This document shows positions 1-47,913 of a stretch of DNA of 47,913 nucleotides, in pieces. The notes beneath the pieces were generated by a model. That model was not told the DNA's origin. It saw nothing but the letters and a program-made list of their open reading frames with translations, and did no database searches. The translations under genes and the position numbers were made by a program. Position 1 is the first letter of the stretch. The number at the start of each line of letters is the position of its first letter. The stretch comes from Halieaceae bacterium (GTDB lineage: Bacteria; Pseudomonadota; Gammaproteobacteria; Pseudomonadales; Halieaceae): positions 1 through 47,913 of the forward strand of contig JANQGK010000129.1 in the NCBI GenBank assembly GCA_028277365.1. The letters are read 5' to 3'.

Positions 1-1404
1 GCGGGCCTGGTAGCCGCCCTGATTGCCGCCACGGTGCGCGCCAAAGTGAGCCTGGTGGAGCGGCACAAGATGGGTGGCGACTGTCTCAATACCGGCTGCG
101 TCCCCAGCAAGGCGCTGATCCGCTCCGGGCGCATCGCCGAGTACCTGCGGCGCGCTCCGGAGTTTGGCCTGGGGGCGGTCGACGCGCAGGTGGATTTCCC
201 GGCGGTGATGGAGCGGGTGCAGTCGGTGATTGCCAGGATTGAGCCCCACGATTCCGTAGAGCGCTTCACCTCCCTGGGTGTGAATTGCTTAAGCGGTGAG
301 GCAAAGCTGGTATCTCCCTGGGAAGTGGAGATCAATGGCGTGCGCCGCAGTGCCCGCAATATCGTGATTGCCTCCGGTGCACGGCCCTTCGTGCCGCCGG
401 TGCCAGGCCTCGCGGAGCAGGATTACCTCACCTCCGACAGTCTGTGGGAGTTGCGCGAGCTGCCGCCCCGGCTGCTGGTAATGGGAGCCGGCCCCATCGG
501 CTGTGAATTGGCGCAGGCCTTCTCAAGGCTCGGCAGCCGGGTCACCCTGGTGGATATGGCGCCGCAGATCATGCCCCGGGAAGACGCCGAGGTGGCAGCC
601 CATGTCACCGACGTGTTCCGGGCCGCGGGCATCCAAGTACTGACCGGACACAAGGCGGTGGGCTTCCGCCGCGAGGGCGAGCGCAAGTTGGCGGAATTCG
701 ACGCCGACGGCGACAGCAAGACCCTGGAATTCGACCGGGTGCTGGTGGCGGTGGGCCGCAAGGCCAACTCCGAGGGTCTGGGCCTTGAGGAGCTGGGCAT
801 CGAGACCAACCCCAACGGCACCCTGGTGGTGGACGAGTTTCTGCGCACCAGTGTGCCCACGGTGCTCGCCTGCGGCGATATCGTCGGACCCTATCAGTTC
901 ACCCACATGGCCAGCCACCAGGCCTGGTACACGGCGGTGAATGCGCTGTTCGGCTTTGCCCGCAAGTTCCGGGTCGACTACTCGGTGGTGCCCTGGACCA
1001 CGTTTACCGATCCGGAAGTGGCGCGGGTGGGCCTTAACGAACTGGAGGCTAAAGAGCAGGAGATCGACTACGAGGTCACCCGTTACGACATCGACGACCT
1101 GGACCGCGCCATCGCCGACAGCGAGGCCCACGGCTTTATCAAGGTGCTGACCGAGCCCGGTAAAGACCGCATTCTCGGCGTCACCATCGTCGGCTACCAC
1201 GCCGCCGAGTTGCTGGCCGAATACGTGCTGGCCATGAAGCACGGCATTGGTCTGAACAAGATTCTCGGCACCATCCACGTGTACCCGACTCTGTCGGAAA
1301 GCAACAAGTTCGTGGCCGGCGAGTGGCGCAAGGCGCGCAAGCCCGAGGGCCTGCTGAACTGGATCGAGAAGCTGCACGACTGGCGCCGCGGTGCAGACCA
1401 CTGA
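1..1404 (+). CDS. FAD-dependent pyridine nucleotide-disulfide oxidoreductase, mercuric reductase-like (5' truncated by window edge)
   Basis: Frame is open from base 1. Redox-active GGDCLNTGCVPSKAL motif, MGAGPIGCELAQAF NAD-binding loop, ACGDIVGPYQFTH and a C-terminal dimerisation domain ending HVYPTLSESNKF. Confidence 0.9.
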   Translation, partial: AGLVAALIAATVRAKVSLVERHKMGGDCLNTGCVPSKALIRSGRIAEYLRRAPEFGLGAVDAQVDFPAVMERVQSVIARIEPHDSVERFTSLGVNCLSGEAKLVSPWEVEINGVRRSARNIVIASGARPFVPPVPGLAEQDYLTSDSLWELRELPPRLLVMGAGPIGCELAQAFSRLGSRVTLVDMAPQIMPREDAEVAAHVTDVFRAAGIQVLTGHKAVGFRREGERKLAEFDADGDSKTLEFDRVLVAVGRKANSEGLGLEELGIETNPNGTLVVDEFLRTSVPTVLACGDIVGPYQFTHMASHQAWYTAVNALFGFARKFRVDYSVVPWTTFTDPEVARVGLNELEAKEQEIDYEVTRYDIDDLDRAIADSEAHGFIKVLTEPGKDRILGVTIVGYHAAELLAEYVLAMKHGIGLNKILGTIHVYPTLSESNKFVAGEWRKARKPEGLLNWIEKLHDWRRGADH

Positions 1405-1440
1405 CTAACTCTCCCAATACCGCTATACAAGGAAGCCCAA

Positions 1441-2183
1441 TGACTGTTGAATCCATCGTCCAGGAGCGTTACGCCGAAGGTGCCAATGAACGCCAGGAAA
1501 GCCTGTGTTGCCCGGTGCAGTACCGGCCAGAAATGCTCGAGCTGCTGCCCGCGGAAATCATCGAGAAAGACTACGGCTGCGGCGACCCCTCCCGCTATGC
1601 CCGTCGCGGCGACACGGTGGTCGACCTGGGCAGCGGCGGCGGTAAGATTTGCTACATTGCCGCGCAGATTGTCGGCGCCGAGGGGCAGGTGATCGGTATC
1701 GATATGACCGACGATATGCTTGCCCTGGCGGAACGCTACCGTGAGCCGATGGCGGAGAAGCTGGGCTACAGCGTGGTCGAGTTCCGCAAGGGGTTCATCC
1801 AGGACGTAGGTGAGATCGTCGCTCCGGACAGTGCGGATCTGGTGATCTCCAACTGCGTGTTGAACCTTGTGGCGGAGCAGGACCGCGAGCGGCTGATTTC
1901 GGGTGTGTTCTCGGCGCTCAAGCCCGGCGGTCGCGTGGCGATTTCCGACATCGTCAGCGATGCAGTGGTGCCGGCCCACCTCAAGCAGGACCCGGATCTA
2001 TGGAGCGGCTGTATTTCCGGCGCCTTTGAAAAACAGGCCTTCCTCGAGGCCTTCCGCACCGCCGGCTTCGAACAGGTGGCCTACGACAGCTTCGAGGAGC
2101 AGCCCTGGCAGAGTGTGGAAGCTATCAACTTCCATTCCGCCACCGCGGTAGCGGTAAAGCCCGGCGGTAGTGGCTGCTGCTGA
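1441..2183 (+). CDS. SAM-dependent methyltransferase, ArsM-like (resembles the arsenosugar-type arsenite methyltransferase)
   Basis: ATG 1441 is preferred over the longer ORF start. VVDLGSGGGKICYIAAQIVG SAM motif, LCCPVQY and DYGCGDPSRY Cys motifs, C-terminal GSGCC. Confidence 0.75.
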
Positions 2184-2204
2184 TTTCCGGCTGTCCAAGC
2201 GTCA

Positions 2205-2459
2205 GTGGCTGACTGGTACGTTTATCTCCTGCGCTGCCGGGACGGCAGTTTCTATACCGGTGTCGCCCGCGACCTGGAACGCCGCCTGCGGCAGCATAAC
2301 GGTGAGCTGGCGGGCGGCGCCCGTTACACCCGCGGGCGGCGCCCGGTGGAGCTGGTGTGGTCGGAAGCCTGCGCCGATCGCGGTGCCGCCCAGGCCCGGG
2401 AGGCACAGGTGCGCAAGCTGTCGAGAGCTGAGAAGCTCAGGCTGGTGAAAGCGGGTTAG
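2205..2459 (+). CDS. GIY-YIG nuclease family protein (UPF0213/YhbQ-like)
   Basis: WYVYLLRCRDGSFYTGVARDLERRLRQHNGG-type GIY-YIG fold signature; GTG start. Confidence 0.85.
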   Translation: MADWYVYLLRCRDGSFYTGVARDLERRLRQHNGELAGGARYTRGRRPVELVWSEACADRGAAQAREAQVRKLSRAEKLRLVKAG

Positions 2460-2470
2460 GGAGTTTCCGG

Positions 2471-4258
2471 CTATCTTGCCAGGGCCTGGTCTTCGACCAG
2501 CTGCTCCGGCGGGCGGCGCCGGCGCGATACGAATACGGCATTGCCGCCCTGTTGCTTGGCCTGCATTTTTGCGTCCACCGCCAGCGCGGATACCTCGTGC
2601 AGTGAGCGGCAGTGGGCCGGATCCGGGTGGGCGACACCCACCGACAGGCTCAGCAGCTTGAAGAACTGGCGTTCTCCAGCGCGATCCAGGTTCCAGATAC
2701 CGCCCTGGTCAAAATCTTCCGGCGTGTAGAAGGCGGCGCAGGCGACATCGAATTTCTTGAGTACGCGGTAGCAGCGCGCTTCCCAGTCCTCGGACTGCAT
2801 GACGGCCACGAAGTCGTCGCCTCCCACGTGGCCGACGAAATCCTTTTCGGGATCAGCCTCCTCCAGCAGGATTTGCGACAGGGCGATGATCACGTCGTCT
2901 CCCCAACTGTAGCCGTAGTGGTCGTTATAGGGCTTGAAGTGGTTGACGTCGAAGTAGGCGATGCGGAAGTCATCGCGCTCCTGTAGCAGTGACTCGATCT
3001 GCTCGTGCAGCGGTACGTTGCCGGGTAACAGGGTCAGCGGGTTGGCGTAGCGGGCGTTGCGAATCTGCTGCTCGGTAATGCGTCGCAGCAGCGTGGCGGT
3101 GCTGCCGACGCCGAAGTATTTGTCCTGGTGGGTCACCAGGAAGTCCTGACTCAGGCGTCCAGCGGGGTCGGTGGTGAGCTGACGGCTGACGTCCTCCAGC
3201 CGGGTGTCCACGTCGACCACGATGGGCCGGGTGTTCATGAAGTGGCTGATAGGCTTGCGACCGTGCAGCGAGCGTGCGTACTGCTGCGACAGCAGTTCCA
3301 GTATGTCGTGGCGGTCGACCAGGCCTACCGGCCGTGTGCCGCTGAGAATCGGCAGGCAGGTCATGCTGCGGTTGTTATGGAAGATATCGCAGACCTCTTC
3401 CACGCTGGAGTCCGGCGTGGCGGTGCGTGGGTTGCTGGCCAGCTCGCGGGCGCGCATTGTGGCGCGATGGCGCTGGCGGGCGGAGTTTTCCGGGCTGCGA
3501 ATCCGGCTCAGCACCACCATGTCCTGTTCCGGGTTGGCCTCAGGGCGGCCGATCAGAAATCCCTGACCGAAAGGAATGCCCATCTCCTGCACGGTATTGA
3601 GGTCTTCCGGCGTTTCGATGCCCTCGGCGATGACCTGGCAATCCAGTTCGCCGGCGATCTCCACGATGGAGCGCACGAACTCGCGTTTAACCGGGTCGTT
3701 GTGGATGTTCTCCACGAAGTGTCGATCGATTTTCACGAACTGGGGTCGCAATTCCGACCAGGTGCGCAGGCCGGCGTAGCCGGCCCCCAGGTCGTCGATG
3801 GCTATCGAGAAACCCTCGGCGCGGCACTGGTCGGTGGCTTTGCGCAGGGCGTCGTAGTCGTCCATCGGATACTGCTCAGACAGCTCGATCACCACGTTCT
3901 CCGGCGACAGGCGAGCGTAGTCCAGCACCTGGGTCAGCATACCCAGCCGGTAGTGACGTTCCAGCAAGCTCAGTGGGGAGATGTTCAGGAACAGGCGGCC
4001 GTTGCTCTTGAAGTAGGCGAAGGTTTCACAAGCCACCCGCGAACAGGCAAATTCCAGTTCGCCCATCAGTCCGTAGCGGTTGGCGGCATCGAACAGGGTC
4101 AACGGGTTGTGCAGCGTGCTATTGGCGGGGCCGCGGGTCAGCGCCTCAAAGCCGTACAGCCGCTGGTGCTGGATATTCACCACCGGCTGGAAGACGCTGC
4201 TCAGCGCGGGGCCATTGATGATGGCCAGCAGCTGTTCCCGGGTTCCCTGTGCTGACAT
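2471..4258 (-). CDS. EAL - CBS pair - GGDEF domain cyclic-di-GMP protein
   Basis: N-terminal EAL domain (FQPVVNIQ...GFEALTRG, IDDLGAGYAGL, VKIDRHFV), central CBS-like repeats, C-terminal GGDEF-like VGGDDFVAV. Confidence 0.9.
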   Translation of the reverse strand: MSAQGTREQLLAIINGPALSSVFQPVVNIQHQRLYGFEALTRGPANSTLHNPLTLFDAANRYGLMGELEFACSRVACETFAYFKSNGRLFLNISPLSLLERHYRLGMLTQVLDYARLSPENVVIELSEQYPMDDYDALRKATDQCRAEGFSIAIDDLGAGYAGLRTWSELRPQFVKIDRHFVENIHNDPVKREFVRSIVEIAGELDCQVIAEGIETPEDLNTVQEMGIPFGQGFLIGRPEANPEQDMVVLSRIRSPENSARQRHRATMRARELASNPRTATPDSSVEEVCDIFHNNRSMTCLPILSGTRPVGLVDRHDILELLSQQYARSLHGRKPISHFMNTRPIVVDVDTRLEDVSRQLTTDPAGRLSQDFLVTHQDKYFGVGSTATLLRRITEQQIRNARYANPLTLLPGNVPLHEQIESLLQERDDFRIAYFDVNHFKPYNDHYGYSWGDDVIIALSQILLEEADPEKDFVGHVGGDDFVAVMQSEDWEARCYRVLKKFDVACAAFYTPEDFDQGGIWNLDRAGERQFFKLLSLSVGVAHPDPAHCRSLHEVSALAVDAKMQAKQQGGNAVFVSRRRRPPEQLVEDQALAR

Positions 4259-4398
4259 GCCCTGTAGGTTTCGTCTGGCTCTATTGCTCCACGGTGAATG
4301 CTACGCTGCGAATTCTTACAGACCTATGACAACTGAGCCTGTTTGGGGCTGGGAACAGGCGGAACTGTGAATTAGTCGACGCTTTTCAGGAGGGGGAG

Positions 4399-6291
4399 TC
4401 AGCCGGCAGCCAGCTCAGCCTCCAGCGTTTCCAGCTCCTGTTGCAGGGTCAGCCAGCGGTTTTCGAGTTCGCTGGTTTCCTGGCGCAGCCGGCCCTGCTC
4501 GCGCAGCAGCTCATCCAGCTCAGCCTTGCGCCCGCCATCGTATAGCCCGCTGTCGGCAAGCCGTTCATTGATGGCGGCGAGGGCGGATTCGGCGGCTTCC
4601 ATGGCGCTTTCGGTGCGTTCGATGTCCTGCTTAAGGGGGCGAAGCTGCTCCCGCTGGCGCGCTGCTGCCTGGCGCTGGGCCTTGCGGTTGCCGGTCTCGG
4701 TGGGCGCCGCCGCCGGCGTCTCGCGCTGCTGCTTCATCACCCATTGTTCGTAGCTGCTGACATCATCCCGGTATTCACTGACCCGGCCGTCGTGTACCAG
4801 CCATAGCTCATCCACGGTGTTCCGCAGCAGGTGCCGGTCGTGGGTGACCAGGATCATGGCGCCATCAAAGCCCTGCAGCGAAAGGGTCAGGGCGTGCCGC
4901 ATCTCCATATCCAGGTGGTTGGTCGGTTCGTCCATGACCAGCAGATTGGGGCGCTGCCACACCACCATGGCCAGGGCCAGGCGGGTTTTTTCCCCACCGG
5001 AGAACGGCGCGATGGGCACATTGGCATCATCGCCGCGAAAATCGAAGCCACCCAGGAAATCCAGCACTTCCTGCTCCCGGGCATCCGGGCGCAGGCGCTG
5101 GAGGTGGGTAAAGGCGCTGGCATCCAGGTCTAGAGCCTCGAGCTGGTGCTGGTCGAAGTAGCCCACCGCGCAGTGGGCGCCTTCGCTGCGATCGCCTGCC
5201 AGTAGCGGCAATTCTCCGGTCAGGCTTTTCAAAAGGGTGGATTTGCCGGCGCCGTTGCGGCCCAGCAGGCCAATCCGGCTGCCCGGCCGCAATGTGAGTT
5301 CCACCGCCTTCAGCACCGGCTTGTCATAGCCCAGGCTGGCCCGGTCCAGTGACAGGATCGGGTCGCTGGCGCGATCCGGCGCCAGGAAAGTGAAAGAGAA
5401 CGGCGAGTCTACGTGGGCCGGGGCAATGGCCTGCATGCGCTCCAGTTCCTTGAGCCGGCTCTGGGCCTGGCGCGCCTTGGTGGCCTTGTAGCGGAAGCGG
5501 CGCACAAAGGCGTCGATCTCAGCAATGCGGCGCTGCTGTTTTTCGAAGGCAGCCTGCTGGTTGGCGAGCCGTTCCGCGCGCTGCTGCTCGAAGGCGGAAT
5601 AGTTGCCGCGGTAGGCCTGCACTCGCTGGTGTTCGACGTGCAGCACCTGGTCGCAGGTGGCATCGATGAACTCGCGATCGTGGGAGATCAGGATCAGGGT
5701 GCCCGGGTAGGCCTTGAGCCACTGTTCCAGCCACAGGGTGGCATCCAGGTCCAGGTGGTTGGTCGGCTCGTCCAGCAGCAACAGGTCCGAGGACGCCATC
5801 AGCGCCCGGCCCAGGTTGAGGCGAATGCGCCAGCCACCGGAGAAGCTGTTCACCCCGCGCTCTCCGTCGCCCGGCGCAAAGCCCAGGCCGTCCAGCATGC
5901 GTTGGGCGCGGCGCTCGATATCGTAGCCGCCGGCGGCATCCAGGGCCTGGTGCAGGGCCGCGCTGCGTTCGAAATCGCCCGCCTCGTCGGCAGCGTCGAG
6001 GTCGCGGCGCAGGCGGGCGATCTCGGGGTTCCCCTCGATCAGGAACTCCAGGGCCGTGGCACTGGAGGGGGCAATTTCCTGGGCCATGTTGGCAATGCGC
6101 ATACCTTCCAGACCATCGATATCGCCGCCGTCCGCCCCCAGTTCACCCAGCAGCAATGCGAACAGGCTGGACTTGCCACAGCCATTGGCGCCGGTCAGGG
6201 CCAAGTGCTGACGGGGCTGGATAGTCAGGTCCACCTCCCGCAGCAATACCTTGGCGCCGCGCCGTAGACTAATATTGCGCAGTATGATCAT
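4399..6291 (-). CDS. yheS: ABC-F family ATP-binding protein, YheS-like
   Basis: Two ABC ATPase domains (GANGCGKSS, FSGGWRIRLNLGRAL, LLLDEPTNHLDL; GRNGAGKST, FSGGEKTRLALA, LVMDEPTNHLD), no TMDs, C-terminal coiled coil. Confidence 0.9.
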   Translation of the reverse strand: MIILRNISLRRGAKVLLREVDLTIQPRQHLALTGANGCGKSSLFALLLGELGADGGDIDGLEGMRIANMAQEIAPSSATALEFLIEGNPEIARLRRDLDAADEAGDFERSAALHQALDAAGGYDIERRAQRMLDGLGFAPGDGERGVNSFSGGWRIRLNLGRALMASSDLLLLDEPTNHLDLDATLWLEQWLKAYPGTLILISHDREFIDATCDQVLHVEHQRVQAYRGNYSAFEQQRAERLANQQAAFEKQQRRIAEIDAFVRRFRYKATKARQAQSRLKELERMQAIAPAHVDSPFSFTFLAPDRASDPILSLDRASLGYDKPVLKAVELTLRPGSRIGLLGRNGAGKSTLLKSLTGELPLLAGDRSEGAHCAVGYFDQHQLEALDLDASAFTHLQRLRPDAREQEVLDFLGGFDFRGDDANVPIAPFSGGEKTRLALAMVVWQRPNLLVMDEPTNHLDMEMRHALTLSLQGFDGAMILVTHDRHLLRNTVDELWLVHDGRVSEYRDDVSSYEQWVMKQQRETPAAAPTETGNRKAQRQAAARQREQLRPLKQDIERTESAMEAAESALAAINERLADSGLYDGGRKAELDELLREQGRLRQETSELENRWLTLQQELETLEAELAAG

Positions 6292-6805
6292 CGGCGCGGA
6301 TTTTACCGACGGGGTTCCCGCGAATCCATTGTGGACCTTCTCGCTGGCGCTTTACGCCCGAGAGGGCGTGGCGGACCTGTGCCTGGACCTCCAGGACCGC
6401 CTTGGGCTGGATGTGAACCTGGTACTGTACGCCGCGTTCGCCGCCGCCAGGGGAGTGCAGGTGAGCCGCGGCGACCTGGCCGCGGTAGAGGGAGGCATCG
6501 CTGACTGGCGCGACCAGCGGTTGCGGCCGCTGCGAGACTTGCGCCGCCAACTGCAAGACGATGGCGACGAGCGCGCCGCCCGTCAGGCCATGCTCGAAGC
6601 GGAGCTGGCCCTGGAGCGTGTGCAGCAGCACCGAATGTGGCTGGCGCGGCGCCCGGCGGGAGACTGGCCCACAGGCGCAGGCGAGTTGCCCCTGCGCAGC
6701 AATCTGGCCGCCCTTGCACGGCATGCCGATATTGATGAACGGGAACTGGAGGCGCTGGCCTCAGCGCTGGAGCATTTGTTGCCGATGTTGGTGACGGAGC
6801 TGTAG
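6284..6805 (+). CDS. TIGR02444 family protein (uncharacterised)
   Basis: NPLWTFSLALYAREGVADLCLDLQDRLGLDVNLVLYAAF signature; ATG 6284. Confidence 0.8.
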   Translation: MIIGADFTDGVPANPLWTFSLALYAREGVADLCLDLQDRLGLDVNLVLYAAFAAARGVQVSRGDLAAVEGGIADWRDQRLRPLRDLRRQLQDDGDERAARQAMLEAELALERVQQHRMWLARRPAGDWPTGAGELPLRSNLAALARHADIDERELEALASALEHLLPMLVTEL

Positions 6806-7534
6806 TTGATGCTCGATCCAGCCGCCGATGCGGTTCCAGTGGGTTTTCTCGTCCTCAACCTGGCTGCCTGACAAATCGATGATGCCCATGCCCCGGGCGG
6901 CGGCGCGGGTGTAAAGCTGGCTGTCGCGGGTATAGGTGACCCGGGGCAGGCCCAGTTCGGCGAGAAACGCGTTGAGCTTGGAAAACATGATGGTGTTGCG
7001 CCTTACGCGGTTGGCGATCACCAGTAGCTGCTTGTTCTGCTCTCGCAGGGCGCCGGTCATCTCGATCTCGCGGATGAAGTTGGCGGCCGAGTGAATGTCG
7101 ATCGGCGAGGGCAGGATCGGCACCAGGATCAGGTCGGAATCGCTGATGCGATCGTAGAGATCGGTGCCGGTAAGGCCGGCGGGTGAATCCACCACCACCC
7201 GCTCCACATGGCGCGGCAAACGGTTACGGAAACTGCGAGTTTCATTGCTACTGAGGCGCCCGTAGGCGGCAATACCGGAAATCGGCGCCGCGGCCGTCGG
7301 CCGCAGCTTAAGCCAGTGGGCGCTGGACCCCTGCGGGTCGAAATCCATCAGCGCGGTGGCTTTCTCGCGGGAGGCAAACCAGGCCGCCAGGTTGGTGGCC
7401 AGCGTGGTTTTACCGCAGCCGCCCTTGGCATTGGCCACCAGTACAGTACGAGGCTGGGCCCGGGGTATAACCCGAAGCTCACCAAAATCCCTGTACTGCC
7501 GGGGGTCGTGTCCCCGTGAACCATTGCCGTGCAT
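6761..7534 (-). CDS. ParA/MinD family ATPase (orphan; no ParB seen)
   Basis: Deviant Walker A (ANAKGGCGKTTLATNLA), DFDPQGSS, VVVDSPAG, LILVPILPSPIDIHSA. Start set at ATG 7534 rather than the ORF-track start. Confidence 0.85.
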   Translation of the reverse strand: MHGNGSRGHDPRQYRDFGELRVIPRAQPRTVLVANAKGGCGKTTLATNLAAWFASREKATALMDFDPQGSSAHWLKLRPTAAAPISGIAAYGRLSSNETRSFRNRLPRHVERVVVDSPAGLTGTDLYDRISDSDLILVPILPSPIDIHSAANFIREIEMTGALREQNKQLLVIANRVRRNTIMFSKLNAFLAELGLPRVTYTRDSQLYTRAAARGMGIIDLSGSQVEDEKTHWNRIGGWIEHQLQLRHQHRQQMLQR

Positions 7535-7557
7535 GGCCGGTGCACCATCGTTGCAGC

Positions 7558-7576
7558 GTGCTAAGAAATGTAGCAC
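7558..7576. promoter_or_regulatory. Short inverted repeat GTGCTA-N7-TAGCAC upstream of the parA-like gene (possible operator)
   Basis: gtgctaagaaatgtagcac, perfect 6-bp arms, about 25 bp upstream of the start. Confidence 0.3.
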
Positions 7577-7815
7577 AGGCTCGAAAAAGTGAAATATTGC
7601 TTTGATTTGTGTTCGCCGCTGCCGGCGACCTGGATCACAGAATCCCAGGCCAGGCGGCCCGCGGTCCAACTCGACTGGCACCGTGGCGGGCAAGGGTAGT
7701 AGACTTTCAACCCCCGGCGCGGCGCGACCGTGAAACTTTCCGGGCACTACGCAGGTGCGCGCAAGCGGCACCTCCATTCGCATAACTCTCTTTATCCCAG
7801 AACCTGGAACGCATT

Positions 7816-8547
7816 ATGAAGATTTCTCGCATCGGGCTGGCGCTCACGGTAGCGCTGCTGACCACGGCCTGCAGCCAGCAGGACAACACGCCCGCCGAAC
7901 AACCGGTGACCCTGGAAACCACCGAGCAGCGCCTCAGTTACGGCATTGCCTACGGTCTCGGTGAGCGGCTTAAGGCCGACGGGGTGCCGCTTGACCTGGA
8001 CGCGTTCAGTGCCGGCCTGCGCCACGCCTTTGACGGTGAGGAGCAGCTGCTGACCCAGGAAGAGATCGGCCAGGAGATGCAGGCGTACCAGCAGGCACGT
8101 ATGGCGGAGCGCCAGGCAGAGGCCGAACAGGCTGCCACCAGCAATGCGGCCGAGGGCGATGCCTTCCGGGCGGACTACGCCAAGGCCGAGGGTGTCATGA
8201 GCACGGAGAGCGGCCTGCAGTACAAGGTGCTGGAAACCGGTGATGGCCCCATGCCCAACGCCGAGGACACGGTTGAAGTGCACTACCGCGGCACCCTGAT
8301 CGATGGCACCGAGTTCGACAGCTCCTACGCGCGCGGCAGCACCGTGTCCTTCGCGCTCAATCAGGTGATTCCCGGCTGGACCGAAGGCCTGCAGTTGATG
8401 CCGGTGGGTTCCAAGTACGAGTTCGTGATTCCGCCGGAACTGGCCTACGGCGCCGGTGGCGCCGGCCAGCAGATTGGCCCCAATGCGACCCTGGTGTTTC
8501 AGGTAGAGCTGGTGGGTATCGAGTCGGCCGAGTCTGACGAGGGCTAA
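7816..8547 (+). CDS. FKBP-type peptidyl-prolyl cis-trans isomerase (lipoprotein, FkpA/Mip-like)
   Basis: Signal/lipobox LLTTACSQ; FKBP domain VEVHYRGTLIDGTEFDSSYARG...VIPGWTEGLQLMPVG...IPPELAYG. Confidence 0.92.
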   Translation: MKISRIGLALTVALLTTACSQQDNTPAEQPVTLETTEQRLSYGIAYGLGERLKADGVPLDLDAFSAGLRHAFDGEEQLLTQEEIGQEMQAYQQARMAERQAEAEQAATSNAAEGDAFRADYAKAEGVMSTESGLQYKVLETGDGPMPNAEDTVEVHYRGTLIDGTEFDSSYARGSTVSFALNQVIPGWTEGLQLMPVGSKYEFVIPPELAYGAGGAGQQIGPNATLVFQVELVGIESAESDEG

Positions 8548-8553
8548 GTGGTC

Positions 8554-8577
8554 GCGGGCCGCACGCTGGCGGCCCGC
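8554..8577 (+). terminator. Stem-loop downstream of the FKBP gene (terminator-like, weak T-tract)
   Basis: GCGGGCCGC-acgctg-GCGGCCCGC, perfect 9-bp arms, between convergent genes. Confidence 0.5.
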
Positions 8578-8616
8578 GCCTCCTCACTGAGAGTTCTCTT
8601 AGAGCTCTCGCTGCGC

Positions 8617-9084
8617 TCAATCCGCCGCGAGCTGAGCGGCGTGGCTACCGTGTAAGATGGCAATCAGCCGGTCTTCCAGCGCGAAGCGGGTTTCCAGCAT
8701 TTCTCCCAGCAGCGACAGATCGGCATCGAGATCGTCGAGACTGTCGGCAGGGTACTTCTCGTCAAAGCCAAGAATGACTTCGGTGGTGTCACCGATGTTG
8801 GGTATCAGCTCGCCGGCCACCTCGCCACTGCCGTCGGCAAAGATTTCCGCTTCTTTCTGAAGGGCGAGGAACACCTCGAAGTGTCCCGCGGACACGTAAT
8901 CGACGAGGATCTGGCAGAGCCGTTCGATACCCTCATTGACCCGCTCCAGCGGCGCATCGCGATCCAGGGTGGCGGCGATGGCGGTGTACTTTACCAGCAC
9001 CTCACGGCGCTCCTTGAGCCAGCCCTGCAGCATGGTTTCTACCGCTTGCCAGGTTTCCCGTGAATTCTTGCAGTCATCGAGCAT
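8617..9084 (-). CDS. Rsd/AlgQ family anti-sigma70 regulator
   Basis: MLDDCKNSRETWQAVETMLQGWLKERREVLVKY...FEVFLALQKEAE...RFALEDRLI family pattern. Confidence 0.85.
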   Translation of the reverse strand: MLDDCKNSRETWQAVETMLQGWLKERREVLVKYTAIAATLDRDAPLERVNEGIERLCQILVDYVSAGHFEVFLALQKEAEIFADGSGEVAGELIPNIGDTTEVILGFDEKYPADSLDDLDADLSLLGEMLETRFALEDRLIAILHGSHAAQLAAD

Positions 9085-9134
9085 GCACGCGTGCCTGTTT
9101 CTGCCTGTCAGTATGCCGATAACGGCGGGTGGGG

Positions 9135-9662
9135 CTAGGCCGGCTTGATCTCATCAGCACGGCCGGCTGTGTCAGTATTGCCTCGCAGGAGCTGCCAGAG
9201 ATTGGCGACCACAAGGGCTGAAAATAATATCAGAGTCTGCTCGGGTATGCTCAGGCCCATGAAGGTCCACACCACTTCGGCGCAGTTACCGTCTCCCATC
9301 AGAATCAGCTCGAGGGTTTCGGACAGGGGGAAGGTTTCCAGCATGTAGGACAGAGCCGGCCCGCAGGCTGGCACCAGTTCGTCAGGCAGATGCTGCAGCC
9401 AGACGTGGCGGGCCGCTACCGCGCCGCCACCCAGGGCGAACAGCCCGGCGATGATGGCGTACACCCGGCGACCCGGCAACCCTGGCCCGTGGGCGAAGGC
9501 GACCAGCGCAAACAGGCCGCAGCCCAGCACGAATACCCGCTGGGTCATGCACAGGGGGCAGGGCTCGAGGCCCAGTACGCCGTCCAGGTAGTAGGCAAAC
9601 ATCAAGGCCACGGCGCACAGGCCGGCAATCAGGCCGTTGGTCAGGCGCGGGGAAAGCAGCAT
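9135..9662 (-). CDS. dsbB: Disulfide bond formation protein B
   Basis: Four predicted TM helices, GLEPCPLCMTQRVF active site, second periplasmic loop with Cys residues. Confidence 0.9.
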   Translation of the reverse strand: MLLSPRLTNGLIAGLCAVALMFAYYLDGVLGLEPCPLCMTQRVFVLGCGLFALVAFAHGPGLPGRRVYAIIAGLFALGGGAVAARHVWLQHLPDELVPACGPALSYMLETFPLSETLELILMGDGNCAEVVWTFMGLSIPEQTLILFSALVVANLWQLLRGNTDTAGRADEIKPA

Positions 9663-9665
9663 TAT

Positions 9666-10256
9666 CTATTCCTTGTTGCGGGCCGCATGCTGGCGGCAAA
9701 ATTCCTGTAGTTCAGGGTAAAAGACCAGGAAAGCCTGTTCCAGTTCCGGCAGCAGCGGCTTCAGCAGGCTGTCGGCCCGGTGCAGCGGGTTGGGCTTGCG
9801 CATCCGCTCGCCGATGCGTGAAGCGGCGGAGATTACCGTATCCCAGTGTCGGTACTGCATCAAGAGGTCGTACTGTGCGAGGCGCCCCGCCATGCGCCGG
9901 GCAGGGTGACTGAGGGTGTCGCTGTAGGCATCCAGCACCCGATACACGCGCTGGCTGAAATGGCTCAGTTCCACCTCGGCAAAGCGCTCCCAGTGACGGC
10001 TCAGCAGGTAGTCGAACCCAAGGTCGAACAGGATGCCCGCGTAGCGTCGGGTGCCGTCGGGGAACGCCGCGCGCAGCCCGTCCAGGGTGGGGTGACGATC
10101 GGTGAAGCCGTCGATAGCGCGGTGCAAATCCACGCCCGGGTGCAGGACATCCGGCAGCGCCCCGGGCAGGAGCCCTTTGAAGTAATCCCCCTCTAGGGCT
10201 CCTGCCAGCAGCGCATCGTCCGGCCAGGCCAGGTGGAAGTGGGCGAGGTAGTTCAT
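9666..10256 (-). CDS. acpH: Acyl carrier protein phosphodiesterase (AcpH/DUF479)
   Basis: MNYLAHFHLAWPDDALLAGALEGDYFKG, IDGFTDRHP, RRYAGILFDLGFDYLLSRHW. Confidence 0.88.
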   Translation of the reverse strand: MNYLAHFHLAWPDDALLAGALEGDYFKGLLPGALPDVLHPGVDLHRAIDGFTDRHPTLDGLRAAFPDGTRRYAGILFDLGFDYLLSRHWERFAEVELSHFSQRVYRVLDAYSDTLSHPARRMAGRLAQYDLLMQYRHWDTVISAASRIGERMRKPNPLHRADSLLKPLLPELEQAFLVFYPELQEFCRQHAARNKE

Positions 10257-10283
10257 GCTGCCGGATACCGCGTAAGAAGCGAC

Positions 10284-11870
10284 CTACAGCGCGTCGTACT
10301 GCCGGTAGTAGTTCGCCAGATAAGTTTCGAAGTCGACGGCGTCCGCCGCTTCCACCTGCCGTTGGGCGTCCAGAGAGGCGGCGCTGGCCGCACGGAACTC
10401 GGCCAGCCGGGTCTCGTCGAGGGGCTGGGTGGTGAGTTTCTCTGCCCAGTCGCGGCTGGCCTGCATAGCCAGGGTAAAAAACGGCAGGTCGCGCTCGGCC
10501 ATGTCGGCGAGAATCTTGGCCGACGGCGTGAGCGCGGGGTCGGTGAGCTTATAGCCCTGCAGCGCCAGCACGCCCTGGTAATCCTCGCCGCCGTGGGCTT
10601 CATCCAGCGCCCTGGCAATCGGCAGCATGTGGTGCAGCAGTTCGCGGCCGTACTCCTCCAGGGTCTTTTGCCCCTCGCGGGTGGCGAGCTGCAGCCTGGG
10701 CTCGCGGCCGCGGTTGACCACCAACAACTGGTTGGCACTGATACGGGCGCGCTCGGCGTCGTCGCAGAGCGGGCTGTCGGCCAGCAGGCAGTGCAGCAGG
10801 AAGGTGTCCAGGAAGCGAATCTGGGCGCCGTCGATACCCACCGGCAGGTAGGGGTTTACATCGATGCAGCGCACTTCCACGTATTCGATGCCGTCGCGCC
10901 GCAGGGCGCAGAGCGGGGTTTCGCCAGAGCGGGCCACGCGCTTGGGGCGGATCGGGCTGTAGAACTCGTTCTCGATCTGCAGCAGGCTGGTGTTGAGCTG
11001 CTTTTCGTGGCCGTTCTCGCCAATGCCGATGGCGGCGTAGTCTGCGTGCGGCTGCACGATCGCCTCCTTGAGGGTGGCGATGTAGCTGTCCAGGGAGTTG
11101 TAGCAGACCGTCAAGTTCTTTTGGGCATTGCTCTGATAGCCGAGGTCGCCCATGCGCAGCGAGGTGCCCAGCGGCGCATGCAGGCTGCGCACGTGCTCAT
11201 CGAAAGGCTTCAGCCCGTGATAGTCGCCGCCGCGCAGGAAGCTCGCGCACACCGCCGGCGAGGCGCCGTACAGGTAGATCAGCAGCCAGGACCAGCGCCG
11301 GAAGTTGCGGATCAGGCCCAGGTAGCGCTCGGTGATGTAGTCCTGCAGCGGCCGGCCGTCGCCGTCGGCCGCCTGGGCGGCTTCCCACCATTCGCGGGGC
11401 ATGCTGAAGTTGTAGTGAATGCCGGCGATAGTCTGCATCAGCCGGCCGTAGCGATGGCCCAGGCCGTAGCGGTACACGGTTTTCATGCGGCCCACGTTGG
11501 AGTCACCGTAGCGTGCCACCGGGATCTGGCCGTCATCTCCCAGCACGCAGGGCATGCTGGCGGCCCACAGCAGCTCGTCACCGATTTCACGGTAGGTAAA
11601 GCGGTGGATGTCTTCCAGGGTGGCGAGGCTTTCACCGATGCTGGTGGACACCGGTGTGATGAACTCCAGCAGGGCTTCCGAGTAGTCGGTGGTGATGAAG
11701 TCGTGGGTCAGTGCGGAGCCCAGGCCCGCGGGATGGGGTGTTTGCGCGAGTCGTCCGTCCGGGGCGATGCGCAGGCTTTCCTTTTCCAGTCCGCGCTGGA
11801 TGCCGGTCAGCAAAGGCCCCTGCTGGGGGCCGGCGAGCTCAGCCAGGCGCTGCTCGTAGGTAGAAGACAA
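10284..11870 (-). CDS. gshA: Glutamate-cysteine ligase
   Basis: GIQRGLEKESLRIAPDGRLAQTPHP, ITTDYSEALLEFITP, EVRCIDVNPYLPVGID; 528 aa. Confidence 0.95.
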   Translation of the reverse strand: MSSTYEQRLAELAGPQQGPLLTGIQRGLEKESLRIAPDGRLAQTPHPAGLGSALTHDFITTDYSEALLEFITPVSTSIGESLATLEDIHRFTYREIGDELLWAASMPCVLGDDGQIPVARYGDSNVGRMKTVYRYGLGHRYGRLMQTIAGIHYNFSMPREWWEAAQAADGDGRPLQDYITERYLGLIRNFRRWSWLLIYLYGASPAVCASFLRGGDYHGLKPFDEHVRSLHAPLGTSLRMGDLGYQSNAQKNLTVCYNSLDSYIATLKEAIVQPHADYAAIGIGENGHEKQLNTSLLQIENEFYSPIRPKRVARSGETPLCALRRDGIEYVEVRCIDVNPYLPVGIDGAQIRFLDTFLLHCLLADSPLCDDAERARISANQLLVVNRGREPRLQLATREGQKTLEEYGRELLHHMLPIARALDEAHGGEDYQGVLALQGYKLTDPALTPSAKILADMAERDLPFFTLAMQASRDWAEKLTTQPLDETRLAEFRAASAASLDAQRQVEAADAVDFETYLANYYRQYDAL

Positions 11871-11959
11871 ACAGGCTCCTCAGGTTTTCGGGCGGTGGAG
11901 TTGATGTGGCCTGCGAGTTTAGGGGTGCATAGGTTGTAAAACAAGACTCCCGCGCCGGC

Positions 11960-13024
11960 TCAGGCTTCGTCCAGATAGCGCTCCAGCAGCTTGCAGACAA
12001 AGTTCTGCTGGATCTCCTGCTCCTGGCCGGTGGCCATCATGATGCGCGACAGGATCAGGCCGTAGCGCATGCCGGCGAAGATCCAGTAGTACTGGAAGTC
12101 ATCGGCGCTGAAGCCCGTGGCCGCCTGCCAGCGGGTGATGCTGTCCTCGTAGCTGGGCAGGCCCTCCAACCGCGGCAGGCCCAGGCCGTCGGCAAAGGTG
12201 TTGTCGATGAAGCAGTACCAGGCCAGGTCCTGCAACGGGTTACCGAGTACTGCCATTTCCCAGTCCAGCACTGCGGCCACGTCGCTGCAGTCTTCACTGA
12301 AGATAATGTTGCCGATGCGGGCGTCACCCCAGCACAGGCGGGTCATCTCGCCCTTGGGCTGGTGGGCGTCCAGCCAGTCCAGGGCGCGGCTGCAGATCGC
12401 GTGCCGGCGGCCCTCCAGTGCCCAGTCGTGGTAGCTGCGCCAGTGTTTTAGCTGGCGCTGCAGCGGCGTGCCGCGGCCGTTGCCGTCGAGGAAGTCGATG
12501 CCCAGCGCCTGGTGATCTAGCTGGTGAAAGCGCGCCAGCACATCGAGCCCTGCATTCCACAATTGCTCCCGCTGGGTCAGGCTGGTCTCGTGCATCAGCC
12601 AGCCGTCCATATTGTAGGGCGGCATATCCGTGGGAATGCGCCCCTCGGTTTTTTTCATGACGTAAAAGGGCACACCCAGCACCGCGGGGTCGGTTTCCAG
12701 GCCCCGTAACACCGGCACCGGGATATCGGTCTCTCGGCCGAGGAGTTCCATAATGCGGTATTGCAGGCTCAGGTCGTAGTCACGGAATACCGGGCGCTCA
12801 ATCTGCGGCTGCAGACGGCCCACGCAGGCCTCCTGCACGCGCTGGCCCTCGGCGTCCCAGCTCGCGTCGAACAGCAGGGTGACGTTAGACATGCCGGTGG
12901 CTTCCGGTATTTGCAGGTCAGACACCGCCACTGAGCAGCCCTGGCGTTGGCTCAGCCAGGCCGCGAGTTTGGCGCGGGTGCCTTCAAGATCTTCTACCAG
13001 GGGTGTGGGGCGTTGTTCTTCCAC
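11960..13024 (-). CDS. Phosphotransferase (APH/choline kinase-like) family protein
   Basis: LCWGDARIGNIIFSEDCSDVAAVLDWEMAVLGNPLQDLAW Brenner-type catalytic motif. Confidence 0.85.
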   Translation of the reverse strand: MEEQRPTPLVEDLEGTRAKLAAWLSQRQGCSVAVSDLQIPEATGMSNVTLLFDASWDAEGQRVQEACVGRLQPQIERPVFRDYDLSLQYRIMELLGRETDIPVPVLRGLETDPAVLGVPFYVMKKTEGRIPTDMPPYNMDGWLMHETSLTQREQLWNAGLDVLARFHQLDHQALGIDFLDGNGRGTPLQRQLKHWRSYHDWALEGRRHAICSRALDWLDAHQPKGEMTRLCWGDARIGNIIFSEDCSDVAAVLDWEMAVLGNPLQDLAWYCFIDNTFADGLGLPRLEGLPSYEDSITRWQAATGFSADDFQYYWIFAGMRYGLILSRIMMATGQEQEIQQNFVCKLLERYLDEA

Positions 13025-13138
13025 GTTGACTCCTGAGCTGCCTGGCGGCCGGCGTTATAGTGTCGGGATAGCCTAGGCCAGCGCCGACGCCCTCGCCAGA
13101 GCTGGGCTATAGTGGAGTAAAAAAACAGGAGCCCTGGT

Positions 13139-14002
13139 ATGAAAATCGGACTGATCCCCGTCAATATTGGCTTTCCCAACATCGAGGCCATGATTGGCTT
13201 CGCGCAGCAGGCGGAGGCCGCCGGCGTAGAATCCCTGTGGACCTTCGAACACGTGATCGTGCCGATGGACTACGCGTCGAAATACCCCTACGACAAGTCC
13301 GGCAAGATGGCGATCACCCCGGAGACCAATTTCGTCGATCCGCTGATTTGTCTGTCGGCGGTGGCGGCGGCTACCCGCTCGGTGCGGCTCGGCACCGGAG
13401 TAAATATCCTCTCTCAGGCCAATCCGCTCTATATGGCCAAGCAGGCGGCGGGCCTGGATTTTTTGAGTAACGGCCGCTTTATGCTCGGTGTCGGCATCGG
13501 CTGGCTTGAGGAAGAGTTCAATGCGGTGGGCGTGCCCTTTGCCCGCCGCGGCGCGCGCTTCGACGACTACGTACAGGCCATGCGCAAGGTCTGGTCCGGC
13601 GAGGTGGTGGAACACCAGAGTGATTTCATCCAGTGGACCAACTTCAAGAGCTATCCGCTGCCGGTGCAGGACCCGCTGCCGGTGATCATCGGCGGCGACA
13701 AGGGCAAGGTCTACCAGCGCATCGCCAAACACGGCAACGGCTGGTACGCCCCCACCCGCAGCCCCGAGGACCTGGCGCCGCGCCTCGCAGAGCTGAAGGC
13801 CGTGTGTGAGCAGGAGGGCCGCGACTACGACGATATCGAAATCACCGCCATGTGGACCCTGCGCGGCGGCCTGGATGAGCTGAAAGCCTATGAAGACCTG
13901 GGTGTGGCGCGCCTCAACGTGCCGCTGGCGGCCATGCGCGAGGCCAACCCGGCGGACGGCCTGGACAAGCTGCACAGTGAGGTAATCAGCCAGGTGGCCT
14001 GA
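13139..14002 (+). CDS. LLM class (putative F420-dependent) flavin oxidoreductase
   Basis: Luciferase-like fold: SLWTFEHVIVP, VRLGTGVNILSQANPLYMAKQAAGLDFLSNGRFMLGVGIGWLEEEF. Confidence 0.85.
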   Translation: MKIGLIPVNIGFPNIEAMIGFAQQAEAAGVESLWTFEHVIVPMDYASKYPYDKSGKMAITPETNFVDPLICLSAVAAATRSVRLGTGVNILSQANPLYMAKQAAGLDFLSNGRFMLGVGIGWLEEEFNAVGVPFARRGARFDDYVQAMRKVWSGEVVEHQSDFIQWTNFKSYPLPVQDPLPVIIGGDKGKVYQRIAKHGNGWYAPTRSPEDLAPRLAELKAVCEQEGRDYDDIEITAMWTLRGGLDELKAYEDLGVARLNVPLAAMREANPADGLDKLHSEVISQVA

Positions 14003-14005
14003 CCG

Positions 14006-14563
14006 GTGTCGGCATTCCTGCTCTCGCAGCTCCTGGTTGGGGTGGTGTTCTTCTTCGACCTGGCGTCTTTCCAGTTCCGGGAGAAGCGCAAGGTGTTGGG
14101 CTGCCTGGTGTTCTCGGCGCTGCTGATGGGCATCCACTTCTACCTGGTCGAGGCGTACACCGCGGCGGTGCTGGGCTTTATCGCAGCGGCGCGCTTTCTC
14201 ACTGCCATGTTTACCACTTCGCGCTGGCTGCTGGCCCTGTTCCTGGGCCTGGTATTCTGCAACGCAGTAATCAGTTTCGCCGGGCTCACCACCCTCCTGG
14301 CCACCCTGGGTGCTACGGTGACCACAACCGCCTCGTTCCTGGCCTCCGACCGGCGTTTTCGCGAGCTGATGGCTTTCGGCATTGTGATCTGGATCGTCCA
14401 CAACACGCTGGTGGGCTCGCCCGGAGCGGTTGCGCTGGAGACCTTCTTCCTGGGCAGCAACCTGGTGGGTTACTACCGCTTCTACCTGCGCAGGCCGCAG
14501 GCGGTGCCCGCCGAGCAGGCAACGCCCGGAGCTGAGCCAGTGACGCGCGCGGACGGGGATTGA
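14006..14563 (+). CDS. YgjV-family integral membrane protein
   Basis: Multi-TM hydrophobic protein with FDLASFQFREKRKVLGCLVFSALLMGIHFYL; GTG start 3 bp after the preceding gene. Confidence 0.65.
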   Translation: MSAFLLSQLLVGVVFFFDLASFQFREKRKVLGCLVFSALLMGIHFYLVEAYTAAVLGFIAAARFLTAMFTTSRWLLALFLGLVFCNAVISFAGLTTLLATLGATVTTTASFLASDRRFRELMAFGIVIWIVHNTLVGSPGAVALETFFLGSNLVGYYRFYLRRPQAVPAEQATPGAEPVTRADGD

Positions 14564-14670
14564 TAGCTCCGCAGCCACCTGGCCTATGCCGTCCGTTGAC
14601 TTGCCGGGCTCGGGACAACTGCTACCTTTTTAAATAAGCGAATAGTTGCCGAGTAGCGAACGGGGCTGGT

Positions 14671-15819
14671 ATGCGTATTACTTCATGGCTGGAAACCCTG
14701 GCCCGCAATGACGGGTCGGATCTCTACCTTTCCACCGGGGCGCCGCCCTGTGCCAAGTTCCAGGGCAAGCTGAAGCCTCTGTCCAAGGACGTGCTCAAAC
14801 CAGGTGAGATCAAGGACATCGCCTACGAGATCATGGACCCGACCCAGCAGGCGGAGTTCGAGAGCGAGCTGGAACAGAACATCGCCATCTCTATTCCCCA
14901 GGTGGGCCGCTTCCGCATCAACATTTTTGTGCAGCGCAATGAGGTGGGTATTGTCGCCCGCAACATCGTCACCACCATTCCCAACTGGCAGGACCTGAAC
15001 CTGCCGCCGGTGTTGCTGGACGTGGTGATGGCCAAGCGTGGGCTGATCCTGTTCGTGGGCGCCACCGGCTCCGGCAAGTCCACTTCCCTGGCCGCACTCA
15101 TCGACTACCGCAACAGCAACTCCGGCGGGCATATCATCACCATCGAGGACCCCGTGGAGTACGTGCACAAGCACAAGAAGTGCATCGTCAACCAGCGCGA
15201 GGTGGGGGTGGATACCCGCAACTGGCACGCTGCGCTGAAGAACACCCTGCGCCAGGCGCCGGACGTGATCCTCATCGGCGAGATTCGTGACCGAGAGACC
15301 ATGGAACATGCGCTGGCCTTCGCCGACACCGGCCACCTGGCCATCTCTACCCTGCACGCCAACAACGCCAACCAGGCCCTGGATCGCATCATCAACTTCT
15401 TCCCGGAGGAGCGCCGGCCGCAGCTGCTGATGGATCTGTCTTCGAACCTGCGCGCCTTCGTCTCACAGCGCCTGGTACCTACCACCGACGGCAAGCGCTG
15501 TGCCGCCATCGAGATATTGCTGGGCACGCCCACCATCGCCGAGCTGATCCTCAAGGGCGAGTTCGAGGGCATCAAGGAGATCATGGAGAAGTCGGTGGAG
15601 ATCGGTATGCAGACGTTTGACCAGGCCCTGTTTCAGCTCTACCAGGACGGCAAGATCAGCGAGGAGGAGGCGCTCAAGAATGCCGACTCCCAGAACAACG
15701 TACGCCTGAAGATTAAGTTCGCCGATGATGACGCCGCCGAGGAAGAGGGCCTGAGCCTCAGCCTCGAGCCCACGGACGACGAAGAGCAGGAAGAACAGGG
15801 AACCGTGTTCGGGCAATGA
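14671..15819 (+). CDS. pilU: Type IV pilus retraction-associated ATPase, PilT/PilU family (PilU-like)
   Basis: GATGSGKSTSLAALIDYRN Walker A, IIGEIRDRETMEHALAFADTGHL Walker B region, SDLYLSTGAPP, HKHKKCIVNQREVGVDT. Confidence 0.88.
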   Translation: MRITSWLETLARNDGSDLYLSTGAPPCAKFQGKLKPLSKDVLKPGEIKDIAYEIMDPTQQAEFESELEQNIAISIPQVGRFRINIFVQRNEVGIVARNIVTTIPNWQDLNLPPVLLDVVMAKRGLILFVGATGSGKSTSLAALIDYRNSNSGGHIITIEDPVEYVHKHKKCIVNQREVGVDTRNWHAALKNTLRQAPDVILIGEIRDRETMEHALAFADTGHLAISTLHANNANQALDRIINFFPEERRPQLLMDLSSNLRAFVSQRLVPTTDGKRCAAIEILLGTPTIAELILKGEFEGIKEIMEKSVEIGMQTFDQALFQLYQDGKISEEEALKNADSQNNVRLKIKFADDDAAEEEGLSLSLEPTDDEEQEEQGTVFGQ

Positions 15820-15820
15820 G

Positions 15821-17284
15821 CTAGCTGGAGGAGCGCAGTAGGCGGTCGACGATGCGTTCCAGGTGGGCGAGGCTTGAGCACTCCGCCGCGAAGTGGCAGC
15901 AGCTCAGGTAGCGCGGCATCTCTGAATCTCCGCTGCCCCACATCGGGCGCGACTCCGGGTTGAGCCAGATGACCTGTTTGGCGCGTGCATAGATGCTCTG
16001 CATGATGTCCAGTCGAGGGTCGCCGTTGTTGTTGCGGGCGTCACCGAGGATGATCACCGTGGTCTGGCTGTCGATATCGTCCAGCGCCAGCTGCGCGAAA
16101 TCCATCAGGCTCGAGCCGTAGTCGGTGGCGCCGCCGTACTGCCAGTTCACCAGTTCCACTGCCTTTTCCACCGGGTGCTGGTCGAACAGCTCGCTCACCT
16201 CTCCCAGTCGGTTGGAAAAAGCAAAGCTGCGCACCCGCGGCAGCACATCGTACAGGCTGTAGAGGAACATCAGCAGAAACTTGGCGTAGGCCGATACCGA
16301 GCCAGAGACGTCACAGACCGCCAGGATCTGTGGGCGTTGTTTCTTGACTGACTTCCAGTACAGGTTGAACAGCACGCCCTCGTGGGCGATGCCGCGGCGC
16401 AGGGTTTTGGCCATGTTGAGCTGGCCGCGCTTGGTGACCTTGCGGCGCCGCGAATGGCGGGCGGCCAGCTTCTTGGCCATGCGCCGCACCAGGTCCTGCA
16501 CCCGGAGCTGATAGTGGTGCTCGATATGGCTGAGGCGTGCCTTGGCCAGCACGTCGTCCATGAACTGCTGGTTGCGGCCCTGGGCGTGCAGCAAATACTC
16601 GCGCTCGACATGGTCGCGCACCAGCTCTCGCAGCCGGTCGCGATAGTTCTGCAGTTCCCCCAGGGCATCGCTGCCGCGGTTCTCGAGATCGACGATGGCG
16701 CTGCGGATGTGGGCCTCACCCAGTTCGTCGAGAATGCGGCGGGTGAACTGGCCCTTCTGGGTAAACATCTGGATGTCCGGCAGGCCCGCCGCGTCGCCGG
16801 CGCGGGCAATAGCCAGCGCCAGTGCGTTGCGATCGTCGTTGCGCAGCATGTCCATGATCGGCAGGTCGAGCTGGCCTGCCAGGTCCGGGTCGGCGGCCAG
16901 CTCGCCTTCGAGGTCGAGGCGTGTCTCGCCGCCATCGCCGCCATCGCCGCCATCGCCGTCGAGTTCGTTGAGCGCTGCCTCGGCGGCTTCCAGGTCGGCG
17001 GGATCCGCGCCGGGGATGCTTTCCTGGGCGTCCTCACTGTTGGCGGCTGCCTGCCGCGCCGCCTCGGGTAGCTGGTAAGAAAAGAACTGGTCGAAGCAGC
17101 GGTTGAAGGTGACTTTTTCTTCAGCCGTTTTCGCCAGCACCAGCGACAGACCGCTGCGTAGCTGGTTTCTGTCTTCGTAGCCCAGGGTGGTGATCACCTG
17201 CACCGCGTCCAGCGTTTCCGCCGGCGAGATGCGCACGTCGTGGCTGCGCAGCACATTGATGAAACTGACCAGCCGGGAAGGCAT
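15821..17284 (-). CDS. VWA (CoxE-like) domain protein
   Basis: C-terminal VWA: LAVCDVSGSVSAYAKFLLMFLYSL (DxSxS), TVIILGDARNNNGDPRL; directly downstream of MoxR. Confidence 0.85.
   Translation of the reverse strand: MPSRLVSFINVLRSHDVRISPAETLDAVQVITTLGYEDRNQLRSGLSLVLAKTAEEKVTFNRCFDQFFSYQLPEAARQAAANSEDAQESIPGADPADLEAAEAALNELDGDGGDGGDGGETRLDLEGELAADPDLAGQLDLPIMDMLRNDDRNALALAIARAGDAAGLPDIQMFTQKGQFTRRILDELGEAHIRSAIVDLENRGSDALGELQNYRDRLRELVRDHVEREYLLHAQGRNQQFMDDVLAKARLSHIEHHYQLRVQDLVRRMAKKLAARHSRRRKVTKRGQLNMAKTLRRGIAHEGVLFNLYWKSVKKQRPQILAVCDVSGSVSAYAKFLLMFLYSLYDVLPRVRSFAFSNRLGEVSELFDQHPVEKAVELVNWQYGGATDYGSSLMDFAQLALDDIDSQTTVIILGDARNNNGDPRLDIMQSIYARAKQVIWLNPESRPMWGSGDSEMPRYLSCCHFAAECSSLAHLERIVDRLLRSSS
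16928..16957. repeat. 9-bp tandem repeat (gccgccatc) encoding GGD repeats in the VWA protein
   Basis: Three perfect copies plus a partial fourth; encodes DGGDGGDGG linker. Confidence 0.85.
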
Positions 17285-17285
17285 G

Positions 17286-17315
17286 GGCTCAGGCGCGGCC
17301 GGCTCAGGCGCGGCC
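17286..17315. repeat. Perfect 15-bp tandem duplication across the moxR stop codon
   Basis: ggctcaggcgcggcc x2; each copy contains an in-frame TGA for moxR on the minus strand. Confidence 0.9.
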
Positions 17316-18260
17316 GGCGGCGCCGGCCTTGGGTGGGTTGAGCAGGCTTCTCAGCTCCGGTTCGGTGGCCTCGATGTCGTCCTGGAACTTGAGCAGCACA
17401 TTGAGGGTGCTGCGCACCACGGATTCGTCGAGCTGTTCCGCGTGCAGCAACAGCAGGCTGCGGGCCCAGTCGATAGTCTCGCTAATGGCGGGCGCCTTCT
17501 TCAGGTCGAGCTGGCGCAGGGAGTGCACGAAGCCGACGATCTGTTGGCGCAGATCCTCGTCTACGTCCGGTACCCGGCTGCGCACGATGCGCTCCTCCAG
17601 TTCGGTGGTGGGGAATGGGATATACAGGTGCAGGCAGCGGCGCTTCAGGGCATCGGAAATGTCGCGGGTATTATTGCTGGTGAGGAATACCACCGGCGAG
17701 CTCTTGGCCTTCACCGTGCCGATCTCGGGAATCGACACCTGGTAGTCGGAGAGAATCTCCAGCAGCAGCGACTCGAATTCGTAGTCGGACTTGTCCACCT
17801 CGTCGATCAGCAGGATCGAACCCTCGGATTCGTGCATGGCCTTCAGCAGCGGCCGCGGCTCGAGGAAATCCTCCGAGTAGAAAATATCGCCGAAGTGGTG
17901 CAGGCGGTCGACGGACTCCGCCAGGCCCTTGGCGCCCTGCAGCAGGTCACCGAGCTTCTCCTTCAGCACCTGCGTGTACAGTAGCTGCTTGCCGTATTTC
18001 CACTCGTACAGCGCCTTGGCTTCGTCCAGGCCCTCATAGCACTGCAGGCGAATCAGCGGCAGCTCCAGCAGCTTGGCGGTGGTCTTGGCCAGCTCGGTCT
18101 TGCCCACGCCGGGCGGTCCCTCCACCAGGATGGGTTTGCGCAGCTGGCAGGCCAGGAACACGGCGGTGGCGATCTCGTCGCTGCAGATATAGCCGTGTTG
18201 CTCGAAGCCGGCCTTGATGTCAGCCGCCGAGGCGAGCTGGGGAAAATCCAGGGTATTCAC
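17304..18260 (-). CDS. MoxR family AAA+ ATPase
   Basis: LVEGPPGVGKTELAKTTAKLL, GSILLIDEVDKSDYEFESLLLEILSDYQVSIPEIGT, LTSNNTRDISDALKRRCLHLYIPFP. Confidence 0.92.
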   Translation of the reverse strand: MNTLDFPQLASAADIKAGFEQHGYICSDEIATAVFLACQLRKPILVEGPPGVGKTELAKTTAKLLELPLIRLQCYEGLDEAKALYEWKYGKQLLYTQVLKEKLGDLLQGAKGLAESVDRLHHFGDIFYSEDFLEPRPLLKAMHESEGSILLIDEVDKSDYEFESLLLEILSDYQVSIPEIGTVKAKSSPVVFLTSNNTRDISDALKRRCLHLYIPFPTTELEERIVRSRVPDVDEDLRQQIVGFVHSLRQLDLKKAPAISETIDWARSLLLLHAEQLDESVVRSTLNVLLKFQDDIEATEPELRSLLNPPKAGAAGRA

Positions 18261-18315
18261 GGGCTGTCCTTCAGAGTCGGTCGCCTATTGTAGCGGATCG
18301 CGCTGGTACCGGGCC

Positions 18316-19251
18316 TCAGCCGAAGCTGCGCCCGGCCGCCCGCTGCGCCGCCTGGTCCTGCACCTCGAAAAACTGCGCTACGGTGCGCTCGATGATGGCG
18401 GCGGCTGGCTCTACCTCGTCGATCAGGCTGGCGGACTGGCCGATCAGCGCCACGCTGGCCTCCATGTCGCCGCCGAAATACAGGTCGAGGATATTGGAGA
18501 GGATCTTGGAGCCGTCGGCCCCCTCGCGCAGTTTGGCGGTGGTGTCGCTCTTGCGGGCCCGCACCGGGGGCATGCCGGCGGTGTTGACCAGCCAGGTATC
18601 GGTGTCGCCGGCCTCGACAATGGCGCTTTTGAAGTTTGCGTGCACCGGGCTTTCGGCGGCGGACACGAAGCGGGTACCCATCTGTATGCCCTCAGCGCCG
18701 GCGGCAAAGGCCGCCGCCATGCCGATGCCGTCGCTGATGCCGCCGGCGGCCACCATGGGAACATCGCAACGCCGGCGAATGCCCTGCAGCAGCGGCAGCA
18801 GGCCCACCGGGTCCGGGTTCTTGAAGCCGCCGCCTTCCGTCCCCTCGACGATCAGCCCGTCCACGCCGCACTCCACCGCCTTCATGGCGCTCTTCAGGGT
18901 GGCCACCGAGTGGTACACGGTGATGTCGGCGTCTTTCAGCATGCCGATGAACTTGGCGGGGTTGCCTGCGGAGGTGGTAACGAATCTAACACCGTTTTCC
19001 ACCACGAAGCGCACCATGCTGTCGTCGCGCAGGAACAGCAGCGGGAGGTTCACGCCGAAGGGCTGGTCGGTGAGCTCTGCCATGGCGCGGATTTCCCGCT
19101 GGCAGTTCTCGGTTTCGCCGGAAGAAGTTTCGATAATGCCGAAGCCACCGGCGTTGCAGACGGCAGAGGCGAGTTGGGAGCGGGCGATCCAGCCCATGGG
19201 CGACTGCATGATGGGATAGCGGCTGCCCAGGTGCGCAAGTACACGGTTCAT
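18316..19251 (-). CDS. Nitronate monooxygenase family (NPD/2-nitropropane dioxygenase-like)
   Basis: PIMQSPMGWIARSQLASAVCNAGGFGII, DGLIVEGTEGGG, PMVAAGGISDGIGMAAAFAAGAEGIQMGTRFV. Confidence 0.88.
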   Translation of the reverse strand: MNRVLAHLGSRYPIMQSPMGWIARSQLASAVCNAGGFGIIETSSGETENCQREIRAMAELTDQPFGVNLPLLFLRDDSMVRFVVENGVRFVTTSAGNPAKFIGMLKDADITVYHSVATLKSAMKAVECGVDGLIVEGTEGGGFKNPDPVGLLPLLQGIRRRCDVPMVAAGGISDGIGMAAAFAAGAEGIQMGTRFVSAAESPVHANFKSAIVEAGDTDTWLVNTAGMPPVRARKSDTTAKLREGADGSKILSNILDLYFGGDMEASVALIGQSASLIDEVEPAAAIIERTVAQFFEVQDQAAQRAAGRSFG

Positions 19252-19287
19252 TGGGGTTTGTAGATTCCTTGTAGACGGGGGCGGGGT

Positions 19288-20286
19288 TCAACCCCCGGTG
19301 GTGTTCATGAAGCGGACGATGTCGGGTGCTTCGTCCAGGTCGAAGTGGTGTTTCTCGGGTTTCAGGTCCATGGCCGCGACCAGCGCTTGCTGCAGGGTCT
19401 CATCGTCTATCGCGGGGTCGCGCAGCAGGGCGCGCAGGTCCATGCTGTGCTCGTTGCCCAGGCAAAGCAGCAGGCGGCCTTCCACGGTAACCCGTACCCG
19501 GTTACAGAGGTGACAGAAATTGTGGCTGTGGGGGGAAATGAACCCCACCCGGCTGTCGCTGCCGGCCACCGCCCAGTAACGCGAGGGCCCGCCGGTCTGT
19601 TCGGTGGTGGGGGTGAGTGAATAGCGGCTGCTGATCACCTCCCGCACCTCGTCGCTGGAGCAGAAGGTGAGCGCCCGGTCGTGATCGTCGATCAGCCCCA
19701 GCGGCATTTCCTCGATAAAGGAGATATCCAGGCCCTTGTCCAAGGCGAAGTCCACCAGGTCGAGAATCTCTTCCTCGTTGCGGCCCTTCATGATCACAGT
19801 GTTGAGCTTGATGCGCTCAAAGCCCGCGGCCCGAGCGGCGTCGACGCCCTTCAACACCTGCGCCAGGTCGCCGGTGCGGGTGATGCGGCGGAATTTGTCC
19901 GCATCCAGGCTGTCGAGGCTGATATTGATGCGCTTGACGCCTGCTGCCCGCAGCGGCCCGGCAAAGCGGTCGAGTTGGGAGCCGTTGGTGGTGATCACCA
20001 GTTCGTCGAGGCTGTCGAGGGCGCCCAGCTGCTCCACCAGATGCATGACGTTGTGGCGCACCAGCGGCTCACCGCCGGTGAGGCGTATCTTCTTCACGCC
20101 GAGGGCGGCGAAGGCGGCGCCCACCCGGTATAGCTCTTCGAGGCTTAGCACCTCGGCCCGTGGCACAAAGGTCATGTCTTCCGCCATGCAGTACACGCAG
20201 CGGAAATCACAGCGGTCAGTCACCGACAGGCGGATGTAATCTACCGTGCGGCCGAAGCGGTCTACCAGTGCGGGTGGATTCTGCAT
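19288..20286 (-). CDS. moaA: GTP 3',8-cyclase
   Basis: [20 protein letters not shown] radical SAM CxxxCxxC, C-terminal [23 protein letters not shown] cluster motif. Confidence 0.95.
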
Positions 20287-20360
20287 AGCCCACCGATTCT
20301 ACTGTGAATAATTCCGGTCCTCTAGTTACACTTAACAACCTCGCCACAGGGAGAATAACA

Positions 20361-21035
20361 ATGACAGGGCGTCTCGACGGCAAGCGCATTCTCATTACCC
20401 AGGCCGACGATTTCATGGGTCCCACTTTCAGCGCCGCCTTTCGGGCGGAAGGTGCCGAGGTGATTGAAGACCGCAGCGACCTGACGGTGCCAGAGGCGGC
20501 CGCCGAGGCGGTGGCCGCTGCGGGGGAAATCAACGTGCTGGTGGCCAACCTGGCCGCACCCTCGGATGCGGCCTACGCCGTCAAGGTCTCAGACGAACGC
20601 TGGAACCGCCTGTTCGACGCGATGGTGCACCCTCTGCACCGGCTGGTGCGCGCCGCGCTGCCCGACATGATGGGGCGCAAGGCGGGCAAGATCATCGTGG
20701 TGGGCAGTGCCACCGGCCTCAAGGCGGCGCCGGGTACCGCGCCCTACAGCGCCGCGCGCAGTGCCCAGGTGGGCTATGTGCGCAGCGTGGGTGTGGAGGC
20801 GGCCCGCTTCAACGTACAGATCAACCTGATCGCCCAGCATTTCGTGGAAAACCCCGACTACTTCTCGGAGGAGTTCCAGCAGACCGACGCCTTCAAGCAG
20901 CTGATAACGGAGGTGCCCGCCGGCCGCCTGGCGCGGCCTGAGGAGGACGCCGCCCTGGCCGTGTTCCTGGCCTCCAACGAATCCGATTTCTTCGTAGGGC
21001 AGGCGATCCCATTTTCCGGAGGCTGGGCACAATGA
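20361..21035 (+). CDS. Halohydrin dehalogenase-like SDR-fold protein (candidate HHDH)
   Basis: T-x4-F-x-G (TQADDFMG, residues 13-20) replaces the SDR TGxxxGxG loop. S116-x12-Y129-x3-R133 (SATGLKAAPGTAPYSAAR) replaces SDR S-Y-xxx-K. C-terminus GRLARPEEDAALAVFLASNESDFFVGQAIPFSGGW. Confidence 0.8.
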   Translation: MTGRLDGKRILITQADDFMGPTFSAAFRAEGAEVIEDRSDLTVPEAAAEAVAAAGEINVLVANLAAPSDAAYAVKVSDERWNRLFDAMVHPLHRLVRAALPDMMGRKAGKIIVVGSATGLKAAPGTAPYSAARSAQVGYVRSVGVEAARFNVQINLIAQHFVENPDYFSEEFQQTDAFKQLITEVPAGRLARPEEDAALAVFLASNESDFFVGQAIPFSGGWAQ

Positions 21036-22087
21036 TGCGCCTTGCCCTGGCGCTGGCCTGGTTGCTGGCGCAGTCCGGCTGGGCCGATACGCAGCGAGGA
21101 CCCTGCGACCCGGTCGATGGCATCACCTCGATCTGTGGCTTGTCGGCGCCGGAAGACATCGAGGTGCTGCCCGACGGCCGCTACCTGGTATTCAGCCAGA
21201 TGCACGAGGGGCTGGGCCTGTCGCTGCTGGACACCCGTGACGACAGCGTGCGCCCGCTCTACCCGCCGGGCGCGAGCCAGGTGGAGCCGGGCTGGGGTGA
21301 GGCCGACTGCGCAGCGCCCAACCCCGAGCAGATGTTGTTACACGGGATTCACCTGGCCCGGCGCGGCGACGGGCGCCTGCAGGTGCTGGCGGTAAACCAC
21401 GGCGGCCGTGAGTCGGTGGAGTTTTTCGAAATTCTCGAGCCCCGCCAGGACTTGCCGGTCGCCATCTGGCGCGGCTGTGTGATCACCCCCGAGCCGCTGT
21501 TCTTTAATGATGTGGTGAGCCTGTCTGATGGAGGCTTCCTTGCCACTCATATGTTCTCTCGCAATGCCCAGACCTGGGGCGCCATTAAGGCTCTGGCGGG
21601 ATCGGAAACCGGCCGCGTCTACCGCTGGCGACCCGCAAGCGGCTTTGAGGCCGTCCCCGGCACCGGGGTGCGTATGGCCAACGGTATTGCCATCGCCCCG
21701 GACGAGCGTCACTTCTTCCTCAATGCCTACCTGGGCAGTGAAGTGCGCAAGTATGCACTGGAGGGCGGCGAGCCGCTGGCGATTCTGCCCATCTCGCGGC
21801 CCGATAATTCCGCCTGGGACAGCCGCGGGCGGCTGCTGGTGGCGAGCCACGACGACAGCCTGGGCGCCATCGTCGACGGCCTGCCGCGCAGCGACGGCGG
21901 CCCGGTGGACCTGCGCTTCAAGATAGTCGCTATCGACCCGGACACATTGGAAACCGAGACCGTGCTGGAGCGTGAAGGCGCCCCGATGGGTGGAGGCACC
22001 GTGGCGGTGGATGCCGCGGACCACGTTTACATCGGTTCCTACGCCGGCGACCGCATCATAAAGTTCCCGCTGACGATTTCGCCGTGA
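21032..22087 (+). CDS. Secreted SMP-30/gluconolactonase/strictosidine-synthase-like beta-propeller (lactonase/arylesterase-like)
   Basis: Signal peptide; PEDIEVLPDGRYLVFSQ, FFNDVVSLSDGGFLATHM, MANGIAIAPDERHFFLNAYLGSEVRKYAL. ATGA overlap with the preceding stop. Confidence 0.75.
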   Translation: MMRLALALAWLLAQSGWADTQRGPCDPVDGITSICGLSAPEDIEVLPDGRYLVFSQMHEGLGLSLLDTRDDSVRPLYPPGASQVEPGWGEADCAAPNPEQMLLHGIHLARRGDGRLQVLAVNHGGRESVEFFEILEPRQDLPVAIWRGCVITPEPLFFNDVVSLSDGGFLATHMFSRNAQTWGAIKALAGSETGRVYRWRPASGFEAVPGTGVRMANGIAIAPDERHFFLNAYLGSEVRKYALEGGEPLAILPISRPDNSAWDSRGRLLVASHDDSLGAIVDGLPRSDGGPVDLRFKIVAIDPDTLETETVLEREGAPMGGGTVAVDAADHVYIGSYAGDRIIKFPLTISP

Positions 22088-23466
22088 CTGCCGGCCCGGT
22101 TCGCGCGATAGCATTGTTTGCCGGGCCGCTGCTGGCGCTGCTGGTGCTGGCCGGCATGCTGCAGGCGGGCTACTCGCGGGAGATTGCCGTGACCGCGCTG
22201 GTCGCCAGCTGGTGTGTGGTGTGGTGGATATTCGAACCGGTGCCGATCCCGGTGACCTCGTTGTTGCCGCTGGCCGTCCTGCCGCTGCTGGGCGTGTTGA
22301 CCCCGGCGGAAGTCGGCGCCGCCTACGGCAGCCCGCTGATTCTTCTTTTACTGGGTGGCTTCATCCTGTCCCGCGCTATGGAAACCAGCGGCGCCCATCG
22401 CCGGGTGGCGCTCAACATGATGCGCCTGTTCGGTGCCGACAGCGACCGGCGCCTCGTGTTTGGTTTCATGGCGGCGGCCGCCGGCCTCAGCATGTGGATT
22501 TCCAATACCGCCACCACCCTGATGCTGCTGCCGGTGGCCATGGCCATTATCGAGCGCGCCCGCGGCGAGGCGCTGGCGGTACCGCTGTTGCTGGGCATGG
22601 CCTACGCTGCCAGCGTGGGTGGGATTGCCACACCCATCGGCACACCCCCCAACCTGATCTTTATGCAGATCTACAGCGAGACGACCGGCGGTGAGATCAG
22701 CTTTGGCCGGTGGATCAGCTGGGGCCTGCCAGTGGTGCTGGTGATGGTGCCGCTGATGGGACTGTGGTTGACCCGCAGCCTGCGCGGTTCCAGCGATGTG
22801 GACCTGCCGGAGTCCGGCGCCTGGCGCATTGAAGAGAAGCGCGTGATGATCGTGTTCGCACTGACCGCGCTGGCCTGGGTAACCCGCACCGAGCCCTTCG
22901 GCGGCTGGCGCGCCTGGCTGAACCTGCCCCAGGCCAACGACGCCTCGGTGGCTCTGTTGGCGGTGGTGCTGATGTTTGTGGTACCCAACGGCAAGGGTGA
23001 GCGGCTGTTGAGCTGGGAGCAGGCGGTGAGCATTCCCTGGGGCGTGCTGATCCTGTTCTCCGGCGGCATCTGCCTGGCCAAGGGTTTTGTGGCCTCGGGC
23101 CTGTCCGGCGTGCTGGGTGAGTGGCTCGCCTCGCTCAACTACCTGCCGATCTGGCTGCTGATGGGCATCACCTGCCTCGTAGTGACCTTCATGACAGAAA
23201 CTACCAGCAATGTCGCCACCACCACACTGCTGATGCCGATACTGGCCGCCGCCGGCGTCGCTGCCGATATCGCCCCCGAAGTACTCATGGTGCCCGCCGC
23301 CATGACCGCCAGCTGCGCCTTCATGCTACCGGTGGCTACCGCGCCCAACACCGTGGTCTACGGCAGCGGTAAGATCACCGTGCAACGCATGGTGCGGGAG
23401 GGCTTTGTGCTCAATATGCTCGGCGTGTTGGTGGTGGCCAGTATCTGTTACTGGCGGCTGGTCTGA
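22084..23466 (+). CDS. SLC13/DASS family anion:sodium symporter
   Basis: Many TM segments; VTSLLPLAVLPLLGVLTPAEVGAAYGSPLILLLLGGFILSRAMETSGAHRRVAL, SNTATTLMLLPVAMAI, GIATPIGTPPNLIF, ETTSNVATTTLLMPI. GTGA overlap with the preceding gene. Confidence 0.9.
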   Translation: MTAGPVRAIALFAGPLLALLVLAGMLQAGYSREIAVTALVASWCVVWWIFEPVPIPVTSLLPLAVLPLLGVLTPAEVGAAYGSPLILLLLGGFILSRAMETSGAHRRVALNMMRLFGADSDRRLVFGFMAAAAGLSMWISNTATTLMLLPVAMAIIERARGEALAVPLLLGMAYAASVGGIATPIGTPPNLIFMQIYSETTGGEISFGRWISWGLPVVLVMVPLMGLWLTRSLRGSSDVDLPESGAWRIEEKRVMIVFALTALAWVTRTEPFGGWRAWLNLPQANDASVALLAVVLMFVVPNGKGERLLSWEQAVSIPWGVLILFSGGICLAKGFVASGLSGVLGEWLASLNYLPIWLLMGITCLVVTFMTETTSNVATTTLLMPILAAAGVAADIAPEVLMVPAAMTASCAFMLPVATAPNTVVYGSGKITVQRMVREGFVLNMLGVLVVASICYWRLV

Positions 23467-23647
23467 TACGGCAGCGCGGGAGCGGCCCCTTCCTCTGCTA
23501 GTGATGCTTGCCGATTCTCTGAAAGCAGTCACCACTCGCCTAACTCAAAGCCACTGTCGGACCTGTCCGTACCCCGAGGCCTAGATCGCTTGCTATTCTT
23601 CCAATGTATTCCCTTGATATGTGCGCACAGCCGCGCAGGAGTTACGC

Positions 23648-24184
23648 ATGAATCGAAGAAAGGTGATGCTCAGGACTTGTTTGCTGCCCCTCGCGCTTGT
23701 TTGTTCTCTAGTCTCAGCAGCGGACGAGCTTGACATGGTCATCAATGAGATTTTCTTTCTTCACGATGCGGAATCGCGATGGAATCAATACGCTGCGGAT
23801 TCCGTGCGACAAAAACGCGAAGCTATGGTGTACCCGGAACTCTACCAGGAAGAGTTGGATGGCTGGTTGCAAAACGAACTCTCCTGGGCAGGTGTGGAAC
23901 CGCTTTTTCGCAACGAAATGAAATCCAGATACACCGTTGACGAGCTGCTAAAGATCGCCGACTCCCTTAGAGATAATCCGTCGGGCTACCCAGAAGACTC
24001 CAACGTGAAAGGCTATGGGCCTGAGCTGTTCAATATCGGTGCCGCCGTCGCTCAACAGGTATATCCATCGTTGAACGCACGACTCGCCGAGCTACGGGCG
24101 CGAAATGAGATACATAAGCGCATCGATAAGCCAGGCGCCACTGTTTCTCGCAGTAGCGCACAGGAATCTCTCACCGATTATTGA
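23648..24184 (+). CDS. Hypothetical secreted protein
   Basis: Signal peptide MNRRKVMLRTCLLPLALVCSLVSAA; no family recognised. Upstream gttacgcATG context. Confidence 0.6.
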   Translation: MNRRKVMLRTCLLPLALVCSLVSAADELDMVINEIFFLHDAESRWNQYAADSVRQKREAMVYPELYQEELDGWLQNELSWAGVEPLFRNEMKSRYTVDELLKIADSLRDNPSGYPEDSNVKGYGPELFNIGAAVAQQVYPSLNARLAELRARNEIHKRIDKPGATVSRSSAQESLTDY

Positions 24185-24305
24185 CGAACCAAAGATGTAT
24201 GGGGCTGAGTGGACTTCCCACTGTTTCCCAGACACCTCTGGCTTGTATTGCCGAGCTTCCGGCCTCGAAGCTTTGCTCTGACCCTATTGGTAGAGAAGCC
24301 GAATC

Positions 24306-24794
24306 TCATTCGCCAGGGTCTAAGGAGCCGGATTCCTCGATCCCGGGTTCGTAGGGAGAAGCAGCCAACGTGCACTCCAGAACCCCTTCTTTGCCGGTAG
24401 CCTCGTCGACCATCTCCAGCTTGGAGCCTCCAACGAAGACCCCCATCTTTATGTACTGACGCACGAAATAATTCTTGCCCGCTTCAGCGTCCAACACCAG
24501 GCTGTTATCCCCAAACTCGGATTCGGTTGCCAGGGTATGCTCACCGGGAGGGACAACCGTGTAGAAATACGTCATCGGGGCTGTTTGTCCCAATGCTCTC
24601 CCATTTACAGTAACGGACTTTTTCAGCGCAGCACCAAAGTTGGAGTTCCTGTAGATGTAAATGCCCGCCATCTGCTCCGGTGGCGGATCAAATCTCTTGC
24701 GTGCGCTGTCTTCTTCGACGGTTGCCGTCGGGACGGACGCGCAGCCGGCAAGCAACGCAAATGCAACGGTAAGTCCCGCTAAGGTCGATCGCAT
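24306..24794 (-). CDS. DUF2846-like lipoprotein
   Basis: Lipobox FALLAGCAS; AGIYIYRNSNFGAALKKSVTVNGRALGQTAPMTYFYTVVPPGEHTLATESE pattern. Confidence 0.7.
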   Translation of the reverse strand: MRSTLAGLTVAFALLAGCASVPTATVEEDSARKRFDPPPEQMAGIYIYRNSNFGAALKKSVTVNGRALGQTAPMTYFYTVVPPGEHTLATESEFGDNSLVLDAEAGKNYFVRQYIKMGVFVGGSKLEMVDEATGKEGVLECTLAASPYEPGIEESGSLDPGE

Positions 24795-24809
24795 GGTTTC
24801 TCTCCCCGG

Positions 24810-25190
24810 TTATTCTTGTTCGATTTTTGCTGCCATCGGAATGACATAGCTAGCGGGATAATCGCGGTGCTTGTCTGTAATGGCGTCGGTGATGCCGAAA
24901 TCGATGAAAACGGCGCTCGCAACAATTTTGGCGCCAAGCGTACTTGGAATCATGCCCAGCGCTTCGCGGCCGTCTTTGGTCTTGCATTCATACCGGAGGT
25001 CATCGTCTGAGCGTCTCACAGGTATGGTGATCGGAATATCGGTACTCCAAATTCCACGCTTGTTTTCGAGTTTACAGGATCCCGACGAACCGTCGCTGAA
25101 CGAGAGTGCTATGGGGTCCATCGCATCGTTGGTAAGCGTGGCGCAGCCTACGACGCTCATGGTCGCAACGAGAATAAGAGGAGTTTTCAT
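24810..25190 (-). CDS. Hypothetical lipoprotein
   Basis: Lipobox MSVVGCAT; follows the same strand as the DUF2846-like gene with a 15-bp gap. Confidence 0.6.
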   Translation of the reverse strand: MKTPLILVATMSVVGCATLTNDAMDPIALSFSDGSSGSCKLENKRGIWSTDIPITIPVRRSDDDLRYECKTKDGREALGMIPSTLGAKIVASAVFIDFGITDAITDKHRDYPASYVIPMAAKIEQE

Positions 25191-25368
25191 AAGAACTGTC
25201 CCTGTTTATTTTTTTGCAAAGGGGCATGTACCCCGCACACCGATCATATTTGGGTTAATCGGGAGATGGAAAGAGAAGTTTTTGAAATTCAGCAACTCGC
25301 CTATAGCGCCCGCAATAAACTTGCGTTAGGCGACCCATGTGCAGCGCTCGGTTTAGTGGCTCCCGCCG

Positions 25369-25584
25369 CTAGGCGTCGTTATCCCCGGTGGCGGAGTCTT
25401 CCTTGCGCATACGCTGGTCCACGTAGCCGCTCAAGGCTGCCGCTGCGGCGCCGGTGATAAAGCCACCAAAGGCGCCGATCAAAACCGCCTTGGGCGCATC
25501 CCGGCCGATGACGTAAACGATGAGGCCGATGGCGCTGCCCAGGAAGGCCCCACTCGTGAGCCAGGTCAGCAGCATGGTTTTCAT
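25369..25584 (-). CDS. Small membrane protein, hypothetical
   Basis: MKTMLLTWLTSGAFLGSAIGLIVYVIGRDAPKAVLIGAFGGFITGAAAAALSGYVDQ; two predicted TM segments. ATG 25584 preferred. Confidence 0.6.
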   Translation of the reverse strand: MKTMLLTWLTSGAFLGSAIGLIVYVIGRDAPKAVLIGAFGGFITGAAAAALSGYVDQRMRKEDSATGDNDA

Positions 25585-25600
25585 GGTGTGGTCTCCGCCC

Positions 25601-26557
25601 TCAGAAGCTGAAGCTTTCCCCGACCAGGTCCTCAGAGACCTGCCAGAGATGCTCCGCGGTGGACAGTTCAAGCGCGTAGTCGCGCACGCCGTGGCTGGTC
25701 GATTCATTCTCGATGGGTGCTACGCCGCAGTCTTCCAGGTATATACCACCCTGGTTTTCCAGTTCCGGCGCGGTGGCGGCGTAGACCGAGGTGGCGGCAC
25801 CGGCGGCCACCGGCTTTAGCCGCCAGTTACCGATTTGCTCTGCGCGGGCATTGAGGAGAGCCTGGTCTGCCTCGTCCATATGGCGGCTCAGTTCGGTTTC
25901 GATGACCCCGGGGTGCACCGCGTAGGCGCGCACTCCGCGCTCCTTGAGCCGCGCGTCCAGTGCCACAGCGAACAGGATGTTGGCAGTCTTGGACTGGCCG
26001 TAGGCGACCCACTTGTTGTAACCGCGCGCGCTGAAGTCAAGATCATCGAAATTCACCGGCGCCATGTGGTGGGCCCTGGAGCTGAGCGCCACGACCCGCG
26101 AGGGCGCGCCTTTGAGCAGCGCCGGCACCAGGCGGCTGGTCATCAGGAAATGCCCCAGGTGGTTGGTGCCGAACTGCAGCTCGAAACCGTCCTCGGTCTT
26201 GAGTTCAGGGCAGCCCATGACGCCGGCATTGTTGATCAGGATATTCAGCGTATCGTGGCGCGCCAGGTAGGCATCAGTGAAGGCGCGCACGCTGGCCAGG
26301 GAGGCCAGATCCAGTTCCATTGCATCCACGGCCTGATTGCCAGTGGACTCGCGAATGCCGGCGGCCACAGTCTCGCCGCGGTCCATGTCGCGGGCGGTCA
26401 GGGTCACGGCAGCGCCGTGCGCAGCCAGGCTGCGGGCCGTCTCCACACCGAGACCGGCGGTGCCCCCGCTGACAAGGGCGCGGGCCTCGGTAAGGTCGAT
26501 GCCCTCCAATACCTGGTCGGTGGTGGTGTCGTGTCCAAAGTTGGCGCGGTCGCTCAT
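25601..26557 (-). CDS. SDR family oxidoreductase (retinol dehydrogenase-like)
   Basis: VSGGTAGLGVETARSLA, INNAGVMG, YGQSKTANILFA (YxxxK). Confidence 0.88.
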   Translation of the reverse strand: MSDRANFGHDTTTDQVLEGIDLTEARALVSGGTAGLGVETARSLAAHGAAVTLTARDMDRGETVAAGIRESTGNQAVDAMELDLASLASVRAFTDAYLARHDTLNILINNAGVMGCPELKTEDGFELQFGTNHLGHFLMTSRLVPALLKGAPSRVVALSSRAHHMAPVNFDDLDFSARGYNKWVAYGQSKTANILFAVALDARLKERGVRAYAVHPGVIETELSRHMDEADQALLNARAEQIGNWRLKPVAAGAATSVYAATAPELENQGGIYLEDCGVAPIENESTSHGVRDYALELSTAEHLWQVSEDLVGESFSF

Positions 26558-26594
26558 CGTGGCTCGCTGTTATTGTTCTCTCGGGGTTAGTTTA

Positions 26595-26623
26595 GTGCCG
26601 CCCCGGCGAGGCCGGGGCGGCAC
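26595..26623 (-). terminator. Strong GC stem-loop downstream of the peroxiredoxin gene
   Basis: GTGCCGCCCCGGC-gag-GCCGGGGCGGCAC, perfect 13-bp arms; no clear T-tract. Confidence 0.55.
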
Positions 26624-26639
26624 TGTGTTGGCTGCAGGG

Positions 26640-27119
26640 TTACAGCAGCTCCATAATCGCGTCCGCGGAGCTCACTTCGATGCCCGCACCCGGCTCAACA
26701 TTCAGATGGGTCACCGTGCTGTCGTCGACGACCATGGCGTAGCGCTGGCTGCGTTGGCCCATGCCGAAGCCGCTGCCGTCCAGCACCAGGCCCAGGGCCT
26801 CGGTAAGCTCACCGTTGCCGTCGGCCAACATGAGGATTTCAGAGGCATTCTGCGCCTCGCCCCAGGCGCCCATGACGAAGGCGTCGTTAACGGACAGGCA
26901 GGCGATGGTGTCGACACCGGCGGCTTTGATCTTGTCGGCATTCACCACGAAACCGGGCAGGTGGGTCATGGAGCAACCCGGGGTGAAGGCGCCCGGTACG
27001 GCGAACATCACCACTTTCTTGCCCGAGAACACCTCGTCCGTGGTGATGTCTTGCGGACCCTGGGGGCCCATAACTTTGAGGGTGGCGCTGGGTACTTTGT
27101 CGCCGACTTGGATGGTCAT
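26640..27119 (-). CDS. Peroxiredoxin, Prx5/AhpC-TSA family
   Basis: VGDKVPSATLKVMG, VVMFAVPGAFTPGCSMTHLPGFV catalytic motif, CLSVNDAFVMGAWG. Short start (27119) preferred over the ORF-track start. Confidence 0.92.
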   Translation of the reverse strand: MTIQVGDKVPSATLKVMGPQGPQDITTDEVFSGKKVVMFAVPGAFTPGCSMTHLPGFVVNADKIKAAGVDTIACLSVNDAFVMGAWGEAQNASEILMLADGNGELTEALGLVLDGSGFGMGQRSQRYAMVVDDSTVTHLNVEPGAGIEVSSADAIMELL

Positions 27120-27208
27120 GCTAATCTCCATGCAGTGAGGCGCCCTTGCGGGGCGAGGATTTCGGGCCGAGGCCCACTGCGAATGATTATAGACCCTGAA
27201 CCGCGCCG

Positions 27209-27847
27209 ATGATGCAATGTCCCCTCTGCGGAGCGCCGGATGCCGAGTTCTTCCATCGCGATGAGCATCGCGAGTACTTGCGCTGTGGGGCCTGTCGGCT
27301 GGTCTACGTGCCGCCGCGCTATTTCCTTGATCTGGAAGCCGAGCGGGCCGAATACCTGCTGCATGAAAACGACCCCGCGGACGCCGGCTACCGGGAGTTC
27401 CTGTCGCGCCTGGCCACGCCCTTGCTTTCGCGCCTGGCTCCGGGTTCACGAGGGCTGGACTTCGGGTGCGGCCCGGGCCCGGCCCTGGTGGCCATGCTGC
27501 GGGAGGCGGGTCACGAGGTGGCCCAGTACGACCCCTTCTTCTTCCCCGACCGGACGCCGCTGTCGCGGCGCTACGATTTCATCACCGCCACCGAGGTCGT
27601 GGAACACCTGCACCGACCGGGCGAGGAGCTGGAGCGGCTGTGGGCCCTGCTGCGGCCCGGGGGCTGGCTGGCCGTCATGACCAAGCTGGTCATCGATGCC
27701 CAGGCTTTTGCGAACTGGCACTATAAAAACGACCTGACTCACGTCAGCTTCTTCTCCACTGACACCTGGTGCTGGTGGGGTGAGTGTCAGCAGTCGCCAC
27801 CCGAGTTTTTGGGCAATGATGTTATTTTGCTGCGGCGGGCGCGATGA
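27209..27847 (+). CDS. Class I SAM methyltransferase with N-terminal zinc-ribbon-like motif
   Basis: CPLCGAPD...LRCGACRLVYVPP followed by RGLDFGCGPGPALVAML, TATEVVEHLHRPGEELERLWALLRPGGWLAVMT. Confidence 0.82.
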   Translation: MMQCPLCGAPDAEFFHRDEHREYLRCGACRLVYVPPRYFLDLEAERAEYLLHENDPADAGYREFLSRLATPLLSRLAPGSRGLDFGCGPGPALVAMLREAGHEVAQYDPFFFPDRTPLSRRYDFITATEVVEHLHRPGEELERLWALLRPGGWLAVMTKLVIDAQAFANWHYKNDLTHVSFFSTDTWCWWGECQQSPPEFLGNDVILLRRAR

Positions 27848-28469
27848 TGGTGCGGTAGATATTGCGCACCTGATCGTAGAACTCCCGCTGCTGCTCGCCC
27901 AGGTAGGGCGCGATCATGCTCATCAGCTGGTAGACGCCTTTGTGGATGATCAGCGCCGGCGGTCGGTCCTCGTGCAGCAGGTGGTCGTAGTTGAGCCAGT
28001 AGTTCAGTAGCAGCACCATATTGTCGACCAGGGCCTCGGCCTCTTCGTCACTGGTGGTCACCACCGCGGCGTCGCTGAGGGTGCGCCACACCGCGCTAAT
28101 GGCTTCATGCTTCAGGTCCACGATACGGCGAAAGCGCCGCCGCAGTTCCGGGTAGCGGTCCAGCAGATCGCTGAGGTTGCGGTACAGGAAGCGATGGTTA
28201 TACATCTCCTCGAACACCACGTAGAGATAAAACCAGTTGTCTTCCACGCTGAGCGGGCGATCGATGGGGGCGTTGAGGATCTCGGTAATGCCGTGTTCGT
28301 ACTGGTCGAACAGCTCGGCGATGATCACGTCCTTGCCTTTGAAGTGGTAGTAGAGGTTGCCCGGGCTGATATCCAGCTCGTTGGCAATATCCACGGTGGT
28401 GGTATTGGGCTCGCCCTCCCGGTTGAAGAGTTCAAGGCTGCTGTGCAGGATGCGATCCCGGGTTTTCAT
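27822..28469 (-). CDS. TetR family transcriptional regulator, PhaD-like
   Basis: MKTRDRILHSSLELFNREGEPNTTTVDIANELDISPGNLYYHFKGKDVI HTH, closely resembling Pseudomonas PhaD; adjacent to phasin genes. Confidence 0.82.
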   Translation of the reverse strand: MKTRDRILHSSLELFNREGEPNTTTVDIANELDISPGNLYYHFKGKDVIIAELFDQYEHGITEILNAPIDRPLSVEDNWFYLYVVFEEMYNHRFLYRNLSDLLDRYPELRRRFRRIVDLKHEAISAVWRTLSDAAVVTTSDEEAEALVDNMVLLLNYWLNYDHLLHEDRPPALIIHKGVYQLMSMIAPYLGEQQREFYDQVRNIYRTIIAPAAAK

Positions 28470-28487
28470 GGCGCGTGGGTGTCTGGC

Positions 28488-29000
28488 CTAGCGGCGCTTG
28501 CGGGCGGGTGCGGCTTTTTTTGCGGCAGCTTTGCGCTTCACCGGGGTCTTGGCGGTCGTCTTCTTTTTGGCGGGCGCCTTTTGGCCAGCCGCGGCTTTTT
28601 TCTTCGCAGTGGGCTTCTTCCTGGCAGCCGTGCCGGCCTTGCGTTTCGGCTTGCCGGCGGTAAGCGCATCCAGCTTCTTTTCCAGGGCATCGAGCCGGGC
28701 ATTGATCGCCTCGATCTCGTCGTTGCGCACCAGGTTCAGGTGGAAGGTGTCGCGCACGCGGCCGATACGCTCCTCAACGCTGAGGCTGCTGGTCTTGCGG
28801 ATGCTGGAGAAGGAGTCGCGCACCTCGTCTTCCAGCCGACTGCCTTTCTCCACCAGCTCGCGGAACAGCCGGGGCGGTTCCTTGGCGGCCTCCTCCAGTT
28901 TGCCCTGGGCGTCGCGTATGGCCTTGCCATAGGCGCCGAGTCCGGCGAGCCAGATATTGCGGGCGATGTCGGAGGGTTTGTCGCTGCTGTCGTTACTCAT
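28488..29000 (-). CDS. Phasin family protein with C-terminal Lys/Ala-rich tail (PhaF-like)
   Basis: IARNIWLAGLGAYGKAIRDAQGKLEEAAKEPPRLFRELVEKGSRLEDEV, then AKKKTTAKTPVKRKAAAKKAAPARKRR. Confidence 0.82.
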   Translation of the reverse strand: MSNDSSDKPSDIARNIWLAGLGAYGKAIRDAQGKLEEAAKEPPRLFRELVEKGSRLEDEVRDSFSSIRKTSSLSVEERIGRVRDTFHLNLVRNDEIEAINARLDALEKKLDALTAGKPKRKAGTAARKKPTAKKKAAAGQKAPAKKKTTAKTPVKRKAAAKKAAPARKRR

Positions 29001-29032
29001 GATCGAAACCTCGTGGCGGGGGGGTCGATCAT

Positions 29033-29063
29033 ACAAAAAAAAGGGGGGTCGCTTGGACCCCCC
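29033..29063 (-). terminator. Intrinsic (rho-independent) terminator
   Basis: Minus strand GGGGGGTC-caagc-GACCCCCC followed by TTTTTTTT; downstream of the second phasin gene. Confidence 0.9.
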
Positions 29064-29146
29064 GAAAACATGCGCTCTGGGCGCACAGTAGAACGCAGAC
29101 AGCTAGTCGCGGACAGCTAATCTCTGACGTTGATCCGAACAGGCCG

Positions 29147-29611
29147 TTAGGCGGCCTTGGCGGTTACCGACTCACGCAGGGTTTCAAAGCTCTCGCGAGC
29201 CTTGTCCAGGCGAGCGCGGATTTCCATGCGGAACTCTTCGCGATCGGTCAGCTTGAGTTCGGGCAGCTCGATGTCCTTGATGCGCTTCTTGGCTTCGGTT
29301 TCAACCTTTTCGCCGCGCTTGACCAGTTCGTTGAACAGGTCTTCGGCTTTCTTGCGGCGATCGTTCATGCGCTTTTCAGCTGCTTCGATCTGGTTCTGGG
29401 CTTCTTCGAAAGCCTTGCCATAAACGCCGAGGCCGGCCAGGAATACGTTGCGTGCATTTTCCTGGGCCTTTTCTGCGAAGCTCACCTGTACCGGCTTCTT
29501 CGGTGCAGTCTTCTTAGCAGTCGTCTTTTTCGCAGTGGTCTTCTTGGCGGCGGCCTTGCGGGCCGGCGCCTTCTTTGCTTTTGCCTTGGCAGCAGTTGCT
29601 TGGGTTGCCAT
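29147..29611 (-). CDS. Phasin family protein with N-terminal Lys/Ala-rich tail
   Basis: MATQATAAKAKAKKAPARKAAAKKTTAKKTTAKKTAPKK then ARNVFLAGLGVYGKAFEEAQNQIEAAEKR phasin core. Confidence 0.8.
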   Translation of the reverse strand: MATQATAAKAKAKKAPARKAAAKKTTAKKTTAKKTAPKKPVQVSFAEKAQENARNVFLAGLGVYGKAFEEAQNQIEAAEKRMNDRRKKAEDLFNELVKRGEKVETEAKKRIKDIELPELKLTDREEFRMEIRARLDKARESFETLRESVTAKAA

Positions 29612-29821
29612 GTTTCATCTCCTGTCGATGAGTGAGGCGCCGTCGTTCAGCGCTATATCCACAAGCTACGGAGAATTTTTAGAAAGGGCATACTAAAAAC
29701 CAGCCGCGCACTGGTAATTTTTCTCATGCTGCTGCAGCGTTAAGAAAAGCAAAGCCTTAATCCCGCCCGGCGGCGAGCGCGTATACTTGAAATCGATTCA
29801 GTCACGCGCGGGCGGTCCTGC

Positions 29822-31009
29822 ATGTTCAAACACAGATTTTTTCTGCCAGGTCTGGTGGTGGTGATCGGCATCGCGCTGTCGGTGCTCATTGTTACCGGCA
29901 AGCCGCGGCCGGCGCCCGTACCTCAGGAGGCCCCGCCACCGCCGGCGGTGGAAGTGATCGTGGCCCAGCCCAGCGATGTCACCCTGACGGCGACCAGCCA
30001 GGGTACAGTGCGGCCGCGGCGGGAGATCAACATTGTCAGCCAGGCGGACGGCATCGTGGTCGCGGTGGATCAACACTTTGCCGACGGCGGCTTCTTTGAC
30101 GCCGATACCGCGCTGGTGCAGTTGGAAGATGCCGACTACCGGCTGGAACTGATTCGCGCCGAGGCCCAGGTGGCAGATGCCGCCCAGCTGGTTGCCCAGG
30201 AGAAGGGCCGGGCCCGCCAGGCCGCACGCGAATGGCGCGATCTGGGTAACAGCGAGGCCAACGAGCTGTTCCTGCGCAAGCCGCAGCTGGCCGGTGCCGA
30301 GGCCGCGCTGGCGGCCGCCAGGGCTAATGTCGAACAGGCAAAGCTGGACCTGGCGCGCACCGCTATCTCAGTGCCCTTCAACGGCCGGGTGCGGGAGAAA
30401 ATGGTGGATGTGGGGCAGTACGTGACGCGGGGAACCTCGGTAGCCCGGGTCTACGACACCGACGTGGCCGAGGTGCGGCTGCCGCTGACCGACCGCCAGG
30501 TGGCGCTGTTGGACCTGCCGCTCAATTTCCGTGCTGGAGACTCGGCACCGGAGGCCGCGGCAGTCTTGCTGACCGCGCGCTTTGCCGACCGCGAGTGGCA
30601 GTGGCCTGGCCGTGTCGTGCGCACCGAGGGCAGCATCGATGTCGACAGCCGGGTGATCTACGCGGTGGTGGAAGTCGACAAGCCCTTTGAGCCCGCGTCG
30701 AACAGCGATCGACCGCCCCTGTCCATCGGCCTGTTTGTCGAAGCCGAAATCCAGGGCCGCCAACTCAGCCAGGTGGTAACGCTGCCGCGCAACGCCCTGC
30801 GCAATGATGGCACGGTGCTGCTTGTCGATGAAGAAGACAGGCTGGCCACCCGCCCGGTGCGGGTGCTGAAAAGCGCCCGCCGCCAGGTCTGGGTGCAGGG
30901 GCTCACGCGAAATGACAGCGTAGTAGTCTCCCAGCCGGCGGTGGCCGTGGAGGGCATGGCGGTGACCGTGCGCCACGTAGACGGCCTGCTAGGCAGCCTG
31001 GGGAACTAG
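29822..31009 (+). CDS. RND efflux periplasmic adaptor (membrane fusion) protein
   Basis: N-terminal TM anchor, VTLTATSQGTVRPRREINIVSQADGIVVAV, ARTAISVPFNGRVREKMVDVGQYVTRGTSVARVYD. Confidence 0.92.
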   Translation: MFKHRFFLPGLVVVIGIALSVLIVTGKPRPAPVPQEAPPPPAVEVIVAQPSDVTLTATSQGTVRPRREINIVSQADGIVVAVDQHFADGGFFDADTALVQLEDADYRLELIRAEAQVADAAQLVAQEKGRARQAAREWRDLGNSEANELFLRKPQLAGAEAALAAARANVEQAKLDLARTAISVPFNGRVREKMVDVGQYVTRGTSVARVYDTDVAEVRLPLTDRQVALLDLPLNFRAGDSAPEAAAVLLTARFADREWQWPGRVVRTEGSIDVDSRVIYAVVEVDKPFEPASNSDRPPLSIGLFVEAEIQGRQLSQVVTLPRNALRNDGTVLLVDEEDRLATRPVRVLKSARRQVWVQGLTRNDSVVVSQPAVAVEGMAVTVRHVDGLLGSLGN

Positions 31010-31013
31010 TCGC

Positions 31014-34000
31014 ATGATTGCGTGGTTCGTCCGCAACCCCATTGCCGCCAACCTGCTGATGGTGCTGATCATCGTCGGCGGCTTTACCGGCCTGCCTTCC
31101 CTCGAAAAGCAGTTCTTTCCCGACATCGAGATCAACACGGTCAATGTCACCATGTCCTATCTCGGAGCTGGCCCCACCGAGGTGGAAGAGCAGATCTGCG
31201 TGCGAATCGAGGAGGCCGTGCACGATCTCAATGGGGTCAAGGAAATCCGTTCCACGGCCCGGGAGGGCACCGGCACGGTGCTGATCGAAGCCGAGCGCGG
31301 CTACGACATGCAGCGGCTCACGGCGGAGGTAAAAACGCGGGTTGACGCCATCACTACCTTCCCCGCCGAAGCGGAGAAGCCCATCGTTACCGAGTTGGCC
31401 TACCGTGAACGCATGATGACTGTGACCGTGGCGGGCGATATCGGCGAGGGCAATCTGAAGGCGCTGGCCGAAAGCCTGCGGGATGACCTGGCGGCACAGC
31501 CTTACGTATCCGTTGTCGAAATTCAGTCTCCCCGGCCTTATGAGGTGTCTGTTGAGGTGTCTGAGTACACACTTCGGCGGTACGGCCTGCGCTTCGATGA
31601 CGTGGTGCGGGCCATCCAAACGTCCTCTCTCAACCTGCCGGCGGGGTCCATCAAGTCAGAGACCGGCGACATCCGCCTGCAAACCCGCGGCCAGGCATAC
31701 GAGCGCGCAGATTTCGAGAATATTGTGCTGGTCAGCAAAAGGGATGGCACGCGGGTTCTATTGGGCGATGTGGCCACAGTCATCGACGGCTTTGAGGACG
31801 TCGATGTACGCCATCGATTCAATGACACGCCCTCTCACGACATGCAGGTATTCGTGACGTCCAGGCCCAATGTGCTGTTGACCAGTGAGAGCGTGTCGGA
31901 CTGGGTGGCGCGCACCCGGCCGCGGCTTCCGGAGGGAGTGTCGCTCACAATTTGGCGCGACCAATCAGACCCCTTTAATAGCCGTGTAGAGACGCTGGTA
32001 AAGAATGGCATCGGCGGTCTGATTCTGGTGTTTGCGGTACTGGTCCTGTTCCTCAGGCCGATGCTGGCGGTCTGGGTGTGTGTGGGGATAGCCGTGGCCT
32101 TTCTTGGCACGTTTTTCATCCTGCCTTACACCGGCGTGCCCCTACACATGATTTCACTGTTTGCCTTCCTGCTGATTCTCGGCATCGTGGTGGACGACGC
32201 CATTATTGTTGGTGAGGCGATCCACTCGCGGCAGAGCAGCGGCGACCTGGGTGATCACGGTGCCATTCTCGGTGCTCAGGGCGTGGTCAAGCCTGTCATG
32301 TTTGCAGTGATATCGACCATGATCTTTTTTGCTCCGATGTGGTTTATGCCGGGTGAAATGGCTGAAGTCGCGATGGCCATTCCGACGGTCGTGACGCTGG
32401 CGTTGGCCTTTTCACTGATCGAATGCCTGCTGATTCTGCCGGCACACCTGGCGCACATGCGACCGGTGCAGCCCGCCAGGACCGGCTGGCTGGCGGGGCT
32501 GGAACAGGCCAGAGAACGTTGTGCCGACGCCATGGTGGCCTTCGCGGCCAACCGGTTCCGGCCTTTCCTGGAGCGCAGCCTGCGCCGTAACCTGCTAACG
32601 CTGAGCCTGTTCTTCATGTTCCTGCTGATTACCTTGAGTATCTACGCAGGGGGGTGGATAGCTTCAGGCTTCTTTCCCAGTGTCAGCGCAGACACCGTGA
32701 GAGCGCGCATCGAGTTGCAGGAAGGCGCCGCCTTCCAGGACACCCTTGACCGGCTGCAGCAAGTCGAGGCGGCCGCGCTGCGCACCAAGAGTGAGTTCAA
32801 CAGCCGCGAGGAGTACAAAGCCGACGGCCCGGTCATAGGCTTGATCAACTCGGTGGGCAGAGACAATGAAGTTGATGTTTGGATGGCGCTGGAAAACGAC
32901 GAGGTCGACATAGCCAGGGTCAGTGACTACTGGCGAGCGCAGATTGGAGACCTCGGCGAAGTCGAGGATTTCTCGATTGATTACACGATTCGGGAGAACG
33001 ATAAGCCCATACGCCTGGTGCTGGCATCGCCCTCTGTGGCAGATCTGAGCAGCGTTGCGGACGAACTTCGCGCCAGCCTTCTCAGCTACCCGGGAGTGTA
33101 CAACGTCAACGACAGCCTGCAGGCGCCTCGTGAAGAGATCGAACTGGACCTGAAGCCCGCCGCTGAAAACCTCGGCATCACGCTCTCGGATCTCGCCCAA
33201 CAGGTGCGGCGCGCCTTTTACGGTGCCGAGGCCCAGCGTATTCCCCGCACCCGGGAAGATGTGAAGGTGATGGTGCGCTACCCGGAGCAGGAGCGGGTAT
33301 CGGTCGACAACCTCAACCAGATGCGAATCCGCACACCGGACGGCCGCGAGGTGCCGTTTGAGGCCGTCGCCGAGGTGCGCTTTGTCAGTGGCTACCAGAC
33401 GATAGAGCGTCTGGATCGAAAACGCACGCTGGAGGTGACTGCAGAAGTCCAGGAGGGCAAGGCCAGCCCGCGGGCGGTCGTCAACGAGATACTGAGCAAG
33501 GACCTGCCCCGCTGGCGCAACCTGTATCCGGGGCTCTCCATGGCGCTGGACGGCGAGTTGCAGGAGCAGCAGGAATTCCAGGCCGCGATGCTTAAATACA
33601 TGGGCCTGTCGATGCTGATTATCTACGGCCTGATGGCGATTCCCTTCCGGTCCTACTGGCAGCCGGTGCTGATCCTCACAGCCATACCGTTTGGCGTCAT
33701 GGGGGCGATCTGGGGCCATATCATCATGGGTCGTGAGATCAGCATGTTCTCCCTGATGGGGGTGCTGGCCTGCGCCGGTGTGGTGGTTAACGACAACCTG
33801 GTGTTGATCGACCGCATCAACCAGTTGCGAGATCAGGGTCTGTCGGTGATGGAGTCCCTGTTACAGGGCGGCCAGGACCGCTTCCGGCCCATTATTCTGA
33901 CTTCGCTGACCACCTTTATCGGCCTGCTGCCGATCATGGCGGAAACCAGCGTGCAGGCGCAGTTCCTGATCCCGATGGTGATATCGCTGGCCTTCGGTGT

Positions 34001-34139
34001 GCTGTTTGCGACCGCCGTGACGCTGGTGCTGGTGCCGGCCCTGTATCTGTTCGGCGAGCAGTTCCAGGATCGATTCCTGCGCCGCGAGCCGGTGCTGTCT
34101 CGGTCTGAAGTGTCCGGAGAGTCAGTGCAGGGCGCCTGA
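31014..34139 (+). CDS. RND efflux transporter permease
   Basis: 1041 aa; MIAWFVRNPIAANLLMVLIIVGG, LGILVDDAIIVGEAI-like LILGIVVDDAIIVGEAI, GVVVNDNLVLIDRINQLRDQGLS. Confidence 0.95.
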   Translation: MIAWFVRNPIAANLLMVLIIVGGFTGLPSLEKQFFPDIEINTVNVTMSYLGAGPTEVEEQICVRIEEAVHDLNGVKEIRSTAREGTGTVLIEAERGYDMQRLTAEVKTRVDAITTFPAEAEKPIVTELAYRERMMTVTVAGDIGEGNLKALAESLRDDLAAQPYVSVVEIQSPRPYEVSVEVSEYTLRRYGLRFDDVVRAIQTSSLNLPAGSIKSETGDIRLQTRGQAYERADFENIVLVSKRDGTRVLLGDVATVIDGFEDVDVRHRFNDTPSHDMQVFVTSRPNVLLTSESVSDWVARTRPRLPEGVSLTIWRDQSDPFNSRVETLVKNGIGGLILVFAVLVLFLRPMLAVWVCVGIAVAFLGTFFILPYTGVPLHMISLFAFLLILGIVVDDAIIVGEAIHSRQSSGDLGDHGAILGAQGVVKPVMFAVISTMIFFAPMWFMPGEMAEVAMAIPTVVTLALAFSLIECLLILPAHLAHMRPVQPARTGWLAGLEQARERCADAMVAFAANRFRPFLERSLRRNLLTLSLFFMFLLITLSIYAGGWIASGFFPSVSADTVRARIELQEGAAFQDTLDRLQQVEAAALRTKSEFNSREEYKADGPVIGLINSVGRDNEVDVWMALENDEVDIARVSDYWRAQIGDLGEVEDFSIDYTIRENDKPIRLVLASPSVADLSSVADELRASLLSYPGVYNVNDSLQAPREEIELDLKPAAENLGITLSDLAQQVRRAFYGAEAQRIPRTREDVKVMVRYPEQERVSVDNLNQMRIRTPDGREVPFEAVAEVRFVSGYQTIERLDRKRTLEVTAEVQEGKASPRAVVNEILSKDLPRWRNLYPGLSMALDGELQEQQEFQAAMLKYMGLSMLIIYGLMAIPFRSYWQPVLILTAIPFGVMGAIWGHIIMGREISMFSLMGVLACAGVVVNDNLVLIDRINQLRDQGLSVMESLLQGGQDRFRPIILTSLTTFIGLLPIMAETSVQAQFLIPMVISLAFGVLFATAVTLVLVPALYLFGEQFQDRFLRREPVLSRSEVSGESVQGA

Positions 34140-34997
34140 CCGCGCGTCGCCCAGCTGGGCGGTGAAATCGGAACGTTTGAAACGGTACTGGGCGTTGCAG
34201 AACTCGCAGTCCATCTTCACCTCGGGCTCTTCGTCCAGCAGCTTCAGCAGTTCCGTGGGCCCGATCGACAGCAGCGCGTTGTGGCAGCGCTCCCGGGAGC
34301 AGCTACAGGCAAAGCGCACCAGCTCGCCGGCAAACAGCCGCACCTTGTCCTCGTGGAACAGCCGATAGAGCAGGGCCTCCTGTTCCAGTTCCAGCACCTC
34401 TTCGCGCTGCACGGTCTCCGCCAGGGTGCAGGCGTGCTCCCACTGCTCGGCCCGCAGCGCGGCCTCGCGAGTGACCTGCTCGGGTAGCTGCTGCAGCAGC
34501 AGGCCGGCGGCTACCCGGCCGTCGCTGGCCAACCACAGGCGGGTGGCCAGCTGCTCGGAATTCTCAAAATAGCTCTCGATGCAGCCCGCCAGGCTGCCGC
34601 TGTCCAGCGACACAATGCCCTGGTAGCGCTGGCCCTCGTCGGGCTCGATGGTGATTGCCAGGTGGCCGGAGCCAAACAGGCCGCTGAACTCACTGGCGGT
34701 GGCGGTCTCAGCACCGCGCGCAATGGCTCGCACCTCCAGCTTGTTGCTGCACTCGGCCATGAGCAGCGGCACTTCACCACCGCCCTGGGCCTGCAGGATC
34801 AGCCTGCCTTCGAACTTGATCGTGGTGCTGAGCAGCACCGCCGCCGCCAGGAATTCGCCCAGCTGGCGCGCCACTCCGGGTGGGTAGGCGTGGATGGCGA
34901 GAATGTCGCGGTAGGCGCTGTCCAGGTGCACAATCTCACCGCGGATATCCGCCCGCTCAAAAATGAATTTCCGCGTCAGGTTGCGTTCGATACTCAT
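34122..34997 (-). CDS. hslO: Hsp33 redox-regulated chaperone
   Basis: VHLDSAYRDILAIHAYPPGVARQLGEFLAAAVLLSTTIKFEGRLILQAQG and C-terminal CSCSRERC...CEFCNAQY zinc/thiol centre. Confidence 0.95.
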   Translation of the reverse strand: MSIERNLTRKFIFERADIRGEIVHLDSAYRDILAIHAYPPGVARQLGEFLAAAVLLSTTIKFEGRLILQAQGGGEVPLLMAECSNKLEVRAIARGAETATASEFSGLFGSGHLAITIEPDEGQRYQGIVSLDSGSLAGCIESYFENSEQLATRLWLASDGRVAAGLLLQQLPEQVTREAALRAEQWEHACTLAETVQREEVLELEQEALLYRLFHEDKVRLFAGELVRFACSCSRERCHNALLSIGPTELLKLLDEEPEVKMDCEFCNAQYRFKRSDFTAQLGDARSGALH

Positions 34998-35374
34998 ACG
35001 TCCTGCTTGAATCGGTGAATCTGGCGGCGCTGTTTTTTGGTGGGGCGCGATACCGGGCGGTCGAACATGCCACCCGCCGCCTTGCGGGCCGCCGCATGCT
35101 CCTCGCGCTTGCGCAGGCTGTCGGCGGTTTCCTCGTAGAGCTGTTGCGCCTCCGGAGCGCCGCGGCGCTGGTCGGACAGGGCCAGCACGGTAACTTCTTT
35201 TTCGTCCCAGCCCTGGCGGATGCGCAGCCGGTCACCAGCGGCGATTTCCTTGCTCACCTTGACCCGCTGACCGGCGAGCTGCACCTTGCCGCCCTCAATG
35301 GCCTGCTTGGCGAGGCTGCGGGTCTTGAAGAAACGGGCGGCCCACAGCCACTTGTCCAGTCGCACCTTGTCCAT
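34994..35374 (-). CDS. hslR: Hsp15-like S4 RNA-binding heat shock protein
   Basis: VRLDKWLWAARFFKTRSLAKQAIEGGKVQLAGQRVK S4 domain; basic C-terminus. ATGA overlap with hslO. Confidence 0.92.
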   Translation of the reverse strand: MDKVRLDKWLWAARFFKTRSLAKQAIEGGKVQLAGQRVKVSKEIAAGDRLRIRQGWDEKEVTVLALSDQRRGAPEAQQLYEETADSLRKREEHAAARKAAGGMFDRPVSRPTKKQRRQIHRFKQDV

Positions 35375-35387
35375 GCCGGTCAGTGTA

Positions 35388-36050
35388 TCAAAGCTGCCCG
35401 TCGGGCATGATTTCATCGAAGTGATGAATGCCGGGAAAGCGGGTGTCCAGGCGCTTGTCGCGCTGGCTGTCGGGCTGCAGCAGGGTCAGCAGGTGGCCGA
35501 CGCCATAGCGCCGGGCAGCCTCCAGCACTGCCTCGTTGTCGTCGATCAACAGGGTGCGGGCCGGGGTGAAGGGGTGAGTGGCATGGAAGCGGTGCCAGAA
35601 CTGCAGGTCCTCCTTTGGCATCTGGTAGTCGTGGGACACCACCATCTCGTCAAACCAGCGGCCGATGCCGGTGTGATCCAGCTTCAGGTCCAGCACTTTG
35701 CGATGGGCGTTGGTCACCAGCACCAGGTGCTTGTCGGAGTGGTGCAGGCGCTTGAGGAAATCCTCCACGAAGGGCCGCATGCGTATCATGTGGGCCACCT
35801 CGCGCTTCAGCGCGGGGATATCCAGCTTGAGCTGCTCCGACCAGTGGTCTACGCAGTACCAGGCCAGGGTGCCGCGGCTGCGGTTGATCTGGCTGTTCAC
35901 CTGCGCCCGGCTTTCCTCTGCGTCGCGACGGTGGATTTCGGCATAGCGCCGCGGCATATACTGCTGCCAGAAGTAGTTGTCGTAGTGCAGGTCCAGCAGG
36001 GTGCCGTCCATGTCCAGCAGGACGGTATCGATTTGGCTCCAGTCGATCAC
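35388..36050 (-). CDS. yrfG: HAD family GMP/IMP nucleotidase YrfG
   Basis: DTVLLDMDGTLLDLHYDNYFWQQYMPRRYAE; yrfG-hslR-hslO order as in Enterobacteria. GTG start. Confidence 0.9.
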   Translation of the reverse strand: MIDWSQIDTVLLDMDGTLLDLHYDNYFWQQYMPRRYAEIHRRDAEESRAQVNSQINRSRGTLAWYCVDHWSEQLKLDIPALKREVAHMIRMRPFVEDFLKRLHHSDKHLVLVTNAHRKVLDLKLDHTGIGRWFDEMVVSHDYQMPKEDLQFWHRFHATHPFTPARTLLIDDNEAVLEAARRYGVGHLLTLLQPDSQRDKRLDTRFPGIHHFDEIMPDGQL

Positions 36051-36115
36051 AGTAAGTGCCAGAATTGGGAGCTCGGTAGTTTGCCGCCGACCGCCCCCTG
36101 TGGCAACCTGCGGCC

Positions 36116-37111
36116 ATGCGTTTAACCCCCTTCCTTTGCCTGCTGCCGTGCCTGCTCGCTCCCCTTCCCGCCACCGCCGAGTGGTATCGCGAGGCCCGCG
36201 ACATGATGGGTACGCGGGTCAGTGCAGAGCTGTGGTCCGAGGATGCCGCCCTGGGTGCACAGGCCCTGGCCGCCGTGTTTGCCGAGATGGACGAGGTAAA
36301 CCGCCTGATGAACCCCTGGGACCCGGACAGTGAACTGTCCGGGCTTAATAGCGAGGCGTACCGCGGTCCGGTGCGCGTGTCCCGGGCCCTGTTCGATGTG
36401 CTCAAGCGCTCCATCGAATACTCGGAGCTGAGCGGGGGCGCCTTCGACGTCAGCTTCGCTTCAGCGGGTCAGTATTACGACTACCGCAAGGGTGTGGCGC
36501 CGGGCAAGGAGGTGCTGGCGGAAGCGGTCAGCCGCATCGACTACACCTACATCCAGCTCGACTCCGAGGCGCGTACCGTGCGCTACGCGATCGAGGGCCT
36601 GCAGGTGGACCTGGGCGGTATCGCCAAGGGTTATGCCGTCGACCGCGCCATCGAGGCGCTGCTGCAGCTGGGCATTGAGTCGGCCGTGGTCAGCGCCGGC
36701 GGCGACAGCCGCATTCTCGGCAACCTCGGCGACCGGCCGCGCACCATAGGCATTCGCCACCCGCGCAAGAAGAACGATTTCATCGTGATGATTCCGCTGG
36801 AGGACACTGCAATCTCTACCTCCGGTGACTATGAACGCTTCTTTATCGATGCGGACGGCCAGCGGGTGCACCACATCCTCGACCCCAGCACCGGCAGATC
36901 CTCCGGCAAGGTCCAGAGTGCCAGCGTACTGGCGGAAAAGGCGATCGACAGCGACGCCCTGTCTACCACCACTTTCGTGCTGGGGGTGGAGAAGGGTCTG
37001 GCACTCATCAACAGCCTGCACGGGGTGGACGCAATCATCATTGATGACCGCGGCCTGCTGCACTACTCCAGCGGTCTGCTGCTGGGAGCGCAGGAAGACG
37101 CTGTGCCCTGA
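36116..37111 (+). CDS. apbE: ApbE family FAD:protein FMN transferase (exported)
   Basis: Signal peptide; MMGTRVSAELW, NPWDPDSELSGLN, VDLGGIAKGYAVDRAIEAL, STSGDYERFF, HHILDPSTGRS. Confidence 0.92.
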   Translation: MRLTPFLCLLPCLLAPLPATAEWYREARDMMGTRVSAELWSEDAALGAQALAAVFAEMDEVNRLMNPWDPDSELSGLNSEAYRGPVRVSRALFDVLKRSIEYSELSGGAFDVSFASAGQYYDYRKGVAPGKEVLAEAVSRIDYTYIQLDSEARTVRYAIEGLQVDLGGIAKGYAVDRAIEALLQLGIESAVVSAGGDSRILGNLGDRPRTIGIRHPRKKNDFIVMIPLEDTAISTSGDYERFFIDADGQRVHHILDPSTGRSSGKVQSASVLAEKAIDSDALSTTTFVLGVEKGLALINSLHGVDAIIIDDRGLLHYSSGLLLGAQEDAVP

Positions 37112-38712
37112 ACCTCGCTGCCCCGCATCGCCCCACAGCGGTCCATCGATAACCTGAACCATCGATGCGCTTCGGCCTGCGCATCGAGCTCCAGGGTCTT
37201 CCCAGGAGGTGCTGCCTCGCAGCTTCGCAGCACGGATTCCGCTGCCGCAAGGTAGTGAGCCAGCGGCAGCTCGGCACGCTCTCCTGCTGCCGCCTGCATC
37301 GCGCTGAAGTTGCAATCCTGTAGCGACACCGGCAGGGAAACCGCCTGGCCCCGGTAGCGCCAGCTGCCACTGGGGGCGTGGTAGTAGTAGTGGGGCAGCA
37401 GTGCCTCGCAGTGCTCGGCAATCATTTCTACCGCGCTCAGCAGATAGTCCACGTAGTCATCATCGAAGAAATAGTTGAAGTTCATACGCACCCATCCCGG
37501 TCGCATTACCGTATTGCCGTTGAGAACGTCGCGCTCGAGCGCCTGGCTGGAGGCCGGGTTCAGCGCCAGCAGATGGTGGCCGTAGGGGCCGGCACAGGAA
37601 CAGCCGCCCCGGGCCTGGATGCCGAACAAGTCGTTGAGCAGGGCGACGATAAAGGCGTAGTGATAGGGCCGTTCGCCGTCAGTAATCTGGAACGAGAGGA
37701 TAGACAGGCTGGGCAGTTCGGGGTTGCCCAGCAGTTTGATGCCGGGGTGGGCGCCCCAGCGGGCCAGCGCGCGCTGCCGCAGTGTTTCTTCCCTGGCCTC
37801 GATGCGATCTGTACCCACCTGCTGCTGCAGTTTGAAGACCAGCCCCGCCCGAATCGATTCGATAATGCCCGGCGTGCCGGCCTCTTCGCGACGCTCGCAG
37901 TCGTCAACGTAGGTATGGGTTTCGGGGCTGACAAAGGCGACCGTGCCGCCTCCAGGCCGGGTTGGCTTTACCCGCCGGTAGAGATCCCGGCGCAGCACCA
38001 GTAGTCCCGGTGTGCCCGGGCCGCCGGGGAACTTGTGCGGCGAGATGAACACAGCGTCCTTGTCACCGACATCGATACCGACGTAAGGCGCGGCCGCGGC
38101 GTAGTCCCAGAACACCCGGCCGCCATAGCGGTGAACCAGCTCGGCGACTCGCGCGGTATCGGTGCGCAGCCCCGTCACATTGGAGGCCGCTGAGAAGCTG
38201 GCATAGACGCGGCGCGAGCCGGTGAGCGCCGCGAGCCGCTGCTGCAGTGTGTCGAGATCGAGTGCGCCCCGAGCGTCGAGGGGAATGACTTCCAGGTCGA
38301 CGTCGCATTCGCGCCAGGGCAGCTCGTTGGAATGGTGTTCATAGGGGCCGATCAGCACTGTGGTGGGCTCGTCGGGTTGTCGCAGGTTGAGAATATCGAT
38401 CAGGCGGTGAATGGCTGCAGTCGCGCCACTGCCACAGAAGATAAGCGCATGGTCATCACCTGCACCCAGTGCATCGCGAATTGCCTGCCGGGCCTCGGTG
38501 CGCAGCGCGTTGGTCTGGCGGCCGGTCAGCGAGCTGTCACTGTGGGTATTCGCGTACAGCGGCATGACGCGTTCGCGAATAAAGGCCTCAATGGGCGCGT
38601 AAGCTCGACCGGAAGCGGTGTAGTCGGCGTAGATCAGGGGCTTGGTGCCGAACGGCGTCTCGATGGCTTGCCGGTCGCCAATTATGCCGGCGCTTACTGT
38701 CTGAAAATCCAT
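37063..38712 (-). CDS. Class V (cysteine desulfurase-like) PLP-dependent aminotransferase
   Basis: IYADYTASGRAYAPIEAFI, FCGSGATAAIHRLIDIL, FISPHKFPGGPGTPGLLVLRR (Schiff-base Lys), QARGGCSCAGPYGHHLL. ATG 38712 preferred. Confidence 0.85.
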   Translation of the reverse strand: MDFQTVSAGIIGDRQAIETPFGTKPLIYADYTASGRAYAPIEAFIRERVMPLYANTHSDSSLTGRQTNALRTEARQAIRDALGAGDDHALIFCGSGATAAIHRLIDILNLRQPDEPTTVLIGPYEHHSNELPWRECDVDLEVIPLDARGALDLDTLQQRLAALTGSRRVYASFSAASNVTGLRTDTARVAELVHRYGGRVFWDYAAAAPYVGIDVGDKDAVFISPHKFPGGPGTPGLLVLRRDLYRRVKPTRPGGGTVAFVSPETHTYVDDCERREEAGTPGIIESIRAGLVFKLQQQVGTDRIEAREETLRQRALARWGAHPGIKLLGNPELPSLSILSFQITDGERPYHYAFIVALLNDLFGIQARGGCSCAGPYGHHLLALNPASSQALERDVLNGNTVMRPGWVRMNFNYFFDDDYVDYLLSAVEMIAEHCEALLPHYYYHAPSGSWRYRGQAVSLPVSLQDCNFSAMQAAAGERAELPLAHYLAAAESVLRSCEAAPPGKTLELDAQAEAHRWFRLSMDRCGAMRGSEVQGTASSCAPSSRPLE

Positions 38713-38778
38713 TGTGCTGTACCCGAAGACTAAGACAACAGGATACGCTGGGTCGGCCGCTACATTGTTGCTCAATGT

Positions 38779-38822
38779 TTATCTATACTCGAAAAAATAG
38801 AAAAATTGTTCTATATAGATAA
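38779..38822. promoter_or_regulatory. Divergent-promoter region with nested dyads (candidate Lrp/AsnC operator)
   Basis: Outer arms TTATCTATA (38779-38787) / TATAGATAA (38814-38822); inner dyad TAGAA-N6-TTCTA (38798-38813). AT-rich between the divergent aminotransferase and Lrp genes. Confidence 0.6.
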
Positions 38823-38867
38823 CTTGATGCGAAATAATGTTCCTGTTATTGAGGCATTGGAAATCTG

Positions 38868-39329
38868 ATGGACTACTACGACCGGCGTATCCTCGAGCTG
38901 ATCCAGGCGGACGCCAGTCTCTCGGTGGGAGAGCTGGCAGAACAGGTGGCATTGTCGAAGACCGCCTGCTGGCGGCGCCTGCAGAAGCTCGATCACCAGG
39001 GGGTGATCCGGGCGCGGGTGACGCTGCTGGACCCGGCAGCCGTCAACCTCGGCCTGACCGTCTACGTGGCCATTCGTACCAACCAGCATAACGATGAGTG
39101 GTCCCGACGCTTCAGTGAAGTGCTGGCGGAGATACCCGAAGTGCTGGAGGCCTACCGGATGAGTGGCGATCTCGACTATCTCCTGAAGGCGGTGGTCAGC
39201 GATATGGCTGGCTATGATCGTCTCTACAAACAGCTGATACGCGCTGACCTGTTCGATGTCAGCTCCAGCTTTGTCATGGAAACCTTCAAGCAGACCACGG
39301 CGCTTCCATTGAGTCATATGAATATCTGA
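38868..39329 (+). CDS. Lrp/AsnC family transcriptional regulator
   Basis: DRRILELIQADASLSVGELAEQVALSKTACWRRLQKLDHQGVIRARVTLLD, then RAM/AsnC ligand-binding domain. Confidence 0.93.
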   Translation: MDYYDRRILELIQADASLSVGELAEQVALSKTACWRRLQKLDHQGVIRARVTLLDPAAVNLGLTVYVAIRTNQHNDEWSRRFSEVLAEIPEVLEAYRMSGDLDYLLKAVVSDMAGYDRLYKQLIRADLFDVSSSFVMETFKQTTALPLSHMNI

Positions 39330-39408
39330 TCGCCCTTGAAGCCGGACCGTGCTGGCCCTAGCCTATCTCGATCACAATTCACTCATCCCGCGTTTTCAGG
39401 AGTAACTT

Positions 39409-40710
39409 ATGGTGAAGAGGCTCTGCCTGCTACTGTGCCTGGCGCTGAGCGCGCCGCTGGCCTCAGCAGGAAATGACTTCGAGGGCTCGTCTCCGTGGCC
39501 GGAGATTCGCAAGCAGCGTATTGCGACGCTGCTGCCCCGGGCCATGCGCACCGCCGGCGTGGACGCCTGGCTGCTGCTTTGTCGTGAGAACAACAACGAC
39601 CCGCTGGCGGACCACGTCGGCGGCGAGAACGCCGGCAGCACGGCGGGCTTCCTGTTTTACTTCGATGCCGACGGCTTCCATTCGCGGGTCTATTCGCCAG
39701 TGGGTGAGGCCACCGCGCTGGCGGAACTGGCGATACATGATGAAGTCGTCCCGGTCGCGCGGGGCGAATCGGCCATCGACCGGGTGGCGACATTCATCCG
39801 TGAGAAAGACTTTGGCTCCCTGGCGCTCAACATGTCGGCGGGCAACGCTCAGGCGGACGGCCTCAGCTTCACCCAGCACCAGGCGCTGGCCGAGGCCTTG
39901 GGCAGCAAGCTGGCAGCGCGCATGGTGCCCTCTGACGAGCTGGTCTACGAGTGGCTCAGCATCAAGCTACCCGCCGAAGTGGATATTATGCGCAAGGCGG
40001 CCGAGCTGACAGCCCGCTGGCAGTTGGAAGCCTATTCCACCGTGGTACCGGGTGAGACGACCGATGCCGATATCGCACGCTTCCTGAAGGCGAAGATGGC
40101 CGAGGCCGGCGTGGGTGACGCCTGGGCGCCCAGCCAGAACCCGGCCGTAAACTCCGGTCCGGACCGCGGCCACTCCCACCCCACCGAGAGAGTCATCATG
40201 CCCGGCGACGTGATCCAGACCGATTTCGGTATTCGTGTCTACGACCGCTGGGTCACCGATATCCAGCGTTTCGCCTACGTCCTGAAGCCCGGCGAAAGCG
40301 AGGCGCCGGCCGATATCCAACACTACTGGGTCTCTGCCCGGGATGGCGGCCGCGCCGCATACAAGGCAATGAAGCCGGGGGTGCGGGGCATCGACGTGGA
40401 CGAGGCGCAGCGCAAGCTGATGGAGCAGAACGGCTCCGAGCACGTGATGTGGAGTACCGGTCACCCGGTGGGTTACGTGGCTCATGACACCGGCCCCAAC
40501 CTGGGCGGCGCCCGCAGTGCCAGCGTGCGGCCGGCGGCACTGAAACCGCTGAAAGCCGGCATGGTGTTCGCCTTCGACGGCTTCCACGCCTGGCACCTGG
40601 AGGGCGGCGGCCTCAAGACCATTTCCGTGGAGGAGATGGTGGTGGTCAAGGACGACGGCGCCCACTACCTGATTCCCCCGCAGCAGCAGCTGGTACTGAT
40701 CGGCCGCTAG
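39409..40710 (+). CDS. Exported M24 family metallopeptidase (Xaa-Pro peptidase-like)
   Basis: Signal peptide; DVIQTDFGIRVYDRWVTDIQRFAYVL, GHPVGYVAHDTGPNLGG, VFAFDGFHAW. Confidence 0.85.
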   Translation: MVKRLCLLLCLALSAPLASAGNDFEGSSPWPEIRKQRIATLLPRAMRTAGVDAWLLLCRENNNDPLADHVGGENAGSTAGFLFYFDADGFHSRVYSPVGEATALAELAIHDEVVPVARGESAIDRVATFIREKDFGSLALNMSAGNAQADGLSFTQHQALAEALGSKLAARMVPSDELVYEWLSIKLPAEVDIMRKAAELTARWQLEAYSTVVPGETTDADIARFLKAKMAEAGVGDAWAPSQNPAVNSGPDRGHSHPTERVIMPGDVIQTDFGIRVYDRWVTDIQRFAYVLKPGESEAPADIQHYWVSARDGGRAAYKAMKPGVRGIDVDEAQRKLMEQNGSEHVMWSTGHPVGYVAHDTGPNLGGARSASVRPAALKPLKAGMVFAFDGFHAWHLEGGGLKTISVEEMVVVKDDGAHYLIPPQQQLVLIGR

Positions 40711-40964
40711 CTGCCGGTCTGCTCTTCCATGAGGGTAATCAGCTCCAGCGCCTCGTTACGATCCGTGCCGCAGACCTGCGGCTCCGGGACGAAGTTTCGA
40801 CAGGCGGTGGGGTAGCCAGGCCGCCCCCAGATCCGACACCGGTAGCTCTCCGGGTCTAGATTGACGCAGGGTGTTCCGGCGGGCTTGCCCTCGGGCATGC
40901 CGGGAATAGGTCCGCGGATGGAAGGTGCGACGCAGCAGGCGCCGCAGCCGGGGCGGCACTCCAT
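40707..40964 (-). CDS. YkgJ family cysteine cluster protein
   Basis: MECRPGCGACCVAPSI...GTPCVNLDPESYRCRIWGRPGYPTACRNF. Confidence 0.85.
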   Translation of the reverse strand: MECRPGCGACCVAPSIRGPIPGMPEGKPAGTPCVNLDPESYRCRIWGRPGYPTACRNFVPEPQVCGTDRNEALELITLMEEQTGS

Positions 40965-41042
40965 TAGGGCCTCTGGCCTGGGGTAGTCACGGGTACGTCC
41001 TGTCCTGATATTTCGGCCCGAGTGTAGCACCGGGCCGGATTC

Positions 41043-42257
41043 TCAATACCAGAGCGTGAACAGTACCTTGATCACGTCGGCGTCCATGTCGAACAGGCGT
41101 TCTTCACCGGGCAGCGCCTCTGTGTCACGCAGGTCCGAGAAGTTGTCGTAGTCGAGCATGATGAAGTCGTACTGCAGGCTGACGCCCAGTTTATCCATCG
41201 GACCGAAGCCCACCTTGCGCTCGTAGTTCACGTACAGTGACACGGTCTGGCTGCTCATATCGCTGAGCTCCTTGTCCCGGGCCCGGTAGTCGTTCTCGTC
41301 CTGGGAGGGGAACAGGAACAGGTCATCGTAGAAGTCCGCCGCACCCTGCTCGTAGTAGCGGTAGCGCAACTCGGCGATCCAGTGGCTGCCGAAGGTGTGG
41401 GTGTAGCCGATCTCTGCGGTGTGGGCTTCAATGCCCCAGTCGTCCGTGAAGTAGCGGTAGCCGGTGCCCAGCGAACCGCGCCAGGGCATGTGGTAGAGGA
41501 ACTTGAGGCCGGCGGCGTCACTGGTGCGGGTATTCGGGTAAACCTCGGTGGCCTGTCGAAAACCGGCGCTGGGGTCCAGCGGGTCGGTCAGGTGGCGGTA
41601 CACCCGATAGGGGTTGTTCAGGTAACCCTCATCGGTGATGGCCTCGTAGTTCAGTGCCATCAGCAGTCGCGGGCTTAGCACCTGGCTGATGCCGACCCGG
41701 TAAGCGTTGCGTTCGATCTCCTCAGCAAAGTCGTCATTGCCGTTCTGGCGTACCTCGTCGTCCCCGCGGGCGTAGCCGAAAGTGATATTGGTGAGGTCGC
41801 CGAAGAAGTCCTGGCTGGCGGAGAAGTAGTAAGTATTGGCGGTGTAGTCGCTCTCGTCGCTGTTGGTGTAGCCGGCGCTGAAGATGCTCTTGCCGTAGAG
41901 GTACTCGCCGCTGAGGCTGACTTCCTCGCGGCGCTCGGTGTACTCGCTGGCGCCAGAGGTAACCACGTCGATGGACGCGCTGGAGACGTTGTCGATATAG
42001 TAATTGGCGGCGACCGAGACCGTCTCCTTGAAGTTCTTGCGCAACAGCAGCGAGGGGCCGTCGATGGTGACCCCGTCTCCGTCGTAACGGTGGTACAGGG
42101 CATCGGCCCGCTCTTCCGGCAGTGTCACGGCGCCCGCTGCCGTGGGCAGCAACAGCGCCCCACAAACCAGCGTAAGTGTAGGAAGGTTTCCCAGGTGAGT
42201 GCGAGACAAGGCGAAGAGGTGCGCGCAAGCGGAGTTTACACGCCAGTAAATGAGCAT
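41043..42257 (-). CDS. DUF3570 domain outer-membrane beta-barrel-like protein
   Basis: Signal sequence; NYYIDNVSSASIDVVTSGASEYTERREEVSLSGEYLYGKS; alternating aromatic strands ending in VLFTLWY. Confidence 0.82.
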   Translation of the reverse strand: MLIYWRVNSACAHLFALSRTHLGNLPTLTLVCGALLLPTAAGAVTLPEERADALYHRYDGDGVTIDGPSLLLRKNFKETVSVAANYYIDNVSSASIDVVTSGASEYTERREEVSLSGEYLYGKSIFSAGYTNSDESDYTANTYYFSASQDFFGDLTNITFGYARGDDEVRQNGNDDFAEEIERNAYRVGISQVLSPRLLMALNYEAITDEGYLNNPYRVYRHLTDPLDPSAGFRQATEVYPNTRTSDAAGLKFLYHMPWRGSLGTGYRYFTDDWGIEAHTAEIGYTHTFGSHWIAELRYRYYEQGAADFYDDLFLFPSQDENDYRARDKELSDMSSQTVSLYVNYERKVGFGPMDKLGVSLQYDFIMLDYDNFSDLRDTEALPGEERLFDMDADVIKVLFTLWY

Positions 42258-42312
42258 TGCGCGCGCCTCTTCAACGCCGTATCGCGCCAGCTGGGGAAGC
42301 TTTGATCGAAGG

Positions 42313-42549
42313 CTAGTTACAGCCACAGCCGCCGCCTCCGGACCCCAACGCACCTCTGGCACCCTCTCGGGACTCAAAGACATGGTGCAGGTAGGCGCTC
42401 GCCACCGGGTCGCGATCAAAGCGCATGATCGGGTCCGCCAGCAGGGAGCGTTCGTAAGGCTTCACCCAGGGCTCCGGCTGCAGACTGGAGCAGCCGGCCA
42501 GCCACAGGGAGGCGGCGGCCAGGGTGAAGCGCATCAGTAGGCGAGTCAT
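42313..42549 (-). CDS. DUF4266 lipoprotein with C-terminal GGGGCGCN
   Basis: Lipobox LWLAGCSS; EPWVKPYERSLLADPIM; C-terminus GSGGGGCGCN. Confidence 0.85.
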   Translation of the reverse strand: MTRLLMRFTLAAASLWLAGCSSLQPEPWVKPYERSLLADPIMRFDRDPVASAYLHHVFESREGARGALGSGGGGCGCN

Positions 42550-42553
42550 GGTC

Positions 42554-43039
42554 TTACTCCCGGATCAGGGCGCGAACCTGTTTTTCGTACAGGTCCTCGT
42601 AGCCTGGCTTGTAGCCGCGGTGCATGAAGCGGATTTCGCCGCTGCGATCCACCAGCACAGTGGCGGGCATGGCGTCCACGTCGTACTCCTCGCTGACCTC
42701 GTTCTGGTCATCGAACAGGATCGGGAAGGTGACGGGAATCTCCCGCAGCACCTTGTCGGCCAGTTCACGTTCCTGCTCGACATTGACGCCGAACACGGTG
42801 AAACCCATGGGCTGGTACTTCTGGTGCAGCTCGTCCAGCAACGGGAACTCCTGCCGGCAGGGGCCGCACCAGGACGCCCAGAAGTTGATCAGGACGACCT
42901 GGCCGCGGTACTCGCTCAGACGCACGTTGTTGCCGTCGGCGTCCTTGAGCGTGAAGTTGGCTGCGGGGCCGGACGCGGTCAGCGCATAAGCCATGGGCAT
43001 GGCCGCAGCCAGCAGCAGGCAGGCGATGATTTTTTTCAT
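42554..43039 (-). CDS. TlpA/ResA-like thiol-disulfide oxidoreductase
   Basis: Signal peptide; VVLINFWASWCGPCRQEFPLLDELHQKY (CGPC), ATVLVDRSGEIRFMHRG. Confidence 0.93.
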   Translation of the reverse strand: MKKIIACLLLAAAMPMAYALTASGPAANFTLKDADGNNVRLSEYRGQVVLINFWASWCGPCRQEFPLLDELHQKYQPMGFTVFGVNVEQERELADKVLREIPVTFPILFDDQNEVSEEYDVDAMPATVLVDRSGEIRFMHRGYKPGYEDLYEKQVRALIRE

Positions 43040-43082
43040 TGTGTTATCCCCCTATTTCCGTTCACTCGTTATCTGCTGATTT

Positions 43083-43715
43083 TTAGAAGAAGAAGGTCAG
43101 GCCGGTGGACCACTCGACGTTGTTGACGGTTTCGTCGGTGCCGAAGGCGTCGCGGTCGTAAATATGGTCGCGCACGTCGATGCGCCAGGCGAAGCTATCG
43201 TTCAGCAGGACCCGGTAGCCGACACCAATGGTGGCGGTAAACCAGTTGTCGCCGAGGAAGTCGGTGCTGCCGGCGCCGCCGATCAGGTACAGGTCGGATT
43301 TCAGCGCCACGTCATCCCACAGGAATATCTCGCCGGGCATGATGTTCCAGCCCACCGCCAGGTTGTAGTAGGTGTAGTCGCGCTCGGTGTCGTCAAACAG
43401 CGGCGCACCGCCGGACAGCTCTTCATAGCTGGTGAGGTCGCCCTCGGACTGCGCGTAGCTGGCCTCGAAGAAAAAGTCCTCGGTGACATGCCAGGCGCCG
43501 CGTACGCCGTAGACCCACTCGCTGGAGAAGTCCTCAATCGACAGGATGCCTGCGAAGGCGCCGATCTCGAAGTCTTCGGAGTCGATGGCGGCGGGGGTGA
43601 TTTCGCGTCGTTCCACTTCCGGCAGGATGACCGGGTCCGCGTCCTGAGCGACAGTCGCCTGGGACGCACCGGCCAGCGCAGCCGCTAGTAGAACGCGCTG
43701 ATGCCAAGTTGCCAT
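43083..43715 (-). CDS. Outer-membrane beta-barrel domain protein
   Basis: Signal peptide [60 protein letters not shown], terminal TGLTFFF. ATG 43715 preferred. Confidence 0.75.
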
Positions 43716-44434
43716 TCGTTGATCTCCTCGTCGTCGTCGCGGTCGGTCATGACCACGGTGTTTTTGTACTGGAAGCGCAGCATCAGCCGGCGCGTAAGGT
43801 AGACGCGTATTCCGGCACCTACGCTGGCTAAGTTGTCGGTGCGACCACTGGTCTCCACCAGGGTGGAGCGCGGACTGGTCTCGCGGATGCCGCCGCCGAT
43901 AGTGACGAACGGTGAGTAGCGCCACTGGGGAAACATCTGGTGTACCAGGTTCACGGTGCCCTGGCGGCCATCGGAAAAGTCGCCGAAGTTCTCGGTGTAG
44001 TGCGCCTCTACCGACAGGTTGCGGGTGAAGTGCCAGCCACCGTAAACGGTAACCGCGTCGGTGTCTTCGAAGTCGCCTGCCATCAGGCCCGCTTCCCAAC
44101 GCCGCTGATAGAAGCTCTCCAAGTCCGGCGCCCTGAAGGCCAGCGGGTCGCCGGCGGCGTCCACCGTGCGGCCGATATCGTTGATATGGGCCCAACCCTC
44201 GATGCCGCGATAGTTACGCAGCTTGATCCAGTCGGTCTTGCGCTTGAGCAGGGTGATCAGCTCGCCGCGCTCGGCGACGTAAAACACCGGGTAGCCGCGG
44301 CCGGGGGCGGTACGCATTTCCACAAAGGCCTCTACCACCGTGCTCTGCAGGTATTCCTGGTCTGCCAGCGTGGGGCTGACAGAGAGCATTGCGACCAGCG
44401 TTGTTGTAAAGAGAGGGGTGAGAAGGAGGCGCAT
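43685..44434 (-). CDS. SH3b-domain plus outer-membrane beta-barrel protein
   Basis: Signal peptide; [52 protein letters not shown]3b; [25 protein letters not shown]; terminal LGISAFY. Confidence 0.8.
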
Positions 44435-47260
44435 CTAATCATCCACCAACCGCCCGTCGAAGGGGTTGTTGTAGTACTGGGCGCCGATATCCAGCCATTC
44501 GCTGATCAGCCGCAGCTCCGCCGGGCTCAGCGTGCCGCTGTGGTTCACGGTGTTCTGGGTGCGCGGCACCGGTACACCACCGTCCTCGACGCAGTTGTCG
44601 GGCAGGGCCGGTGCGGGCCCCAGGCCGCAGCTGCCGCCCTCGAAGCAGTTGAAAAAGCGGCCGCTGGAGTTGGCGCGGCCGGCGCTCATGGGCGAACCGA
44701 TGCCGATGGTCTGGGTGAAGGTCAGCACGTTGCCCTCGTCGTCGATCTCGGTACACAGGCGCTGGCGGTCGGCCACATTGCCGGCGTTGTCGATCCACTG
44801 TTCCTGATCGCCGGCCAGCAGTTCCCGGTAGGCCCGTAGCTGGTCTGGGTCGGCTTCCGAGGGCAGTGCCCCCAGGTCGAGCTGGCCCGGCGGCACCGCC
44901 ATGTTGTCCTGGCTGTTGTGGCAACCCAGGCAGTTACTGAAGAGATTCCCCTCACTGTCGGCCACTTCATCGCGAGTACGCTCCCAGATTGGCTGGATGT
45001 GGTCCTCGTAGTTGATGACGATGCGATCCGGGGCGTCCACATCGAGGTTGTTCACCACGATCGGATACTCTTCGGGCACGCCCTCCCAGTTGGGGTCGTA
45101 GTCGCGGTCTTCAATCGGGCTCTCCGGCGCCAGGGTGGGTGCGGTCCACTCGTCCAGGTAATTGGGTGCCAGGGCCGGCTCGCGGGCAGCGGCGGTTTCG
45201 TTGCCCAATGGGCGGTGGAAGTCCCAGGTCTCGGCCATGGACACCCCGGGCTCGGTAGCGAACAGGCGGTCCACATCCGTGTCCGGGAAGCCCAGACCAC
45301 CACCGGCCACATCTACTGCGCCTGGGTTGGCGCTGGCGGGCTGGGCATCCAGGCGGCCGTGGGGCAGGTCGCTGCCGCGGTCGTGGCAGCCGGCACAGTG
45401 CAATACTTCGCCGGCACCGACTTGCAGCCAGTAGTCGTGGCGGCCGCCGATGCGGCGGCCGTCGGCATCAAGGATGCTGAAGCTGAAGGCGCGGTTGGCG
45501 GGCACTGTTGCAACCACTGAGCCGTCGGGTTCCACCGGCACGTAGCCGATAATCTCCCGGAAGCCGTTGCCGCGGTTTACACCAAAGGCGAAGCGCGGCA
45601 CGTCGAACACGTCATCGTCGGGCAGCAGCACCGGCAGGAACAGACGCAGGAAGCGCGCCGGGCGCTGCATGAAGGCCTCGGTGGCGGGACGGCGGTGGGC
45701 GGCGATGCCGGCGGGGGAACTGTCCACCCCGTCGATGTCGTAGACGCTGTCGATGATGATCTGGCCCTGATTTTGCAGCGCCAGCTCGGCGTTGAAACTG
45801 TCGGGCAGCGGCACCAGGCTCGGGAAGTCGCGGCGCTCTGCAGCGATGATCTCGCTGATCCAGAAGCCCTCTTGCGCCAGCACTACCGGGCGCTGGGTAT
45901 CGGCCACCGTGTCGTAGACCCAGGCGCCGTACAGCGGCTCCGCCGGCAGATCATTCTCATCGCCGAGGGTGCAGGGGATCAGGCGGCCGCTATCTGCCGC
46001 CGGCGCATCGTCGTCCACCGGCGGCTCTTCTTCAGTCGGCACCTCAATCTGGCGGCATTCGCTCCAGGTCACCACCAACCGGTCGGTGCCGTCGCGCAGC
46101 GGGTACACGCTGCCGAACTGGCCGCCCCGGGACAGCAGTCCGTCGGTGCGCACCTCGGTGTCGGTCAGCGGTTCCTGGCCGCTGCCACCGGCGCCCGCTG
46201 CCTGCGGAATGGGCTGGTCGGCGGAGGCAAAATTTTCCGCGTCGATGATGGTAATGACGCCGCCCAGTGTTTCTGATGCAAAGGGCTTCAGGAGGCTGAT
46301 GATGCTGCCGTCGTCCAGTTCCCTGGGCTGCGAGTACTCCACCGCGCTGCCTTCGGTGCCGCTATTCTGTGAGTCGAGGCCGTACAGCGGCGACAGGCCT
46401 ATGCCGGAGGGGGCAATGGTGTACAGGCTGATATGGTTGCCCACCGTATTGTTCCAGCGGCTGAACAGGATTCTGCCGTCGGCCATAACCGTGGGATCCA
46501 GGTCGTGACTGCGGTTGAATGAGATCTGCACGAACTCAGCGTCGCGCTGCTGCGGGTCATAGATGTGCAGCAGGGCTGCCGGGTCGTCACCGTCTTCCGT
46601 GAGGGCCGAGAAAATCTGCGCGCGGTTTTCGTTGAGCTGGCGCGCCTGCTCCGCCACCTGCCGGGTGGAGGAGAACACGATGCGATCATCCGGCAGAAAA
46701 TGCGGGTCGATGTCCTGGCCGCCGCCGGCTTCGAATCCGTCGTTGCGCTTGAGCCGTGACGGAATCACATAGCTGGGCTCAAGGGTTTCCATATCGAGGA
46801 ACCACAGGTTCCAAGTGGTGTTCTCAAGGTTGGCATCGACCGGCTCCGGCACGATGCGCGCGGTGAACACCAGCAGCTTGCCATCGTAGGAGGCCTCGAC
46901 ACCCTTGATGTCGATGGCCAATTCCTCGATCGGCACATCCTCCTCCAATGCAGCGATCTCCAACATTGCGGGAGTGATATCGACTTCTTCAGCGCTGACC
47001 GCCGAGCGATCCTTAACCAACAGCCGAGCGCCGGGGTTGAACTCCAGCGGGTCGCGCAGGTCGGGGGGTGTGTCGGGAAGCGGGCGGCGGACGTAGGCAA
47101 CGGGGACTTCGAGTACGGTCGGGTCGACGCCCTGGTCATCCGTCGTCAGCGTGATGGAATCACCACCGCCGTCGGTGCAGGCCGCGGCCAGCACCGTGAG
47201 AGCGAAGGGAAGAATCAGGCGCTGCCTGCAACCCCACTGATGGCGTGAATCCTTGTCCAT
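44435..47260 (-). CDS. HzsA-related large lipoprotein with two heme c sites and WD40/PD40-like beta-propeller segments
   Basis: Lipobox VLAAACTD; CxxCH motifs CAGCH (45383-45397) and CLGCH (44918-44932); DPHFLPDDRIVFSSTRQ and DPTVMADGRILFSRWN propeller-type repeats. Confidence 0.75.
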   Translation of the reverse strand: MDKDSRHQWGCRQRLILPFALTVLAAACTDGGGDSITLTTDDQGVDPTVLEVPVAYVRRPLPDTPPDLRDPLEFNPGARLLVKDRSAVSAEEVDITPAMLEIAALEEDVPIEELAIDIKGVEASYDGKLLVFTARIVPEPVDANLENTTWNLWFLDMETLEPSYVIPSRLKRNDGFEAGGGQDIDPHFLPDDRIVFSSTRQVAEQARQLNENRAQIFSALTEDGDDPAALLHIYDPQQRDAEFVQISFNRSHDLDPTVMADGRILFSRWNNTVGNHISLYTIAPSGIGLSPLYGLDSQNSGTEGSAVEYSQPRELDDGSIISLLKPFASETLGGVITIIDAENFASADQPIPQAAGAGGSGQEPLTDTEVRTDGLLSRGGQFGSVYPLRDGTDRLVVTWSECRQIEVPTEEEPPVDDDAPAADSGRLIPCTLGDENDLPAEPLYGAWVYDTVADTQRPVVLAQEGFWISEIIAAERRDFPSLVPLPDSFNAELALQNQGQIIIDSVYDIDGVDSSPAGIAAHRRPATEAFMQRPARFLRLFLPVLLPDDDVFDVPRFAFGVNRGNGFREIIGYVPVEPDGSVVATVPANRAFSFSILDADGRRIGGRHDYWLQVGAGEVLHCAGCHDRGSDLPHGRLDAQPASANPGAVDVAGGGLGFPDTDVDRLFATEPGVSMAETWDFHRPLGNETAAAREPALAPNYLDEWTAPTLAPESPIEDRDYDPNWEGVPEEYPIVVNNLDVDAPDRIVINYEDHIQPIWERTRDEVADSEGNLFSNCLGCHNSQDNMAVPPGQLDLGALPSEADPDQLRAYRELLAGDQEQWIDNAGNVADRQRLCTEIDDEGNVLTFTQTIGIGSPMSAGRANSSGRFFNCFEGGSCGLGPAPALPDNCVEDGGVPVPRTQNTVNHSGTLSPAELRLISEWLDIGAQYYNNPFDGRLVDD

Positions 47261-47490
47261 GTTCGTTTCAAAAGCGAGAGCTCGCTGCCTTATTTTTGCC
47301 GCTGGGTGTCAGCAAATCGCCTGCAGTCTATAGCGCCGTTTCCGCGCGGCTCTAGCGCTTTTCGCCCTGTAAAAACGTTTCTGTGGCTACTGTCACAAAT
47401 ACATCTTTTGCGGGCGGAAACGTGAAAATTCCTCAACCATACTGCGCCGAAATCATGCACCGTGTTAACGATTCACCGTGGCAGGTTGTT

Positions 47491-47913
47491 ATGAAGAACC
47501 ACTTTATTTCAGGCGTTTTGTGCGCATCGCTGCTGGCGTCGTCGGCCTTGCCGGCGATTGCCGGTCCGCGTGAGCAAGCGCGTCGCATACACGATCGACT
47601 GACCGGTGTGCCGCCCTCAGACGCGATGCTCGATGCCATGAGCAACGCGATCAGCGGCGGTGGCGGGCTGGTCGAGGCTGCCTACTATGCGATGGACGGC
47701 GCTCCGGGTGTGGAAGCCACCGGCGACTTCTACACGGTGACCCTCAAGAACTGGTCCACGCCCTGGACCAACGAGGCAATGGATGTGTTCGCACCGCTCA
47801 ATGATTACAGCGCAACGGTCATCGGCATGGTGCGCGACGAAGCGGATTTTCGCGAAGTGCTGTCCGGCGATGTGATCTATACGGGCAGCGTACCCGGCGT
47901 CCCGGCCTACTCG
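47491..47913 (+). CDS. Exported protein, function unknown (3' truncated by window end; absent from the ORF track)
   Basis: ATG 47491 opens a frame uninterrupted to 47913: MKNHFISGVLCASLLASSALPAIAGPREQARRIHDRLTGVPPSDAMLDAMSNAISGGGGLVEAAYYAMDG...VPAYS; clear signal peptide. Confidence 0.75.
   Translation, partial: MKNHFISGVLCASLLASSALPAIAGPREQARRIHDRLTGVPPSDAMLDAMSNAISGGGGLVEAAYYAMDGAPGVEATGDFYTVTLKNWSTPWTNEAMDVFAPLNDYSATVIGMVRDEADFREVLSGDVIYTGSVPGVPAYS

Follow-up and report, generated by a model that had tools for sequence, protein, structure and literature searches.

The window analysed here, a 47,913-nt contig of a Halieaceae bacterium, very probably encodes a cofactor-independent halohydrin dehalogenase (HHDH) of the B/D superclade, whose nearest relative among the characterised enzymes compared is HheB. 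The original prediction had put the gene, which we call hhdh, forward as a candidate halohydrin dehalogenase; motifs, PDB matches, phylogeny and predicted fold all supported it, and the predicted chemistry is assigned with high confidence from the family. The gene and its elements are as follows, with both motifs read directly from the sequence:

20361..21035, + strand: hhdh, predicted halohydrin dehalogenase (B/D superclade) of 224 aa, from motifs, PDB matches, tree and fold
20348..20353, + strand: AGGGAG, probable ribosome-binding site of hhdh, with a similar sequence upstream in two congeners
20397..20420, + strand: HHDH motif 1, T13-QADD-F18-M-G20, of the nucleophile/halide pocket, where SDRs have TGxxxGxG
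20706..20759, + strand: HHDH motif 2, S116-x12-Y129-x3-R133, catalytic triad

The mechanical ORF begins further upstream, at GTG 20304. The true start codon is probably the ATG at 20361, as AGGGAG lies 5’ of this codon and homologues share the same start position.

Automated annotation places hhdh among the SDRs. Its Pfam matches were adh_short_C2 and adh_short; none of the listed NCBIfam models reached cut-off, and the best names were those of SDRs. A RefSeq homologue (53%) on the Novosphingobium resinovorum plasmid pSA2 is labelled ‘SDR family oxidoreductase’. The expectation that annotation would return only an SDR, and so hide the enzyme, was therefore fair: Pfam and NCBIfam both failed to name an HHDH. 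These SDR-only reports, together with an overall fold that is SDR-like, speak for a reading of hhdh as an NAD(P)-dependent SDR with drifted motifs, which the motifs, structures and phylogeny nonetheless leave scarcely credible.

HHDHs are told from SDRs by two motifs, T-x4-F/Y-x-G and S-x12-Y-x3-R (PMC4989007, PMC11976700). Both were confirmed at the residues originally proposed, each occurring once in the protein (from T13 and from S116). Both glycine-rich loop and catalytic Lys were missing, again as proposed: a whole-protein motif scan did not find the N-terminal SDR glycine motif TGxxxGxG, and S-x10-14-Y-x3-K and YxxxK were absent throughout. The sole TGxxxGxG-like string, TGLKAAPG at residue 118, falls by chance within the catalytic segment. 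Both HHDH motifs appeared anywhere in the protein in 0.056% of 50,000 composition-preserving shuffles. Across 23 homologues T13, M19 and G20 of motif 1 and S116, Y129 and R133 of motif 2 were invariant, which argues against drift, as does selection on the gene. hhdh is evidently under purifying selection, with a dN/dS of 0.04-0.06 among three congeners, an approximate value because synonymous sites are near saturation. The two motifs were present in 49 of 52 HHDH-clade proteins, and both were missing from all seven SDR outgroup proteins, drawn from the same genome and from others.

Comparison with proteins of known structure gave the same assignment. The four best PDB sequence matches were all HHDHs: HheB (4ZD6; E = 1.8e-64) and its mutant 5B12, a mutant of HheD8 (8XXB; 1.1e-63), and HheD2 (7B73; 5.9e-61). 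Then came 6A41, which is named a dehalogenase (1e-26); NAD(P)-dependent SDRs began at about 1e-24 with a FabG. Pairwise identity to hhdh was 53% for HheB, 51% for HheD8, 50% for HheD2, 30% for HheA2, 27% for HheG and 26% for HheC (for HheA2, HheG and HheC the reference sequences were the letters of the PDB chains), so that hhdh shares only about 50% identity with even the nearest characterised enzymes in the comparison.

A structural comparison had also been proposed, and it was borne out in part. An AlphaFold2 monomer model built from 23 sequences had a mean pLDDT of 82.8 and a pTM of 0.83, with the C-terminal residues 217-224 below a pLDDT of 50. The fold is overall an SDR-like Rossmann fold, yet in a fold search with the model ranks 1-9 were all B/D-type HHDH chains (E = 5e-24 to 6e-22). 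A FabG came after these nine chains (7e-16), leaving a gap of about six orders of magnitude between the B/D-type HHDH structures and the best-ranked SDR, which speaks against a drifted SDR. The model thus matched HHDHs first, and the sequence lacks a dinucleotide-binding glycine motif; the pocket itself was assessed from sequence, through residues conserved among homologues and the missing glycine-rich loop.

The HHDH-versus-SDR phylogeny called for in the original prediction placed hhdh with HheB and HheD, outside the SDRs. The first tree comprised seven SDR outgroups and the HHDH references HheA2, B, C, D2, D8 and G, with subtypes E and F left out. The SDRs split from all HHDHs at 100/99, and hhdh, HheB and other, uncharacterised proteins made up a group of 29 rows (90/94) adjacent to the D-type enzymes. 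HheG, HheC and HheA2 formed long branches. In a second tree, which omitted these three and the SDRs, the core D-type enzymes formed a clean clade (100/99) with hhdh outside, and hhdh, HheB and others formed a polytomy in place of the 90/94 grouping seen with the distant references. Motifs, phylogeny and fold ranking together rule out a classical SDR. A core D subtype is excluded by the core D clade standing at 100/99 without the query. We accordingly place hhdh only as a probable member of the B/D superclade, nearest HheB among the A, B, C, D and G references compared.

HheB, the B-type enzyme of Corynebacterium sp. N-1074, is the best PDB match by sequence and by fold; it is similar to hhdh over nearly its full length, carries both motifs and belongs to the same length class. 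It differs in having Tyr where hhdh has F18, in about half of its residues and in coming from another bacterial lineage. The D-type enzymes HheD2 and HheD8 (50-51% identity) share the TQADxFMG form of motif 1 and the fold of hhdh, but unlike hhdh belong to the core D clade. HheC (Agrobacterium radiobacter AD1, PDB 1PWX) has the same motifs and, as originally claimed, exactly the same S-Y-R spacing; this spacing is equally that of HheB, HheD2, HheA2 and HheG. A HheC-like C-terminal layout had been claimed as well, and here the comparison pointed elsewhere. The C-terminus of hhdh, FVENPDYF...FFVGQAIPFSGGWAQ, follows the layout of HheB and HheD, and the C-terminal extension of HheC (254 aa, against 224 in hhdh), which is unique to that enzyme (PMC4989007), is missing. 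With this and 26% identity, a HheC-type assignment was rejected.

By analogy with the family, Tyr129 would deprotonate a vicinal halohydrin, with Arg133 lowering the pKa of Tyr129 and Ser116 holding the substrate. The resulting alkoxide would close to the epoxide as the halide departs into the T13/F18/G20 pocket, the site taken by NAD(P) in SDRs; in the reverse reaction, small anions would open the epoxide ring. In the cell, such an enzyme would turn halohydrins into epoxides for epoxide-consuming enzymes. HHDHs have no settled natural function (PMC4989007).

The genes around hhdh were considered for what they may say about its role:

19288..20286, - strand: moaA, divergent neighbour that marks the apparent insertion site of hhdh, from gene order
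21032..22087, + strand: paraoxonase (PON)/SMP-30-like secreted beta-propeller, probable lactonase/esterase, from residues aligned to PON1 sites
22084..23466, + strand: DASS-family sodium-coupled anion symporter (TIGR00785, above cut-off), last of the three operon genes

The hhdh stop and the lactonase start overlap by 4 nt, an overlap kept in two congeners, and the end of the lactonase gene overlaps the start of the symporter gene. At locus L010 gene order and overlaps are as in the window; at L009 the hhdh/lactonase junction is kept, after which the contig ends. hhdh thus appears to lead a tightly coupled three-gene operon, hhdh / lactonase / DASS, presumably transcribed as one unit. In the lactonase, the positions ED, HGI, VNH, ND and NGI match PON1 in the alignment; in PON1 these positions belong to the calcium and histidine sites. 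Neither the lactonase nor the DASS gene has an obvious role in halohydrin catabolism.

Partners such as the PON-like lactonase and the DASS symporter would suit an HHDH-fold enzyme with a non-dehalogenating job, acting on epoxides with nitrite, cyanide, cyanate or carboxylate, or on a hydroxy-acid- or lactone-derived epoxide imported through the DASS protein. We consider this unlikely, since the lactonase-DASS pair seems older than its link to hhdh, so that the linkage is perhaps incidental, and since the partners of relatives elsewhere suit ordinary epoxide handling. A dedicated natural catabolic module of this Halieaceae lineage, in which a periplasmic lactonase opens a (halo)lactone, DASS imports the halohydroxy acid and the HHDH converts it to epoxy acid and halide, appears quite improbable; if true, the lactonase-DASS-HHDH module would give an HHDH a physiological role unrelated to xenobiotics.

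The age of the pair is suggested by the loci of relatives. The block VWA-moxR-moaA | lactonase-DASS (window 15821-23466) is conserved in Halieaceae, and it occurs with no hhdh at the site in seven genomes from six other Halieaceae genera (L105-L110, L119). A second genus (G021, L070) has hhdh between moaA and DASS and no lactonase there; the encoded protein shares 74% identity with that of the window and groups as sister of the window clade (100/98). Because moaA, lactonase and DASS are found together without hhdh in those seven genomes, hhdh was probably inserted into a pre-existing divergent moaA | lactonase-DASS locus, in the ancestor of the two genera, an order of events drawn from gene arrangement. 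The operon consequently says little about the hhdh substrate, and the lactonase and DASS partners, apparently older than the link, may be incidental. For the same reason, the linkage was rejected as proof of a shared pathway. In three further genomes (L116-L118) DASS adjoins moaA and the lactonase is absent. One congener, G002, gave no hhdh; we did not count this as evidence of loss, as its contig breaks off within the lactonase gene and its assembly also lacks moaA.

The original prediction had described HHDHs as rare, which should be tempered for the host family: a relative of hhdh was found in 23 of its 140 genomes, and in 4 of 398 sampled genomes of the phylum, including the window’s own. 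Among the plasmids searched there was one relative at E <= 1e-30, and the viral contigs searched contained none. The HHDH clade was mapped in marine Gammaproteobacteria, Alphaproteobacteria and Acidimicrobiia.

Several of these relatives sit beside genes that would handle epoxides. On pSA2 (L069, HHDH at 8001-8678), a microsomal-type epoxide hydrolase gene ends 11 nt upstream of the HHDH. The HHDH at L071 is preceded, 58 nt upstream, by an alpha/beta-hydrolase gene whose product carries HGFP and GHDWG; both motifs are typical of epoxide hydrolases and haloalkane dehalogenases that use an Asp nucleophile. A GST-like gene is directly upstream of the HHDH at L011 and L015; the two GST-like proteins showed no detectable homology by BLASTP, and we therefore treated them as separate associations. 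The host genome itself encodes an EHN-type epoxide hydrolase (HGWPG, GGDWG, GGHFAA) and another of limonene type; their genes lie on contigs other than the window and are not linked to hhdh. Most likely, then, hhdh would supply epoxides from halohydrins to epoxide-consuming enzymes, a role that fits the neighbours of its relatives and the epoxide hydrolases of the host and leaves the lactonase and transporter partners unexplained.

Found in an unusual operon of a marine bacterium, hhdh adds one more, ordinary member to a family of enzymes already known from industry, in which every new branch is a biocatalyst candidate for chiral epoxides and beta-substituted alcohols. The varied neighbours of the mapped clade offer concrete genetic systems for probing the role of HHDHs in nature.

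In three of the 52 HHDH-clade proteins (L057, L065 and L069, the last encoded on the Novosphingobium plasmid) Ser replaces the Thr of motif 1, giving a natural S-x4-Y-M-G; mining by T-x4-F/Y-x-G would miss them for this reason. L052-L057 and L065 form a distinct HHDH-like clade of proteins of about 222-226 aa, 36-44% identical to hhdh, whose hosts are other Halieaceae and related families. This clade may correspond to a named subtype outside the references used. In three Rhodobiaceae MAGs (L013, L015, L017; ~6200-8670), the end of the GST-like gene overlaps or abuts the HHDH start, and a TauD/TfdA-type dioxygenase gene precedes the GST-like gene (both the GST and the TauD domain checked in L015 only), a possible conserved dioxygenase-GST-like-HHDH operon.
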